DNA of 64,000 nt from Thiospirochaeta perfilievii. GTDB taxonomy: Bacteria > Spirochaetota > Spirochaetia > DSM-2461. The translations under genes and the position numbers were made by a program. The notes beneath the pieces were generated by a model. The model saw only the letters and a program-made list of their open reading frames with translations. It searched no databases and was not told where the DNA came from. Of the stretch, positions 1-64,000 are shown one piece after another (the first letter of the stretch is position 1; the number at the start of each line of letters is the position of its first letter). The stretch lies in assembly GCF_008329945.1 (NCBI RefSeq), contig NZ_CP035807.1, forward strand, positions 1,116,001 to 1,180,000. Direction: 5' to 3'.

Positions 1-1
1 A

Positions 2-172
2 AGACTCAATGAAGCCAGTAAGTTATTATTACAAAGTAATATAAAAATATACGAAGTAGCCCAGAGTGTAGGTTATATGGATGTTAATTATTTTATGAAG
101 AAATTTGAGAGACAATTCAGTACAACACCTAAGCAGTACAGAAAAAACTATAATAAGTCCATTAAAATATAA
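2..172 (+). CDS. AraC-family regulator, C-terminal fragment
   Basis: Reading frame open from the window edge to a TAA, giving the last 56 residues of a protein. It shows the second helix-turn-helix of AraC/XylS regulators: EVAQSVGYMDVNYFMKKF followed by the family signature region TTPKQYRK. The start lies outside the window. It directly precedes a sugar ABC transporter, so it may be the YesN-type response regulator that commonly controls such transporters; only the DNA-binding end is visible, so a receiver domain is inference. Confidence 0.85.
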   Translation, partial: RLNEASKLLLQSNIKIYEVAQSVGYMDVNYFMKKFERQFSTTPKQYRKNYNKSIKI

Positions 173-224
173 TTTTTACATATTAATTATAGTAAATATC
201 AATAAAATTCAATATTTATTCTTG

Positions 225-253
225 TTGCACGCAAAAATAAGTAGGGGGATAAT
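225..253 (+). promoter_or_regulatory. Candidate sigma70 promoter of the sugar ABC operon
   Basis: TTGCAC (225-230) and GATAAT (248-253) are separated by 17 bases, about 30 bases upstream of the binding-protein start. A good Shine-Dalgarno (AGGAGA) lies between the promoter and the ATG. Pattern match only. Confidence 0.45.
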
Positions 254-283
254 GAAATATAATTATTTAATAGGAGATTTTAA

Positions 284-1933
284 ATGAAAAAACAGTTGAT
301 CGCTTTAATAGCATTGTCACTTGTTTCTGTAATGTCTTTTGCCAATTCTAACAAAGAGCAAAAGGGTGCAGATGGAAAAACAACCTTATCGATTTTTATT
401 GGTGAGAGTATGCCGGACTATCCAGCAGATGGAACTATTGTAGGAGATAGAGTATCTGAGTTAGCAAATGTTGATTATGAGTTCGAATTCCTTGTAGGGG
501 AACTACAAACAAGAACTGGTATAATGCTAGCATCTGGAGATTACCCAGATATTATTAATGCTAGAGGTGAACAGCATAGATTTTTAAATGCAGGTGCTCT
601 ACTACCTTTAAATGATTTAATTACAACCCATGCTCCAAACCTTAAAAAAATGCTTGGTGACCAGTACTGGGAAGCTTTAAAAGAGGAAGATGGAAATATA
701 TATATACTACCTGACCTAATCCCTTATGGAGAGACTAACTATACAGATGCTGATAAGGGTTGGTGGATTCAAAAAGCAGTTTTAAAAGAAGCTGGTTGGC
801 CTGAAGTTAAAAAATTCGAAGACTACTGGAAATTAATTGAAAACTATAAGATGAAACACCCGGAGATTAATGGTGAAGAGACTATTGGTTTTGAACCTTT
901 AACATATGACTGGTATAGAGACTACTTATATACTGCAGCACCTCTTTTAGAGGGAATGTACTCTGATAACCCAATTATCAACAAAATTAATGGTAAATGG
1001 AGAGTTTCTCCCCTTGATGGAACAGACTTGGAGTATAAATACTTTAAATTTATGAACGAACAGTTTAACAAAGGGTTAATAGACCCAGAAGGTTTTGTTG
1101 CTGATAAAGATCAATATATTGCAAAAATTGCTTCAGGAAGAGTTTTAGGGATATTTGATGAGTACTGGATTATGAATGAGGCTCAAGAGATATTAAAAGA
1201 TGAAAACCCAGATAGAATATTTGTAGCCCTTCCTCTTACATGGGATGGTGGAGATGATCAATACCACTATGCTAAAGCTTTAGCAACAGGTTTAGGAACT
1301 TCCATTACAACATCTTGTAAAGACCCAGTTGCAGCTATAAAATTCCTTGATACTTTAGCTACAGATGAGATACAAAAACTAGCTACATGGGGTGTTGAAG
1401 GTGTTGATTACTCTATAGATTCTAAGGGTAAATTTGCTAAAACAGCAGACCAAGTAAAACAGATGGACGAGAACGGAAACTGGTTCTACCCAGTTTGGGG
1501 TGGAAAATACTTCTACGAGTTCCTACCTTCAATGGACGGAACATTTGATGATGGAAATGCAACTAGATTTGGTATGCAACCTTCAGTATTTAAAGAGGGT
1601 TTAAGAGATTCACAAAAAGAAGTTCTTGATGCTTATGGTTTAGATAGTTTCTATGAGATGTTTACTCCAGCAAGTAACGAGAGAGCGATGTACTCTCCTC
1701 TATGGTCAATTGCTCCTGTTACAGGTTCTGATGAAGACCTAGTAGGAACTAAAATTTACGACTTAAGAACTAAATACTGTGCACTTGCAATGACTGCAGA
1801 GCCAGGTGATTTCCAAAATGTATGGGATGAATGGATGAGTCAGATCTCTGATGAAGATTTAGAGATTCAAACTAACTTCTACCAAGAAGCTATTAACAAA
1901 AGATTAGCTGGTTACGGTGTAGATAACGAATAA
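284..1933 (+). CDS. Extracellular solute-binding protein of a carbohydrate ABC transporter
   Basis: 549-residue periplasmic binding protein. Residues 1-20 form a signal peptide ending in an FA-N type cleavage site, with no lipobox cysteine. The mature protein has the family 1 (LipO/LplA-like) layout, with MLASGDYPDII near residue 85 and a tryptophan-rich ligand-binding part. Such proteins serve the LplB/YtcP class of permeases that import oligosaccharides; the actual sugar cannot be read from the sequence. The ATPase is not encoded nearby, so a shared MsmK-type ATPase is inferred. The start has a good ribosome binding site. Confidence 0.9.
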   Translation: MKKQLIALIALSLVSVMSFANSNKEQKGADGKTTLSIFIGESMPDYPADGTIVGDRVSELANVDYEFEFLVGELQTRTGIMLASGDYPDIINARGEQHRFLNAGALLPLNDLITTHAPNLKKMLGDQYWEALKEEDGNIYILPDLIPYGETNYTDADKGWWIQKAVLKEAGWPEVKKFEDYWKLIENYKMKHPEINGEETIGFEPLTYDWYRDYLYTAAPLLEGMYSDNPIINKINGKWRVSPLDGTDLEYKYFKFMNEQFNKGLIDPEGFVADKDQYIAKIASGRVLGIFDEYWIMNEAQEILKDENPDRIFVALPLTWDGGDDQYHYAKALATGLGTSITTSCKDPVAAIKFLDTLATDEIQKLATWGVEGVDYSIDSKGKFAKTADQVKQMDENGNWFYPVWGGKYFYEFLPSMDGTFDDGNATRFGMQPSVFKEGLRDSQKEVLDAYGLDSFYEMFTPASNERAMYSPLWSIAPVTGSDEDLVGTKIYDLRTKYCALAMTAEPGDFQNVWDEWMSQISDEDLEIQTNFYQEAINKRLAGYGVDNE

Positions 1934-1940
1934 AATTACT

Positions 1941-1962
1941 TAGTCCCCTTTTCTGGGGACTA
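1941..1962 (+). terminator. Intra-operon hairpin after the binding-protein gene
   Basis: Perfect 8-bp stem (TAGTCCCC / GGGGACTA) with a 6-base loop, 8 bases after the binding-protein stop codon, followed by a short U-rich stretch. It sits before the permease genes. This is the usual arrangement for partial termination or mRNA protection that yields more binding protein than permease. Confidence 0.6.
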
Positions 1963-2000
1963 TTTTCACAATATAAAATAAAAATACTGGGAGAATAAAG

Positions 2001-2927
2001 ATGGGAAAGGGCAAAACTGCCACTCTCTTTAAAGAGTTAGGAAGAAATAAAACATTATTATTAATGATAATGCCATTTGTTATACATCTTATAATATTTA
2101 GATATGTTCCAATATGGGGCTGGATTATGGCTTTTCAGGATTACAATCCTCTAAAAGGGGTTTCAGGATCTGAGTTTGTTGGTTTAAAACACTTTAAAGC
2201 ACTATTTTCAGAGCCTTTATTTTTAAAAGTAATAAGAAATACACTGGCAATATCAACAATAAAACTTGTTTTAGGGACATCCACATCACTATTCCTGGCA
2301 ATACTATTAAACGAAACAAGAAATAAATACTTTAAAAGTATAACACAGACTATAACATCCCTACCCCACTTTATTTCATGGGTTGTAACAGCGAGTTTAG
2401 TTAGAGAGATGTTATCCACTGATGGTGGAATGGTTAATGAGTTCCTTATGTTTATTAAGGTAATAGATAAACCTATATTATGGTTAGGAGTTCAAAAGTA
2501 CTTCTGGTGGCTTATGGGTTGGACAAATGTTTGGAAAGAGATCGGTTGGGGTGCAATAATATACCTTGCAGCTATGACTGGAATAGATAGTCAGCTATAT
2601 GAAGCTGCAAAAATTGATGGAGCTAGTAGAATTCAACGAATTATACATGTAACAATTCCTGGTATTAAAGCGACTTTCTTAATTTTACTAATTATGAATA
2701 TTGGTTATATGTTAAATGCTGGATATGAGCAGATGTTCTTATTAAAAAGTGGTCTTACACAGGATGTAGCCCAGGTATTTGAACTATTTGCTATTGAGTG
2801 GGGTTTAAATAAACTAAGATACTCATTTGCTGCTGCAAGTGGAATTTTTGCCAGTGTAGTAAGTATTATTTTAATTACAGTAACCAATAAAATATCCCAT
2901 AAACTAGGTGAAACGGCACTGTTCTAG
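2001..2927 (+). CDS. Sugar ABC transporter permease (LplB-like)
   Basis: 308-residue inner-membrane permease with about six transmembrane segments, beginning with a hydrophobic helix after a basic N-terminus. The cytoplasmic EAA loop is visible as YEAAKIDGASRIQRIIHVTIPG near residue 200, the site that docks the ATPase. Forms a heterodimer with the next gene, which starts 10 bases downstream. Confidence 0.92.
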   Translation: MGKGKTATLFKELGRNKTLLLMIMPFVIHLIIFRYVPIWGWIMAFQDYNPLKGVSGSEFVGLKHFKALFSEPLFLKVIRNTLAISTIKLVLGTSTSLFLAILLNETRNKYFKSITQTITSLPHFISWVVTASLVREMLSTDGGMVNEFLMFIKVIDKPILWLGVQKYFWWLMGWTNVWKEIGWGAIIYLAAMTGIDSQLYEAAKIDGASRIQRIIHVTIPGIKATFLILLIMNIGYMLNAGYEQMFLLKSGLTQDVAQVFELFAIEWGLNKLRYSFAAASGIFASVVSIILITVTNKISHKLGETALF

Positions 2928-2936
2928 GAGGACAAA

Positions 2937-3827
2937 ATGACTGAAAAAACTTCAAATATAATTTTCGATTCTATTAAGCTTTTTGTCTTAATATTTTTAT
3001 TGATAATAACTTTATACCCATTTTTAAATCTACTTGCTATATCATTTAATGAAGCCCAAGATACAGCAAAGGGTGGAATTACTCTATTTCCTAGGGTTTT
3101 TAGTACGGCAAGCTACAGAACTCTATTTAGACTGCCAGAACTCTTTACAGGTTTTGTAAACTCTGTTTTAAGAACAGTAATTGGATCTGTAACCCAGGTA
3201 TTCTCCTGTGCTATGATAGCCTATGTTTTAAGTAGAAAGAGCTTTCCACTAAGAAAACCTCTATCCCTTCTTTGGATATTTACAATGTATGTTAGTGGTG
3301 GACTTATTCCATACTACTTTTTAATGAGAAGTTTAGGTTTATTAAATAACTTTCATATATACTGGATTCCTGGTTTAACATCAGCATTTACAATAATTGT
3401 TATTAGAACTTATATTATAGGTCTACCTGAATCCTTAATTGAAGCTGCAAAGGTTGAGGGTGCTGGAGAGTTTAGAATTTTTATGCAGATAATTTTACCC
3501 CTGGCAATTCCAGTATTGGCAACAATGGCACTTTTTGCAGCAGTTGATCACTGGAACTCATGGGTTGATACATGGTTATTTAACCCAAAAAAGAAGGAGT
3601 TAACTACACTCCAGTATGAGTTAATGAAAAAACTATCAAGTACAAACTCTTCTAAGGCTGGGAAACTAGGCGCTGCGGCGAAACGTGGTTCAAGGTCTGG
3701 AGGAACAACACCTAAATCTATTAGGGCGGCTATGACTATGATAGCAGCTGTACCAATTATGCTTGTTTACCCATTTTTACAAAAATACTTTGTAACAGGT
3801 CTTACTCTAGGTGGTGTAAAAGAGTAA
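2937..3827 (+). CDS. Sugar ABC transporter permease (YtcP/LplC-like)
   Basis: 296-residue partner permease with six predicted membrane helices. The EAA loop IEAAKVEGAGEFRIFMQIIL lies near residue 165, and the characteristic C-terminus ends in FVTGLTLGGVKE. A glycine/serine/lysine-rich stretch (about residues 235-255) precedes the last membrane helix. Ends the transporter operon. Confidence 0.92.
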   Translation: MTEKTSNIIFDSIKLFVLIFLLIITLYPFLNLLAISFNEAQDTAKGGITLFPRVFSTASYRTLFRLPELFTGFVNSVLRTVIGSVTQVFSCAMIAYVLSRKSFPLRKPLSLLWIFTMYVSGGLIPYYFLMRSLGLLNNFHIYWIPGLTSAFTIIVIRTYIIGLPESLIEAAKVEGAGEFRIFMQIILPLAIPVLATMALFAAVDHWNSWVDTWLFNPKKKELTTLQYELMKKLSSTNSSKAGKLGAAAKRGSRSGGTTPKSIRAAMTMIAAVPIMLVYPFLQKYFVTGLTLGGVKE

Positions 3828-3841
3828 TTTTGTTGCTTTAA

Positions 3842-3882
3842 CCTCAAGAATACACTAGAGTATATATAGCGAATTCTTGAGG
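3842..3882 (+). terminator. Inverted repeat before the antiporter gene
   Basis: A 10-bp perfect stem (CCTCAAGAAT / ATTCTTGAGG) with a 21-base AT-rich loop lies between the permease stop and the antiporter start. There is no U run, so it may be a factor-assisted terminator for the transporter operon or a structured leader or operator of the antiporter gene. Confidence 0.4.
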
Positions 3883-3889
3883 GCTTTAT

Positions 3890-6049
3890 ATGAATAAAAA
3901 ACGAACTATACTATTTTTACTACTACTAATTTCAATTCCACTATTTTCCAGTGAGATACAGACAGATACCCATAATATTACCCATAAAATGACAATGTTA
4001 GTATTTCAACTAGGTATTATTATCTTTTTTGCCAAATTCTTTGGGCGGTTTTTAGCAAAACTTGGAATGCCATCGGTTTTAGGTGAACTTATTGCCGGTA
4101 TATTTATTGGACCCCACTTTCTTGGAGGAATACCATTTTTAGGCTTTACAGAGGGTCTGTTCCCCCTAGTACATGGGAATGTACCTGTGACCACTGAGTT
4201 ATGGGCTATATCTGTTTTAGCCTCTATAGTTCTGCTTTTCCACGCAGGATTAGAAACCGATTTAAACCTCTTTATGAGATACTCACTAAAGGGAGCCGTT
4301 GTAGGTATCTCTGGTGTTATATTCTCTTTTATAGGGGGTGTATGGTTTGCAATGACCTTTATGAAACTAACATTTATGGATCCTGTTACCCTATTCCTAG
4401 GTGTTCTTAGTATAGCGACAAGTGTTGGTATTACAGCTAGAATATTATCAGAACAGAGAAAGGTCGACTCCCCTGAAGGGGTTACAATTTTAGCTGCCGC
4501 TGTTATAGATGATGTTTTAGGTATTATAATTTTAGCAATTATTCTAGGTATAGTTAGTGTACTATCAAGTGGAGAGGCAAATGCACAAATAGACTGGAAT
4601 GCTATTGGATTTATCGCTTTTAAAGCCATTGGAGTTTGGTTAGGTGTTACAGCCCTTGGATTAATATTTGCATCAAAAATAAGTAGTTTTCTTAAACTAT
4701 TTAAAGATAAGGTTAATATTGCAGTTGCAGGTTTAGCTTTAGCATTAATTTTTGCAGGTATTTTTGAATCTGCAGGTTTAGCTTTAATTATTGGAGCCTA
4801 TGTATTAGGTTTAAGTCTATCTAAAACAGATATAAGTTTTGTTATACAGGATGCAATTCACCCTATAGCAGAGTTTATTATTCCTATTTTCTTTGCGGTT
4901 ATGGGAATGATGGTAGATATTCATATTCTCTTTAGTAAAGAGGTTCTTTTCCTTGGTTTCATCTACGGTATTATCGCCATATTCACAAAACTTTTAGCTT
5001 GTGGTATCCCATCTCTATTTTTAAACTTTAATATGTTAGGAGCATTAAGAATTGGAGTTGGAATGATACCAAGGGGAGAGGTAGCCCTTATTATTGCAGG
5101 AATTGGGGTTGGTGATGGTATATTAAACTCAGAAATTTTTGGTATTGCAGTTTTAATGACCCTTTTATCCACAATATCTCCTCCACCTATATTAACAAAA
5201 TTACTGCAAAATCCTAAAAAAGGGACAAAAAAGGAAATTAAAGGTAGTAATTCCATATCTACAAAGTTTGACTTCCCTACTGGAACATTAACCGACTTAG
5301 CTGTGGATAAAATTGTAACGGCATTAACAGGAGAAGGGTTCTTTAGTCATAAGATGGAGATCGAGGGGGATAAAATATACCAATTAAGAAAGGATAATAT
5401 ATTCTTTACCCTATTTCACTTTTATAAAACTGTAGAGATCATATCCGATAAGGAGGATCTAGTCTTTGTAAAAACCATTGTATACGAAGCTCTTCTTGCC
5501 CTTAATCAGAGTATTAAGAAGCTTCAAGACATGGCAAAACCTGAGGAGATGAAAAAAGATATCCTAGAGAGTAACTCAGAGAGCAGAAAGAACTATAGCC
5601 TTCTAAAATCTGCCCTTAACCCTGATACAATAAGACTTTCATTAAACTCTGAAAAGAAGAGTGATATACTAGAAGAGATTGTGGATATTTTATATGAAAA
5701 TGGTGATATAACAAATAGAGATGAAGTATTAAAAGAGGTAATTGAGAGGGAGAAGTTAATGAGTACAGGGCTTCAAAATGGGATAGCTATACCCCACTGT
5801 AAAACAGACTCGGTAAGCTCTATAAAAACTGTGGTTGCCCTTTGTAGGGATGGGGTAGATTTTGATTCATTAGATGGTCTTCCTACACGGATAATAGTCT
5901 TTATAGTCTCACCTAAATCTAACCCTGGACCACATATTCAGTTCCTATCAGCAATTGGAACAATACTTAATAATAAACACTCCCTTCTTGAGATCTTAGA
6001 TTCAAAAACCCCTGTGGGAGTTAGGGATACAATATTAGGTAAGGCGTAA
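3890..6049 (+). CDS. Na+/H+ antiporter (CPA2 family) fused to a PTS EIIA domain
   Basis: 719 residues. A signal-like hydrophobic N-terminus is followed by a CPA2/KefB-type exchanger of about 12-13 helices up to roughly residue 440 (GRFLAKLGMPSVLGELIAGI, LFHAGLETD, IDDVLGI, MIPRGEVALI). A hydrophilic linker leads to a PTS EIIA type-2 (fructose/nitrogen PTS) domain from about residue 585. His636, in the motif GIAIPHCKT, is the expected phosphorylation site. Exchange of Na+ or K+ for H+ at the inner membrane, modulated by EIIA, is inferred from the fusion. Overlaps the next gene by one base (TAATG). Confidence 0.9.
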   Translation: MNKKRTILFLLLLISIPLFSSEIQTDTHNITHKMTMLVFQLGIIIFFAKFFGRFLAKLGMPSVLGELIAGIFIGPHFLGGIPFLGFTEGLFPLVHGNVPVTTELWAISVLASIVLLFHAGLETDLNLFMRYSLKGAVVGISGVIFSFIGGVWFAMTFMKLTFMDPVTLFLGVLSIATSVGITARILSEQRKVDSPEGVTILAAAVIDDVLGIIILAIILGIVSVLSSGEANAQIDWNAIGFIAFKAIGVWLGVTALGLIFASKISSFLKLFKDKVNIAVAGLALALIFAGIFESAGLALIIGAYVLGLSLSKTDISFVIQDAIHPIAEFIIPIFFAVMGMMVDIHILFSKEVLFLGFIYGIIAIFTKLLACGIPSLFLNFNMLGALRIGVGMIPRGEVALIIAGIGVGDGILNSEIFGIAVLMTLLSTISPPPILTKLLQNPKKGTKKEIKGSNSISTKFDFPTGTLTDLAVDKIVTALTGEGFFSHKMEIEGDKIYQLRKDNIFFTLFHFYKTVEIISDKEDLVFVKTIVYEALLALNQSIKKLQDMAKPEEMKKDILESNSESRKNYSLLKSALNPDTIRLSLNSEKKSDILEEIVDILYENGDITNRDEVLKEVIEREKLMSTGLQNGIAIPHCKTDSVSSIKTVVALCRDGVDFDSLDGLPTRIIVFIVSPKSNPGPHIQFLSAIGTILNNKHSLLEILDSKTPVGVRDTILGKA

Positions 6050-6603
6050 TGGATATTAAAAATATTACTCCTGAAGAGGCTTTAGATATTCGACACCAAG
6101 TTCTTTGGCCTAATAAACCTAAGGAGTTTTGCAAGCTTGAAGATGATTATAAGGGAATCCATTACGGAGGTTTTCTTAATGGTAAATTAGTTTGTGTAGC
6201 CTCAATTTTTATAGAAAATAATAGTGCTCGTTTAAGGAAATTCGCAACCCTTACTGAGTTCCAGGGTAAAGGTTATGGAACCCTGTTAATTAAACATATA
6301 ATATCTGATTTAAAAGGGACAAATGCTACGGGCTTAAAGCCAGTCGTTACTCCGGGGACAAATGCTACGGGCTTAAAGCCAGTCGTTACTCCGGGGACAA
6401 ATGCTACGGGCTTAAAGCCAGTCGTTACTCCGGGGACAAATGCTACGGGCTTAAAGCCAGTCGTTACGCATTTGTGGTGTGATGCAAGAATAACTGCTAA
6501 AGACTTCTACAATCGCTTTAAAATGAGTAGTACTGGTGAGACTTTTTTTAAAAGCGACGTAGAGTATATTGTAATGGAGAGAAAGATTAAGTCCTCTCTT
6601 TAA
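6049..6603 (+). CDS. GNAT N-acetyltransferase interrupted by an in-frame repeat array
   Basis: 184 residues. Residues 1-90 and about 143-184 together make an ordinary GNAT acetyltransferase: acetyl-CoA loop FQGKGYGTLLIKHII, then HLWCDARITAKDFYNRFKM, the usual C-terminal strand-helix. Between them, residues about 91-142 are four copies of a 13-residue unit (TNATGLKPVVTPG), encoded by the DNA repeat at 6319-6475. The insertion falls in the loop before the strand that starts HLWCDAR, where extra residues could be tolerated. Substrate unknown. Its 3' end overlaps the convergent fbp gene by 17 bases. Confidence 0.85.
   Translation: MDIKNITPEEALDIRHQVLWPNKPKEFCKLEDDYKGIHYGGFLNGKLVCVASIFIENNSARLRKFATLTEFQGKGYGTLLIKHIISDLKGTNATGLKPVVTPGTNATGLKPVVTPGTNATGLKPVVTPGTNATGLKPVVTHLWCDARITAKDFYNRFKMSSTGETFFKSDVEYIVMERKIKSSL
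6319..6475 (+). repeat. Four tandem copies of a ~39-bp palindromic element inside a coding region
   Basis: Units at 6319-6357, 6358-6396, 6397-6435 and 6436-6475. The first three are exact 39-base copies ending ACTCCGGGG. The last, of 40 bases, is the complete form, with outer arms ACAAATGC / GCATTTGT and an inner stem GGCTT-A-AAGCC. Unit length is 13 codons, so copy-number change keeps the reading frame. The sequence looks like a dispersed palindromic element that inserted in frame and then partly amplified. Confidence 0.9.
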
Positions 6604-8554
6604 TTTCACCCTTTCTATAGGCAAGCAGAAGCTCTTTTAATAGATCAATATGTCTAATTAGAGTTTTACCCTTATCAGTATCCTTTACCATGATTCTATT
6701 TGGAGATCTCTCTAATATCATTTTAGAGGTGTATATATCTTCATCAAGTTCTATAGCAGCTTGGGTAGACTCAAAGGCCTTATGGGAAGAGAGTATAAAC
6801 CCCCATGAGTTATAAACAAGGGTATAACCTGCAATTCCAGTCTCTTTCTGATACGCCTTAGAAAAACCACCATCAATAACAATAAGCCGGCCATCCGCTT
6901 TTACAGGACTCTCACCCTTTTTAACAGCTACAGGCACATGTCCATTAATTATATGGGCGTCCTTATTAAGTCCAAACTCTTTAAGAATATTTATACAAAC
7001 CTCTTCATTATCCCTAAACTTATAGTAGGCATTCTTCTTCTCTTCCCTTACCTTTTTATTATTAGTAAAGTAACGCTCAAAACTTGCCATCTTCTCCTTA
7101 CCAAAAAGTGGAGACTCCTTCCCACTCCAAAGATACCACATCATATCCTGGCCAATCTGCTTCTCAGCTGGGTTTGTGGAAAAATACCCCTGTCTCGCTA
7201 GCTTATCCGCATAGTCTAAGTACTCTTTTGGGCCAAGTTCTACATTATCAACAATACGCTTATTAAAAGTTGCATCATCATTTAAAAGAATACAGCCGTG
7301 GTAAAGAAGATTGTTATTATGCACACTATAAACACTTCCCTTAGAAAATAGAAACCTAACATGGTCCTGTAACTTATCACTATAAACAAAGGATTGTTGT
7401 AAATTCCTAATTACAGCCTTCTCTTCACTGGTTAAGGAGTATGGGTTACTTGGATCTAATGTTGGAAAGTTAGTGTCGATTAAATTACATTTAACTCCAT
7501 CAATCTCTACGGTTTTACTATTAAAATCCATTTTATCTAGAAGCAGTCTATCTTCCATTCCATACTCTGGACGTCTTTTAATAACCTGCCCTTCAATCTT
7601 CATCTGCATAATAGTTATTGCCTTGTGCATTCTAGAGTGAACTAATTTCTCCCTTGTACTGATAGATTCATCATCCTGGGAGATAGTCTGAAACTCTGTA
7701 CATGGGTCATCATTATACGCATCCATAGCAAAGGATGCTAAGGGTAACATACTAATTCCATATCCGTTTTCCAATGTCTTAATATTCCCATACCTAAGGG
7801 AAACCCTAATAACATTAGCAATACAGGCAAAGGACCCAGCTGCTGCCCCCATCCAAACAATGTCGTGGTTACCCCACTGGATATCAACCTTATGGTAACC
7901 CATCAATCTATCCATTATGGTATGTGCCCCGGAACCTCGATCAAAAATATCACCGATTACGTGTAGGTGGGCTACAACCATTCTCTGTATAAGTTCACTT
8001 AAAGCGACTACAAAGGCCTCCGCTCTACCTGTGGAGATAATAGTCTCAATTATCGATTTATAATAGTCATGTTTATTATCAAGGGTCTCCTGTTCATGTA
8101 ATAGCTCTTCTATTATATGGACAAACTCATTATCAAGAGCCTCTCTTATCATAGATCTAGTATATTTTGCAGAGGTATAACGACACATCCTTATTAATCT
8201 AAAAAGTAATACACTTAACCACTCATCCTGGTCCCCATCATCTACATTAGATAATAACATTGCAAGTTTTTGCCTAGGATAATAAATAATTGTAGCAAGG
8301 GTTCTCTTCTCTTTTTCTAAAAGAGTTCCTTCAAAGACTTCATCTATCTTAATTTTTATAGAACCACTTCCATTTTTTAAAACATGATTAAACGCTTCAT
8401 CTTCCCCATGAATATCAGATACAAAGTGTTCAGTACCCTTAGGAAGGTTTAAAAGGGCACTTTGATTAATAATCTCTGTACTCACTTTTGCAATAGTTGG
8501 ATATTGCTTAGATAATAAATTTAAATACTCTCTTTCTAATACTTTTTTGTTCAT
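6587..8554 (-). CDS. fbp: Fructose-1,6-bisphosphatase, class III
   Basis: 655 residues, the length expected for the Firmicutes-type (class III) FBPase, which removes the 1-phosphate of fructose-1,6-bisphosphate in gluconeogenesis. Metallophosphatase signatures are visible: HFVSDIHGEDEAF, HVIGDIFDRGSGAH, WGNHDIVWMGAAAG and, late in the protein, INGHVPV with IVIDGGFSKAY. Monocistronic and convergent with the acetyltransferase. Confidence 0.95.
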   Translation of the reverse strand: MNKKVLEREYLNLLSKQYPTIAKVSTEIINQSALLNLPKGTEHFVSDIHGEDEAFNHVLKNGSGSIKIKIDEVFEGTLLEKEKRTLATIIYYPRQKLAMLLSNVDDGDQDEWLSVLLFRLIRMCRYTSAKYTRSMIREALDNEFVHIIEELLHEQETLDNKHDYYKSIIETIISTGRAEAFVVALSELIQRMVVAHLHVIGDIFDRGSGAHTIMDRLMGYHKVDIQWGNHDIVWMGAAAGSFACIANVIRVSLRYGNIKTLENGYGISMLPLASFAMDAYNDDPCTEFQTISQDDESISTREKLVHSRMHKAITIMQMKIEGQVIKRRPEYGMEDRLLLDKMDFNSKTVEIDGVKCNLIDTNFPTLDPSNPYSLTSEEKAVIRNLQQSFVYSDKLQDHVRFLFSKGSVYSVHNNNLLYHGCILLNDDATFNKRIVDNVELGPKEYLDYADKLARQGYFSTNPAEKQIGQDMMWYLWSGKESPLFGKEKMASFERYFTNNKKVREEKKNAYYKFRDNEEVCINILKEFGLNKDAHIINGHVPVAVKKGESPVKADGRLIVIDGGFSKAYQKETGIAGYTLVYNSWGFILSSHKAFESTQAAIELDEDIYTSKMILERSPNRIMVKDTDKGKTLIRHIDLLKELLLAYRKGEIKERT

Positions 8555-8610
8555 TAATATTCCTTTTATGATAAAATATCAGTCAAATGGCTATTTAGCA
8601 AGGAAAGGTT

Positions 8611-9981
8611 ATGAATATAGATAAAATTATAGAAGATCAAAGAAGTTTTTTTAATAATGGAAACACATTAACATTAAAATTTAGAATTGATGCACTTAAT
8701 AAACTTAAAGAGAGTATCCTATACTATGAAAACGATATATATACAGCACTGGACAAGGATCTAAACAAGAGTAGATTAGAGTCCTACCTAACCGAGATCC
8801 AGATGGTTTTAAGTGAGATAAAACTTACAACAAAAAAACTAAAAAGATGGATGAAACCTAAAAGAGTAAGTCCAGGTATTCTAAATTTTCCCTCTAAGGC
8901 ACTTATTAAACCAGACCCATACGGTGTAGCCCTTATTATTTCCCCTTGGAACTACCCCTTCCAACTACTTTTTTCTCCTTTAGTAGGTGCTATTGCAGGT
9001 GGAAATACAGTATTACTCAAACCCTCAGAAATATCGGTGGCAACAACTGAGGTATCAGAAAAAATTATAAAAAGAGCCTTTGATCCAGAATATATTGCAG
9101 TTTTAACTGGCGGTGTAGAGGTAACAACCCAGCTTCTATCTAATAAAACAGACTATATCTTTTTTACAGGAAGTACCCCAGTTGGAAAAATCGTAGCTAC
9201 AGCAGCAGCAAGACACCTTACCCCATTTACCCTAGAGTTAGGAGGTAAAAGTCCGTGTATTATAGATAAAGAAGTTAATCTAAATAGAGCTGTAAAGCGA
9301 ATTGTTTGGGGAAAACTATTAAATGGAGGACAGACATGTGTAGCTCCAGACTATATTTATATACATAAAGATATAAAAAAAACATTTATACAGAAATTTA
9401 TACAATTCACTACAGAATTTTATGGAGACAATCCAATATCTTCTAATAACTACTGTAAAATAATAAGTGAAAACCATTTTAAACGATTAGTAAACCTATT
9501 AGATGATGGACAGATAGTCTATGGAGGAGAGAGTAATAAAGAGAGCCTAAAAATTAATCCAACCCTTATAGAAAACTGTTCTGATGACTCCCCAATTATG
9601 GTTAACGAGATATTTGGCCCCATATTCCCAATAAAGACCTTTGAGAATATAGAGGAAGTACCAGTTTATATAAGAAAACAAGGGAAACCTCTAGCCCTCT
9701 ATATTTTTAGTAAAAATAGAAAAAATATAGAGTATATCTTAAATAGAACAACAAGTGGTGGTGTTTCCATAAACGATACAATTTCCCACCTAATACCCCA
9801 CGACCTACCTTTTGGAGGTGTAGGAGAGAGTGGTAATGGAGCATACCATGGTTATGAATCCTTTAATACATTTACCCACTCTAAGAGTATATTAAAAAAA
9901 GGAGACTTTGACCCTAAGTTAAAATTTCCACCATATAGTAATGAACATAAAACAATAAAACTATTTAAAAAGTTTTTTTAA
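8611..9981 (+). CDS. Aldehyde dehydrogenase
   Basis: 456 residues, NAD(P)-dependent aldehyde dehydrogenase of the short class 3/AlkH type. Visible: SPWNYPFQL (substrate and NAD region), FTGSTPVGK (nucleotide binding), ELGGKSPC (general-base glutamate) and GGQTCVAPDY with the catalytic cysteine. Near the C-terminus LPFGGVGESGNGAYHG completes the fold. No N-terminal signal; cytosolic or membrane-associated through the basic, hydrophobic tail. Substrate probably medium- or long-chain aldehydes by family analogy. Confidence 0.92.
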   Translation: MNIDKIIEDQRSFFNNGNTLTLKFRIDALNKLKESILYYENDIYTALDKDLNKSRLESYLTEIQMVLSEIKLTTKKLKRWMKPKRVSPGILNFPSKALIKPDPYGVALIISPWNYPFQLLFSPLVGAIAGGNTVLLKPSEISVATTEVSEKIIKRAFDPEYIAVLTGGVEVTTQLLSNKTDYIFFTGSTPVGKIVATAAARHLTPFTLELGGKSPCIIDKEVNLNRAVKRIVWGKLLNGGQTCVAPDYIYIHKDIKKTFIQKFIQFTTEFYGDNPISSNNYCKIISENHFKRLVNLLDDGQIVYGGESNKESLKINPTLIENCSDDSPIMVNEIFGPIFPIKTFENIEEVPVYIRKQGKPLALYIFSKNRKNIEYILNRTTSGGVSINDTISHLIPHDLPFGGVGESGNGAYHGYESFNTFTHSKSILKKGDFDPKLKFPPYSNEHKTIKLFKKFF

Positions 9982-10047
9982 TATAATAAAATAAGTTCAG
10001 TTTAATATATTTAGCTGGACTAAAAGAGGTTCTGTAAAAAATATAAA

Positions 10048-10067
10048 TTAACCAAGGCTAACTTTAA
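10048..10067 (+). promoter_or_regulatory. Possible metal-responsive (DtxR-like) operator before feoA
   Basis: TTAACCAAGGCTAACTTTAA lies 14 bases upstream of feoA. Its right half (AGGCTAACTTTAA) resembles the DtxR/IdeR box half-site AGGCTAACCTAA; the left half is poor. Position is right for iron control of the feo operon. Pattern match only. Confidence 0.25.
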
Positions 10068-10080
10068 AAAGGAATCGACT

Positions 10081-10308
10081 ATGAAGGTTAAGGATTTGAA
10101 GATTGGAAATAGAGTAAGAGTTACCGGTTACGAGAAAGGGAACTCAGAATATAGAACAAAACTACTATCTATGGGTCTAACAAGGGGTGTAGAGTTTACA
10201 CTAACAAAGATTGCTCCAATGGGTGACCCTGTGGAACTAGAGGTAAGAGGTTTTCACCTATCCCTTAGAAAGTCAGAGGCGGATATCCTTATTATCGAAG
10301 AGGTATAA
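10081..10308 (+). CDS. feoA: Ferrous iron transport protein A
   Basis: 75-residue SH3-like FeoA protein (KIGNRVRVTGYEKGN, LLSMGLTRGVEFTL, GDPVELEVRGFHLSLRKSEAD). It acts at the cytoplasmic face with FeoB during Fe(II) uptake. The stop codon is followed one base later by feoB, so the two are cotranscribed. Confidence 0.95.
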   Translation: MKVKDLKIGNRVRVTGYEKGNSEYRTKLLSMGLTRGVEFTLTKIAPMGDPVELEVRGFHLSLRKSEADILIIEEV

Positions 10309-10309
10309 A

Positions 10310-12586
10310 ATGGCAGAAAAAGATGTAATTAATGTTTCTATTGTTGGAAACCCTAATAGTGGAAAGACCACTCTATTTAACACTTTAACTGGCGGAAACC
10401 AAAGGGTTGGAAACTGGGCTGGAGTTACAGTGGAGAGAAAAGAGGGGCTACTTAAGGGATCAAATGGAAAAATAAATATAGTTGATCTTCCTGGAATCTA
10501 CTCACTCTCTGCCTCATCTGAGGATGAAAAAGTAGCAAGGGACTACATCCTAAGTGGAGAGAGTTCTATGGTTATTGATATAATTGATGCTTCAAATATA
10601 GAGAGAAACCTCTACCTATTAACCCAACTTATCGAGATGAAGGTTCCAATTTTAGTTGTATTAAATATGATGGATTTAGCAGAGAGAAAGGGTCTTAAAA
10701 TTGATGTTGAACATATACAAAAACATCTTGGTTGTAGGGTCATCCCCCTGTCTGCCCTAGAAAAAAACGGCTCAAATGCGGTTATTGATACAATTATCCA
10801 ATACGCAAGTAGTGCTAAACCATCCTTTGCAAAAATATCGTATCCAAACGAAATATCCGAAGTATTAACCCAGTGGCTTCCTAACTTAGAGGAAAGTGCA
10901 AAAGCGATAGGAGCAAACCCAAACTGGATAGGTATCAAACTTTTAGAAAGGGACTCCTTTGTACATAAAAAAGTTGTGGAGTGTGGAGACCTTACAGAAA
11001 AAGAGATAAAACAGAAAATAACTAATATTGAAAAAATTTTAGATGATGAAACAGATATAATAATTGCGGATTATAAATACGCATTTATTAATGGTATTGT
11101 TAAAGATACGGTTAAAAAAAAGGGAAATAGGCGTTCTATATCAAAAAAAATAGATAAGGTAGTTTTAAATAAGTATCTTGGTATTCCAATTTTTCTTATA
11201 GCTATGTTTCTAGTTTTTGGTGTAACGATCTCCCTTGGTGGAGCCTTTATTGACTTCTTTGATATACTTTTTGGAACTATATTTGTAGATGGCTTAGACA
11301 GTTTATTAACCAGTATAAATACTCCATTATGGGTAGTAAACATATTAGCAGGTGGAATTGGTGCAGGACTTCAGACTGTTGCTACATTTATACCTATAAT
11401 ATTTTTTATGTTTTTTATGTTATCCCTCCTAGAAGATTCAGGTTACATGGCAAGGGCAGCATTTGTTATGGATAGATTTATGCGGGCTATTGGACTCCCG
11501 GGAAAGTCTTTTATACCTCTAATTGTTGGGTTTGGTTGTACTGTTCCAGCTATTATGGCAACAAGAACTCTAGAGAGTAAAAGAGACCGGATGATGACAA
11601 TATTTATGGCACCATTTATGTCTTGTGGGGCAAGGATGCCTGTATATGCTCTATTTTTAGCGGCCTTTTTCCCAGAAAATAAAGCTTTTATGCTTTTTAG
11701 TATCTATATGGTAGGGATTATACTATCAATAGTTACAGGTTTAATGTTGAAAAAAACCCTTTTTAAAGGTGTAACATCCCACTTTATAATGGAGTTACCC
11801 CCATATCACGCCCCTAGGATTAGACATATACTAATACACACATGGGGTAAGCTAAAATCCTTTGCTATTAGAGGTGGTTCTGTAATAATTATAGCTGTAG
11901 GTATTCTTGGTTTTTTAAACTCTGTAGGTTTTAGAGATGATGGATCAATGAGTTTTGGAAATAATAATAGTGAAAGCTCTCTACTAGCAACAATAGGGAA
12001 AACTGTTACTCCTGTTTTTGGACCAATGGGGATTGAAAAAGAGAACTGGCCTGCAACGGTAGGGATTTTTACTGGCCTATTTGCCAAAGAAGCTGTAGTA
12101 GGAACACTTAGTTCCCTTTATAGCCAGAATTTGGCCATAGAGGAGAGTACAGATAGGGAAGAGTACAATTTTTGGCATGGAATTGGGAGTGCATTTGCAT
12201 CAATTCCTGAGGGTCTTGAAGCCCTAGTTCCTAGTATAAAACCTCAGGAATCAAATATAACCGAAGTAGCTATTATTGATATTGAAAATACAACCCTGGA
12301 GCGATTAAATAGATTTTTTGATAAGAGTAGTGCCTACGCCTACCTTCTATTTATTCTTCTATATTTTCCATGTTTTGCCGCCCTTGGAGCAGGGGTTAAG
12401 GAGCTTGGAATGAAACTAACTATAGTTTTGGTTACATATCTAACTCTATTAGGTTGGAGTATAGCAACACTCTACTATCAATTGACAGCAGGGCATAACT
12501 CTATATGGATAATAACCTCTATATCAATTTTGGGCTTAATAGTATTAGCCTTTAAATTATTAGGAAAGACAGATGTTGCTAAGTGA
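10310..12586 (+). CDS. feoB: Ferrous iron transporter B
   Basis: 758-residue Fe(II) transporter. An N-terminal G-protein domain shows G1 GNPNSGKTTLFN, G3 DLPG and G4 NMMD. A helical insertion domain follows, then a membrane part with two Gate repeats (ARAAFVMDRFMRAIGLPGKSFIPLIVGFGC and IFTGLFAKEAVVGTL) with conserved cysteines in GFGCTVPAIM and MSCGARMP. In an anaerobe it supplies Fe(II) for FeS enzymes such as the hydrogenase encoded later. Overlaps the next gene by 14 bases. Confidence 0.97.
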   Translation: MAEKDVINVSIVGNPNSGKTTLFNTLTGGNQRVGNWAGVTVERKEGLLKGSNGKINIVDLPGIYSLSASSEDEKVARDYILSGESSMVIDIIDASNIERNLYLLTQLIEMKVPILVVLNMMDLAERKGLKIDVEHIQKHLGCRVIPLSALEKNGSNAVIDTIIQYASSAKPSFAKISYPNEISEVLTQWLPNLEESAKAIGANPNWIGIKLLERDSFVHKKVVECGDLTEKEIKQKITNIEKILDDETDIIIADYKYAFINGIVKDTVKKKGNRRSISKKIDKVVLNKYLGIPIFLIAMFLVFGVTISLGGAFIDFFDILFGTIFVDGLDSLLTSINTPLWVVNILAGGIGAGLQTVATFIPIIFFMFFMLSLLEDSGYMARAAFVMDRFMRAIGLPGKSFIPLIVGFGCTVPAIMATRTLESKRDRMMTIFMAPFMSCGARMPVYALFLAAFFPENKAFMLFSIYMVGIILSIVTGLMLKKTLFKGVTSHFIMELPPYHAPRIRHILIHTWGKLKSFAIRGGSVIIIAVGILGFLNSVGFRDDGSMSFGNNNSESSLLATIGKTVTPVFGPMGIEKENWPATVGIFTGLFAKEAVVGTLSSLYSQNLAIEESTDREEYNFWHGIGSAFASIPEGLEALVPSIKPQESNITEVAIIDIENTTLERLNRFFDKSSAYAYLLFILLYFPCFAALGAGVKELGMKLTIVLVTYLTLLGWSIATLYYQLTAGHNSIWIITSISILGLIVLAFKLLGKTDVAK

Positions 12587-12842
12587 TATTAGAAAGTTTA
12601 TACACTCTGTGGGGGAGGTAACTATTACCGACCTTACAATTAAGTTTAATCTAGATAGGGATGAGTTAGAAACTCCTTTAAATATACTAATCCAGAAGGG
12701 TTACATAAAAAAAGATAAACCATTAGTTAATATTGGTGGGGGATCAAAGTGTAGTGGCTGCCCAATGGGGTGTAAACCGAAGGAAGCGGAGAGTTGCTCC
12801 CCCCTTCCTAATTTTACAATATATAAGTGGGTTAAGGATTAA
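12573..12842 (+). CDS. feoC: FeoC-like winged-helix protein
   Basis: 89 residues: a winged helix (VTITDLTIKFNLDRDELETPLNILIQKGYIKK) followed by a cysteine cluster CSGCPMGCKPKEAESC, as in FeoC proteins that bind an FeS cluster or metal and modulate FeoB. Overlap with the feoB end and shared strand support the role. The subfamily is divergent, so regulation versus FeoB stabilisation is open. Confidence 0.75.
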   Translation: MLLSDIRKFIHSVGEVTITDLTIKFNLDRDELETPLNILIQKGYIKKDKPLVNIGGGSKCSGCPMGCKPKEAESCSPLPNFTIYKWVKD

Positions 12843-13909
12843 ACCTTTCTTACAGAGAAGATTATAAATTTCTCATTCTCTGCAACCCTATTTAGGTTGT
12901 GGAAAATAGCCCTAAGTTTCTTATGGTAACCAAGGTGTTTATTAGATACAACAAACAGGGTACCTCCCCTCTTTAATACAGTTCTAGACTGCTTAAACAT
13001 CTTAACTGCAATCTCAGTCATTATTTTATTAGTTTGGTGGAATGGAGGATTACATAGAATAATATCAACACTATCCGACTTATATCCCTTTAGAATATCC
13101 ATAACATGAAACTCTCCATCAAAACCATTCTCCTTAAAACTCTCCCGAGCAGACTCCACAGCTAAATATGACTCATCTGCTAATACAATATTAGCCTCAG
13201 GATTCATTTTTTTACCATACAGACCTAGTACCCCGGAACCACAGCCTAAATCTAAGATAGTTCCAGTTCTCCCTATAGGAATATGTTTTAATAAAAACCT
13301 TGTGCCAATATCTAAATGATCGTAGGAGAAAACCCCTGGATAAGATACAACTTTTACATCATCATCTGTAGTAAATATTTTTGGATAAGTAGTTGGGTTA
13401 TCCTTATTCAAAGCTATAGTACCAAAAATCAAACGTGCCTTCTTTTTAGCTAAGGATGTAGTAACATCTAAAAAATACTCCTCACAAAGTCTTACCATGG
13501 TAATAGGCATATATTTAACCATACCCCCGGCAAGAAACTTTACTCCTGGGTACTTATTACCAATTATCTGTATATAGTACTCTAAAAGATCAATAAATTT
13601 TGGAAGCTTTACAATTACCAAGTCTATACTCTCTGGCAGTAAGGCTACATCACTAATAATATTCGCTTTAGTATCATTAGCAGATAGAGTATTATTAATA
13701 CACTCCTGACTTATAACAGAGCTAACTAAACTTGTTATATTCCCCTGCAAACTAGCTGTTAAAGCTCCATTACTATCACCAATTACTAAAATATTCTTTT
13801 CATTTATCTCTTGGGATAAAATATATTCATCAGCAGCATCCCAGCCTCTAAAGGTGTCATCCCCTGATATCTTTATTTTTATCCCACTATCTAAAACTAA
13901 CTCTTCCAC
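12839..13909 (-). CDS. RsmC/RlmG-like rRNA (guanine-N2) methyltransferase
   Basis: 356 residues with two class I methyltransferase-like halves. The N-terminal half is degenerate; the C-terminal half carries the SAM site ILDLGCGSGVLGLYGKK and the catalytic NPPFH (residues ILCNPPFHQ), typical of m2G rRNA methylases RsmC and RlmG. The exact target guanine cannot be decided. It begins two bases after the DNA methylase stop, so it belongs to the same minus-strand operon. Confidence 0.85.
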   Translation of the reverse strand: MEELVLDSGIKIKISGDDTFRGWDAADEYILSQEINEKNILVIGDSNGALTASLQGNITSLVSSVISQECINNTLSANDTKANIISDVALLPESIDLVIVKLPKFIDLLEYYIQIIGNKYPGVKFLAGGMVKYMPITMVRLCEEYFLDVTTSLAKKKARLIFGTIALNKDNPTTYPKIFTTDDDVKVVSYPGVFSYDHLDIGTRFLLKHIPIGRTGTILDLGCGSGVLGLYGKKMNPEANIVLADESYLAVESARESFKENGFDGEFHVMDILKGYKSDSVDIILCNPPFHQTNKIMTEIAVKMFKQSRTVLKRGGTLFVVSNKHLGYHKKLRAIFHNLNRVAENEKFIIFSVRKV

Positions 13910-13911
13910 TC

Positions 13912-15564
13912 TTAACCCTCAAATCTTAATTTTGCGATACTCTCTATCTCCTGGATTTTATCTTCCATCCCTAGAAAGTTCTTATTCTCATCCTTAATCT
14001 TTTTGTTAAGAATCCTTGTAACCTCATAAAAAATATCTATATACTTTTTAAAAGCTAATTTTTTATATACAACTAATATTCTCTTCTGAATCTTAGTAAT
14101 GTTCTTTTTATCACTCTCTTTCTCTAAAATAGAGATTAGTACTTTGGTCTCCTCAAAGTTATCCTTACAGAGGGACTTATCCAGTTTTTTATATAGAATC
14201 CCTAACTCTACAGAAGAGAGACAATTTAAATTATCAGGTTGATCCATAAATTTATACTCTTTAAACATTCTTAACTCATCTAAGTTGTTTGAAAGTTGTA
14301 CTTTAGATCCATTAATAAAAAAGTTTTTACTAATTTTATCTGGATTAAAAGGCATTCTTAGTTGATTGAGTACCCTTCTCTCCTTTAAAAACCTCTCAAC
14401 AGAAGCCCTATCCTTACCATCAGGTTTACCCTCTCGGTCCACAACCAATAGAAGTTCCATATTATGATTCTTTCTAGAGAGACTCTGTTTCCCACCTCTA
14501 TAGAGAGTATAATCCTTAATATGTAGATTTACCTTGCCCTGTCTCTCCATTATGTCAAAAAGTTCATTAAATGGAATAATTCCCTCGGTATTATAACTAA
14601 GTATAATATGTCTAGAATCTATGTTCTCCATAAGATCCCTAAAGGAGTCCGGAGCCTGTTTTTTATAACAATAGGGACTTTTTGTACTTTTCCAATCCTT
14701 TCTTATTCCGGCCTTCTCTAAATACCGTCCATCTAATCCTCTAGCTCCATTAACCTCTGGTTTATCCCAAAGAGCCACAGTATTTAACATAAAGTAGTTA
14801 CTACCATACTGATGCATATTATAAGGAGGATCTAGATAACAGATATCTGTAGTCTTTCCCTTAACAAAATCAAGAGCATCCATCTTAGAAACTGTATGAC
14901 TTTTATAATTATCTATAAGTCTAGGTATCTCCATCTTCATTGGAGCTAAAATTCTACCTAGAGCATCTTTTCCATGACCACCAAATCCCTTGTGACACGC
15001 CTTAAAAACCCCAGATGTATTTGCATGGGTTGAGACCTCATATAAAAGGGATGATAAAAGAATATTCTTCTCTTTTAACTTCCTCTGACTTAGTAAAGAT
15101 CCAGGATACATCTCCTCAATTAAACTTCTTGCCCTATCAATAAAAATTGCGTTTTCCCTAGTGTAAAACAGTCTCTCTGTTACATAGTCCGCACTATTAG
15201 TATCCTTTGGAGCATAGTGTTTGCTTATATATGGTGTAAAACTATTATCCAGTGATTCAAACATCTTAAAAACTTTATTTAAACCACCATACTCCTTAAA
15301 AAGGTTCCCTGTCTCTTCCTTATTAATTCCAATATAACAGCTATTAACAATATATGAATAATACTCCCAATCATTACTATGAACCTCAAAGCCCTTACTT
15401 TTACCCAACCTAGAAACAGCCCCAGAACCAGAGAAGGGATCTTGGAATATTGTATTTTCTTTTAGGGGTAGAGAGTCAAAAACATTTGATAAAAATGGTA
15501 AAAGAGATCTTTTATTTCCAATATAAGCAATTAATTGCTTAGTTAAGTAAGGAGTATCTATCAT
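13912..15564 (-). CDS. D12-class N6-adenine DNA methyltransferase (solitary)
   Basis: 550 residues. N-terminal motif QLIAYIGNKRSLLPFL and SAM site DPFSGSGAVSRLGKSKG, then the catalytic DPPY in ICYLDPPYNMHQYGSNYF, as in Dam/D12 enzymes. The C-terminal ~200 residues are lysine-rich and helical without a recognised motif. No restriction endonuclease is adjacent, so it is an orphan methylase or lies apart from its partner; the recognition sequence is unknown. The start codon overlaps the QueD-like stop (TAATG). Confidence 0.88.
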   Translation of the reverse strand: MIDTPYLTKQLIAYIGNKRSLLPFLSNVFDSLPLKENTIFQDPFSGSGAVSRLGKSKGFEVHSNDWEYYSYIVNSCYIGINKEETGNLFKEYGGLNKVFKMFESLDNSFTPYISKHYAPKDTNSADYVTERLFYTRENAIFIDRARSLIEEMYPGSLLSQRKLKEKNILLSSLLYEVSTHANTSGVFKACHKGFGGHGKDALGRILAPMKMEIPRLIDNYKSHTVSKMDALDFVKGKTTDICYLDPPYNMHQYGSNYFMLNTVALWDKPEVNGARGLDGRYLEKAGIRKDWKSTKSPYCYKKQAPDSFRDLMENIDSRHIILSYNTEGIIPFNELFDIMERQGKVNLHIKDYTLYRGGKQSLSRKNHNMELLLVVDREGKPDGKDRASVERFLKERRVLNQLRMPFNPDKISKNFFINGSKVQLSNNLDELRMFKEYKFMDQPDNLNCLSSVELGILYKKLDKSLCKDNFEETKVLISILEKESDKKNITKIQKRILVVYKKLAFKKYIDIFYEVTRILNKKIKDENKNFLGMEDKIQEIESIAKLRFEG

Positions 15565-15929
15565 TAAACATTAGGCCTAAAGCTAGCAGATAACCCCTTT
15601 GTTTGTATTACTTCAACCTCGTATATAGGTAGATCTTCTAACTCTTCAATAAGGTTGTCATAAAAGTATTTAGCAATACTTTCTACAGTTGGATTTAACT
15701 CTGAAAAAGGAGGTTTATCATTTAATAGAACTAAATCCAAGGATTGAGCTAACTCATTAAGGCTGCTTTTTATCTGAGTATAGTCATAAACCATCCCATC
15801 TTTAAGCTCTTTTGAATATAGAGTTACTATGACATCAAAATCATGACCATGCATACCCTTATAACTATCATCACAGTTGGATAGATAGAGAGCTGCAGAA
15901 AATTCTGACTCAACCTTTAAAAAATACAT
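15564..15929 (-). CDS. 6-pyruvoyl-tetrahydropterin synthase/QueD-like protein, active site degenerate
   Basis: 121 residues from the preferred ATG at 15929 (preceded by GAGG at five bases); a start at 15956 is possible but has no ribosome site. The fold is recognisable (FLKVESEFSAALYLSN, MHGHDFDVIV, NPTVESIAKYFYDNL). The first zinc histidine (normally FSAAH) is leucine, the catalytic histidine of LDH is leucine in LDLVLLND, and the usual glutamate of the C-terminal ET motif is glutamine in IQTKG. True QueD chemistry is therefore doubtful. Confidence 0.75.
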   Translation of the reverse strand: MYFLKVESEFSAALYLSNCDDSYKGMHGHDFDVIVTLYSKELKDGMVYDYTQIKSSLNELAQSLDLVLLNDKPPFSELNPTVESIAKYFYDNLIEELEDLPIYEVEVIQTKGLSASFRPNV

Positions 15930-15976
15930 ATAAACCTCACTTGCACTATTTATCATACCTAAGTTAATATAACATT

Positions 15977-17506
15977 ATGAAAATAACAGCTTTACTTGAT
16001 AACATCAATAATAATATACAAAAGATAGGTCATTTAGACCCTGAAATTACTAATCTCGAATTCGATTCTAGAAGAGTTAGTAACGGAACTCTTTTTTTTG
16101 CTTTAAAAGGTATACATACCGATGGTCATAACTATATAGATAAGGCAATAACCCTTGGAGCTAAAGCGATCTGTTTTAGTGATGATCTTCCTAATTATAA
16201 CCCAGATATTCTCTATATAAAAGTAGAAAATACAAAGGAAGCCTTATCATCCTTTTCTACTGCATTTTATAATAATCCTTCTAAGGAATTAAAAGTAATT
16301 GGAGTAACAGGGACAGATGGAAAAAGTACTACTGTATCCCTAATTGATCAACTTTTAGAACTAAATGGTAAAAGATCTGGGTATATTTCAACTATAAGTT
16401 TTAAAAGTGGGAATATTGAGGAGAAAAATGTACTTAGACAGTCTACTCCAGAGGCCTCCCAAATCCACTCGATCCTTAGAGAGATGGTAAAAAATAATAA
16501 AGAGTATGCAATTGTTGAGTCAACTAGCCACGGGTTATCAAATAAAACATGTAGATTAAAAGATGTAGACTTTAATACTGGGGTTTTAACCAATATAACC
16601 CAGGAGCATCTGGAATTTCATGGTTCTTTAGAACAGTACAGAAATGATAAGGGAAATCTTTTTAGAAAAATATCTAAAACAGAAAAAGAGACCTCCTTTG
16701 GGGTTGTAAACCTAGATGATCCTGAGGCTACAAATTTTATTTCCTATGCAAAGCCTAAAAAAGTTTACACCTACAGTCTTAAGAATAAAAATGCGGATCT
16801 ATACCCCGTTGATATAAGACAAACCCCTGTAAGCTCCACATTTAAATTAGTATTTAAAGGTGTTGAGTATGAAACAAAATTAAATCTACCAGGTCTTTTT
16901 AATATTGAAAACTTAATGGCTACGATACTAGCTGTCTATAACCTTGGCGATATCACTTTTAATAATATAGTTAGAAGTATCCCAAACCTACACAGTGTAA
17001 AGGGGAGATTAAACTCAGTCCCAACTAGGGGCGAGTTCTCCATTGTTGTTGATTATGCCCATACTCCAGGATCCTTTGAAAAAGTACTTCCAACAATTAA
17101 AGAGATAATTACAGGAAGACTTATAGTTGTCTTTGGTTCCGCAGGGGAGAGGGATGTTGTTAAGCGACCTATTCAAGGGGAGATTGCAGATAAGTTTGCG
17201 GATATTATAGTTTTAACCGATGAAGACCCAAGATTAGAGGACTCTATAAAAATAATAGATGATATAAAAGCTGGAATTAAAAACAAGAGAGAAGATGAAA
17301 ATCTATTTATCATACCAAATAGAAGGGAAGCTATAGGTAGAGCCATCGATCTAGCCCAAAAAGGGGATATGATACTGACCCTAGGAAAGGGCCATGAAAC
17401 CTCAATGGTATATAGCCATGGTAGCGAACCATGGAATGAGATTGAGGTAATTAAAGATATCCTAAAAGAGAAGGGTTTAAACGAATATATAAAAATGGAA
17501 GATTAA
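15977..17506 (+). CDS. murE: UDP-N-acetylmuramyl-tripeptide synthetase (MurE)
   Basis: 509-residue Mur ligase adding the third amino acid of the peptidoglycan stem peptide in the cytoplasm. N-terminal UDP-MurNAc domain (DSRRVSNGTLFFALKG), ATP loop VIGVTGTDGKSTT, central NITQEHLEFHG and the C-terminal domain with VVDYAHTPGSFE and LTDEDPRLED, the place that selects the added diamino acid. EDPR here differs from the DNPR of many meso-DAP enzymes; ornithine, used by several spirochaetes, is possible but not provable. Convergent with the next gene, overlapping by 30 bases. Confidence 0.93.
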   Translation: MKITALLDNINNNIQKIGHLDPEITNLEFDSRRVSNGTLFFALKGIHTDGHNYIDKAITLGAKAICFSDDLPNYNPDILYIKVENTKEALSSFSTAFYNNPSKELKVIGVTGTDGKSTTVSLIDQLLELNGKRSGYISTISFKSGNIEEKNVLRQSTPEASQIHSILREMVKNNKEYAIVESTSHGLSNKTCRLKDVDFNTGVLTNITQEHLEFHGSLEQYRNDKGNLFRKISKTEKETSFGVVNLDDPEATNFISYAKPKKVYTYSLKNKNADLYPVDIRQTPVSSTFKLVFKGVEYETKLNLPGLFNIENLMATILAVYNLGDITFNNIVRSIPNLHSVKGRLNSVPTRGEFSIVVDYAHTPGSFEKVLPTIKEIITGRLIVVFGSAGERDVVKRPIQGEIADKFADIIVLTDEDPRLEDSIKIIDDIKAGIKNKREDENLFIIPNRREAIGRAIDLAQKGDMILTLGKGHETSMVYSHGSEPWNEIEVIKDILKEKGLNEYIKMED

Positions 17507-17926
17507 AGCAACAAATACACCTTGGATCATACCTGCTGTAACCTGTAGGTAGGTGTGTCCAAGTAGGGTTTTTAAGGCTTTTTGTTCCTGGCCATCCTGT
17601 TTAAAAATATGGGATAACTCTTTAGCAATAACATTTAAATACTCTGCATGTAGACCAGCAGCTCTTCTAACACCAGTTGCATCGTACATGACAACAATTG
17701 CCAAGGCACAAGCTACAGCAAAAGTAGTAGACCCCCAGCCATCAATTAAACCTACAGAAGTAGCAGCAGCGACAACACCCGCTGAATGGGATGAGGGCAT
17801 TCCCCCTGTGGATGTTATCATATCCCATGCAACTCTTCTTTCTGAGATTAAAATAACTAAAACTTTTATAATTTGTGCTAATAGTGTAGATGCAAAACCT
17901 ATAACAATTGTGATATTTAAGTTCAA
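17477..17926 (-). CDS. YuiD-type divergent PAP2 membrane protein
   Basis: 149 residues with about four membrane helices and the divergent PAP2 (YuiD/DUF212) signature: GGMPSSHSAGVVAAAT, MYDATGVRRAAGLHAEYLN and LGHTYLQVTAGMIQG. A membrane phosphatase-like role is family inference. Its upstream region is where the genomic island begins, so before integration it stood divergent to ddl. Confidence 0.85.
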   Translation of the reverse strand: MNLNITIVIGFASTLLAQIIKVLVILISERRVAWDMITSTGGMPSSHSAGVVAAATSVGLIDGWGSTTFAVACALAIVVMYDATGVRRAAGLHAEYLNVIAKELSHIFKQDGQEQKALKTLLGHTYLQVTAGMIQGVFVALIFHFYIFV

Positions 17927-17974
17927 AGAACCCTCCAGTCCATTAAGTATATTTTTTTAATGATAGCAACAAAT

Positions 17975-17989
17975 ATTGCTCATTTGCAA
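17975..17989 (+). repeat. Candidate attL core
   Basis: Left copy of ATTGCTCATTTGCAA. It contains TTGC-N6-GCAA, a small inverted repeat of the sort that surrounds tyrosine-recombinase crossover sites. Confidence 0.65.
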
Positions 17990-18100
17990 TAAGAAAAAAA
18001 CTTCTGATAAAAATTGCTTTAATTTCTTATATAATAAGTAATTATACAACATGCTAAATATAATGTAAATTATAAAATACCCGTAAAATTGAGTTTAAAG

Positions 18101-18121
18101 TGTTTACACTTATGTTTACAG
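18101..18121 (+). repeat. Candidate left integrase arm sites
   Basis: Two TGTTTACA motifs (18101 and 18113) separated by four bases, 112 bases inside the left repeat. The same arrangement and spacing occurs near the right end. The rest of 17990-18208 is AT-rich with no gene seen. Confidence 0.5.
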
Positions 18122-18217
18122 CAACTTTCATTGTATAAAAAGGGTAAAATAAATACAATAAGTGTTTTGAAGTAAACAACATTGAGTAAATCTTCATTTA
18201 GTCTTTTTATGAAGCAT

Positions 18218-19495
18218 CATAGCTGTCCAATACAATCAAAACAACTCCTTTTGTAGCAGATAACTTTTCTGTGGAGCTTGTTTATCAGGCGGGACTGTTA
18301 ACCAATCAATTAAGTTTAGATTTGCAAATAATATCGTAGATAATATAGCCATTATTGAAGATACAGTCCAACCTAAAGTAGATTGAAATTCCATATATTT
18401 CAATATCAGAAACGAAATCATAACGATCCAAACTTGAGTTAGAACCGCATTTCGACTTGTTCCTAAAAAGCTTTTAATTTTTAGGTTTTGCTTAATTGTT
18501 TTGAAGAAAATTTCAATTTGCCATCTATCTTTATATATTGCTGAAATAGTTCTGGGGGACCATGAAAAGTGATTTGTAATTAGTGTTATACTTTTCTTCA
18601 AATCAGGATCATAACTTTCAACAAGCCGCAGTTTTAGAGGCTTTCCTTTCTTAGATATTATTTTATCAAAAACTATGATTTTTTCAGACAGTATATTTTC
18701 ATACTTTGAAACGTCTTTATCGTCAAGCACAGAATATTTGGCATTTTTCTTCAGTCTTGTAACAAAATAAATACCTTCTTCACCTAAATCTGAATAATAT
18801 TGGTAATCGGTATACCCTCTATCAAAAACAATAACATCATCTTTTTTAAAAGGAACATTTTTAATTTCATTAGATTCATGTACTTTTGCATCCGTCACAG
18901 TAACAAATGAGGGAATATAACTGGAATGATCTAATGTCACATGGAGTTTAATTCCTCCCTTCTTTTTCCTAAAATGAGCCCAATCAAACATGCTCAGACA
19001 AAGATCTATAGTACTCGCATCTACGCTATAAAGTGGGTTTTTAAATCTAAATTTATGATTTTTATGTTTACTATGAAGCTTTGATAATAAAGAGTAAAAT
19101 AGTTTTTCATAGATCTCATTTGGACGATTATTATTTGCATAAGAGAGCGTTGAGCGTTTAGTTTTGGATATCCCTAAATGATACAGCTTTTTACTTTGAA
19201 GCTCTAAACCGTTCTCAATTCCCCTTAGACCTGTTTGTCCGCTTAATTGAGCAAATAGCATTGCTGAAAACTGGTTCCAACAGGAAAATCCTTTATTCGC
19301 GAAGTCTCCTTTTTCTGATTTTACAATTTTTTCAAATTCATATCTCGGAATTAATTGTAGTATTTGTCGAAAAATAGTATCATGAAAACTCATAGTAATC
19401 TCCTTGTGTGTGCTTTGTGTGGTACTTAGATTATACCTTGGAGATTACTTTTATAAAATACTTAAATTGTAGTTTTTTTGTTTTGGACAGCTATG
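18218..19495 (-). mobile_element. IS4-family insertion sequence
   Basis: 1278 bp. Terminal inverted repeats CATAGCTGTCCAA (18218-18230) and TTGGACAGCTATG (19483-19495), imperfectly extendable inward. A 9-bp direct repeat ATGAAGCAT flanks it at 18209-18217 and 19496-19504, fitting the longer target duplications of IS4 elements. Contains one intact transposase gene. Confidence 0.9.
18236..19393 (-). CDS. IS4-family transposase
   Basis: 385 residues, DDE transposase with an N-terminal helical domain (FHDTIFRQILQLIPRYEFEKIVK). Catalytic elements: first Asp in YSVDASTIDL, second Asp in FDRGYTDYQYYSD, and the YREK block as YKDRWQIEIFFKTIKQ with the catalytic Glu. Intact and within an element with clean ends, so probably active recently. 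Confidence 0.93.
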   Translation of the reverse strand: MSFHDTIFRQILQLIPRYEFEKIVKSEKGDFANKGFSCWNQFSAMLFAQLSGQTGLRGIENGLELQSKKLYHLGISKTKRSTLSYANNNRPNEIYEKLFYSLLSKLHSKHKNHKFRFKNPLYSVDASTIDLCLSMFDWAHFRKKKGGIKLHVTLDHSSYIPSFVTVTDAKVHESNEIKNVPFKKDDVIVFDRGYTDYQYYSDLGEEGIYFVTRLKKNAKYSVLDDKDVSKYENILSEKIIVFDKIISKKGKPLKLRLVESYDPDLKKSITLITNHFSWSPRTISAIYKDRWQIEIFFKTIKQNLKIKSFLGTSRNAVLTQVWIVMISFLILKYMEFQSTLGWTVSSIMAILSTILFANLNLIDWLTVPPDKQAPQKSYLLQKELF

Positions 19496-19610
19496 ATGAA
19501 GCATAACTTCCAATATTTATTGAGTTTTGATATATTCAGCCTTACTTATAGCACTATACATATATATAGTATTTAATTATGAGGTAATTTAAGGTTAAAT
19601 TTCATGACCC

Positions 19611-20722
19611 GAATTCGTATTATAAGTGCGACAGATTCTTTTATTCATTTAAGCAGGTATATTCATTAAAGCAAAGCCTAGATGTATAATGTAAGAGTCG
19701 ACCAAAACACTTACAGGAGCTACGAATGAGCTATAAACATCTAGACTATGCTGAAAGATATTATATCTATACTGCCTTAAAAGAGCAAACATCAATAGCC
19801 GATATTGCCAAATCTATTAATAGACACCCCTCAACATTACATAGGGAGATAAATCGTAATAATGGAAACAGAGGATATCGCTATAAACAAGCGGACAATA
19901 AGGCAAAGAGCAGGCATGAGGACAAACCTAAAGCAATAAAGATAACTGATGAAGTAAAAAGTTATATACATTCAAAACTTAAACTTCAATGGAGTCCAGA
20001 ACAAATTGCAGGAAGAATTAAAGACGATAAAAATATAAGTATTCATCATGAGACTATCTACAAGTATGTCCTTGTAGAGAAACAAAATGGAGGTATCCTT
20101 TATAAACAACTTAGATATCAGAAAAACCTACAGAAAGAGATACGGTACTACTACTGGTTCTACAAGAGGGATTCCAAATAGAATTGATATAGATGAACGT
20201 CCTGAAGCTGCTAATAAAAGAGAGCGCGTTGGGGACTGGGAGGCTGATACGATCATTGGAAAGAGCCACAAAGGAGCTATTGTAACTTTGGATGATAGGA
20301 AATCCAAATTACGGTTAGCAGCACCTCTATCAGGTAAACATGCTGATCCTGTAAAGGATTGGATAACAAAGCTTTTAGAACCATTTGCTGATCTGACAAA
20401 AACTATAACATTTGATAATGGTAAGGAATTTACCAAGCATCAAGATGTAGCAAGAGAACTAAAGTGTGAAACATATTTTGCTAAGCCTTATCATTCATGG
20501 GAGAGAGGTCAAAATGAAAATGCAAATGGTTTATTACGACAATACTTCCCAAAATCTATGGAATTGGTGGATATAAGCGTGAAAAAAGTTTTGATGCCAT
20601 TGATTTACTAAATAGCCGACCTCGGAAATGTTTAGGGTATAGAACTCCATATGAGGGTTTTGAGGAACTAACTGGGATTAACTCTCGTGAAAAAATAAAA
20701 ATCGCACTTATGACTTGAATTC
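19611..20722 (+). mobile_element. IS30-family insertion sequence (inactivated)
   Basis: 1112 bp between imperfect ends: GAATTC-N5-ATAAGTGCGA on the left (19611-19631) and its complement at the right ending GAATTC (20722). A target duplication could not be defined with certainty. The transposase gene inside is frameshifted. Confidence 0.75.
19726..20718 (+). pseudogene. IS30-family transposase with two frameshifts
   Basis: Three successive frames make one IS30 transposase: the N-terminal helix-turn-helix (DYAERYYIYTALKEQTSIADIAKSI) from 19726; the catalytic core from about 20125 (RVGDWEADTIIGK, TFDNGKEF, ERGQNENANGLLRQYFPKS with the DDE residues); and the C-terminus from about 20590 (LLNSRPRKCLGYRTPYEGF) to the TGA at 20716-20718. 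Both shifts fall at short A runs (about 20119-20124 and 20582-20587). Either decay or slippage-dependent expression. Confidence 0.85.
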
Positions 20723-20796
20723 ACCATGGGCAAATAACCCCATAAACTAATTAATAAGTTTTAGACTCATTTGTAGTAAAAAAGAATAGAAAAATA

Positions 20797-22635
20797 TCAA
20801 ACTGTAATTTTAAGTATTAAGATATTCCTTAACAATTTATAAAAAAGTATAGTTAACAAAATTCCAAAAAGAAATATAATTGATGTATCCTTAACAATAA
20901 GAACAGAATTATAATATTGAATAGAGTGAGCAATGGTAAATAGAAATCCTTGTATAATACCAATAAAACTAGGCAATACAAATAAATGCTTTAGCTTACC
21001 AGAAATGGCATTTTTATATTGTTTTTGTGAAATCCCTATTTGTGATAATTTATAATAATTTATACTCAAGTTATGTAACTCTGATGATAATTTAGAAATA
21101 AAGATTACTCCAGTTGAAACTAAAAATAACAAACCAGTAAAAAATATTATACAAAAAACAAATAACGATTGCCCCTCTAATAATTTTTGTTCTCTAATTC
21201 TAGATAAAACTTGATCTGTATATTTATTTATCATTTTTTCTGCAGAACTGATTTGGTTTTCATCTTCTAAAAATATGATATTAAAAGTTTTGAAATATTT
21301 TTTTGAAATATTCATCTTAATATTATTATAATCAAAGTTATTTAATATCAAAATTTTTCTATCTGCATTAATTTTATTTTTAAAGAGATACCATTCTTCA
21401 CCAACACATATGAGTCCTGATTTTTTATATCCATTTAAGACAATATCTAAAAAAGATCCTTTTGGTATACTGGGGTATTTTTCAGGTACTATTAGTTGGG
21501 ATACTAGTATACATTCATTTTTTTTAAGTTTTTTTATCTTAATATTAAATTTTCTGAAATTATCTTCTGAAACGACATCTACAAATATATCTCTATATGT
21601 CCTTGTTTTCATTGTAATAAAATCTACATCGACAAAACTTTCTACTTGTATATTGTCATTATTTAATTCGTATAATACTGAATCCTTAACTTTAGTTTTT
21701 ATATCAGAATTTGATATGTAAGTAATGTCAGAAATATCACTAAGAATATTTTCACTTTTATCTTTATTATAAAATGAAAATGCTAGACCTAATAGATATG
21801 TAGATAAAAAAGTTAATAATGCGATTACAAACAATAATTTTCTACTGTTAAATATACTAATCTTAATTTCCATATCTTTAATAATGCTTTTACTTTTATA
21901 CAGTAATAGATCGTTTATGTAATAGACTAATAGAAACAAACCAATAAATGATATAAAAAAAGAATTAACTATTGCTTCACCATTTTTATATAACATTATT
22001 GAATAACCACTTATAACTATTCCTACTAAAGGGAGGATGTTAAGCTTTTTAATAATCCTAAAATTCTTGATTTTATCTACATATAATTCTGATAGATTTA
22101 ATCGTGTTATCCGGTTTTTAAATATATAATAAGTTAATAAGTATAAAACTGGAAAAATTTCAATGATCAGTAAAAAACTATCATATGTATTAAATTTACT
22201 ATTAATATTCACTTCAATATGTTTTTTTATTAGGTAGAATATGATTGTAACTAAAATATTTCCAAATACAACACTGATTGTAATTGATATCAACATAATA
22301 ATTACATATTCAATGAATATTATCTTTGTTAATTTTTTATTGCTAATTCCTAATGTTAATAAAATACCATATTCATCAGTCCTATTTTTTGAAAATTGTA
22401 TATTTGTATATAAAATAAATAAAACTGAGAATAGAATAACTGAAATTAAAGATACAAACATTATGCTTAAAATATCTCTCTTATCTAATCCGAGGACTTC
22501 TAAATTGGATATATTATAATAAATAGTAGAGTATATAAAAACCAATATCATGCAAAAAATATTACATAACATACTACCTTTAAACTTTTTAAGGTTTAAT
22601 CTTAATGTTTTAATAATTATATATATTAAGCTCAT
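20797..22635 (-). CDS. FtsX-like ABC permease (BceB-type)
   Basis: 612 residues. Helix 1 is followed by a three-helix FtsX-type core (FSKNRTDEYGILLTLGISNKKLTKIIF), a further helix block, a large extracytoplasmic domain (about residues 290-470) and closing helices. This resembles BceB-type permeases that remove or sense antimicrobial peptides. The partner ATPase immediately upstream is broken by an insertion sequence. Role as self-immunity or export for the peptide cluster is inferred from position. Confidence 0.75.
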   Translation of the reverse strand: MSLIYIIIKTLRLNLKKFKGSMLCNIFCMILVFIYSTIYYNISNLEVLGLDKRDILSIMFVSLISVILFSVLFILYTNIQFSKNRTDEYGILLTLGISNKKLTKIIFIEYVIIMLISITISVVFGNILVTIIFYLIKKHIEVNINSKFNTYDSFLLIIEIFPVLYLLTYYIFKNRITRLNLSELYVDKIKNFRIIKKLNILPLVGIVISGYSIMLYKNGEAIVNSFFISFIGLFLLVYYINDLLLYKSKSIIKDMEIKISIFNSRKLLFVIALLTFLSTYLLGLAFSFYNKDKSENILSDISDITYISNSDIKTKVKDSVLYELNNDNIQVESFVDVDFITMKTRTYRDIFVDVVSEDNFRKFNIKIKKLKKNECILVSQLIVPEKYPSIPKGSFLDIVLNGYKKSGLICVGEEWYLFKNKINADRKILILNNFDYNNIKMNISKKYFKTFNIIFLEDENQISSAEKMINKYTDQVLSRIREQKLLEGQSLFVFCIIFFTGLLFLVSTGVIFISKLSSELHNLSINYYKLSQIGISQKQYKNAISGKLKHLFVLPSFIGIIQGFLFTIAHSIQYYNSVLIVKDTSIIFLFGILLTILFYKLLRNILILKITV

Positions 22636-22638
22636 AAT

Positions 22639-22995
22639 CTATATAAACCTATTTAGTAGATTAAGAATATCTTTATAAAAATCCATTGTAGATCCTCTTC
22701 TCAAAAGCTCATGACTAGTTACTCCATCATTCATTAGAACTACTTTCTTACAGTAACTAGCAGCTTTAATATCATGTGTAACCATTAGAATTGTTTTATT
22801 ATATTTTTTATTTAGAATTTCAAATGTTTCCATTACCTCCCTAGAAGTCTTAGAATCTAAACTTCCCGTTGGTTCGTCAGCTAATATAACTAATGGATTA
22901 TTAACTAAAGATCTGATAATTGCTGCTCTTTGCTTTTGACCTCCTGATATTTCATAAGGATATTTATTTTTTATATCAAGAATCTTAAAATCAAC
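22639..22995 (-). pseudogene. ABC transporter ATPase (BceA-type), C-terminal fragment
   Basis: Carries the ABC signature ISGGQKQRAAIIRSL, Walker B VILADEPTGSLDSKT and the H-loop MVTHDIKAA, continuing in frame to a TAA four bases before the permease start. It is cut from its N-terminal half by the IS66 element at 22996-25398. Removing the element and one 8-bp target copy rejoins the halves as a 247-residue ATPase. Confidence 0.9.
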
Positions 22996-23066
22996 GTAAC
23001 CGTCAAATCTAAAGGCAGTAACAACTGATATTTAAATATTTAATATTTTAAAAAGGGAATAGCTCT

Positions 23067-24635
23067 CTAAGAAGGTAACATAATTTTATTAACTTCTATT
23101 GGATCACATTTCCATGGAGCTAATTCTTCTAATGAGGAGCCTTCTGGTAATAATGGAGCCTTATCATATAACCATTTTAAATATGCGTATGGATTTAAAT
23201 CATTTAATTTTGCCGTTTCAATTAAAGAGTAGAAAAAACATAATGCATCCGCACCTTCAGGACTACCCGAAAATAAAAAATTTTTACGACCCATAACAAG
23301 TGGTTTTACCACTCTCTCCGCAGCGTTATTATCTGGAGTAAGCTCTGCACAATCAAGGTAATTTATCATTTTATCCCATTGGCCTAATGTATATTTTACA
23401 GCTTTCCCCAATTTACTTTCTGGTCTAATATTTATAGCCTTTTTATCAAGCCAGTCTTTTAGGTTATCAAGTAATGGTGTCGCTAACTTCTTTCTTTCTG
23501 CTACAAATTCTTCCGGTTTGAGGTTCTTATCTCTAAGTTGTTTTTCTACAACATATATCTTTTGAATTTTATTAATTACAACATTAGACTTATTTAGTTG
23601 CTTAGAAGCTTTATAGGCATCGTAAAGCTCTCTCCGACAATGTGCTAAACATGTTACATGTGTTATTTTGTCACTATTTTTAAAAACGGCATTGTAACCT
23701 GGGAAACCATCTGACTGACAAAACCCAGAAAAGCCTTCAGTAAAATCTTTAATATATTTTGAACTTCGAGATCTATTATATTCATAGAGAGCTATACTTG
23801 AGTCTTTAGGCCCACCACAGGTGACCCATATGTAAGAGTTACTAGAATCTAATTTACCAACTTCCCCATGAACTTTGAGGACTGTTTCATCCATTTGAAG
23901 ATATGTACCAGTCTTTATGTGATCTTTCATAATATCATTAAGACCTTTTAATTTTCTATAAGCTTTTATAGTCCAGTTTGACATATTCTGTCTGCTTATC
24001 GGAATCCCATACCTCTCAAATCTTTTCTCTTGCCGATAAAATGGCAGGTAATCACAAAATTTATTTGTATGGATGTAAGCAAGAAGACCACCAGTCACTA
24101 TACTTCCTGAAATCAATGATGGTGGTGCAGGAGCAACTCTAAAAGTTGGTTTATCTTCATCTCCTGAACCTTCACAATTCCTGCAGGCATATTTTGGTCT
24201 TATATGTTGTTCTACATAAGACTTTTCAGGAATAATCTGTACCCTTTCTGTTACTACTTCATCAATTTTAACCATCTGACATCCACAAGCACACTGTTTA
24301 TCATCTTCTGATATATCGTGAATGATTTGTTTTCTAGGTAGGGATGGATCTATAGGTTTTCGACCTTTCTTTTTTCTATTATATGCTGGAATAGATATAA
24401 CTTCAGGTTCATCCTCTTCTTCTATATCCAAGGCGGTTTGCTCAAACTCATCAAATAATTCAGATTGTAAAGGTGTAACCTTTTCACTAGATTTTCCAAA
24501 TCTCTTTACTCTTTCGAGACGCAACTCTTCTTCTAGTATTTTAACCCTATTTTCAAGAGATTTATTTGAGTTTTCAAGAGACTCAATATATGTAGATATT
24601 TCTTCAGGGATTACCTGTTTTTTTATTCCGCCCAT
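23067..24635 (-). CDS. tnpC: IS66 transposase TnpC (copy 1)
   Basis: 522 residues. N-terminal coiled coil (ESLENSNKSLENRVKILEEEL); zinc-finger-like CACGCQ and ACRNC pairs around residues 110-155; DDE core (LQMDETVLKVHG with the first Asp, CQSDGFPGY with the second, NNAAERVVKPLVMGRKNFLF with Glu). Identical at protein level to the copy at 35079-36647. Confidence 0.95.
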   Translation of the reverse strand: MGGIKKQVIPEEISTYIESLENSNKSLENRVKILEEELRLERVKRFGKSSEKVTPLQSELFDEFEQTALDIEEEDEPEVISIPAYNRKKKGRKPIDPSLPRKQIIHDISEDDKQCACGCQMVKIDEVVTERVQIIPEKSYVEQHIRPKYACRNCEGSGDEDKPTFRVAPAPPSLISGSIVTGGLLAYIHTNKFCDYLPFYRQEKRFERYGIPISRQNMSNWTIKAYRKLKGLNDIMKDHIKTGTYLQMDETVLKVHGEVGKLDSSNSYIWVTCGGPKDSSIALYEYNRSRSSKYIKDFTEGFSGFCQSDGFPGYNAVFKNSDKITHVTCLAHCRRELYDAYKASKQLNKSNVVINKIQKIYVVEKQLRDKNLKPEEFVAERKKLATPLLDNLKDWLDKKAINIRPESKLGKAVKYTLGQWDKMINYLDCAELTPDNNAAERVVKPLVMGRKNFLFSGSPEGADALCFFYSLIETAKLNDLNPYAYLKWLYDKAPLLPEGSSLEELAPWKCDPIEVNKIMLPS

Positions 24636-24676
24636 CGAGTAAATACTACAATTTTATAAAAGATTATAAAACCCTT

Positions 24677-25024
24677 TTAATTCATCTCTTTAAAATATAT
24701 TTCTTTATGGGCTTTCCAAAAATCTATACCAGACAATAGAAGTTTTAATTGTTCTAAAGTTATCTCTTCTGCATCATCTGCCGTTTGTGGCCATGGGAAC
24801 TTATCTTTCTCGAGTTTCTTTTGCCACATTGCAAAACCATTTTTATCCCAGTATATACATTTCAAGTTTTTTCTGTTTTTGCTACAAAACAAAAATAAAC
24901 TTCCAGAACCAGAATCTAATTTCATTTCACTTTCAGCTAAAACTGATAACCCATTAATCTGAGATCTCATATCTGTTGATCCAGGGCGAACGAAGATTGA
25001 TATTTTAGTTAGGTCTAAAAACAT
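24677..25024 (-). CDS. tnpB: IS66 accessory protein TnpB (copy 1)
   Basis: 115-residue IS66 Orf2 protein (RPGSTDMRSQINGLSVLAE, GSGSLFLFCSKNRKNLKCIYWD, FAMWQKKLEKDKFPWP). Its stop precedes tnpC, and its start overlaps the tnpA stop by one base, suggesting translational coupling. Needed for transposition in studied IS66 elements. Confidence 0.93.
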   Translation of the reverse strand: MFLDLTKISIFVRPGSTDMRSQINGLSVLAESEMKLDSGSGSLFLFCSKNRKNLKCIYWDKNGFAMWQKKLEKDKFPWPQTADDAEEITLEQLKLLLSGIDFWKAHKEIYFKEMN

Positions 25025-25329
25025 CAGTTAACTTCCATTAGTACAGCGATTATTTTACTAATTTTATCTGAATTTATAACTCCACAGATCTCAATCTTTG
25101 TATCATTAACAATAATTTTAATATCATGAGTTTTCTTAGAATTACTCGTTTTAGGTTTTATCTTAACCAAATTTGATTTTTCAGTATTTATAGAGAACAT
25201 TTTAACCCAATAAATAAAAGTTGATGCTTTTAGGTTATTTTCTCTACTAAAAGCTGCAACTGACTGGCCTGATTTATTGAACTCTGATACTAATAATTTC
25301 CACTCTTCGTGGCTCTTTCGACTTTTCAT
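25024..25329 (-). CDS. tnpA: IS66 accessory protein TnpA (copy 1)
   Basis: 101 residues, helix-turn-helix protein (HEEWKLLVSEFNKSGQSVAAF, NNLKASTFIYWVKMF) typical of the first IS66 gene. Confidence 0.9.
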   Translation of the reverse strand: MKSRKSHEEWKLLVSEFNKSGQSVAAFSRENNLKASTFIYWVKMFSINTEKSNLVKIKPKTSNSKKTHDIKIIVNDTKIEICGVINSDKISKIIAVLMEVN

Positions 25330-25398
25330 ATTATCCCTCGGACTTAAGGGTGTAATATTTTATTTATTTTTTTAAGGGCATACTAAATTGACGGTTAC

Positions 25399-25793
25399 AA
25401 ATCAACAAGCATTTCATTCAATTTATTTTTTATTATCTTTTTATTTATGCCTTTTAAAATCATAGGAAGTACAATATTTTCCTCAATAGTTAAGCTATCT
25501 AGTAAGTTTGAATTTTGAAATACAATTCCAATTTTATTAAGTCTTAATAATGACTGTTCTTCTTTTGTCATTGTTGTCAGATCTTTACTTGAAAAGAATA
25601 CATTTCCTAAAGTGGGTTTATCCAATGTCCCTAAGATTTTTAATAAAGTGGTCTTTCCACAGCCTGAAGAACCCATTAGTGCTGTAAAATCACCACTAAA
25701 AAGATCAAGATTCACTCCATTTAAAACTACAGTGCTTGAACCTATCTGATCAATATAAGTTTTATGAATATTTTTAACTGATAATACTGGCAT
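25399..25793 (-). pseudogene. ABC transporter ATPase (BceA-type), N-terminal fragment
   Basis: First 131 codons of the interrupted ATPase: Walker A MGSSGCGKTTLLKI and Q-loop IGIVFQNSNLLDSLT are present, and the frame runs into a stop supplied by the IS end. Without its signature motif and Walker B it cannot hydrolyse ATP. See the C-terminal half at 22639-22995. Confidence 0.92.
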
Positions 25794-25818
25794 TTATATA
25801 TTCCTTCTATAAAATTTT

Positions 25819-25841
25819 ATGCAGGAGTTAACCTCCTGCAT
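25819..25841 (-). terminator. Hairpin after the first precursor gene
   Basis: Perfect 9-bp stem (ATGCAGGAG / CTCCTGCAT) with a 5-base loop, starting four bases after the stop codon of the peptide gene at 25846. There is no long U run, so partial termination or 3'-end protection is more likely than full termination. Consistent with an abundant precursor transcript ahead of the transporter genes. Confidence 0.55.
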
Positions 25842-25845
25842 ACCT

Positions 25846-25980
25846 TCATCCTGAATAACTTTCTCCTTGACATCCAGTACAACTTTCACAACCTTTACAA
25901 CCCTTGCACCAGAAACACCAGCTTCCCGTACCCATCTCGTTTAATGAATCACTTTCATCAGTCTTAATCTCTAAAAACAT
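25846..25980 (-). CDS. CXX-repeat RiPP precursor peptide A
   Basis: 44 residues from the ATG at 25980, preceded by AAAGGAGAT. The leader begins MFLEIKTDESDSLNEMGTGS, and the core has six cysteines at 22, 25, 28, 31, 34 and 37, exactly every third residue (C-FW-C-KG-C-KG-C-ES-C-TG-C), then a short polar tail. The leader is shared with the two paralogues at 27503 and 27671. The upstream in-frame codons to 26052 overlap the transglutaminase gene and are not needed. Likely substrate of the radical SAM enzyme encoded upstream. Confidence 0.9.
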   Translation of the reverse strand: MFLEIKTDESDSLNEMGTGSWCFWCKGCKGCESCTGCQGESYSG

Positions 25981-26012
25981 ATAATCTCCTTTATCTTTAA
26001 TTGGATAATTCT

Positions 26013-27437
26013 TTACCCAACTGATTTGATATATACCGACATACCTTTCCAATTTGTTGTTTCTGGAGGTAAATTTATATAACTCGCATCAACTGCAGTT
26101 TCAATACCAGAAGTTGCATCTAATGAATACCAGTCCTTATTATTAGGACTTATTTCGTACCATGAGTGTTTTACATAACTTTCAATATCTGTAGAATATG
26201 CAATCCCATGGACAATTCGTGCGGGTACTTTTATTGCTCGAAATAATGCAATTGCTAAATATGACATAGATTCACAATCTCCAGCTTTTACTTGCAGTGT
26301 GTTTAGTGCAGAACCTTTTGTGTGTTTATATTTAATATTCTGATATATCCATTGTTGAATATATTTAATAGAGTCATTTATATTAGTAGATCTTTCTGTT
26401 ATTTCTACAGCTTTTTTTATTATCTCCCTATCATTTGCTTCAATTAAAAATTCGGCTTCTAAATATCTATTTTTTTTTCCATTAGAAATAATTTCATTAT
26501 TTAAAGACTTTGTACCAATATTTTGTTCTTTTAATTTAAAATGAAGATAATCTCTTGTATTTTCATTTTCTAGTTGTTGAGATAAATTCATATTATTAGT
26601 ATTAAGAGATGAGTTTATTCCATTAAAATCACAATTTTCTATTATAACTTCTATATTTTTTATTCTATTATGATGAGGTTTTAATCCTTTTGTAGGAACT
26701 AGAAGTCTGTGTTCTATATTATACGGAGTAACTGGACTTGTAATTAAATAATTAACAATTTCAGAATCATATTCTGGAATGGCAATATGAATAATTTGAT
26801 TACTATTATCTAGTGTTAATAAATCATCATTTGGTAAAACCTTTATCTGTTTATAGTTCGTATTAGGATTCTTTATCTCTTCATCAAATGAAATACTATT
26901 TATAACCGATTTAGATAATAATATAGATTGTGGTGAAATAACCATTCTTGGATAATTTAATTCTTTTTCTAATAACAGTTCGAGAGACCAAAAACTCCCA
27001 CGTTCATATAACTCTAATGGACCAGAATAAGAAATAGCTCCATTTTCAATTTTACCATAAGAATTAGTAATGCTATATTTATATTCATTATCTGTCCACT
27101 TCATATCAATGATAAGAATTGTCCTACCATTATTTAAAAACCAATCTAATTTATACGATAACATTTTATTGTTTATGGAAGTTTTAACTTCTAGGGTGCA
27201 TGTATAATCCATTCTATCTTCTTTTATTCCAAGAGCACCTATATTTTCAGTAGAGATAATTCTATAATATCCATCTGTACAGTTAGAATCAGTTTTCATT
27301 ACAGTTTTTGATTTTCCTGTAATTATATTTTTTTCTTTTATAGTTGATTCCCATTTTTTATCAATAGAGTCTGCCATTATTGTTATAGACACTAAAAAAT
27401 ATAGAACTGTAAAAACACTTTTATTTATTATCTTCAT
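26013..27437 (-). CDS. Secreted transglutaminase-like cysteine protein
   Basis: 474 residues from the ATG at 27437; the longer frame to 27554 overlaps a precursor gene. Residues 1-22 form a signal peptide (KSVFTVLYFLVSITIMADS). A long beta-rich N-terminal region of unknown type precedes a C-terminal transglutaminase/protease-like core. Its triad is Cys388 (KAGDCESMSYLAIALFRA), His424 (VKHSWYEI) and Asp440 (YSLDATSG). Placed between precursor genes, it may cleave leaders or crosslink the exported peptide; this is inference. Confidence 0.8.
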   Translation of the reverse strand: MKIINKSVFTVLYFLVSITIMADSIDKKWESTIKEKNIITGKSKTVMKTDSNCTDGYYRIISTENIGALGIKEDRMDYTCTLEVKTSINNKMLSYKLDWFLNNGRTILIIDMKWTDNEYKYSITNSYGKIENGAISYSGPLELYERGSFWSLELLLEKELNYPRMVISPQSILLSKSVINSISFDEEIKNPNTNYKQIKVLPNDDLLTLDNSNQIIHIAIPEYDSEIVNYLITSPVTPYNIEHRLLVPTKGLKPHHNRIKNIEVIIENCDFNGINSSLNTNNMNLSQQLENENTRDYLHFKLKEQNIGTKSLNNEIISNGKKNRYLEAEFLIEANDREIIKKAVEITERSTNINDSIKYIQQWIYQNIKYKHTKGSALNTLQVKAGDCESMSYLAIALFRAIKVPARIVHGIAYSTDIESYVKHSWYEISPNNKDWYSLDATSGIETAVDASYINLPPETTNWKGMSVYIKSVG

Positions 27438-27502
27438 TATTATTCCCGTTATTTTTTTTGATAAATTATCACTACCCAAAACAGGGGGTAATGATAAAAA
27501 TT

Positions 27503-27628
27503 TTACGCTTGCATTGAATTGAAACAACCCGTACAACCAATACAACCATTGCATCCTTTACAGGACCAACACCAAGTTCCCAACTCATCCATTGAGTCAC
27601 CATCATCTGTTTTGATTTCTAAAAACAT
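27503..27628 (-). CDS. CXX-repeat RiPP precursor peptide B
   Basis: 41 residues, strong ribosome site AAGGAGG eight bases before the ATG. Leader MFLEIKTDDGDSMDELGT, then six cysteines at 20, 23, 26, 29, 32 and 35 (C-WS-C-KG-C-NG-C-IG-C-TG-C) and the tail FNSMQA. Same architecture as peptides A and C. Short and absent from a simple long-frame scan on this strand. Confidence 0.9.
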   Translation of the reverse strand: MFLEIKTDDGDSMDELGTWCWSCKGCNGCIGCTGCFNSMQA

Positions 27629-27670
27629 TTCTTCCTCCTTAAATTTCTCAACATGTCGCAATAATTCCAA

Positions 27671-27829
27671 TTATATGGGCATTGGTGGCCAAGGTTTACT
27701 TGCTCCTGATTCTCCACTACAACCTGAGCATGACTCGCATCCTCTACAACCTTTACAACTGATACAATACCATGCTGTACCTAATTCACTTAATGAATCA
27801 CTTTCATCTGACTTAACCTCTAGAAACAT
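27671..27829 (-). CDS. CXX-repeat RiPP precursor peptide C
   Basis: 52 residues, ribosome site AGGAGGTGA before the ATG. Leader MFLEVKSDESDSLSELGT, six cysteines at 22, 25, 28, 31, 34 and 37 (C-IS-C-KG-C-RG-C-ES-C-SG-C), then a longer tail rich in Gly, Ser and Pro ending PWPPMPI. The tail distinguishes it from A and B and may mark a different mature product. Confidence 0.9.
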   Translation of the reverse strand: MFLEVKSDESDSLSELGTAWYCISCKGCRGCESCSGCSGESGASKPWPPMPI

Positions 27830-27864
27830 AGTTTCACCTCCTAAAAATTGATTAATAACTATAA

Positions 27865-28032
27865 TTATATTTTATAGTTAATTTCATCTAAACTTTCATT
27901 AACAAATGATTTTAATATTTCATTTTCAACGTTTTTAAATACCATTGTATTTTTTATCATTTGTAATACTTCTTTTCGTATTGAAGTTATGTTTATATAT
28001 TCTTCTTTTCCGTTATTATTTTTAGATAACAT
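27865..28032 (-). CDS. Small hydrophilic protein of the peptide cluster
   Basis: 55 residues (MLSKNNNGKEEYINITS... ending LDEINYKI), ATG at 28032 preceded by GGAGA. Predicted helical, no cysteines, no membrane segment. It lies between the maturase and the precursor genes with short gaps, so it is probably cotranscribed. No family recognised; an accessory or chaperone-like role in maturation is a guess. Confidence 0.6.
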   Translation of the reverse strand: MLSKNNNGKEEYINITSIRKEVLQMIKNTMVFKNVENEILKSFVNESLDEINYKI

Positions 28033-28045
28033 TTTATTCTCCGTA

Positions 28046-30160
28046 TTAATTTCTAACTAATTTTACAGTTGTTAATAATTTGTCCAATGGATCTAAAGAA
28101 TCATTGAACTTAATTTCCGATAACTTATTGTCAATAAATTTATTATCAATGTTTTCCTTTAAAATTCTTGATACATTCATTTCTCTATAACTTAATTCAC
28201 ACTGTTCTTGCGTAGGTACTGTTATTTCTGAGGTGTTTTTTATATTATCGTATATGCATCTTTTACAGTGATAGGCTGTACAATTCTCACATAAAGATGA
28301 TGAATGAAGTTTATATCTGTCCAAATTATTATCTGTTAGACCTGTTTTTACATTACCCATAATACCAATGGCATTATCGAAATAAAATGCTGCACATGGA
28401 AATATGTTTCCTTCAGGAGAGACTGTAAGACTTTTATCACCAGCTTTACAATTTGACATATTGTTAATCATTAATCTGTCAGTTATGACATTTACCTCTT
28501 TAAGGAATCTACGATTATTAAATTGTGAAGATAAAAAGGGTACAACGCTTAATAATTCATTTTCATACAGAATAAAATCTTGATTGTTCATTGTTGAAAA
28601 ATCTTTAACAATAATATTAACTCTAGTGCTTACTTGAAGTAGATCTATGATTTTTGTTCCTAGACCTACAATATTTGATTTATCCAAATGTATGATTGTA
28701 TTTTGATATTCGTTTTCTGTTTCGTTAGATAATACAATTATTTTATTAGATTCTTTACCTTCATTACTAATCTCATAAAATAAATTTTGGGCTAAAATTG
28801 GTTGTAATTCGTTTGAAACTCCTGTTTTAGGTGATAATATTATTGGGCAAAAATTGTTATTTTTAGCAAATTCAAATGCTTCTATCAATATTTCGGGATC
28901 AATACTTCGTGTTAAAACATCATCGCTTGAATATGAACAATGTTCTATAACATTATTACTTAACATTATATATAAATGTTTTGATCTACCACGTAAAATA
29001 CCTTTATCAATACTTTTTTTTAGAGCTAATTGGCTCCAGAAATAATTATTAGCACTTACTCTTGCTTCATGCATTTTACATATATATGTTGCTCTATGAA
29101 AAATTGTGCCTGTAGCTGACTCATCATAATTATACCCCTGACACCAAGAACACCCACTTGCAATATCACACTCTAAACATTTGGATTGACTTTGATGAGA
29201 AGAAGTTAAAGCTCTATAAGCCCTTCTTTTATTCGCATCAATTCCAGTTTTAATATTTCCTATAATTCTTTCCTTTTTATTGCTCAAAGTTGCACTAGTA
29301 AACCTATTGCATGGAAAGAAATCCCCTTTATAATCTACTGCGATCATATTATCACCACATGAACACCAATTGTTGTTACGCCCATTTAGAGGACGACCTA
29401 GACTTGGATCAAAGAATGTACACTCAAAGTTATTATACAATTCCTTTTCTATTATCGTATCGGCTAACTCTTTCAACTGCTTTTCAAATATTTCAGGATC
29501 ACCTTCAACCCAAACATCTTCATATACAATATTTGAATTTACTTCTTCTATACCGTTTTCCCATAGACTTAATATACTATCTTTCAAATAAACCAAATCC
29601 TCATGACTAAATGTTGCTTTAGTTGATTGAATACCAGGGAATTGAGATCTATATAAATCAAAATTACTCATTACATCATCATAAGAACCTTTACCATTTT
29701 TATATATTCGTTGGAGATCATGCTTATCCTTATTCCCATCAATACTAAAACCTATTCCAAGGATTTCTTTATTACTTTTGATGAATTTTTGAACTTTATC
29801 CGTTTTATATAAAAGACCATTAGTAGATATAGAAAATTGAAAATTGCCAAACCATCTATGTTTTTCTACATATAATTTATTTTTTATATAATCACATAAT
29901 TTACTGATTAGATCTATTTCAATGAATGGTTCTCCTCCAATAAAATCGAACATTACTGAGTCAAAATCAAATTTATCACTGTTATTTATTATATAATCTA
30001 CAGCATCTTTTGCTACATTAAATGGCATTCTTAATATTTCATCCCTATTACATACATAACAATAATTACATATAAGATTGCAATCATTTGTTACTACAAA
30101 GGTTACATTTAAAGCATTACCACCCTTCCAGGATTGCGCTCCTCCATTACCTAAAACCAC
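28046..30160 (-). CDS. Radical SAM/SPASM peptide maturase, two-part fusion
   Basis: 704 residues with a GTG start at 30160 and AAGGAG upstream. Residues 1-380: radical SAM core with CX3CX2C at Cys27-Cys31-Cys34 (TNDCNLICNYCYVC) and FIGGEPFIEIDLI, then a cysteine-rich SPASM-like part (NWCSCGDNMIAVD, KCLECDIASGCSWCQGYNYD, YICKMH). Residues about 385-690 lack a radical SAM motif but hold a second cysteine set (NCKAGDKSLTVSPEGNIFPC, LCENCTAYHCKRCIYDN, QCELSYREMN). From memory the halves correspond to the radical SAM maturase and the separate 'CXXX repeat peptide maturase' of CXXX-repeat systems. Likely modifies the cysteine cores of the nearby precursors. Confidence 0.9.
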   Translation of the reverse strand: MVLGNGGAQSWKGGNALNVTFVVTNDCNLICNYCYVCNRDEILRMPFNVAKDAVDYIINNSDKFDFDSVMFDFIGGEPFIEIDLISKLCDYIKNKLYVEKHRWFGNFQFSISTNGLLYKTDKVQKFIKSNKEILGIGFSIDGNKDKHDLQRIYKNGKGSYDDVMSNFDLYRSQFPGIQSTKATFSHEDLVYLKDSILSLWENGIEEVNSNIVYEDVWVEGDPEIFEKQLKELADTIIEKELYNNFECTFFDPSLGRPLNGRNNNWCSCGDNMIAVDYKGDFFPCNRFTSATLSNKKERIIGNIKTGIDANKRRAYRALTSSHQSQSKCLECDIASGCSWCQGYNYDESATGTIFHRATYICKMHEARVSANNYFWSQLALKKSIDKGILRGRSKHLYIMLSNNVIEHCSYSSDDVLTRSIDPEILIEAFEFAKNNNFCPIILSPKTGVSNELQPILAQNLFYEISNEGKESNKIIVLSNETENEYQNTIIHLDKSNIVGLGTKIIDLLQVSTRVNIIVKDFSTMNNQDFILYENELLSVVPFLSSQFNNRRFLKEVNVITDRLMINNMSNCKAGDKSLTVSPEGNIFPCAAFYFDNAIGIMGNVKTGLTDNNLDRYKLHSSSLCENCTAYHCKRCIYDNIKNTSEITVPTQEQCELSYREMNVSRILKENIDNKFIDNKLSEIKFNDSLDPLDKLLTTVKLVRN

Positions 30161-30174
30161 GATATCTTCTCCTT

Positions 30175-30728
30175 TTATACTTTCTGTGTTTGACTAATAT
30201 TATCCAAAAATAATTCCCCGTTTTTAACCTTCAAAATAGCATCAAAATTAAATAATGATTTATGATTATGTGTTATCACGATTATTGTATGATCCTTGCT
30301 TAGATCCTGTAATATTTTTCTATAGACTTCTTTTGATTCTATATCTAATGAATTTTCAATTTCATCAAAGATTATAATTGGACTATTTCTGATTAAAACC
30401 CTCGCGACTGCTAAGCGTTGTGACATACCACCGGAAAGCTTGCACATCTGGCTATTAATAATAGTATTATAGCCATAAGGGAGACTCATAATATAATCAT
30501 GTAACAGAACCTTTTTACATATTGATTCAACTTCTACCTGCGTTACATCACTTTTAACCCACCTAAAATGGTCAACAAAAGAACTAGAGAATATATACGA
30601 ATGCTGACTTAGAACAGATATGTGCTCACTTAATTGTTTTATAGGAATATCTTTAATATCAGTTGTGCCTATTTGAATTGTTCCTTCATAGTGATCATAC
30701 ATTTTCATTAAGAGCTTAATAATTGTAC
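30175..30728 (-). pseudogene. Peptide ABC exporter, C-terminal ATPase fragment
   Basis: Contains Q-loop VLSQHSYIFSSSF, signature KLSGGMSQRLAVARVL, Walker B PIIIFDEIENSLD and H-loop VITHNHKS, ending 14 bases before the maturase start. Separated from the membrane part at 33034-34191 by an IS66 element. Excision with one target copy rebuilds an uninterrupted 567-residue exporter. Confidence 0.92.
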
Positions 30729-30751
30729 GTATCCGTCATTTTCTTGGGCAG

Positions 30752-32281
30752 TTAAAGCATAATCTTATTAACTTCTACCATATCACAATTCCAAGGGGTG
30801 AGGTGTTCCATCGATTCACCTTCTGAAAGTAAAACTACATTTTCAAAAAGCCACTTTAAATACGCGTATGGATTTAACCCATTAAGTTTAGCAGTTTCAA
30901 TTATAGAGTAGAAAAAACATAGAGATTCTGCTCCTTCAGGACTTCCAGAAAATAAGAAGTTACGTCTACCCATAACCATAGGTTTTACGACTCTCTCCGC
31001 AGCATTATTATCTGGAGTTAGTTCAGCACAATCTAGATAGTTAATGATTTTATCCCACTGTCCAAGAGTATATTTCACAGCTTTTCCGAGCTTACTTTCT
31101 GGTCGAAGATTTACAGCCTTCTTGTCCAACCATTTTTTAAGGTCTTCTAAAAGAGGTTCAACCTGCTTTCTTCTGTCTGCAATAAACTCACCTGGAGTCA
31201 TATTCTTAGCCCTTAGTTTTTTTTCTACGTTATATATCTTTTGGATCTTATTTATTACAACATTAGACTTATTTTTCTGTTTAGAAGCAACATAAGCATC
31301 GTACAAAGCACGCCTTGCATGAGCTAAACAGCCTACGTGAATAATATCATCATTGTCTTTAAATATTTTATCGTACCCGGGATATCCATCAGACTGGACA
31401 AAGCCGGAGAATCCTTGTGTGAAATCCTTTATATAATTGGCATTACGCGATCTATTATATTCATATAAAACAATTTCAGAGCCTACTGGACCTCCACGGG
31501 AGACCCAGATATATGAATTGCTTGAATCTAATTTCCCATCTTCTCCATGAACTTTTAAAACGGTTTCATCCATCTGGAGATAATTACCTGTTTTTATGTG
31601 GGTTTTCATAATATCATAAAGTATTTGAAGCTTTTTATATGCTTTTATAGTCCAACTAGACATATTTTGTCGGCTTATTGGGATTCCAAACCGTTCAAAT
31701 CTCTTTTCCTGCCTATAAAATGGAAGATAGTCACAAATTTTATTAGTCAGGATATAAGCAAGAAGTCCTGCTGTTATTATACTACCGGGTATTAATGATG
31801 GAGCTGCAGGAGCAATTCTGAAAACTGGTTTCTCTTCATCTCCAGAACCTTCACAGTTTCTACAAGCATATTTAGGTCTTATATGTCTCTCTACATATAC
31901 TTTTTCAGGTATAACCTGAATTCTCTCAGTTACAACCTCATCTATTTTCACAAGCTCATGACCACAAGCACATTTTTTATCTTCTTCTGAAATATCATGA
32001 ATTATATCTTTTCTTGGAAGTTCATCACTGATAGGCTTTCTTCCCGGTTTTTTCTTTTTATATTCAGAAACAATAATCTCTTCATCAGGCTCCTCTTCCA
32101 TTGGAGTTTCTTCAAACTCCTCAAAGAGTTCTTTTTGAAGAGGCATCTTTTCACTAGATTTGCCGAAATGTTTACTTCTTAATAAGCGAAGTTCATCTTC
32201 TAAAAGAGTAACCTTATTCTCAAGAGAATCTATATATTTTAAAACTTCCTCAGGTAATTCCTGCTTGTTAATATCTGTCAT
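30752..32281 (-). CDS. tnpC: IS66 transposase TnpC (second type)
   Basis: 509 residues with the same plan as the other IS66 transposases: coiled-coil N-terminus, CACGHE and ACRNC cysteine pairs, LQMDETVLKVHG, VQSDGYPGYDK and NNAAERVVKPMVMGRRNFLF. Diverged throughout from the 522-residue version. Confidence 0.95.
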   Translation of the reverse strand: MTDINKQELPEEVLKYIDSLENKVTLLEDELRLLRSKHFGKSSEKMPLQKELFEEFEETPMEEEPDEEIIVSEYKKKKPGRKPISDELPRKDIIHDISEEDKKCACGHELVKIDEVVTERIQVIPEKVYVERHIRPKYACRNCEGSGDEEKPVFRIAPAAPSLIPGSIITAGLLAYILTNKICDYLPFYRQEKRFERFGIPISRQNMSSWTIKAYKKLQILYDIMKTHIKTGNYLQMDETVLKVHGEDGKLDSSNSYIWVSRGGPVGSEIVLYEYNRSRNANYIKDFTQGFSGFVQSDGYPGYDKIFKDNDDIIHVGCLAHARRALYDAYVASKQKNKSNVVINKIQKIYNVEKKLRAKNMTPGEFIADRRKQVEPLLEDLKKWLDKKAVNLRPESKLGKAVKYTLGQWDKIINYLDCAELTPDNNAAERVVKPMVMGRRNFLFSGSPEGAESLCFFYSIIETAKLNGLNPYAYLKWLFENVVLLSEGESMEHLTPWNCDMVEVNKIML

Positions 32282-32324
32282 TACAAAAGAATTCTACAAT
32301 TTTAATAATAATTATAAAACCCCT

Positions 32325-32672
32325 TTAGTTCATTTCTTTAAACTTTATTTCTTTATGGGCTTTCCAAAAATCAATACCATCTAAAAGTAGCTTTAACTGT
32401 TCAAAAGTTATTTCTTGAGCATCTTCCTCAGTCATTGGCCATGGGAACTTATCTTTTTCTAGTTTTTTTTGCCACATACAGAATCCATTTCGATCCCAGT
32501 AAATACACTTTAATGTTTTTCTGTTACGGCTACAAAATAGAAAAAGGCTTCCTGAACCGGAATCCATTCCCATTTCGTCTTCTGTCAGTACAGATAAGCC
32601 ATTTATTTGTTTTCTCATATCTGTTACTCCAGGTCTTACATATATAGATAGGTTTGTAAAATCTAGTATCAT
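32325..32672 (-). CDS. tnpB: IS66 accessory protein TnpB (second type)
   Basis: 115-residue IS66 Orf2 protein (RPGVTDMRKQINGLSVL, GSGSLFLFCSRNRKTLKCIYWD). Start overlaps the tnpA stop by one base. Confidence 0.93.
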   Translation of the reverse strand: MILDFTNLSIYVRPGVTDMRKQINGLSVLTEDEMGMDSGSGSLFLFCSRNRKTLKCIYWDRNGFCMWQKKLEKDKFPWPMTEEDAQEITFEQLKLLLDGIDFWKAHKEIKFKEMN

Positions 32673-32965
32673 TATATCTCTCTTATCACAGAAATAATCT
32701 GAGCTATCTTTGAAGATGATACTGTGGCGGGAATCTCTAGTTTAATACTATTTATCATTAGCAGCGTTGGTTCTAAAGGTTTCTCTGATTTCAATTTAAC
32801 TTTCACAAACTTTTCTGACTCTGTTTCTTTTAATCTCCTAAGCCAATTCTGAAAGGTTGTTTGTTTAATATTTTTTTGTTTAGTAAACTCTGTTATTGTT
32901 AAACCTGATTTTTGTTGTTCTATAACTAATTGTTTTCTTTCTTCTAAAGTATATTTCGATTTCAT
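32672..32965 (-). CDS. tnpA: IS66 accessory protein TnpA (second type)
   Basis: 97 residues from the ATG at 32965, which has GGAGG five bases upstream; an upstream TTG at 32977 overlaps that ribosome site. Helix-turn-helix protein (KSGLTITEFTKQKNIKQTTFQNWLRRL). Confidence 0.9.
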   Translation of the reverse strand: MKSKYTLEERKQLVIEQQKSGLTITEFTKQKNIKQTTFQNWLRRLKETESEKFVKVKLKSEKPLEPTLLMINSIKLEIPATVSSSKIAQIISVIREI

Positions 32966-33033
32966 AAATCCTCCCAAATAGAGGATGAATCACTTTTCAA
33001 AATATTTTAATGGCATATAGTTTTGACGGATAC

Positions 33034-34191
33034 AATTGTACTTTTACCACTACCATTATCTCCCAAGATTCCTGTAATTGCGTTTGTTGTTATATTAAAA
33101 AATGTGTTATTAATAACTGGTGCTGATTCATTATATGAAAAACTTACAGAATTAAATTTGATATCACCATTTAAATTTTTTATGTTATAATTTGTTTTTT
33201 TATTAACATTTTGATATAGATTGTGTAGGTCATGTATTCTATGTAAGGGAATCATAGATTGCTGTAATTTTGAACTAATACTGGTGATATTTTTTAAAGA
33301 AAGAAAATATATTGTAGAGTATCTTGTAAAAGAGACAAAACCACCAATAGTAAATATTTTTAATGATATTTGAAAAGCACCAATAATAATATATGCTATC
33401 AACCCCAAGAACTCTAATAGCATACTGGCAAGTTTAGATTGTGCACTTTTCTTTTTTATTTTTTTTATTTCAGATGCTAATTTAAAGTTGAGTTGTGACA
33501 ATGAACTAAATGCTTTATCTTCCATTGAAAAGAACTTAATATCTAATAGACCATCAATAATCTCTTTAACAGAGTTGAATTGATTGTCATGTTGTTTTTT
33601 TATATCTCCTGAAATCTCTCTTAGTTTTCTTCCAAATATAGTAAACATGTATAAAGATAGTGGAAATGATAAAAACAGAACTCCATATAACGCTATATTT
33701 AATTTTATCAGAATTATACTAATACCTACAATTTTAAAAGAATCTAGAATAATTGAGATCAGCGTATTAATATATAATTCTGTAATAATTGGCACATCAT
33801 TTTCAACCCTGTTAATAAGTTCTCCACTTTTAAAAGTATCAAAATCTTTTAAAGGCATATTAATTAATGCCTTATATGTATCATCTTTTATTTTTTTATT
33901 TAAATTTACGGTAATATTTATAGTTATGTAAGTTTCTAAAAGACTAATAAAAATTCCTACTAAACCAATTAGGAAAATTAAGATAATAGGTTTTAAAGTA
34001 TCATTAAAACCTTCTACCAATAGTGAGTCTATAATTTCACCAAGAAAATATGGTTCAAGTAATGTTACTCCTACTGATAAGGTAGATAATATTAGGATTA
34101 CTAAAATTTTAATTCTATATCCTTTTATATACTTTAGAAAATATTTGAGACATATAATATCATTTGTAGAAATGTTATTATTAAATATCAA
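33034..34191 (-). pseudogene. Peptide ABC exporter, membrane domain and Walker A fragment
   Basis: About 386 codons of a one-polypeptide ABC exporter. Six membrane helices (first near residues 28-50), then the start of the nucleotide-binding domain (IKFNSVSFSYNESAPVINN) and Walker A LGDNGSGKSTI, where the IS66 element enters. No N-terminal C39 peptidase is present, so leader removal must happen elsewhere. Its start overlaps the upstream gene stop by four bases. Presumed exporter of the modified peptides before disruption. Confidence 0.92.
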
Positions 34192-34463
34192 ATTATTCTC
34201 TTTGTTAATTTTCGAGTACTGTAATCAATTCTCCATTCAGTATTTTCTGCAAGACTAAATCCATATTTTCTTTCAACGTCCTTCCACCATGACTTATGGC
34301 ATAGCTCTACATCAATAAGATTAGCCACATATTCTTCAAACATTTCCTTTGTATCTAGCTTCAGCGATGTTAAAAGTGTTAATAAGCATCCTTTTTTATT
34401 AGCTAATTCTTGAAATTTTTCTAGATAAGATCTATCTAAAATACATAATAATTCGTGTTTCAT
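34188..34463 (-). CDS. Small protein, possible CXXX-type peptide modification accessory protein
   Basis: 91 residues, first gene of the minus-strand peptide operon. Soluble, largely helical, with a C-terminal block SWWKDVERKYGFSLAENTEWRIDYSTRKL. From memory this block resembles the small 'CXXX repeat peptide modification system protein', which accompanies related maturases. The resemblance and position suggest a partner of the maturase; function unknown. Confidence 0.6.
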   Translation of the reverse strand: MKHELLCILDRSYLEKFQELANKKGCLLTLLTSLKLDTKEMFEEYVANLIDVELCHKSWWKDVERKYGFSLAENTEWRIDYSTRKLTKRII

Positions 34464-34505
34464 AATAAATACTCCAATGGTTCAATATATGTTTATCATG
34501 AAAGC

Positions 34506-34534
34506 ATTAAAAATATTATTTTGTAAATTATCAA
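34506..34534 (-). promoter_or_regulatory. Candidate promoter of the peptide-maturation operon
   Basis: On the minus strand, TTGATA (34534-34529) and TTTAAT (34511-34506) are 17 bases apart, about 43 bases before the first gene. The intergenic stretch 34464-34795 is otherwise AT-rich with no gene seen. Pattern match only. Confidence 0.35.
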
Positions 34535-34746
34535 CATGTATTAAGACTATCGGGCTACCTATTTCAATAGTAAAAATTTATGAGTGATATTGTTATGTTC
34601 TCAATAATATTTACAATGCATTGTTACAAAAATTTATGTTTTAGAATAAAAAAGCAAGTTTAGAGGTTAAATATTGTTTAATAACAAAATTAAATTCAAA
34701 ATGGAATAAAAATGTTGTAATACATTAGGGTTATCCTTGTTTCTAA

Positions 34747-34778
34747 TTGACGTTACAGTCATAGCATGCAAATATAAT
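34747..34778 (+). promoter_or_regulatory. Weak candidate promoter of the divergent unknown gene
   Basis: TTGACG (34747) and TATAAT (34773-34778) upstream of the gene at 34796, but the spacer is 20 bases, longer than usual. AAGGAG follows as ribosome site. Confidence 0.25.
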
Positions 34779-34795
34779 TTAATAAGGAGAATTGA

Positions 34796-35007
34796 ATGGA
34801 ATTATTAGACAACATTGATCACAGAAAATATATTAATTGGGAAAGTATAGTTGACCAAGTGGTAGAAACTTTTAAATTAGATAATATTGAAAAAGGAAAG
34901 TTACATACGAGTAGAGTTGCAAAATTGATAGGATGTCTACCTTTTATAGCTGAATGTGACCAACCTATGAGGACAAGTCTATCTCATCTATCTACTTACA
35001 TCATAGC
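34796..35007 (+). pseudogene. Unknown 181-aa protein, N-terminal fragment (IS-interrupted)
   Basis: First 70 codons (MELLDNIDHRKYINWESIVDQ... HLSTYII), after which the IS66 element at 35008 inserts. Rejoined to 37419-37752 it encodes 181 soluble residues with no signal peptide or recognised family. It is transcribed divergently from the peptide operon. A regulatory or immunity role is only a positional guess. Confidence 0.75.
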
Positions 35008-35078
35008 GTAACCGTCAAATCTATAGGCAGTAACAACTGATATTTAAATATTTAATATTTTAAAAAGGGAATAGCTCT

Positions 35079-36647
35079 CTAAGAAGGTAACATAATTTTA
35101 TTAACTTCTATTGGATCACATTTCCATGGAGCTAATTCTTCTAATGAGGAGCCTTCTGGTAATAATGGAGCCTTATCATATAACCATTTTAAATATGCGT
35201 ATGGATTTAAATCATTTAATTTTGCCGTTTCAATTAAAGAGTAGAAAAAACATAATGCATCCGCACCTTCAGGACTACCCGAAAATAAAAAATTTTTACG
35301 ACCCATAACAAGTGGTTTTACCACTCTCTCCGCAGCGTTATTATCTGGAGTAAGCTCTGCACAATCAAGGTAATTTATCATTTTATCCCATTGGCCTAAT
35401 GTATATTTTACAGCTTTCCCCAATTTACTTTCTGGTCTAATATTTATAGCCTTTTTATCAAGCCAGTCTTTTAGGTTATCAAGTAATGGTGTCGCTAACT
35501 TCTTTCTTTCTGCTACAAATTCTTCCGGTTTGAGGTTCTTATCTCTAAGTTGTTTTTCTACAACATATATCTTTTGAATTTTATTAATTACAACATTAGA
35601 CTTATTTAGTTGCTTAGAAGCTTTATAGGCATCGTAAAGCTCTCTCCGACAATGTGCTAAACATGTTACATGTGTTATTTTGTCACTATTTTTAAAAACG
35701 GCATTGTAACCTGGGAAACCATCTGACTGACAAAACCCAGAAAAGCCTTCAGTAAAATCTTTAATATATTTTGAACTTCGAGATCTATTATATTCATAGA
35801 GAGCTATACTTGAGTCTTTAGGCCCACCACAGGTGACCCATATGTAAGAGTTACTAGAATCTAATTTACCAACTTCCCCATGAACTTTGAGGACTGTTTC
35901 ATCCATTTGAAGATATGTACCAGTCTTTATGTGATCTTTCATAATATCATTAAGACCTTTTAATTTTCTATAAGCTTTTATAGTCCAGTTTGACATATTC
36001 TGTCTGCTTATCGGAATCCCATACCTCTCAAATCTTTTCTCTTGCCGATAAAATGGCAGGTAATCACAAAATTTATTTGTATGGATGTAAGCAAGAAGAC
36101 CACCAGTCACTATACTTCCTGAAATCAATGATGGTGGTGCAGGAGCAACTCTAAAAGTTGGTTTATCTTCATCTCCTGAACCTTCACAATTCCTGCAGGC
36201 ATATTTTGGTCTTATATGTTGTTCTACATAAGACTTTTCAGGAATAATCTGTACCCTTTCTGTTACTACTTCATCAATTTTAACCATCTGACATCCACAA
36301 GCACACTGTTTATCATCTTCTGATATATCGTGAATGATTTGTTTTCTAGGTAGGGATGGATCTATAGGTTTTCGACCTTTCTTTTTTCTATTATATGCTG
36401 GAATAGATATAACTTCAGGTTCATCCTCTTCTTCTATATCCAAGGCGGTTTGCTCAAACTCATCAAATAATTCAGATTGTAAAGGTGTAACCTTTTCACT
36501 AGATTTTCCAAATCTCTTTACTCTTTCGAGACGCAACTCTTCTTCTAGTATTTTAACCCTATTTTCAAGAGATTTATTTGAGTTTTCAAGAGACTCAATA
36601 TATGTAGATATTTCTTCAGGGATTACCTGTTTTTTTATTCCGCCCAT
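35079..36647 (-). CDS. tnpC: IS66 transposase TnpC (copy 2)
   Basis: 522 residues, identical to the copy 1 transposase at 23067-24635; domains as described there. Confidence 0.95.
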   Translation of the reverse strand: MGGIKKQVIPEEISTYIESLENSNKSLENRVKILEEELRLERVKRFGKSSEKVTPLQSELFDEFEQTALDIEEEDEPEVISIPAYNRKKKGRKPIDPSLPRKQIIHDISEDDKQCACGCQMVKIDEVVTERVQIIPEKSYVEQHIRPKYACRNCEGSGDEDKPTFRVAPAPPSLISGSIVTGGLLAYIHTNKFCDYLPFYRQEKRFERYGIPISRQNMSNWTIKAYRKLKGLNDIMKDHIKTGTYLQMDETVLKVHGEVGKLDSSNSYIWVTCGGPKDSSIALYEYNRSRSSKYIKDFTEGFSGFCQSDGFPGYNAVFKNSDKITHVTCLAHCRRELYDAYKASKQLNKSNVVINKIQKIYVVEKQLRDKNLKPEEFVAERKKLATPLLDNLKDWLDKKAINIRPESKLGKAVKYTLGQWDKMINYLDCAELTPDNNAAERVVKPLVMGRKNFLFSGSPEGADALCFFYSLIETAKLNDLNPYAYLKWLYDKAPLLPEGSSLEELAPWKCDPIEVNKIMLPS

Positions 36648-36688
36648 CGAGTAAATACTACAATTTTATAAAAGATTATAAAACCCTT

Positions 36689-37036
36689 TTAATTCATCTC
36701 TTTAAAATATATTTCTTTATGGGCTTTCCAAAAATCTATACCAGACAATAGAAGTTTTAATTGTTCTAAAGTTATCTCTTCTGCATCATCTGCCGTTTGT
36801 GGCCATGGGAACTTATCTTTCTCGAGTTTCTTTTGCCACATTGCAAAACCATTTTTATCCCAGTATATACATTTCAAGTTTTTTCTGTTTTTGCTACAAA
36901 ACAAAAATAAACTTCCAGAACCAGAATCTAATTTCATTTCACTTTCAGCTAAAACTGATAACCCATTAATCTGAGATCTCATATCTGTTGATCCAGGGCG
37001 AACGAAGATTGATATTTTAGTTAGGTCTAAAAACAT
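36689..37036 (-). CDS. tnpB: IS66 accessory protein TnpB (copy 2)
   Basis: 115 residues, identical to the protein at 24677-25024. Confidence 0.93.
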   Translation of the reverse strand: MFLDLTKISIFVRPGSTDMRSQINGLSVLAESEMKLDSGSGSLFLFCSKNRKNLKCIYWDKNGFAMWQKKLEKDKFPWPQTADDAEEITLEQLKLLLSGIDFWKAHKEIYFKEMN

Positions 37037-37341
37037 CAGTTAACTTCCATTAGTACAGCGATTATTTTACTAATTTTATCTGAATTTATAACTCCACAGA
37101 TCTCAATCTTTGTATCATTAACAATAATTTTAATATCATGAGTTTTCTTAGAATTACTCGTTTTAGGTTTTATCTTAACCAAATTTGATTTTTCAGTATT
37201 TATAGAGAACATTTTAACCCAATAAATAAAAGTTGATGCTTTTAGGTTATTTTCTCTACTAAAAGCTGCAACTGACTGGCCTGATTTATTGAACTCTGAT
37301 ACTAATAATTTCCACTCTTCGTGGCTCTTTCGACTTTTCAT
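37036..37341 (-). CDS. tnpA: IS66 accessory protein TnpA (copy 2)
   Basis: 101 residues, identical to the protein at 25024-25329. Confidence 0.9.
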   Translation of the reverse strand: MKSRKSHEEWKLLVSEFNKSGQSVAAFSRENNLKASTFIYWVKMFSINTEKSNLVKIKPKTSNSKKTHDIKIIVNDTKIEICGVINSDKISKIIAVLMEVN

Positions 37342-37410
37342 ATTATCCCTCGGACTTAAGGGTGTAATATTTTATTTATTTTTTTAAGGGCATACTAAAT
37401 TGACGGTTAC

Positions 37411-37752
37411 ATCATAGCTATGAAAGGTGGTAAAGAGACATTTTCACATACGACTTCTGATAATTCATCTATTATGGAAAGATTATATTTAATACATAAT
37501 TTTAAGGGTGGTAACAACGATATTATTCAAAGAGGTATGTCATTATTGGCCTTAAATATGCTACATGGATATAAAAAAGATTTGGTAGAAGATAGTCTTA
37601 ATGGAAAGTATAATCCTCTATATCAAAATGAATGGGTATATAAAGACGAAATAAAAAAACTAATGAGTTATATAAACTCAATAGAATGTCTAAAAATGGA
37701 TACTATTATGAAAATAGAACATACTGCATTTTCTTTTTGGTCTTATATGTAG
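37411..37752 (+). pseudogene. Unknown 181-aa protein, C-terminal fragment
   Basis: Continuation of the gene begun at 34796. After removing the IS and one ATCATAGC, the frame reads through YIIAMKGGKETFSHTTSDNSS to FSFWSYM and a TAG. The fragment has its own in-frame ATG at 37420 but no convincing ribosome site. Helical, mildly basic, no known motif. Confidence 0.75.
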
Positions 37753-37771
37753 TTATATTTTACATCACTAT

Positions 37772-38581
37772 TTACCTATTTTGTGGGGACAAATTGTTTA
37801 GTTGAAAGTAGTTTTTACATAACTCCATTAGATCGTATCTACTTTCAGCACCTATTTTAATCATTATTTTGGTAAGCTGAACCTTTATTGTATGAGGTGA
37901 TTTATTTAATCTTTGTCCTAAATCAATATTAGTACCTCTATATATACATAAACATTCTAATAACGCTAACTCTTTAGCGGTTAATCCAGCCTCTACAGGA
38001 TCCACAAAAGTATTTGACTCTTTAAGATTAGTTTTAATAATATTATAATCCTCTTTTAGTTCTACTAATTCTTTCTTGGTCTCATTTTCGTATAATATAT
38101 ATTTCTTTCTTTCATGCTTTAATATGAATATTGTTGAAAATATAAAAAAAGCATACAAACATATCGTTGGAATCAAACTAAATAAAGTCTGTTCTTTAAA
38201 AATTAATGATAATACAAGAGTTATTAAAATTATACCTGAAAATATAATTGTCTTTAGTATTTTTCTATTTTCAAATAAGTTATATTTTTTAATAAGTATT
38301 AATACAATTATTAATTGCAATATACCAGAACTGTCAGTAGGATGAAGATAAAAAGTTATTAAACCTGTAAAACTTAGGCATAGAATTTGTATATAAATAC
38401 CTATTTTATAGAAGCTGGTAACTAATACAGTAATCGAAATAATTAGAATTAGAATATTTAAGTTATTTACAAATGAAAAGGTGTTGGTTTTTAAATAATA
38501 ATTATAACAATTTAATGAAAAAACAATAAATCCTAATGCAGATAGAATTAACCCATAATTTATAAATCCTTTGTGTTTCAC
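37772..38581 (-). CDS. Membrane-bound LuxR-type transcriptional regulator
   Basis: 269 residues. About six or seven hydrophobic segments fill residues 8-160, a short coiled region follows, and the C-terminus is a LuxR/GerE helix-turn-helix (LTAKELALLECLCIYRGTNIDLGQRLNKSPHTIKVQLTKI). No receiver domain. Likely senses a membrane or extracellular signal and controls the neighbouring peptide cluster; this is inferred from location on the island. Confidence 0.8.
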   Translation of the reverse strand: MKHKGFINYGLILSALGFIVFSLNCYNYYLKTNTFSFVNNLNILILIISITVLVTSFYKIGIYIQILCLSFTGLITFYLHPTDSSGILQLIIVLILIKKYNLFENRKILKTIIFSGIILITLVLSLIFKEQTLFSLIPTICLYAFFIFSTIFILKHERKKYILYENETKKELVELKEDYNIIKTNLKESNTFVDPVEAGLTAKELALLECLCIYRGTNIDLGQRLNKSPHTIKVQLTKIMIKIGAESRYDLMELCKNYFQLNNLSPQNR

Positions 38582-38669
38582 ATTTTATCCTTTAGTACGA
38601 ATTTTTCTCTAGTGGCATTATACATGTTTATAATAACGTTAAATAATAAAAATTGAAATAAAACTAAAC

Positions 38670-39095
38670 TACGTTGCGTATTCCTGCGAATAAGGACAGT
38701 AGTTCCTGAAATAAACGGACACTTTAATAGCAAAAAAAAGTCCTTATATTTAATATATACGGGTGTCCTTTTTGAAGTCAATGAATTGTTTGTTTTTTCA
38801 TTCTCAAAATAGGCCCATCAAGTTCAATTCTATGTGAGTTATACACTAGTCTGTCTAATATCGCATCTGCTATAGTAGGTTCTCCGATAGTGTCATGCCA
38901 CAATGAAACTGGAAGTTGCGTAACAATTATTGTAGATTTTATTTTGTGTCTTTCTTCAATTATTTCTAGTAATGCCATTCTACTTATCTGGTTTAGTTTT
39001 TCAAGTAGAAACGCCGGCTGAAAGTTGCCACCTATCCCGGTTTAAAACTGCCACCTGTTCCGGTTTAAAGTTGCCACCATTTCCGGTTCAAAGTG
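38670..39095 (-). mobile_element. IS21-family remnant
   Basis: A 3' piece of istB joined to multiple end repeats. On the right are four copies of a 23-base unit beginning CGG(T/C)T(T/G/C)AAA (39015, 39038, 39061, 39084 partial), typical of IS21 ends. On the left are GGACA-containing repeats (38693-38775), possibly the end of a different IS21 relative. Boundaries approximate. Its right edge cuts the integrase gene. Confidence 0.6.
38778..39014 (-). pseudogene. IstB ATPase fragment (IS21)
   Basis: C-terminal ~78 codons of IstB in one frame: FLLEKLNQISRMALLEIIEERHK, then STIIVTQLPVSLWHDTIGEPTIADAILDRLVYNSHRIEL. Walker motifs and N-terminus are missing, and the frame joins directly to the IS end repeats. 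Confidence 0.85.
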
Positions 39096-39098
39096 ATA
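39015..39098 (-). repeat. IS21 terminal repeat array
   Basis: Units of 23 bases at 39015, 39038 and 39061 and a partial one at 39084, sharing GGTTTAAAGTTGCCACC with small changes. Such multiple subterminal repeats bind IstA in IS21 elements. Confidence 0.7.
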
Positions 39099-39456
39099 TA
39101 TCCTCCATTTTAATATTTTTAAAATATGGAAGCATTTTATTTACCAATCTTGATCTCTTAAGTATAGCACTGGATTGTGAATAATTCTTGCCTCTGGCTA
39201 GAATCTTCTTAATATAAGGACAACTGTCATATATAAACCAATTCTCAGTATACTTACTAAACATTCTACTCTGCTCTCTTATTAATTCATCTTTTTTAAA
39301 TAATCCTAAACAATATTTTAATGCTTCAGATTTTGTTTTACAGCCTGTAGTAAACTGTTTTCTTCTATTTAGATTATCATAAGTAGTATAGTAATAAACT
39401 TTTGATCCAGACGATAACTGCTTCTTAAATAACTGAAATGGTGCTTTGTAACGCAT
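39088..39456 (-). pseudogene. Tyrosine recombinase (integrase), N-terminal fragment
   Basis: 122 codons. An arm-binding N-terminal domain (SSGSKVYYYTTYDNLNRRKQFTTGCKTKSEALKY) and the start of the core-binding SAM-like domain (FSKYTENWF, SSAILKRSRLVNKMLPYFKNI), then a stop at the IS21 junction. The catalytic domain (R-H-R-Y) is absent, so the island cannot excise by its own enzyme. Placed beside the right att repeat as expected for an island integrase. Confidence 0.8.
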
Positions 39457-39472
39457 ATATTACACTCCTAAC

Positions 39473-39493
39473 TGTTTACAGAAGTGTTTACAG
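39473..39493 (+). repeat. Candidate right integrase arm sites
   Basis: TGTTTACA at 39473 and 39485, four bases apart as at the left end, 104 bases from the right att repeat. They also lie just upstream of the integrase start, where integrase could autoregulate. Confidence 0.5.
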
Positions 39494-39597
39494 GGTGATA
39501 ATAATCAAAATTATTGATTATCATTAAACTCCATAACTTATTGCACAATAACAAGTTACAATCTAAACAAAACACAAATAAAATTCGTGTTACATTC

Positions 39598-39612
39598 ATT
39601 GCTCATTTGCAA
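39598..39612 (+). repeat. Candidate attR core
   Basis: Right copy of ATTGCTCATTTGCAA, 22 bases before the preferred ddl start; integration therefore replaced the native upstream region of ddl. Confidence 0.65.
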
Positions 39613-39634
39613 GCTTTATAATATCATATTATTT

Positions 39635-40717
39635 ATGAAAAAACACAATGTAGCAATCCTTTACGGCGGAAAGAGTGGTGAACACGATGTATCCCTATTA
39701 TCAGCATCATCTGTAGAACGACATTTAGATAAGAAAAAATACAATATTCATTTAATTGGTATTACCCTAGAAGGCCTATGGTATTATCAGCATAACTATA
39801 CCAATAGTTCCCAATCCCTTGAAATTGTAAGGGATGAGAGTAAATTGATTAGTTTAATTCCAGGTAAAGGAATTATGTATCATGGGCAGATATTAGATAT
39901 AGACTTTATTTTTCCAATTCTACACGGAACATTTGGAGAGGACGGAACACTTCAAGGATTATTAGATATAATAGATATCCCCTATGCTGGTTCTGGAATG
40001 GAAGGTAGCTTTATGGCTATGGATAAGGAGTATGCAAAGATTGTATGGGAAAAAGAGGGATTACCTGTAGTACCTTTTATCTCTATAAAAAAACATACCT
40101 TTATTGATAATCCAAATGAGATCGAGAAACAGATTAATAATAAATTTAACTACCCAATATTTGTAAAACCTGTAAAAACCGGGTCATCAGTGGGAGTTTC
40201 AAGGGTAGATAGTTCTGATAAACTCCTTCCAGCATTAAAAAACGCATTTAATTATGACCATAAGGTTTTAATTGAGCCTGCTATTAATGCAAGGGAGATT
40301 GAGTGTTCAGTTATTGGTAATAACTACCCAAAAACATTCTCTCTAGGAGAGATTGCCCCTTCCCATGAGTTTTATGACTACGAGGCAAAATATATAGATC
40401 CTAATGGAGCAAAACTTATTATCCCGGCTATACTTACAGAAAATCAAAAAGAAGAGATTAAAGAGATTGCAAGAAAGGCGTATATTGCCATTAACTGTAA
40501 GGGTTTTAGTAGGGTAGACTTCTTTTTAGATATTGATACTAATAGTGTTATGTTAAACGAGATAAATACAATTCCTGGATTTACAAATGTAAGTATGTTC
40601 TCCATGCTTTGTGCAGAGGATGGACTCAATTACAGTGATTTGCTAGATAAGATCTTTGAGTATGGTCAGGGAAAATATAGGGAACAACAATCTATACAGT
40701 ATAATCATAAGGGGTAA
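39635..40717 (+). CDS. ddl: D-alanine--D-alanine ligase
   Basis: 360 residues from the ATG at 39635, whose product MKKHNVAILYGGKSGEHDVSLLSASS matches the family start. The longer frame from 39587 runs through the att repeat and is an artefact of the island junction. ATP-grasp ligase making D-Ala-D-Ala for peptidoglycan: GGKSGEHDVS, HGTFGEDGTLQG, FVKPVKTGSSVGVSR, EIECSVIG and NEINTIPGFTNVSMF are all present. A TATAAT lies only 13 bases before the ATG, so the message may be nearly leaderless. Confidence 0.95.
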   Translation: MKKHNVAILYGGKSGEHDVSLLSASSVERHLDKKKYNIHLIGITLEGLWYYQHNYTNSSQSLEIVRDESKLISLIPGKGIMYHGQILDIDFIFPILHGTFGEDGTLQGLLDIIDIPYAGSGMEGSFMAMDKEYAKIVWEKEGLPVVPFISIKKHTFIDNPNEIEKQINNKFNYPIFVKPVKTGSSVGVSRVDSSDKLLPALKNAFNYDHKVLIEPAINAREIECSVIGNNYPKTFSLGEIAPSHEFYDYEAKYIDPNGAKLIIPAILTENQKEEIKEIARKAYIAINCKGFSRVDFFLDIDTNSVMLNEINTIPGFTNVSMFSMLCAEDGLNYSDLLDKIFEYGQGKYREQQSIQYNHKG

Positions 40718-42253
40718 ATGTTGGTTTCTCATATTCTAGTTATAGACTGCGGAAGTACAGGCATAAGAACTATTTTAGTAAACTCTAAGAGCCATATAGT
40801 CTATAGGGATTATAAAAAGATAGAGATCCTTCATCCTGAGGATGGAGCAACTGAGAACTCTCCAACCCAGATATGGGAAACATTTAAAGAGATTGTACAA
40901 AAGGCCCTACATACTCCACTTCTAAAAATTGATGCTATAGCAATAACAAATCAAAGGTCAACATTTGCACTTTGGGATAGGCAGAGTGGAGTACCCTTAA
41001 CAAATTTTATTAATTGGCAGGATGTTAGAGCAGCAAATACAGCTAGAAGAATGAATAAAAACCCTATATGGCTTCTATTAAGAACCTTTGCTTTTATAGT
41101 TGGTAGAGTTTTAAAAAATCCCCTATTAACTGTTACTTCCATGTTAAAACTTAATACTGACCATACTATTTGTAAACTAAGGTGGTTATTAGATAATAAT
41201 AAAGAGCTTGAGAAGAGATGTTTCAACTCAGAAGTAAATTTTGGAACTATAGATAGTTGGTTATTATATAAGTTAACTGGAAATAAAGTCCACGGAACAG
41301 ACTACACCAATGCAGCTGCAACAACACTTTTAAACCCATTTATGATGAAGTGGAATACTCTATTTTGTAAAATATTTAAGTTACCAATGCAGATACTTCC
41401 AACTGTATATAATACAAATGAGACCTTTGGACATACCTCAAAGGAGATCTTTGGAAAAGAAATACCTATTAAGTGTTTAGTTGGGGATCAGCAAGCATCC
41501 CTTTTTGGACATAGATGCTTCAATAAAGGCGAAGCAAAAATATCCCTAGGATCCGGTGGTTTTGTCTCTATGAACGTAGGCCCTAAACCTAAATTTTCAA
41601 CAAAGGGTCTATTCCCATTAATAGGGTGGACATTGGATAAAAAACCTACATATAAACTAGAGGGACAAGTAGCTACTGTTGGAACTTTTATAGACTGGCT
41701 AATAAATGACATGGAGATGTTTAAATCTCCAGTAGAGTTAGATAGTTATGCTTCAAAGTGCGATAATACCCAGGGAGTTTTTGTTATACCTACCCTATCA
41801 GGGATAAGGTTTCCCTATTTTAAACCGGACCTTAATGCATCCATATCTGGCCTATCCCTTAAAGTTTCAAAACCCCATTTAGCTAGAGCAATATTAGAGG
41901 GGATTGCCCATAGAGTTATGGATATTATAGAGGGAATGGAGAGTGAGACAAAGATATCTATTCCTAACCTTAAAATCGATGGAGGAGTTAGTAATTCGGA
42001 TGTTTTAATGCAAATGATTGCAGACTTATCAGGTAAAGTTGTCTATAGATCGACAGAGAGTGACCTAGCCTCCCTAGGGGCTGCTTATTTTGCAGGGTTA
42101 TCATCAGGAATGTTTAAGAGTACAAAAGAGATTTTAAATATTAAAATACCTAATAAAAGGTTTAATCCCAACTATTCCCTAGAGCGTAGAGTTAAGGAGA
42201 GAAAGTTATGGAGAGACCACATTAAAAAGTCTGAGAAAATGTTTCCAGCATAA
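40718..42253 (+). CDS. FGGY-family carbohydrate kinase (glycerol kinase-like)
   Basis: 511 residues, beginning directly after the ddl stop. N-terminal phosphate loop VIDCGSTGIRTILVN, substrate region AIAITNQRSTFALWDRQSG and INWQDVRAA, second-domain ISLGSGGFVSMNVG and LKIDGGVSNSDVLMQMIADL plus LASLGAAYFAGLSSG. Most like glycerol kinases, but the usual QWQDxR-type region is altered and there is an unusual hydrophobic stretch near residues 110-145; substrate uncertain. Confidence 0.85.
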   Translation: MLVSHILVIDCGSTGIRTILVNSKSHIVYRDYKKIEILHPEDGATENSPTQIWETFKEIVQKALHTPLLKIDAIAITNQRSTFALWDRQSGVPLTNFINWQDVRAANTARRMNKNPIWLLLRTFAFIVGRVLKNPLLTVTSMLKLNTDHTICKLRWLLDNNKELEKRCFNSEVNFGTIDSWLLYKLTGNKVHGTDYTNAAATTLLNPFMMKWNTLFCKIFKLPMQILPTVYNTNETFGHTSKEIFGKEIPIKCLVGDQQASLFGHRCFNKGEAKISLGSGGFVSMNVGPKPKFSTKGLFPLIGWTLDKKPTYKLEGQVATVGTFIDWLINDMEMFKSPVELDSYASKCDNTQGVFVIPTLSGIRFPYFKPDLNASISGLSLKVSKPHLARAILEGIAHRVMDIIEGMESETKISIPNLKIDGGVSNSDVLMQMIADLSGKVVYRSTESDLASLGAAYFAGLSSGMFKSTKEILNIKIPNKRFNPNYSLERRVKERKLWRDHIKKSEKMFPA

Positions 42254-42297
42254 ATAGTTTATTTGTTTATATAACAGATATGATTTATAATTAAATT

Positions 42298-42837
42298 ATG
42301 ATTATATATATAACAATTACATTTCTTTTAATGATATTAACTTTTTTTATCACAAGATTTTTTTATATTACAAAGCTTAAAAAGTGTGATGTTGTTATAA
42401 ATGACTTAACAACAATTGATAAAGAGACTGGCTTATATAATAGGCACTTTTTTGACTATACCTATCTATCAGAATTCCATAGAGCAAGTAGAATAAACTG
42501 TCCTTTGGCTCTAGTTTTTTTTAAGTCTACATCAACAGATAAACTACCCCAAATATTATTAGACTCTATTAAAAGAGATACTGATTTTATCTCAAGATAT
42601 GAAAAAAATATCTATGCTGCAGTATTGTATGATACAAGTTTAGAGGGTGTAGACCAGATAATAAATCGTGTAATGGAGAGAGTTGATGGGGATATGGACT
42701 TAAATATTGGAGTTCATACCTCTATACCTGATAGCCATACAAGTTCTATAAAATTAGTAGAAGAGGCTATTAAATCCTTAAACGTAGCTATAAGTAGGGG
42801 TGATCGAATTATAGAGTTTACACTAAACTCTATATAG
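42298..42837 (+). CDS. Membrane-anchored degenerate GGDEF-domain protein
   Basis: 179 residues. One N-terminal membrane helix (residues 2-24), then a GGDEF-like fold recognised from DKETGLYNRHFFDYTYLSEFHRA and FISRYEKNIYAAVLYDT. The GGDEF signature itself is replaced by RYEKN, so cyclic-di-GMP synthesis is not expected. May be a sensory or scaffold relic. Convergent with the kinase gene downstream. Confidence 0.7.
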   Translation: MIIYITITFLLMILTFFITRFFYITKLKKCDVVINDLTTIDKETGLYNRHFFDYTYLSEFHRASRINCPLALVFFKSTSTDKLPQILLDSIKRDTDFISRYEKNIYAAVLYDTSLEGVDQIINRVMERVDGDMDLNIGVHTSIPDSHTSSIKLVEEAIKSLNVAISRGDRIIEFTLNSI

Positions 42838-42839
42838 TT

Positions 42840-44047
42840 TTAACTTAGCTCATCTAACGGAAGTTTAATATTAAAAACCACTCCACTATCATCACTTTTT
42901 GCTTTGATACTTCCTTTTAAAGAGAAGGTTACTAGATTAAAAACTATACATAGACCTAGACCTGCCCCGTTTTTTTATTTTGGGTAAAAAATGGATCAAA
43001 GATCTTGTTTATAATCTCATCATCAATTGTCTCTCCATTGTTTTTAAAACTAATAAAAAGATAATTATCCTCTTTATATATATCTACATTCAATCTCCCA
43101 GACTGCCTACGATTAAACCCATGGATAATTGCATTCTCAGTTAACTTCATAAAAATTAGACTAAAAACCTCAGGAAAACTATTTACTTCATAAATATCCT
43201 CAACAATATTAATATCAATTTCCATATTAGGATAAGAAGAACTTATTAAAAGAATAGCGCTGGAGATTATATCGTTTAAAATAAAACTTTTTTTATTATC
43301 ATCAAGATTCTCTACAGATAGCTGTTTAAAATCTATAATTAAGTTATTTATAGTTTGAAGTGATTCATATATTATGCCAGTTAAATCCATAGTATTTTTT
43401 GTAAACTCTACAAAATCACTTAATTTCATATTATGACTATCATTTAGCACAGAAATACTTTTAGCTTGCTCATTTACATAACTTATTGATGTCATACATA
43501 CTCCAAGAGGTGTATTTATCTCATGGGCTACACCCTTAACCATATAACCTAGGGATGCCATTTTTTCAGATTCAACTAACTGACTCTGGGTTGTTTTAAG
43601 CTCCTCTATAGTATCCTTAAGCCGTACATTTGTCTCTTTTAACTCCCTACTTTTCTGCCTGTTCTCTTTAATTAAACTTACCCGTTTTAAGACCTTCTCT
43701 ATTGTATAAGATAAGAAATTTAAATCCTCTATAGGTTTAGTTATATAGTCCCATGCTCCAGCCCTTAATGCTTCTACAGCAAACTTTATCTCACCAGCAC
43801 CTGAGATAATTATAACTGGGGTGTCAGGCTTATTCTCTTTTGCAAACCTAAGAACATCAATCCCAGACAAACCAGGCATATGGGTATCTGTTAATATAAT
43901 ATCAATAGATTGCTCTTTAATTATCTCTATACCAGCCTCTCCACAATCTGCATCTAAAACATTATATCCTAAATCCTCTAAAAAACTGGCCAATGACAAT
44001 CTTATTGAGTCATTGTCATCAATTGTTAAAACCGTTAATGATTCCAC
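42840..44047 (-). pseudogene. Response regulator-histidine kinase hybrid with a C-terminal frameshift
   Basis: N-terminal receiver domain ([10 protein letters not shown], phosphorylatable Asp in ILTDTHMPG, Lys in ITKPIEDL), a coiled linker, HisKA ([13 protein letters not shown] with phospho-His) and HATPase ([19 protein letters not shown]). The original frame ends at 42956, just inside the ATPase glycine box. The rest ([19 protein letters not shown]... PLDELS) continues in another frame to a TAA at 42840-42842. The shift falls at a run of seven A (minus strand, about 42971-42977), where eight would restore the frame. Confidence 0.85.
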
Positions 44048-44090
44048 TAAAATAGCTCCTAAAATAAATTATATTAGGTTAACTTCCGAT

Positions 44091-45032
44091 TTACAAATAT
44101 GTTCTTAAACTATCTCTACTTAAATTCATATATATAAATAGTTTTGGAAGGGGGAAAGTAATTATAAAAGTCAAGACTGAGTATTTAACAAATAGAATAA
44201 AATTATTATCTAGGGCTGATATGTTATATAAAAACTCTATCCCGTAATATACAACAGATATAATAATAATCCCAAAAAAATATCTTCCAATCCTTAATAT
44301 TAGGGAACCATCAACACTAAAATGAATATACTCTTTTTCTAAAACAATTCCTGTTGTTGTACCTAAAAAACATCCTACAAGGATAAGAGGGATCTCTATA
44401 CTAGTTATATTTATAAGTAGTACTATAACTATTGCAGCTATTGAGAAAAAAAGAATTAATAAGACTCTTTGACTAACACTATATCTTTGATTACATAGTG
44501 TTGTAATTTTAGGTTCAAAGATCTTAAATATAACTAAAATCAGTATGGAAAAGAGAATAGATAGAAGCGTGGTGAATATAAACTCTCCTCCACTTATTAC
44601 CCTTACAAGCCCTGTTAATAATATAACAAGTATCGATAAGATCTTTACACTTATCTTTTTACTAATAGATGAGAAATATAACCATAGAGATGTTATACCC
44701 ATAGTATATGATGATGGAAACCCATACTCTTCATCTACTAATACTCTATTTATTATTTTACCACTTCCACGACTATATAGATCAAAGGGTTGTGGTCTTA
44801 CTAATAAGTACTTAAACAGACTACTTACATAGGCTGTAAGAAGAGTAATAATTAGAGCTCTTTTTCCAATAGACTTATTAATACACCAGTATATAAGGGG
44901 AAAGAGAAGTATATAAAAGAGTTCATTTCCAATAAAGTTAAAAAGATTTAGAATAAATATCGGGATATTATCCCCTAATCTATTAAACCAAAGTGACCAA
45001 CTATATCCAAGACCAGATTCTATCCATAACAT
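44091..45032 (-). CDS. PAP2-superfamily membrane protein, catalytic residues degenerate
   Basis: 313 residues with about eight membrane helices. PAP2-like motifs occur in order, KYLLVRPQPF, then YGFPSSYTMG in place of PSGH, then RVISGGEFIFTTL in place of SRxxxxxHxxxD. The catalytic histidines and aspartate are therefore missing, so lipid-phosphatase activity is doubtful. Confidence 0.75.
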   Translation of the reverse strand: MLWIESGLGYSWSLWFNRLGDNIPIFILNLFNFIGNELFYILLFPLIYWCINKSIGKRALIITLLTAYVSSLFKYLLVRPQPFDLYSRGSGKIINRVLVDEEYGFPSSYTMGITSLWLYFSSISKKISVKILSILVILLTGLVRVISGGEFIFTTLLSILFSILILVIFKIFEPKITTLCNQRYSVSQRVLLILFFSIAAIVIVLLINITSIEIPLILVGCFLGTTTGIVLEKEYIHFSVDGSLILRIGRYFFGIIIISVVYYGIEFLYNISALDNNFILFVKYSVLTFIITFPLPKLFIYMNLSRDSLRTYL

Positions 45033-45078
45033 ATAATACTCCTTATTAGGGTGTACTTTAATTATAAGTCGAATCCGT

Positions 45079-45894
45079 CTACTTTACACTTAATTTCTTT
45101 TCTAAGGTCTCTAGATCATCATTTGAGATTGTTGAAACATTATGAAGTGTATACTCTTTACATCTTTGGTATAAGTTAATGGCCTCATCAAAACTGTTTT
45201 GATTTAATTTTATTAAAGCTCCATGATAAAAGGCTTCTGCAAATGTAGGGTTTAACTCTAATAACTCATTAAAATATTTTTCTGCTAAATCAAAATCCTT
45301 TAATTCAATAAATATTGAAACTAGATTATCTAAGGTAACCTTATCCTTAGGGTCGTAATCGTACCCTTCTAGACCTATCTTTTTAGCCTTTTCAATCTGA
45401 CCATTTAGGTATAAAAGCGTTCCATAATTACCATAGAATATCGATGTTCTATACTCTTTTTTATATAACTCATCTAAAATATCTACCCCACCTGGTAGAT
45501 CACCAATCTGCCATAAATAGAGGGCTTTTTGTGTTAGAATCATATTTTTATGTGTATCCTTAATTTTAAACCCTAGTTCATTATTAAGAACTCGATTTAT
45601 AGCGTCTAAAGCGATATCATACTTTCCCATTTTTAAGGAGATAAAAATATACCCATTAATTACTATTACAGGGATTCCTCCAGCTTTATACGCCTTAGTT
45701 AAAAGCTCATAACCCCTCTGTTCGTTTTTATTCATTAACTCTTTATTGGCCCTAAGGGTATATATTAGACCTCTGTTCATAAATAGAATAATTAAAATAG
45801 ATATGGCAAAAACATATATAAATAGCCCATTAAAGAATAGGGAACAGAGTGTAGCCGACCCTAAAAATAGATAAATACTTCTTCTATTAAACAT
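45079..45894 (-). CDS. TPR-repeat membrane protein
   Basis: 271 residues. A hydrophobic N-terminus (two close membrane segments, residues 7-42) is followed by tetratricopeptide-type helices, clearest in FYGNYGTLLYLNGQIEKAKK and LAEKYFNELLELNPTFAEAFYHGALIKL. Likely a protein-interaction scaffold at the membrane. Overlaps the upstream gene by eight bases. Confidence 0.8.
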   Translation of the reverse strand: MFNRRSIYLFLGSATLCSLFFNGLFIYVFAISILIILFMNRGLIYTLRANKELMNKNEQRGYELLTKAYKAGGIPVIVINGYIFISLKMGKYDIALDAINRVLNNELGFKIKDTHKNMILTQKALYLWQIGDLPGGVDILDELYKKEYRTSIFYGNYGTLLYLNGQIEKAKKIGLEGYDYDPKDKVTLDNLVSIFIELKDFDLAEKYFNELLELNPTFAEAFYHGALIKLNQNSFDEAINLYQRCKEYTLHNVSTISNDDLETLEKKLSVK

Positions 45895-46747
45895 CTAATA
45901 AGTGCCTCTTCTTTCTAAACAGGGATTTCATCTTTTTATATGGAGATCTTTGTCCCTTTAAAATTTGGTAATATTCAACTCTTTCCACATATTTAAGAAT
46001 ATCTTCATCAGTTAAATCACTTCCCTTAAACTCATCCTCTTTTTCAATAAAGTCAATTACAAAGTCAACTTCCTTTGCATTTATAAACCTATGGGTTACA
46101 ATGTTTATATCACTTATGGATAGAGCTTTAGCAATAAAGATTAGGGAGTTCTTTGCCTTATACTTATCCCCTGAAAATATATTTTTAACCGTTGTTCCCT
46201 TATGGGAGTTATACATATAGTCTTTTTTAAGAGCTTTTAATACAGCATCTCCAGAAAAATTAACTCCATCTAACCCCTCTGTATTCTCTAACTTATAAAT
46301 ATCCTTATTTACATCAGAAATTGAGGCTATAACATGTCTTACTCTATTATCCTTTTTAAGATAACTCAAAATTTTTGTAATAAGAAAGGAGTCTGAAATT
46401 GAACCCTGTATTATTAAAAAATCAACTGATGTTATATCAAGACTCTTAGTTGCTACTTTTAATATGTTTTTAATCTTGATTATATTTGATGGGACAACTA
46501 TTCCAATATCAACAGAGTTATCTTTTCGGGCTTTATCAAGACCTTCCTTTAAATTTATAAACTTCCTAAAAACCTTATAATCAAACTGTATATAGTTAAT
46601 TCCCCTCTCTAGGGATTTTTTTAAAATGGAATTATATTGATGTTGATTTTTTATATTATTGGATATATCAACTCCAAGACAGGATAAAACTCTTCCTGTA
46701 TCTCCATAGGGTCTAAATTGCACTAACTGACTCCTTATTTGTAACAT
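45887..46747 (-). CDS. Divergent aldo/keto reductase-like protein
   Basis: 286 residues. The N-terminus has the aldo/keto reductase opening (FRPYGDTGRVLSCLGVDIS, LKKSLERGINYIQFDYKVF) and a barrel-like alternation follows (VDFLIIQGS, VRHVIASISD). The standard catalytic DxxY-K-H tetrad cannot be assigned with confidence and the C-terminus is highly basic. Probably a non-enzymatic or changed-function member; cotranscribed with the TPR gene. Confidence 0.55.
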   Translation of the reverse strand: MLQIRSQLVQFRPYGDTGRVLSCLGVDISNNIKNQHQYNSILKKSLERGINYIQFDYKVFRKFINLKEGLDKARKDNSVDIGIVVPSNIIKIKNILKVATKSLDITSVDFLIIQGSISDSFLITKILSYLKKDNRVRHVIASISDVNKDIYKLENTEGLDGVNFSGDAVLKALKKDYMYNSHKGTTVKNIFSGDKYKAKNSLIFIAKALSISDINIVTHRFINAKEVDFVIDFIEKEDEFKGSDLTDEDILKYVERVEYYQILKGQRSPYKKMKSLFRKKRHLLDV

Positions 46748-46785
46748 TTTACTCTTCTACAAAGCCAAGGTCAAGTTAGAAATTA

Positions 46786-47001
46786 TTAAGCAAAGGTATC
46801 TAATATTTTATTAGATTTGTATACAGGTTTATCCTTTCTTTCCTTCTCTTTAAATACAGGACAGTGGTAACCTGTAAATTTCTTTACGTCGATACTAGGA
46901 AGAGAGCGTCCCTTTATATTAAAAACCCTACAAGCTCTAGGTCTATTTTCATCTAGTGTTATGTAAAAGTGAATGCAGTTAGCACAGTTTGGATTATCCA
47001 T
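46786..47001 (-). CDS. Small four-cysteine protein
   Basis: 71 residues with Cys6-Cys9 (NCANC), Cys24 and Cys47 (GYHCPVF), a likely zinc or FeS ligand set. No family recognised. Overlaps the 3' end of the aminotransferase gene by eight bases, so translation is probably coupled. Confidence 0.65.
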   Translation of the reverse strand: MDNPNCANCIHFYITLDENRPRACRVFNIKGRSLPSIDVKKFTGYHCPVFKEKERKDKPVYKSNKILDTFA

Positions 47002-48712
47002 CTATAGTATTAAAGAATATAACTTTTTCAATCTCTGGGTCAAATATAGTATATTTGGGATTTGGATCAACACCTTCTAAAATTCTATCAGCCTCTCGAA
47101 TACTCTCTTCAAATAGTAATTTTAAGGATGGGGATGACCTCTTCCATAGAGGACCACTATCTAATACTTGATCAAAGTTAAGAGTTATACTCTCCTCCTC
47201 TCCATATCTATAACTCCAATCTCCTTTGTTAATATCAAATCTATAAAGGGGAATAAAGAGATAAGCCTTCTCAATTAAATACTCTAATGTTTTACAAATA
47301 TACTCAAATTCTGACTCTGAGAAGGAGTAGTGAAGGTTTAAACGTACCCAGCCAGGCTTAAGTCCAGCCATCTGCCTACTCTCTAAAAGGCATACAAAGT
47401 TTGTTGATAGTTCCTTATCAATACTTAGCAGGTGGTGCCCATAGGGACCGGCACAAGAACATCCAGCCCTAGTTTGTATACCAAAAAAGTCATTCATAAT
47501 TCTAGTAAATAGTCTTGGATGAACTAATCTGTCACCATGACGAACATTAAAAGCTATTATATTTACTTTTTTTTCAGGATCTATGGACCCATAAAACTCG
47601 ATCTTTTTATTATCCTTAAATCTGTTAATAAACTCTGTAAACAGATACTTCTCAATCTTATCAATTGTCTCTATACCTATTCTCTCTTTTAACTGAAAGA
47701 CAAGGGAAGTTTTAATCGCCTGAAGGATTCCAGGTGTACCGGGCTTCTCCCTACTCTCTATATCATCAGTAAATTTCTGGCTTTCTAAAGTAACAAAATC
47801 AACAGTTCCACCTGCAGCAATTGAAGGTGCAAGGGTTTTATTATAGATCTTTTCATTAAAGATAAGCAGCCCAGAAGCTCCAGGTCCCCCTAGGAATTTA
47901 TGGGGAGAGATAAAGATTGCATCAAAATACGACTTATCATCTCTGTTCATATCTATCTCAACATAGGGAGCGCAAGCTGCAAAATCAAAACAGACTATTC
48001 CTCCATGTTTATGCATTATTCGAGCAACATCATAAATAGGAGTTATAATTCCAGAGACGTTAGAGGCTGCAGAGAAGGAGCCGATTTTCTCCCTTTCACT
48101 ATATGTTTTATTAGAGACCATTCTCTCTAACTCATCTAGATCCAACTCTCCACTACTATTTAATGGAACTTCAACAACCTCACAAAGGCTCTGTCTCCAC
48201 ATAATTTCATTAGAGTGGTGTTCATAGGGGCCTACAAAGACAATGGGTTTCATCTTATTTATTTTAGCCCTTAAGGATGTTTTACAGGGGCTTTTCTCCT
48301 CTTCTATTAAAGAGCAAGAGTCTATCATCTCATCTAAACGCTTTTTAGTTGCCGGTGACCAAAAAACTCCTAATATTTGTTGAAGTCTTGTTATTGCACC
48401 TGTAGCTCCAGTACCTGAGAATATAATTTTTCCACTATCCCCTGCATTAACAATACGCTTAATATTAGACTCAGCCTCATGAAGTAAGTTGGTCATAGTC
48501 TTTCCAGTAAAATCGTCATCTGTATGGGAGTTAGCGTAGAATCTTAGCAAATTTTGAATGTAGTTTTCAATAAAATAGAGGCCTCTTCCACTAGCTGTAT
48601 AGTCAGCATAAACAAGGGGTCTTTTCCCAACAGGGGTCAAAAAAAGTTCATTCCTCCCAATAATCTCCTGTCTTAACCACTCTTGTTTAATCATCTCTTT
48701 AATTGGTTTCAT
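46994..48712 (-). CDS. Class V aminotransferase/cysteine desulfurase-like protein
   Basis: 572 residues, PLP-dependent fold type I. Visible: VYADYTASGRGL, a glycine-rich IIFSGTGATGAI, HHSNEIMWR, VCFDFAACAPYVEIDM and the PLP lysine in FISPHKFLGGPGASGLL. The SRxGCSCAGPYG stretch places a cysteine where desulfurases have theirs (QTRAGCSCAGPYGHHLL). Longer than SufS/IscS, with an extra C-terminal ~120 residues. Substrate and pathway not identified. Confidence 0.85.
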   Translation of the reverse strand: MKPIKEMIKQEWLRQEIIGRNELFLTPVGKRPLVYADYTASGRGLYFIENYIQNLLRFYANSHTDDDFTGKTMTNLLHEAESNIKRIVNAGDSGKIIFSGTGATGAITRLQQILGVFWSPATKKRLDEMIDSCSLIEEEKSPCKTSLRAKINKMKPIVFVGPYEHHSNEIMWRQSLCEVVEVPLNSSGELDLDELERMVSNKTYSEREKIGSFSAASNVSGIITPIYDVARIMHKHGGIVCFDFAACAPYVEIDMNRDDKSYFDAIFISPHKFLGGPGASGLLIFNEKIYNKTLAPSIAAGGTVDFVTLESQKFTDDIESREKPGTPGILQAIKTSLVFQLKERIGIETIDKIEKYLFTEFINRFKDNKKIEFYGSIDPEKKVNIIAFNVRHGDRLVHPRLFTRIMNDFFGIQTRAGCSCAGPYGHHLLSIDKELSTNFVCLLESRQMAGLKPGWVRLNLHYSFSESEFEYICKTLEYLIEKAYLFIPLYRFDINKGDWSYRYGEEESITLNFDQVLDSGPLWKRSSPSLKLLFEESIREADRILEGVDPNPKYTIFDPEIEKVIFFNTIDG

Positions 48713-48773
48713 AACACCCCCATACAGGTATACTAAAATGAAATGTATATAAGGTAAACCCTATATAACAGGC

Positions 48774-49910
48774 CTATTCAAAAAACAGGTCATAGTAGAC
48801 AAAGTTTCCATCCTCTATTATAAATAGGTTTTCTCCACTTCTTACAACATCACCAAACTCATTAAAACTGTAATCCTGTATTAATCCATTAAAACTTCGC
48901 CCGCTTGTAATTACATCTTTTAATTTATTTAGGGCATGGTCTAAGTTAGTCTCTAACATAGCTTCGTAAAATAGCATTACTGCATCATAGGATAGAATAG
49001 CTGTTGTAGTTGGATCGCTGAAAAAATGGGACTTAAACGTATTAACAAAATTTACCATCGGAATATTTTTATAAGTATAATTTAACTTATCATAAATAAT
49101 CATACCCTCTACAGACCTGCCCCCATGGGTTAAAACCATTGAAGTTTTTGACCACTCACTACTATAAAAGTTAGGTTTAAATCCAACCCTGTAACAGATT
49201 TGAGTAATCTCAGCTACAATATCACCTCTAGCTATAATAGAAACCGAATCAATCTTCTCTTTTATCAAATTATTTACAAGTAGAATATGGTTCTCAACTT
49301 CACTTATCTCATACTCTATAACAGGAACAATCCCCTTAGTTAAAAGTCCTTTTTTTATACCCTTTATTACACCACTTGTATAAGGGCTATTATCACTACT
49401 CCATAAAAGGGCAACTCTTTTATCACCCCTATTAATTATAGCGTTAGAGAGGGACCGACCCTCTTTATATGTGGTGTCATTAAGCATAATAAAGTTATCA
49501 TCAATATTAGAAAAATTATCCGATTTAACACTAGGACTTATCACAAGAATATTACTACCCTTGGTTCCATCTATAACGGAGCTTCCCATTTTACTAATTA
49601 GAGGGCCTAATAAAACAGAGATATCATTACTTATTAGATCTTTTACAACCTTTTTAGTCTTTTCTATACTATCCTCAGAATTTCCAGTTATCAGTTCTAA
49701 CTTTTTCCCCTTAATTCCACCCTTAGAATTTATCTCGTCAATTGCTAGTAGGGCTCCATTTCTCCCTTGAACTCCAACCTCTGAATACTCTGTAGAGAAA
49801 TTTGATATAAAACCAACTTTAATTGTAGAGCTCTTATTACTATTAACTAGTATTAAAAGGAGTATAACAATAAAAACTGCGAGTATAAAAAACTTAATAA
49901 CTCTATTCAT
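48774..49910 (-). CDS. Periplasmic binding protein, branched-chain amino-acid type (second of a pair)
   Basis: 378 residues. An N-terminal membrane anchor (residues 6-24, no lipobox) precedes a Peripla_BP_6/LivK-like fold (IKVGFISNFSTEYSEVGVQGRNGALLAIDEINSKGGI). Paralogue of the upstream gene, which it overlaps by eight bases. No permease or ATPase is nearby, so it may feed a distant transporter or serve as a sensor. Confidence 0.8.
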   Translation of the reverse strand: MNRVIKFFILAVFIVILLLILVNSNKSSTIKVGFISNFSTEYSEVGVQGRNGALLAIDEINSKGGIKGKKLELITGNSEDSIEKTKKVVKDLISNDISVLLGPLISKMGSSVIDGTKGSNILVISPSVKSDNFSNIDDNFIMLNDTTYKEGRSLSNAIINRGDKRVALLWSSDNSPYTSGVIKGIKKGLLTKGIVPVIEYEISEVENHILLVNNLIKEKIDSVSIIARGDIVAEITQICYRVGFKPNFYSSEWSKTSMVLTHGGRSVEGMIIYDKLNYTYKNIPMVNFVNTFKSHFFSDPTTTAILSYDAVMLFYEAMLETNLDHALNKLKDVITSGRSFNGLIQDYSFNEFGDVVRSGENLFIIEDGNFVYYDLFFE

Positions 49911-51024
49911 TGTAAAAATCGTATTTATTATCTTTTATTATATACAGAAGAATACTTCTAACTCCATCCCCGTACTTATCGATACTAAAGGGTTCTAATA
50001 TACCATTAAAATTTTCTATTTTTAAAATTGAATCCTTTACTAAATTTCCATCAAAACTTTTTGAAAGGGTACCACCATCTTTATAAATATACATAGACTC
50101 ATAGAAGTATATTGCTACAGTATTAGACTCTGTACCAAATTTATCAAAATATTTTTTATTAAACTGTACCTCTCTCTCTTGAGGTTTAGGATTAACCATT
50201 GCATCAGCAATTATCATCCCCTCTACCCTACTACCACCATATTCATGTACTCCACTGGCTTTAACCCATGACCCACCATATAAATGTGGTAGGGGTTTCT
50301 CTTTAGCATAATACTGAACAACCTTAGCACTATCAATTCCGTCGGCAACTAAAAAAATAGCTCCAGGTTCTATATCTAATAGGGAATCAACTATACCATC
50401 AATTTCATCACTATTACTAAACTCAAAGACTTTAGAAATATTTACATCTGTATTTTTTATTCTTTTAATATAACCCTCAGCAACCCCACTAGTATAAGCA
50501 CTATTTCTACTATCTAGTATTAGGACTACATCTCTGTCCCCTCGTTTTATAGATATTTCAGCAATTTTAACTCCTTGAACTGATGATGGAGTTGCTACAC
50601 GAAGAAAATTATCATCAATACCTGTTAAGTCATCACTACTTACAGTTGGGCCTATTATTAAAACATTACTACTACCTACACCTTTTATTACAGTTGATGC
50701 CATTCCACTTAAAATAGGGGAGATAATAACATTAACTCCTTGGGATACTAACTCCCTGGTCCCTGAGTAACACAGATCAATACTTCCTTGGTGATCTTTA
50801 ATAAGTAGTTCAATGGTATGATTATTAATACCTCCATCTCGATTTATCTCATCTATAGCTAAAGTTAGTCCACTTCTGGCACTTACACCAAGGCCTGAGT
50901 TCTTTCCAGATAGATCTGTAATTAGACCAACCTTTAATACCTTAGGCTCACCTGAACTAAATATAAAAATTATTGCAATTAAAACTAGGATAAAAATAGG
51001 GATAAGTATTTTAAAAAACTTCAT
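49903..51024 (-). CDS. Periplasmic binding protein, branched-chain amino-acid type (first of a pair)
   Basis: 373 residues from the ATG at 51024, preceded by GAGGT; the frame extends to 51060 without a ribosome site. N-terminal membrane anchor (FFKILIPIFILVLIAIIFIF), then LKVGLITDLSGKNSGLGVSARSGLTLAIDEINRDGGI. Close relative of the downstream gene, from tandem duplication. Confidence 0.8.
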   Translation of the reverse strand: MKFFKILIPIFILVLIAIIFIFSSGEPKVLKVGLITDLSGKNSGLGVSARSGLTLAIDEINRDGGINNHTIELLIKDHQGSIDLCYSGTRELVSQGVNVIISPILSGMASTVIKGVGSSNVLIIGPTVSSDDLTGIDDNFLRVATPSSVQGVKIAEISIKRGDRDVVLILDSRNSAYTSGVAEGYIKRIKNTDVNISKVFEFSNSDEIDGIVDSLLDIEPGAIFLVADGIDSAKVVQYYAKEKPLPHLYGGSWVKASGVHEYGGSRVEGMIIADAMVNPKPQEREVQFNKKYFDKFGTESNTVAIYFYESMYIYKDGGTLSKSFDGNLVKDSILKIENFNGILEPFSIDKYGDGVRSILLYIIKDNKYDFYNE

Positions 51025-51071
51025 ATAGACCTCATTTAATAATTGTAGGTCATCTAACATCTGTTTTCAAT

Positions 51072-51101
51072 AAAAAAAGGGGCAACTAGTATAGTTACCC
51101 C
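51072..51101 (-). terminator. Rho-independent terminator of the hydrogenase operon
   Basis: Read on the minus strand: GGGGTAACTA, a three-base loop, TAGTTGCCCC, then seven U. Ten-pair stem including one G-U pair, 15 bases after the hydA stop codon. Confidence 0.9.
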
Positions 51102-51115
51102 TATAATATTAATTA

Positions 51116-52861
51116 TTACTTAGTATAAAGAGGTCTCTCTTGATACTTTGTATGTAGTAAATCATGTGCCTTATGGCTACATGGTTCACCTAGGTAATCT
51201 TTGTAAATCTGAACAATTTCAGGGTTCTGATGGGAACATCTAACTGTTGATTTCTCATCATCACTATAAAGTCCTGCAGTTCTTCTAGCTCTAACATCAT
51301 CATCTGTTCCATAAGGTTGACCACCACCAGCTATACAACCACCCTTACAAGCCATAACCTCAATAAAGTGGTATGGAGGAGGATTTCCAGCTTCTTTAGC
51401 AGCCCTAACTTCATTCATGATATCCCTAACATTTGCCATACCGTGGGCTACAGCTACTTTTAATGTAGCATCGCCAAGTTGAACTTCTCCAACTTTAACG
51501 TTTTCTGCACCACGAACAGCAGTAATATTAACATCTTCAATCTCTTTACCTGTTACAAGTAGATGGGCTGTTCTAACAGCAGCTTCCATTACACCACCTG
51601 TTACACCAAAGATAGTACCAGCTCCAGCATATGCTCCAATAGGGCTATCTGCTTTTTCATCTTCTAGATTAACAAAGTCGATACCTGCAGATTTAATTAA
51701 TCTACCTAACTCCCTTGTTGTTAATACTAGGTCAACGTCGTTTACACCAGAGGCCTGCATATTATCATCCCTAGAGATTTCATATTTTTTAGCAGTACAA
51801 GGCATTATAGCTACAGACATAATATCCTTAGGGGCTAGACCTTTTTTATCAGCATAGTAGGTTTTAGTAATTGCACCCTGCATCATCATTGGAGATTTAG
51901 CAGTTGAGAAGTGGGGAATCATATCTGCGTAATATTTCTCCATATAGTCAGTCCATGCTGGACAACATGAAGTAATTTGAGGTAATAATCCACCATTTGT
52001 TACTCTATCTACTAACTCTGTACCCTCTTCCATTATTGTTAGGTCAGCACCAAAGTTTGTATCAAATACAGCATCTACTCCAAGTCTTCTAAGTGCGGAG
52101 TATATTTTACCTGTTGTAACAGTACCAGGCTCTAAACCAAACATCTCACCAATTGCAACCCTAACTGCAGGTGCCATTTGAACAGCAACATGCTTATCAG
52201 ATGCTATCATCTGCATAAAAGTTTGAGTTTCATCTTTTTCGTATATCGCTCCAACTGGACAGTGGGCAGAACATTGACCACACTTAATACATGGAGACTC
52301 TGCAATTAGTGCACCACCAGCTGCAGTCATTAGTGTATCGTCCCCTCGGCCGATGAACTCTAATGCCCATACATCCTGTAGTTGCTGACAAACATTTACA
52401 CATCTACCACAGTTTATACATTTTCTAGGGTCAAATACTAACGCATTTGTTGACTCATCCCTTGGTCTCTCTTTAATACCAGACTCGTAAGGAACTTCTC
52501 TAATACTAAAGTCTTCAGCAAGATCTTGTAGTTCACAAACACCATTTCTAGCACAGTTTAGACACTCTAAAGGATGGTTAGATATAATTAACTCTAAAAC
52601 TGTACGTCTAACACACTGAATCTCAGGGTCATGAGTAATATAGTTTTGTCCTTCTACAATATCAGTTGCACAGGCTCTTACCAATTTAGGGGAACCTTCA
52701 ACCTTTACAATACATATACCACATGACGCCCAAGGCTCTAAGTCCGAGTGATCACATAGTGTAGGTATTTTTACTCCAGCAAGCTTTGCAGCATCAAGGA
52801 TCTTTGTTCCCTGTTCTGCTACTACAGGAGTACCATTAATTTTTATATTTACAGTTGCCAC
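51116..52861 (-). CDS. hydA: [FeFe] hydrogenase catalytic subunit HydA
   Basis: 581 residues. N-terminal [2Fe-2S] domain (IPTLCDHSDLEPWASCGICIV), a His-Cys3 cluster site (HPLECLNCARNGVCELQ), two [4Fe-4S] sites (CINCGRCVNVCQ, CIKCGQCSAHCPVGA), then the H-cluster domain with TSCCPAW, MPCTAKKYE and FIEVMACKGGCIAGGGQP. Cytosolic catalytic part of a trimeric, probably electron-bifurcating, NAD- and ferredoxin-linked hydrogenase with the HydB and HydC subunits upstream. Confidence 0.96.
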   Translation of the reverse strand: MATVNIKINGTPVVAEQGTKILDAAKLAGVKIPTLCDHSDLEPWASCGICIVKVEGSPKLVRACATDIVEGQNYITHDPEIQCVRRTVLELIISNHPLECLNCARNGVCELQDLAEDFSIREVPYESGIKERPRDESTNALVFDPRKCINCGRCVNVCQQLQDVWALEFIGRGDDTLMTAAGGALIAESPCIKCGQCSAHCPVGAIYEKDETQTFMQMIASDKHVAVQMAPAVRVAIGEMFGLEPGTVTTGKIYSALRRLGVDAVFDTNFGADLTIMEEGTELVDRVTNGGLLPQITSCCPAWTDYMEKYYADMIPHFSTAKSPMMMQGAITKTYYADKKGLAPKDIMSVAIMPCTAKKYEISRDDNMQASGVNDVDLVLTTRELGRLIKSAGIDFVNLEDEKADSPIGAYAGAGTIFGVTGGVMEAAVRTAHLLVTGKEIEDVNITAVRGAENVKVGEVQLGDATLKVAVAHGMANVRDIMNEVRAAKEAGNPPPYHFIEVMACKGGCIAGGGQPYGTDDDVRARRTAGLYSDDEKSTVRCSHQNPEIVQIYKDYLGEPCSHKAHDLLHTKYQERPLYTK

Positions 52862-52878
52862 TTAAAATCTCCCTTTCC

Positions 52879-54669
52879 TTAACTGATTGTAATAGCGTCG
52901 AACTTACATGCTTCATAACAAGCACCACATTTAACACATTTATCTTGAATAATAACGTGAGGAGTTTTTCTCTCACCTTCAATACAGTTAACTGGACACT
53001 TTCTTGCACATACAGTACATCCAATACATTTCTCTTCAATAATTTTGTACTGCATAAGATCTTTACACTTACCAGCTCTACACTTACCTTCTTGAATATG
53101 CTCTAAATACTCATCTTCAAAATATTTTAATGTAGATAATACAGGGTTAGCAGCTGTCTGACCTAAACCACAAAGTGATGCGGTTTTCATAGCTTGACCT
53201 ATATCCTTTAATTTTTTGATATCTGCCATATCACCCTTACCAGAAGTTATCTTTTCAAGAATTTCATGCATCTTCTTAGTACCTATTCTACAAGGAGAAC
53301 ACTTACCACAAGACTCTTCTACACAGAACTCTAAGTAGAATTTTGTAACATCAACAATACAATCATCTTCTGACATTACAATCATACCACCAGAACCCAT
53401 CATAGACCCAATAGCTGTTAATGTATCAAAGTCGATTGGAGTATCTAGGAATTGGTCAGTAATTACACCACCAGATGGACCACCTGTCTGTACAGCTTTA
53501 AATTTTCTACCATTTTTAATACCACCACCGATATCAAAAACAATGTCTCTTAAAGTTGTTCCCATTGGAACCTCTACTAAACCAGAGTTCTCTATCTGTC
53601 CTGTTAATGCAAATACTTTAGTACCAGAGGAACCTTCTGTTCCAATGGATTTAAACCACTGGCCACCCTTTGTTAAAATTACTGGAATATTAGCAAAAGT
53701 TTCTACATTGTTAATAATTGATGGTTTACCCCATAATCCTTTAACAGCTGGAAATGGTGGTTTTGGAACAGGCATACCCCTTTTACCCTCAATAGAAGCT
53801 AAAAGTGCTGTCTCTTCACCACAAACAAATGCTCCGGCACCTAATCTTATCTCTAGTGTAAATGAGAAATCAGAACCAAGAATATTTTTACCTAATAAAC
53901 CAGCATCTTCTGCCTGCTTAATAGCGATATTTAATCTCTCAATTGCCAGTGGATACTCAGCTCTAATATAGATATAACCTGTATCAGCACCACATGTATA
54001 ACCTGCAATTGTCATAGCCTCAATAATTGAGTGTGGATCACCCTCACATGTTGATCTATCCATATATGCACCTGGGTCACCCTCATCTGCATTACAAACA
54101 ACATATTTTTGATCAGCTTCAACATTTTTAGAAAAGTTCCATTTTAACCAAGTTGGGAAACCTGCCCCACCTCGACCTCTTAGACCAGAAACTTTTAAGT
54201 GGTTAATAACATCATCCGGTGTTAACTCTCCAGTTAAACACTTCTCTAACGCAAGGTAACCATCTCTAGCTATATACTCTTCAATATCCTCTGGGTTTAT
54301 TAAACCACAGTTTCTAAGAACAACTCGATACTGCTTTTGATAAAATTTAATTTTATCAGAATCAACATCACCATCATTCTTGATATCTTTATATATAAGT
54401 CTATCTACTAATCGACCTTTTACTATTGTCTCTGCAATTATTTCCTCAGCATCCTCTGGTTTAACTTCTACATAAAATGCTTCTTCTGGTAATACCTTTA
54501 CAATAGGTCCTTTTTCACAGAATCCGAAACAACCAGTTTTAATGATTTGAACATCATCTTTAACACCGTGTTTATTTGCGGATTTTAGAAGAGCTTTGAA
54601 TATCTCATCACCCTTTGATGATTCGCAGGCAGTTCCCCCACAAACCAATATAAAGTTTTTTACTGCCAT
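52879..54669 (-). CDS. hydB: Hydrogenase NuoF-like flavin subunit HydB
   Basis: 596 residues. N-terminal thioredoxin-like [2Fe-2S] domain (CGGTACESSKGDE, KTGCFGFCEKGP); FMN/NADH-binding NuoF core (LRGRGGAGFPTWLKW, CNADEGDPGAYMDR, GAGAFVCGEETALLASIEGKRG); [4Fe-4S] site ESCGKCSPCRIGTK; and a C-terminal ferredoxin pair (KCIGCTVCARKCPVNCI, KCVKCGACYEACKFDAI). Receives electrons from NADH and passes them to HydA. Confidence 0.96.
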   Translation of the reverse strand: MAVKNFILVCGGTACESSKGDEIFKALLKSANKHGVKDDVQIIKTGCFGFCEKGPIVKVLPEEAFYVEVKPEDAEEIIAETIVKGRLVDRLIYKDIKNDGDVDSDKIKFYQKQYRVVLRNCGLINPEDIEEYIARDGYLALEKCLTGELTPDDVINHLKVSGLRGRGGAGFPTWLKWNFSKNVEADQKYVVCNADEGDPGAYMDRSTCEGDPHSIIEAMTIAGYTCGADTGYIYIRAEYPLAIERLNIAIKQAEDAGLLGKNILGSDFSFTLEIRLGAGAFVCGEETALLASIEGKRGMPVPKPPFPAVKGLWGKPSIINNVETFANIPVILTKGGQWFKSIGTEGSSGTKVFALTGQIENSGLVEVPMGTTLRDIVFDIGGGIKNGRKFKAVQTGGPSGGVITDQFLDTPIDFDTLTAIGSMMGSGGMIVMSEDDCIVDVTKFYLEFCVEESCGKCSPCRIGTKKMHEILEKITSGKGDMADIKKLKDIGQAMKTASLCGLGQTAANPVLSTLKYFEDEYLEHIQEGKCRAGKCKDLMQYKIIEEKCIGCTVCARKCPVNCIEGERKTPHVIIQDKCVKCGACYEACKFDAITIS

Positions 54670-54671
54670 GG

Positions 54672-55070
54672 TTAGTTCTGCTCCTTCATAATATCTGATG
54701 CAGGTCTATCTAAAACATATTTTGATATTAACTCTTTACCAATAACATGTTTTACAATAATTTCCCTAGCTATATCTCCGTCTACATTTCCATAAATAGT
54801 TTGTGGCATACCTGGTGCCTTAATATCTACAGTTGGCTCTGAGTGACAAAGACCCATACAACCTGTTTGTTTAATAGTTACGTTATCTAATTCATGCTCT
54901 TTAATTTCGTCAATAAGTGCTGACATTGCGTCTTTTGCACCAGCAGCAATACCACAAGTACCCATTCCAACAATTATTGTTACATCATGAGCATCTGTAT
55001 CACGTCTGTTGATCTCTTTTTTCTTATCGTCTCTCAACGCTTTTAATTGTGCTAAAGTCATTTTAGCCAT
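54672..55070 (-). CDS. Thioredoxin-like [2Fe-2S] ferredoxin of the hydrogenase operon
   Basis: 132 residues with the cluster cysteines in MGTCGIAAGAKDAMSAL and KQTGCMGLCHSEP, the thioredoxin-like ferredoxin fold also found at the HydB N-terminus. Two bases separate it from hydB. Probably an added electron-transfer subunit. Confidence 0.9.
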   Translation of the reverse strand: MAKMTLAQLKALRDDKKKEINRRDTDAHDVTIIVGMGTCGIAAGAKDAMSALIDEIKEHELDNVTIKQTGCMGLCHSEPTVDIKAPGMPQTIYGNVDGDIAREIIVKHVIGKELISKYVLDRPASDIMKEQN

Positions 55071-55081
55071 AAGTAAAACTC

Positions 55082-55624
55082 CTAATTATCTAATTCCTGG
55101 GATTCTATGAACTCCTTAAGGAGAATCATATTTGTAACCAGTGTTAAATCACCTAATACATCAAGTAATTCGCTTCTGGTTATAGTATAACTAAGCTTCC
55201 GCTCTCTATCTTCTCTATTAAAAATGAACTCATATTCACCATCAAATGATAAACATGAAATCAAAAGATCTGTGATCCCACCTATTGGAGGTGTATCCCA
55301 GTGGTTTAAGTTAAATGTAGCACTTAATGCTGTTCCCTCTCCTAAAACTGACTTTAGATGAAATGAACCATCGGTCATCTCTGTTGTCTGTATAAGAAAA
55401 GGAATTCCTAAACCCACCCTACGATTTTTATGTTTTATTCCATCGGTATAAAATGGGTCTTTAACCCTATCCAATGTAGACTCATCCATTCCTTTTCCAT
55501 CATCTGTAAGATTAACTTCTAGGAAGGATTTATCCTGAATAAAATCCAGGGTTATTGTTTTGGAATTAGCTTCCACTGAATTCTGAAAAAGATCCAGAAC
55601 CATATCACATAGAGAGTAGTGCAC
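55082..55624 (-). CDS. HATPase-fold ATP-binding protein in the hydrogenase operon
   Basis: 180 residues starting at GTG (55624), overlapping the upstream stop codon. GHKL ATPase motifs: DLFQNSVEANSKT, LTDDGKGMDE and VGLGIPFLIQTT. No dimerisation/phospho-acceptor helix, so it is not a full kinase. Such genes recur in anaerobe hydrogenase operons; the role is unknown. Confidence 0.85.
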   Translation of the reverse strand: MHYSLCDMVLDLFQNSVEANSKTITLDFIQDKSFLEVNLTDDGKGMDESTLDRVKDPFYTDGIKHKNRRVGLGIPFLIQTTEMTDGSFHLKSVLGEGTALSATFNLNHWDTPPIGGITDLLISCLSFDGEYEFIFNREDRERKLSYTITRSELLDVLGDLTLVTNMILLKEFIESQELDN

Positions 55625-56103
55625 TACTTAGATCTATATTTTGCAAGAATCTCAGGTAGATCATCTGCTGAAAGTTTTCCATACACCTCATCACCAACGG
55701 TAATAAGTGGAGCTAACCCACAACAACCAACACATCTAACACCCTGTAATGAAAACTCTTCATCATCAGTTGTACAGTTCACACCACATCCAAGAAGTGT
55801 TTCACACTCAGCCATTAAGTCTCCAGCACCCTTAATATAACATGCAGTACCCATACAAACTGAAATGATATTTTTTCCTGGTTTCTTTAATTTAAAGAAG
55901 TGGTAAAAAGTAATTACACCGTAAACTTTAGCTAACGGTACATCTAAGTTCTTCGCTAACTCGATTGCTGCTGCTCTAGGAATATAACCATAGTGCTCTT
56001 GAGTTTTGTGAAGAATCATAATTAGATTTCCTGGTTTATCTCTCCATAAATCAATGAATTCCAATAAACTCTTAGGAAGCTCTATCTTCTCTTCTGTAGG
56101 CAT
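55624..56103 (-). CDS. hydC: Hydrogenase NuoE-like subunit HydC
   Basis: 159 residues from the ATG at 56103, which has AGGAGG five bases before it; a TTG at 56118 overlaps that site. Thioredoxin-like [2Fe-2S] protein: GYIPRAAAIELAKNLDVPLAKVYGVITFYHFF, then cluster cysteines in VCMGTACYIKGAG and VRCVGCCGLAP. First gene of the hydrogenase operon. Confidence 0.95.
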   Translation of the reverse strand: MPTEEKIELPKSLLEFIDLWRDKPGNLIMILHKTQEHYGYIPRAAAIELAKNLDVPLAKVYGVITFYHFFKLKKPGKNIISVCMGTACYIKGAGDLMAECETLLGCGVNCTTDDEEFSLQGVRCVGCCGLAPLITVGDEVYGKLSADDLPEILAKYRSK

Positions 56104-56158
56104 AATACCTCCTGACAATATATTCTACAAAAATTTTTATGTTGTTATTATATTCCAT

Positions 56159-56250
56159 CTATTGTGTTAATTCAATAGTTATTTATCTAAATAACTATTC
56201 TATTGTGTTCTAGTTAGTTTTAAAAATATAGTATTTACAAATATTGTGAA
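56159..56250. promoter_or_regulatory. Palindrome and TTGTG half-sites in the hyd-rex divergent region
   Basis: A perfect palindrome of 12+2+12 bases (AATAGTTATTTA-TC-TAAATAACTATT) at 56174-56199 is flanked by direct repeats CTATTGTGTT at 56159-56168 and 56200-56209 (41 bases apart). A TTGTGAA lies at 56244-56250. TTGTG is the Rex half-site core, but no canonical TTGTGAA-N-TTCACAA pair is present. Operator function is inferred from position and symmetry. Confidence 0.5.
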
Positions 56251-56268
56251 TAGAGGTACATTAAAAAA

Positions 56269-56883
56269 ATGATTAACGATGAGACTGTAACTAGATTTAT
56301 AAAATATAACAGAATACTTTCACAATTAAAAAGTTTAGGGATGGCTAGAGTATTCTCAAACAACTTAGGGGACGCAATTGGTGTTACACCAGCTTTAGTA
56401 AGGAAGGATTTTTCAAGATTTGACCTTACAGGAAATAAACGTGGTGGGTATGAGATAGACCTGCTAATTGAAAAGCTGGATGAATTACTAGGAGGTAAGG
56501 GCCTAGAAAACATGATAATTATTGGATGCGGGAATATAGCAAAGGCACTAATTAATCATGGAGACTTCACCAAAGACGGGGGTAAGATTGTTGCCGGATT
56601 TGATATAGACCCACAGGTGGATAAATTTTCAGATATACCTATATATAATATTGATGTCCTAGAATCTTATATAAAAGAGCATGATATTAAGATTGGAATT
56701 TTAACAGTTCCTGAAGAGGCTGCTGCACTCATGTTTGAAAAACTTCTTGCGCTAGGTATAAAAGGGGTATTAAACTTTACCCCAGTGGAACTTAAGGGTT
56801 CCGACAGTTGCATAGTAAACAATGTAAATATTGGACTTGAGATAAAAAAACTAACTTACGAAGTTAAAAAGGCATTTGATTAA
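56269..56883 (+). CDS. rex: Redox-sensing repressor Rex
   Basis: 204 residues. N-terminal winged helix (RFIKYNRILSQLKSLGMARVFSNNLGDAIGVTPALVRKDFS), a Rossmann NAD(H) site (MIIIGCGNIAKALINH) and the C-terminal FTPVELK with the exchange helix. Represses fermentation and hydrogenase genes until NADH/NAD+ rises. Divergent from the hydrogenase operon, its probable target. Confidence 0.95.
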   Translation: MINDETVTRFIKYNRILSQLKSLGMARVFSNNLGDAIGVTPALVRKDFSRFDLTGNKRGGYEIDLLIEKLDELLGGKGLENMIIIGCGNIAKALINHGDFTKDGGKIVAGFDIDPQVDKFSDIPIYNIDVLESYIKEHDIKIGILTVPEEAAALMFEKLLALGIKGVLNFTPVELKGSDSCIVNNVNIGLEIKKLTYEVKKAFD

Positions 56884-56885
56884 TA

Positions 56886-57800
56886 ATGGAAAATATACCA
56901 ATAAATACTGACTCACCGTCTGTTATACAGGAGATTATTTACCAGTTAAAGATTAAGGATGTTATGAGTAAAGATCTAATAACTCTTAGGAAATCTGGAA
57001 CAATGAGAAATGTCCAAGTAACAATGGCAAAGTATAAACTCTCTGCAATTCCTATTACCAATTCCATGAGAATATTAGGTCTAGTTAGTATTGAGGATAT
57101 AATAAAGGCTTTAGACTACGGTTATATAAATGATAAAATTGAGAAGCATATGACTAGAAAGTTGATAGTTTTAGAGGATGATATGCCCTTGAGTTTTGCT
57201 ATATCATATTTTAATAAGTATAACTTTGGAAGGTTCCCAGTATTAAATAAAGAGAAGGAGTTAGTTGGTATTATCTCGATGAGGGATATAAATGCAAAAC
57301 TATTAGAGCACCTAAATAGTGCGATGCAGGCCCTTGAAAACTCTATTCTAAACGAAAATCCAAGTACAATTCAAAGTAACGAAAAAATATTTCAAACTAC
57401 TAAATTTAATTTCGAAATAGCTGGAAAAGCTTCAACTGAGATAAAAAAGAGTCTAAAAAAGTTAAACCTAGATAGAAAATTTATTCGAAGAGTAGCTGTA
57501 GCTTCCTACGAACTTGAGATAAACCAAGTAGTTCACTCAGACGGAGGAACTATAAAAGCTATATTTGATAAGGATAAAATAACAATAATTGCAAAGGATA
57601 GAGGTCCTGGAATACCAGATTTAAAGAAAGCTCTAACGGAGGGGTTTTCAACAGCAAACGACTGGATAAGAAGCCTTGGATTTGGAGCTGGGATGGGTCT
57701 ACCTAACTCTAAAAGAGTTGCTGATGGGTTTGATATAGAGTCATCAGAGAGTGGAACAACAGTTAAAGTTGATTTTAATATACCAAAGGAGTTGATATGA
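56886..57800 (+). CDS. CBS-pair protein with anti-sigma-type HATPase domain
   Basis: 304 residues. Two CBS domains (KDVMSKDLITLRKSGTMRNV, IEKHMTRKLIVLEDDMPLSF), a helical linker, then an RsbW-like ATPase (RRVAVASYELEINQVVHS, DRGPGIPDLKKAL, GFGAGMGLPNSKRVADGFDI). Adenylate sensing coupled to a partner-switching ATPase is inferred. Two bases after rex, so coexpressed. Confidence 0.88.
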   Translation: MENIPINTDSPSVIQEIIYQLKIKDVMSKDLITLRKSGTMRNVQVTMAKYKLSAIPITNSMRILGLVSIEDIIKALDYGYINDKIEKHMTRKLIVLEDDMPLSFAISYFNKYNFGRFPVLNKEKELVGIISMRDINAKLLEHLNSAMQALENSILNENPSTIQSNEKIFQTTKFNFEIAGKASTEIKKSLKKLNLDRKFIRRVAVASYELEINQVVHSDGGTIKAIFDKDKITIIAKDRGPGIPDLKKALTEGFSTANDWIRSLGFGAGMGLPNSKRVADGFDIESSESGTTVKVDFNIPKELI

Positions 57801-58123
57801 AAACAGATGAATTAGAGAAAAACCTCGGGTTAGTACCCGCCTATAATGATTATGAAATTAATAATATTGTTACTGGTTTCACATCGGATCTTTTAAGTGA
57901 TGTAATGGGTAATGCGGATGAAGATAGTGTATTAATTACAATTCAAGCCCATAAAAATACAATTGCATGCTGCTCTCTAGCAGGAATTACTGCGGTTATT
58001 ATATGTAGTGGAAGAAAAGTTCCCCAGGATATGATAGATGCAGCAAAGGATGAGGGTATTGCCATTTTTACAACAAAGGATAATCAATTTACAACTTCAT
58101 TTAAAGTTCACGGAATATTATAA
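57797..58123 (+). CDS. DRTGG-like domain protein
   Basis: 108 residues with the DRTGG/PTA-like alternating fold (DLLSDVMGNADEDSVLITIQAHKNTIACCSLAGITAVIICSG, AAKDEGIAIFTTKDNQF). Overlaps both neighbours by one to four bases. Function unknown; it recurs beside CBS/HATPase and PHP genes. Confidence 0.75.
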   Translation: MKTDELEKNLGLVPAYNDYEINNIVTGFTSDLLSDVMGNADEDSVLITIQAHKNTIACCSLAGITAVIICSGRKVPQDMIDAAKDEGIAIFTTKDNQFTTSFKVHGIL

Positions 58124-58830
58124 TGAAGGTAAGGTGTGATCTACACATTCACTCCTGCCTAAGCCCCTGTGGGGATCTAGAGATGTCCCCCAACGCAATA
58201 GCCCAGGAGGCTAAAAAAAGAGGCCTGGATGTTATTGCATTAACAGATCACAACACAGCCCTTAATACCCCAGCATTTATGACCGCATGTAATAAAGCAG
58301 GTATTTTTGGTATATATGGCATAGAGATTACGTCCAGTGAAGAGGCCCATGTATTAGCACTATTTAAAAAACCAGAAACAGCTGTTGAAATGGGTAAGTT
58401 AGTATATAAAAGTCTACTATCTGGTAAAAATGATCCAGAAAAGTGGGGGGATCAAGTCTACTTAGATGATGATGAGAATATTATTGGAGAGGTAGAAAAG
58501 TATCTTACAGGGGGAGCGAGTATATACTCAATATCAGAACTTTTAGAGATGACCCTAAAAAGAGATGGTATATTTATTCCTGCCCATATTGATAAACCCC
58601 AATTTAGTATAAAAAGTCAGCTAGGTTTTCTTCCAGATGAGGAGTATAGTGCTATAGGCCTTACAAAGTTACCACCTATTATGGAGTTAAAAGGAAAGCC
58701 ATTTATAACAAACTCCGATGCTCACTACTTACATAATATTGGAGATAGAAGTTTTACCTTAGATATAGAGGACCTATCTTTTTCTCATATAAAAGAGGCA
58801 ATTGTTAGGGGAAAAATAACAATAAATTAA
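58123..58830 (+). CDS. PHP-domain phosphoesterase
   Basis: 235 residues. PHP metal motifs CDLHIHSCLSPCGD, ALTDHNTAL, GIEITSSEEAHVLALF, PAHIDKP and TNSDAHYL are all present, predicting a metal-dependent phosphatase or nuclease-type hydrolase. Last gene of the rex operon; substrate unknown. Confidence 0.88.
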   Translation: MKVRCDLHIHSCLSPCGDLEMSPNAIAQEAKKRGLDVIALTDHNTALNTPAFMTACNKAGIFGIYGIEITSSEEAHVLALFKKPETAVEMGKLVYKSLLSGKNDPEKWGDQVYLDDDENIIGEVEKYLTGGASIYSISELLEMTLKRDGIFIPAHIDKPQFSIKSQLGFLPDEEYSAIGLTKLPPIMELKGKPFITNSDAHYLHNIGDRSFTLDIEDLSFSHIKEAIVRGKITIN

Positions 58831-58875
58831 TACTTTTTTAATAACTAGAAGTATAAACAAGTATATAATATTTTT

Positions 58876-60228
58876 ATGACAATCATCACAAGACTCAAAC
58901 TGTCCTACACATCACTAGTATTAGTACCATTTTTAGTATTTATTTTTACTTCAGCTTTTTATAAAGATGATTTTATGTTTACTATCCATGGTTTAAAACT
59001 CTCAGTGCAGACAGAGCAGTTTAATAGGGTGTTATACAAAACCCTAGATAATAACCCAGATTCAATGTTAACAGAGGAAAAACTAAGAGAACTAATATCC
59101 TATACAAAGTACCCTGAATATATTACATGTTTTGTAGTAATTAACGATAAAGTACAACTCTCTGTTGGTAGAGAGTTAAAAGTTATTGAAAGATATATAC
59201 AAGAACAGAAATATCTCAATTACTGGATCTTTAATACCACAGATGGAAGAACTGCATCTGTATATTTTATAAATACAAGAAGACAGTATCAGACATTTCC
59301 AATTGGGATCTTATACCCAATTATATTTTATATTATTTTCATAAGTCTACTCTCTTATCTTACAGCAAAAAAAATAACTAGGCCACTTAATAAATTAAAA
59401 AATGCAGCACTAAGTATTAAGGATGAAGATTTTGATATTGACTTAAGCTACAATAAAGTAGATGAAATAAAAGATGTTTTTATAGCCTTTGATGAGATGA
59501 GGTTAAGATTAAAACACAATGTAGAGAAACAGTTAAAATATGAGAAGAGTAGAACAGAGCTTATTGCGAATATCTCCCATGACCTAAAAACACCTATTAC
59601 TGCAATAAAAGGGTATATAGAAGGAATAGTCGATGGTGTTGCAAATACGCCACAAAAAATGCAGAAATACCACGAAACAATTTTTAGGAAAGTTAACCTA
59701 TTAGATAGTTTAATTGATAACCTATTTCTATCATCAAAATTAGAACTTAGAAATGAGCCATTCCACTTTACCATTGTCAATTTAAACATGTTTTTATCAG
59801 ACTTAATAGAAGAGATTCGTTTTGATAAACCTGACTTAAAAATAGACATAAACTCATCAAACAGTAAAACAATGATAAATGCTGACCCTATACAGCTACA
59901 AAGGGTTATTTATAACATAATTGGAAACTCTATAAAATATAATGATAAAGAGAGATGTGAAATCCTAGTTTCAATTGATACTGATACCAAATTTACAAAA
60001 ATATCAATTATGGATAATGGAATTGGTATAGATACTGAAAATTTAGATAAAATATTCAATCAATTTTTTAGATCTGACCCTGCAAGATCATCATCCACCG
60101 AAGGGACAGGACTAGGGCTATCTATTGCAAAACAGATAATAAGAGAACATGGTGGAAAAATATGGGGAACTAACAATTCTAATAATGGAGTTACAATTAG
60201 TTTTACCCTGCCAATTATTAAGGAGTGA
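58876..60228 (+). CDS. Sensor histidine kinase
   Basis: 450 residues. Two membrane helices (about 13-30 and 146-168) enclose an extracytoplasmic sensor; then HAMP, HisKA (ELIANISHDLKTPITAIKGYIEG, phospho-His) and HATPase (QRVIYNIIGNSIKYND, IMDNGIGID, GTGLGLSIAKQIIREHGG). Overlaps its regulator by four bases. Signal unknown. Confidence 0.93.
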   Translation: MTIITRLKLSYTSLVLVPFLVFIFTSAFYKDDFMFTIHGLKLSVQTEQFNRVLYKTLDNNPDSMLTEEKLRELISYTKYPEYITCFVVINDKVQLSVGRELKVIERYIQEQKYLNYWIFNTTDGRTASVYFINTRRQYQTFPIGILYPIIFYIIFISLLSYLTAKKITRPLNKLKNAALSIKDEDFDIDLSYNKVDEIKDVFIAFDEMRLRLKHNVEKQLKYEKSRTELIANISHDLKTPITAIKGYIEGIVDGVANTPQKMQKYHETIFRKVNLLDSLIDNLFLSSKLELRNEPFHFTIVNLNMFLSDLIEEIRFDKPDLKIDINSSNSKTMINADPIQLQRVIYNIIGNSIKYNDKERCEILVSIDTDTKFTKISIMDNGIGIDTENLDKIFNQFFRSDPARSSSTEGTGLGLSIAKQIIREHGGKIWGTNNSNNGVTISFTLPIIKE

Positions 60229-60923
60229 ATATGAATAAAATATTAATCATCGAAGATGATATAAGTATCGCAGAACTAGAGAGGGACTACCTTGAAGCTG
60301 AGAATTTTATTGTTGATATTATTTCCGATGGGGAGAAAGGACTTTCCACGGCCCTAGGCAGTGACTACTCTTTAATTGTACTGGATGTAATGTTACCTAG
60401 TATGGATGGCTTTAAAATACTAAGAGAGATTAGGCAGAAGAAGGAGACTCCAATTTTGATGGTTTCTGCAAAAAAGGAGGATTTTGATAAAATTCGAGGT
60501 TTAGGCCTTGGAGCAGATGACTATATGACAAAGCCCTTTAGTCCAAGTGAGATGACAGCAAGGGTAAAGGCCCATATTAATAGGTATAACAAGCTATCTG
60601 GAGCATTAACTAATAATGAAACAATGAAAACTATAAATATAAGAGGCCTTGAGCTTAATAGAGAGTATAAAAGTGTAAAACACAATGGTGAACAGGTAAT
60701 ACTTACATCAAAAGAGTTCGAAATTCTCTATCTTTTAATGTCAAACCCTAACAAAGTCTATTCAAAACAGGAGATATTTGACCAAATATGGGGAGACTCC
60801 TACGGTGATATTTCTACCATTACGGTCCATATAAGAAAAATTAGGGAGAAGATAGAGAATGACCCATCTACTCCTGAATATATTGAAACACTTTGGGGTA
60901 TTGGGTATAGGTTCCCCCTTTAA
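60225..60923 (+). CDS. OmpR-family response regulator
   Basis: 232 residues. Receiver domain (LIIEDDISIAELERDYLEA, Asp in IVLDVMLPSMDG, Lys in YMTKPFSPSE) and a C-terminal winged helix (LTSKEFEILYLLMSNPNKVYSKQEIFDQIWG, TVHIRKIREKIE). Partner of the kinase before it. Confidence 0.95.
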   Translation: MNMNKILIIEDDISIAELERDYLEAENFIVDIISDGEKGLSTALGSDYSLIVLDVMLPSMDGFKILREIRQKKETPILMVSAKKEDFDKIRGLGLGADDYMTKPFSPSEMTARVKAHINRYNKLSGALTNNETMKTINIRGLELNREYKSVKHNGEQVILTSKEFEILYLLMSNPNKVYSKQEIFDQIWGDSYGDISTITVHIRKIREKIENDPSTPEYIETLWGIGYRFPL

Positions 60924-61195
60924 GTTCTACTTAGCATTTTACCTATGGAACCACCATTTGTAACATACTTATACCCTTGGGATTTTAGAATATTTAAAGC
61001 CGCTGCAGATCTACCACCACTTGCACAATAAATAGTTATTCTGTGGTCTGGATATATTTTATTCTTCCTAATTCCTTTAAAAAACTCATTGTATGGAATA
61101 TTTATGGCGCCCTTAACATGGCCAGACTTAAACTCTCCCCTTGTTCTTACATCAATAATTACTAATTTACCTGCCAAAACAACCTCCACAAACAA
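60920..61195 (-). CDS. Rhodanese-like domain protein
   Basis: 91-residue single rhodanese domain: VIIDVRTRGEFKSGHVKGAINIPYNEF and the active loop YCASGGRSAAA with the persulfide cysteine. Sulfur transfer role from family. Its end overlaps the convergent regulator gene by four bases. Confidence 0.88.
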   Translation of the reverse strand: MFVEVVLAGKLVIIDVRTRGEFKSGHVKGAINIPYNEFFKGIRKNKIYPDHRITIYCASGGRSAAALNILKSQGYKYVTNGGSIGKMLSRT

Positions 61196-61295
61196 AGTAT
61201 ATTAAAACCAATATATAGTAAATATACATAATATAGAAATAAATTATTCTCCTTAAAATATTGAAACAATAAAAATAAAATAGAATACTTTGTCT

Positions 61296-62651
61296 ATGCA
61301 TAAAAACGATTTATTAGAGGGTAGTATCCCTAAACATATGGTAAGACTAGCAATCCCAAGCATTGGTGGTATGTTAGCAATAATTCTATTTAATATAACA
61401 GACACTTTTTTTGTCTCTAAGTTAGGGATAAAACCATTAGCTGCTATGGGTTTTACATTTCCTATTGTAATGATAATTGGTGCATTCTCCTCAGGGATTA
61501 GTATGGGGTCAGGTTCAATACTTGCTAGGGCAATGGGGAAAAAAGACCACCAATTAATGAAGAGAGTAGCTACAGATGGAATACTATTATCTGTTTTGTC
61601 GGTAGTTATTATATCAACTATGGGGTTATTAACCATTACTCCACTTTTTACATTTATGAATGCAGATGCAAGTGTAGTTCCTCTTATAAAGGATTATATG
61701 GTTGTATGGTACTCAGGTGTAGTATTTGTAGTTATGCCTCCAGTTAGTGATTCAGCCATGCGAGCGATTGGAGATATGAAGAGACCATTTTATGTAATGA
61801 TGGTTTGTGCTGTAGTGAATGTAATATTGGACCCTATTTTTATATTTGATAAGTTTACTTTTTTAATATTTGAAATCAAAGGCCTTGATATGGGTATTAA
61901 GGGTGCGGCTATTGCTACAATTATATCCAGGGCTTCTGGAGCAGTACTATCTTTATCATTTGTAAAATTTAAATATGGCCTTCTAGATTTTCATTATAAA
62001 TCCATTTCCGAGCTTTTTATATCATGGAGAAATATTTTATCCATAGGTATCCCAGGTGCACTTGTTCGACTACTACCCCAGGTTGTCCGTCTTGTATTAA
62101 CAAAAGTAACAGCTATAGTTGGTGGAACAGTTGCTGTTGCAGCAATAACGGCAGGTAGTAGAATAGAGAGTTTCTCCGCTGTTTTAAGCATGGCTGTAGG
62201 TGTAAGCTTAATGCCAATTATGGGTCAAAATTACGGCGCAGGAAAACATGAGAGGGTTGAGAGTACAAGAAAAATTATATTTAAACTCTCTATTATTTTT
62301 GGAGTATTTTTAACTATGCTGGCAACTCTTTTTTGGCGGCCATTAGGTGGAATATTCTCTACAAACCCTAGGGTAATAGAGTTAATTGGAATATATTTAG
62401 TTATTATGATGATCGGTTCAATTGGGTTAAACCAATATAACTGGTTATCAGAGGGATTAAATGCAATTGGCAAACCAAGGGTTTCATTAAAACTAAACGG
62501 CTATGGAACCATACTCCTTCTACTTCCATCCATGTTAATTGGTGCAAAAGCTGCAGGCTTTATTGGAATGGTTATAGGCCTTGCCCTAAGCCAAATAATC
62601 CTAGGTTTTATTGCTGAGAATAAAGTCAAAAAGACTTTACTAATACATTGA
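61296..62651 (+). CDS. MATE-family efflux transporter
   Basis: 451 residues from the ATG at 61296 (a TTG at 61290 is less likely). Twelve membrane helices in two halves. Typical segments are LAIPSIGGMLAIILFNITDTFFVSKLG, GISMGSGSILARAMGKKD and SLMPIMGQNYGAGKHERV. Ion-driven drug or metabolite exporter; substrate not predictable. Confidence 0.92.
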   Translation: MHKNDLLEGSIPKHMVRLAIPSIGGMLAIILFNITDTFFVSKLGIKPLAAMGFTFPIVMIIGAFSSGISMGSGSILARAMGKKDHQLMKRVATDGILLSVLSVVIISTMGLLTITPLFTFMNADASVVPLIKDYMVVWYSGVVFVVMPPVSDSAMRAIGDMKRPFYVMMVCAVVNVILDPIFIFDKFTFLIFEIKGLDMGIKGAAIATIISRASGAVLSLSFVKFKYGLLDFHYKSISELFISWRNILSIGIPGALVRLLPQVVRLVLTKVTAIVGGTVAVAAITAGSRIESFSAVLSMAVGVSLMPIMGQNYGAGKHERVESTRKIIFKLSIIFGVFLTMLATLFWRPLGGIFSTNPRVIELIGIYLVIMMIGSIGLNQYNWLSEGLNAIGKPRVSLKLNGYGTILLLLPSMLIGAKAAGFIGMVIGLALSQIILGFIAENKVKKTLLIH

Positions 62652-62697
62652 TTCTACTTTAAAGTTATTTCAAAATTAAAAATATAAAAGGATATTT

Positions 62698-63753
62698 ATG
62701 AAAAAACTATTATTAATAGCAATAATGTCAATATTATTGCTAATTTCATGTGACCAAATTGAAGGTCTTTTTAAAAACCCATCAACAGATGATACAGAAA
62801 ACCCTACTGTTTCTAGCCTAAACATAACTCCATCGGAGATTACATCAAACTCTTTGGTTTTAACTTGGGAGTTAGCAAGTGATAACATTACTGAACAAAA
62901 TGATTTGTTATACAAAGTGGAACAGAGCGTTAATTCAACAACAACTGTTTTACTTGATTGGGTAGCAAACAAGTCAACTTTAAACTTAACAGATCTAACA
63001 GAAGTGACTGAGTATGTTTATTCTGTTAAAGTTAAGGATCAAGCTGGTAACGAACTATCTTATAATACTCTTACACAAGATACACCACATATATATGAAG
63101 GGGTATGGGAATTCTACCAAGAGTCTGAAGATGGATCAAATAGTAATCACTATTTATTTACAATAGAAAAAAACTCAATTAAATTAAGAATCGAAGAAAC
63201 AGAGGATTACCAAATAGAACTAATAATGGATCTAACAGTTGTAGATGACAAAATGACTTTTTCTCCAAACCAAGCAAGGAATTTACCAGATGGTGAATTT
63301 CTAGAGGATACAGATTCTCCAGAACTCACTATGTTCTATAGCGTTGATAAAGATAATATTATCTTTTATGAGGGCGATGAAACATCTTCAAATATTGCCT
63401 CCTGGATTTTAACAAGACAAGGATTTGAGGAATCAAGCTACAACGATGGAGAGTCTATAGTAGGAAGATGGGGTTGGTCCACAACATCAATTATATATAA
63501 TGATGATGGTAGTTTTGAACAGCTAGAAGGGGATCAGGTTCAGGCAAAAGGAAACTATGAAGTACTAAATAATAATAAAAAATATAAACTTAATACTACT
63601 CATATATGGGATGCTAGTTCCCTTAAAGAACTTACAGAAGAAGAAAAGATTGATTATGCAACGGAAGGAGACCTCTACTTAGTTGATGGATTAATGTGTC
63701 AAGATCCTGGATATGGTATTGATAATACAAAGTATATCTATAAAAAAAGATAG
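62698..63753 (+). CDS. Lipoprotein with a fibronectin type III-like domain
   Basis: 351 residues. Lipobox at residues 15-18 (LLISC, Cys19) gives a lipid-anchored protein. A fibronectin III-like domain spans about residues 35-125 (LNITPSEITSNSLVLTWELASD, YVYSVKVKDQAGN). The remaining beta-rich part has two similar lipocalin-like stretches (GVWEFYQES and GRWGWSTTS). Function unknown. Confidence 0.8.
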   Translation: MKKLLLIAIMSILLLISCDQIEGLFKNPSTDDTENPTVSSLNITPSEITSNSLVLTWELASDNITEQNDLLYKVEQSVNSTTTVLLDWVANKSTLNLTDLTEVTEYVYSVKVKDQAGNELSYNTLTQDTPHIYEGVWEFYQESEDGSNSNHYLFTIEKNSIKLRIEETEDYQIELIMDLTVVDDKMTFSPNQARNLPDGEFLEDTDSPELTMFYSVDKDNIIFYEGDETSSNIASWILTRQGFEESSYNDGESIVGRWGWSTTSIIYNDDGSFEQLEGDQVQAKGNYEVLNNNKKYKLNTTHIWDASSLKELTEEEKIDYATEGDLYLVDGLMCQDPGYGIDNTKYIYKKR

Positions 63754-63761
63754 TTAATAAT

Positions 63762-63787
63762 AATGGAACTATTAATTTAGTTCCATT
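63762..63787. terminator. Bidirectional terminator
   Basis: Perfect 10-bp stem (AATGGAACTA / TAGTTCCATT) with a 6-base loop, between the lipoprotein gene and the convergent thioredoxin-like gene. Confidence 0.65.
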
Positions 63788-63796
63788 TATAATCTG

Positions 63797-64000
63797 CTAA
63801 CTCTCCAACATTTTTGATATTCTTCCAATCCTGGAATCAATATCATCCATGGACATATACCTAGCCTCTCTAATACTCTCCCTGCCCTCTACAAATACAA
63901 GTAGTCCAGGAATCGTAAATAGCGAGTATTGACCTATAATTGTTTCATCATTATCTAGATTTATATAGTACTGATTAAGGTTTGGGTACTTATCTGCAAT
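63797..64000 (-). CDS. Thioredoxin-like protein, C-terminal part
   Basis: 67 codons open to the window edge. INLDNDETIIGQYSLFTIPGLLVFVEGRE contains the cis-proline (TIP) of the thioredoxin fold and the following strand; a final helix ends SKMLES. The active-site CxxC would lie beyond the window, so redox activity cannot be judged. Confidence 0.75.
   Translation of the reverse strand: MADKYPNLNQYYINLDNDETIIGQYSLFTIPGLLVFVEGRESIREARYMSMDDIDSRIGRISKMLES

Follow-up and report, generated by a model that had tools for sequence, protein, structure and literature searches.

Characterised relatives and the fused maturase

The closest characterised relatives of the N-terminal half of the maturase described here are PapB and CteB. 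The repeats of PapA follow the form CX3D, and CteB, the SCIFF maturase, has an N-terminal RRE. The role of auxiliary clusters in radical SAM peptide enzymes has been called "largely enigmatic" (PMC10470005). In PapB, the substrate thiol is bound by one auxiliary cluster, and electron transfer probably goes by way of the other; turnover depends on an intermolecular step that returns the electron, probably via this second cluster (PMC10470005). In the thuricin CD system, TrnC and TrnD form a complex in which only the radical chemistry of TrnC is strictly essential, and TrnD acts mainly in leader binding (PMC12093266). A search of the open-licence literature for the CXXX-repeat systems defined by TIGR04115 and TIGR04119 returned no paper on them.

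We analysed a stretch of 64,000 nucleotides from Thiospirochaeta perfilievii (hereafter the window) in which both halves of a CXXX-type maturase lie in one chain. The same fused two-half chain is found on the Anaerococcus prevotii plasmid pAPRE01 (WP_012797095; 38% identity over 97%), where the protein already bears the family name. The plasmid system shares with the window an adjacent small precursor, an ABC exporter, and a TIGR04116-like partner. When compared to the CXXX systems composed of TIGR04115, TIGR04119, and TIGR04116, the window differs in that its precursors have a cysteine at every third residue rather than every fourth, and in that a transglutaminase-like gene lies among them. 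The fused form is an established architecture, and the protein belongs to two named families. The fresh point lies in what the C-terminal half appears to be, namely a pseudo-radical-SAM that is conserved and has kept one lone cysteine, a reading for which we found no prior description in the open-licence literature.

PapB resembles the window protein in that the N half covers nearly the whole 330-position model of the PapB family (NF047865), with the same SPASM layout and a repeated-cysteine substrate. However, PapB has no second half, and the window protein scored 213.3 bits against this model, below its cut-off of 340. CteB (PDB: 5WGG and 5WHY) is the closest solved structure to both halves, but it has no second radical-SAM-like half, and the C half of the window protein is without the SAM cluster motif. 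TrnC and TrnD likewise bring together two radical-SAM-fold proteins, one of them dispensable for radical chemistry. TrnD nevertheless is still able to cleave SAM and possesses an RRE together with a three-Cys Twitch (PMC12093266), whereas the C half of the window protein has lost the motif, kept a full SPASM set, and is fused.

One frame with two maturase families

The maturase frame runs on the minus strand from 30160 to 28046, starts with GTG, for which the upstream sequence is AAAGGAGAAG, and encodes 704 residues with no internal stop; read on the plus strand, the same interval contains many stops. Its features are:

28046..30160, minus strand: fused CXXX-type peptide maturase (TIGR04115 and TIGR04119 above cut-off; full-length AlphaFold model)
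29039..30109, minus strand: N half, active-type radical SAM core and SPASM, residues 18-374 (TIGR04115, 483 bits; conserved motif and SPASM cysteines)
30059..30082, minus strand: CX3CX2C radical SAM cluster motif, residues 27-34 (C27, C31, C34; each cysteine in 83 of 84 aligned rows)
29078..29365, minus strand: first SPASM cysteine set, C266-C361 (84 of 84 rows)
28049..28999, minus strand: C half, predicted pseudo-radical-SAM/SPASM, residues 388-704, with TIGR04119 at 488-690 inside (220 bits; hhalign to the N half; model)
28937..28939, minus strand: C408, invariant lone cysteine (84 of 84 rows; aligned by hhalign onto C34)
28199..28450, minus strand: second SPASM cysteine set, C571-C654 (each cysteine in 83-84 of 84 rows)

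The radical SAM family TIGR04115 (NCBIfam) matched residues 18-374 at 483.2 bits against a cut-off of 350, and TIGR04119 (NCBIfam, CXXX repeat peptide maturase) matched residues 488-690 at 220 bits against a cut-off of 150; both models are of the type equivalog_domain and have curated cut-offs. Pfam recognized Radical_SAM once (22-175) and SPASM twice, the second time at 571-618. Residues 27-34 read CNLICNYC, which is the CX3CX2C motif, and the first SPASM set comprises seven cysteines (C266, C284, C328, C331, C337, C340, and C361), all present in 84/84 rows.

The C half begins at about residue 388-395, some 100 residues ahead of the start of the TIGR04119 model, and contains no radical SAM motif. 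It follows the seven-cysteine SPASM pattern CX9-15GX4C...CX2CX4-5CX2-3C...C with C571, C589 (in FPC), C624 and C627 (CENC), C632 and C635 (CKRC), and C654. Each of these occurs in 83-84 of 84 rows, a conservation far above what chance would give. These results agree with a sequence-only reading of the locus, which had placed a CX3CX2C motif and a SPASM-like region in residues 1-380 and a second SPASM-like set, without the motif, in residues ~385-690, and had likened the second half to the CXXX repeat peptide maturase. Its description of a single chain with one radical SAM core and two auxiliary-cluster domains corresponds to the Pfam counts.

The C half as a second, degenerate fold

At the expected place, a CX3CX2C or GGE motif was present in 0 of 84 C halves compared to 82 of 84 N halves, so that by the CX3CX2C test the C half does not qualify as a radical SAM enzyme in any row. 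The seven SPASM cysteines and C408 (84/84) are nonetheless kept among sequences at about 25-30% identity. This retention bears on the idea that the C half serves solely for structure or folding, being kept because the split pair is an obligate heterodimer, and neither binds metal nor touches the peptide directly. Such a role would fit an N half that on its own has complete catalytic and auxiliary motifs, and TrnD tolerates loss of its radical cluster (PMC12093266). However, eight cysteines held in 83-84 of 84 sequences at this level of identity would be difficult to account for if they had no part in metal binding or thiol chemistry, and we regard the idea as improbable.

The TIGR04119 model also matches the N half, with 47 bits for the window protein and 27-40 bits in other genomes, and the two halves are therefore homologous. 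Profile-profile comparison of the C half to the N half (hhalign) gave an E value of 9e-12 over 182 columns. C408 lies in the loop after barrel strand 1, and hhalign of this stretch alone (P 8e-5) pairs it with C34, which is the last of the three CX3CX2C cysteines in the N half. An AlphaFold model of the C half, built with 60 natural sequences as input, reached a pLDDT of 86 and a pTM of 0.86. When this model was searched against the PDB, CteB ranked first by both Foldseek (E 7e-10) and VIA-align, and the comparison to 5why (Z 21.3, 264 residues, rmsd 3.1) extended from barrel strand 1 through the SPASM domain; the predicted structure thus has the partial TIM barrel and SPASM domain of the radical SAM/SPASM fold. 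The full-chain model had a pLDDT of 89.4 and a pTM of 0.87, and the PDB contained no chain spanning both halves, the best match being CteB with a TM of 0.42 of the query. The profile match and the AlphaFold model, with CteB as its best PDB match, therefore indicate that the C half is a second radical-SAM/SPASM fold, degenerate and homologous to the N half.

Fused and split loci

Relatives were collected by scanning 84,980 species genomes, with the Anaerococcus plasmid copy and one gut contig as starting points; the best 80 of the 394 relatives found were kept and joined by three loci from other collections. Among these 83 loci (best 80 of 394 plus three), the halves were adjacent or fused throughout, being split into adjacent genes in 63 (~400 and ~315 aa, side by side) and encoded by one gene in 20. 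The fused loci came from Bacillota where the source was named, together with one planctomycete (L028). The split loci were mostly from Bacteroidota, with two Lachnospiraceae MAGs, one Spirochaetales MAG, one Acidobacteria MAG, and a few unassigned. The earlier description of the two proteins as normally separate is therefore correct for Bacteroidota-type systems (63/83 split) but not for Bacillota-type systems, in which the fused gene is the rule (20 loci). That reading would also have failed had the halves matched a single continuous family and the C half lacked stand-alone homologues; a stand-alone C half is present in 63 of the 83 relatives.

In a sample of 391 Clostridia genomes, TIGR04119 was over its cut-off six times, five times in frames of 713-736 aa and once in a 492-aa frame. 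Across 98 relatives and 393 genomes of the window's phylum, only the window genome was over the cut-off, and the system is therefore patchy. On a tree of the N half (a quick-method, unrooted tree with weak support at the decisive fork and a long window branch, which gives no direction between fusion and fission), the fused and split labels need one change, compared to a mean of 19 with shuffled labels.

We considered whether the split pairs could be fused genes with one in-frame stop and rejected this as a ranking artefact. Nearly all split loci from the scan have both genes in the same frame, and the scan ranked loci by single tblastn hits, which favours same-frame pairs; in the one split locus found by another route (L009), the genes overlap by 4 bases and are out of frame. 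Two weak TIGR04119 matches from other Clostridia genomes (L166 and L167) were examined as further pseudo-enzymes and set aside, because both keep CX3CX2C and are ordinary radical SAM proteins. In the second of these (L167:1867-3045), a frame rich in C-x-C/CxxR-type repeats directly follows another radical SAM gene, and this is possibly another Cys-repeat system.

Partner protein and export

A small candidate partner gene is found in the window upstream of the maturase:

34188..34463, minus strand: TIGR04116 homologue (CXXX repeat peptide modification system protein), 91 aa (35.7 bits, E 7e-9, short of the 50-bit cut-off)

A homologue of TIGR04116 was found nearby in 20/20 fused and 59/63 split loci (best 80 of 394 plus three). 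The export genes differ between the two forms: an ABC exporter accompanies 19/20 fused loci compared to 3/63 split loci, and TatC is present in 0/20 fused compared to 45/63 split loci. An RRxF/L motif near the precursor start was seen in 92 of 104 cases in split loci and in 1 of 27 in fused loci. This pattern suggests that the split (Bacteroidota-type) systems export their modified peptides via Tat. At L009:2222-2746 and L009:5226-6270, split-type CXXX precursors have a twin-arginine-like start, and tatA/tatC adjoin.

Precursor peptides

Three precursors, with a transglutaminase-like gene between them, lie downstream of the maturase:

27671..27829, minus strand: precursor peptide 1, 52 aa, six cysteines, one every third residue
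27503..27628, minus strand: precursor peptide 2, 41 aa counted from the common MFLEIK start, six cysteines, one every third residue
26013..27437, minus strand: transglutaminase-like protein, 474 aa, with an N-terminal hydrophobic stretch (PF01841, E 8e-17)
25846..25980, minus strand: precursor peptide 3, 44 aa counted from the common MFLEIK start, six cysteines, one every third residue

The three precursors have a common leader, MFLE(I/V)K(T/S)D, and all 15 of their cysteine-to-cysteine spacings are 3, which sets them apart from the CXXX-repeat definition of a cysteine at every fourth residue beside a maturase. In the relatives, a spacing of 4 was counted 1674 times compared to 134 times for 3 in split loci, and 176 times compared to 27 in fused loci. 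Spacings of 3 and 4 occur together in a few of the fused loci (L040, L041, L054, L068, and L090), and the window therefore stands at one end of a spread and not on its own. We found no earlier description of the CXX register of the window precursors in the open-licence literature. The three-residue register offers a test of whether the enzyme counts residues or reads cysteines.

The transglutaminase-like protein has no homologue in the 83 other loci, which rules it out as a core part of the system; it could be a leader peptidase or unrelated. Directly behind the maturase, at 27865-28032, is a 55-aa ORF without a family match, whose position suggests that it is a component of the system.

How the two halves may work together

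We lean towards the view that the protein is a pseudo-heterodimer in one chain, in which an active radical SAM/SPASM N half is joined to a catalytically dead C half acting as a peptide-holding, Fe-S-bearing partner. Judging from its families, the N half would be a functional radical SAM/SPASM enzyme of ranthipeptide-maturase type that makes a 5'-deoxyadenosyl radical and most likely forms thioether (sulfur-to-carbon) links from the repeated cysteines of the three precursors. In the C half the motifs for the SAM cluster and for SAM binding have been lost, and for this reason it should be unable to start radical chemistry, while both auxiliary-cluster sites are kept. It would most likely hold the peptide in cis and carry two extra Fe-S clusters; these could serve as binding sites for additional cysteine thiolates and as electron carriers, a good match for a substrate whose cysteines are numerous and close together. 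In Bacteroidota and some other groups, where the neighbouring gene encodes this partner, it would work in trans, presumably in a complex of the split pair. By analogy with TrnD, the C half may have gone one step further, losing radical chemistry and keeping the barrel and both auxiliary sites. From sequence, model, and analogy, substrate positioning or the holding of extra Fe-S clusters would be its most plausible role. The C-half cysteine sites could instead bind zinc or a single cluster.

No RRE was matched in the maturase by Pfam or NCBIfam, and leader binding would therefore fall to the C half or to the TIGR04116-like protein. With modest confidence, we favour the C half; the TIGR04116 homologue, nearly always present, could be the peptide-binding part instead. 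The same facts, the lack of an RRE match and a TIGR04116 homologue in all fused and most split loci as counted above, also speak for an account in which the TIGR04116-like protein binds the peptide and the C half works chiefly as an electron relay, giving an electron back to the SAM cluster from its two auxiliary clusters after each thioether. PapB requires intermolecular electron transfer for turnover, probably via its second auxiliary cluster (PMC10470005). For a relay alone, however, the whole barrel retained beside the clusters would be superfluous, and C408 sits in a barrel loop rather than in the SPASM domain; we judge this account rather unlikely. A more elaborate version of the pseudo-heterodimer, which we put forward only tentatively, would be an obligate pair in which the pseudo-radical-SAM half loads two auxiliary clusters and C408 holds or relays substrate sulfur, giving a five-cluster maturase for cysteine-rich peptides, with the cysteine register moved in this genome from four residues to three.

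If the peptide-holding, Fe-S-bearing reading of the C half is right, an enzyme copy left with only its auxiliary sites, which some bacteria have as a fusion and others as a separate protein, provides a natural comparison. Because the halves occur in both arrangements, the contribution of the auxiliary sites should be measurable by mixing halves.

An insertion element in the exporter gene

The exporter gene of the window, located between the maturase and the TIGR04116 homologue, is interrupted:

33034..34191, minus strand: N-terminal part of the exporter ABC transporter, broken off within the Walker A loop (ABC_membrane; insertion site)
30729..33033, no strand assigned: IS66-type element inserted into the exporter gene (with the 8-bp target duplication AATTGTAC)
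30175..30728, minus strand: exporter ABC transporter, C-terminal part, nucleotide-binding domain (ABC_tran; frame continues over the empty site)

The element has perfect 10-bp terminal repeats (GTATCCGTCA), and over the empty site the exporter frame continues as GSGKSTIIKLLMKMYDHYEG. Since its ends and the duplications are clean, the insertion is recent. It should disable export, and with the exporter gene interrupted, this strain may have an impaired pathway.

The insertion raises the question of whether the whole system is decaying in this genome, so that the fused maturase no longer matters. The IS66 element in the exporter Walker A, the other transposases on both sides, a second ABC gene that is cut too, and the long tree branch of the window protein would all be consistent with decay. 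The maturase, however, is open across 704 codons with every motif residue in place, the three precursors are intact, and the insertion is recent; moreover, decay would leave the same protein design in 20 other loci unexplained. We therefore give this explanation little credence for the maturase.

Two identical 2.4-kb IS66-type copies flank the peptide cluster (23013-25399 and 35025-37411), and the left copy lies between two parts of the second, MacB-like ABC gene (25395-25793 and 22639-22833).
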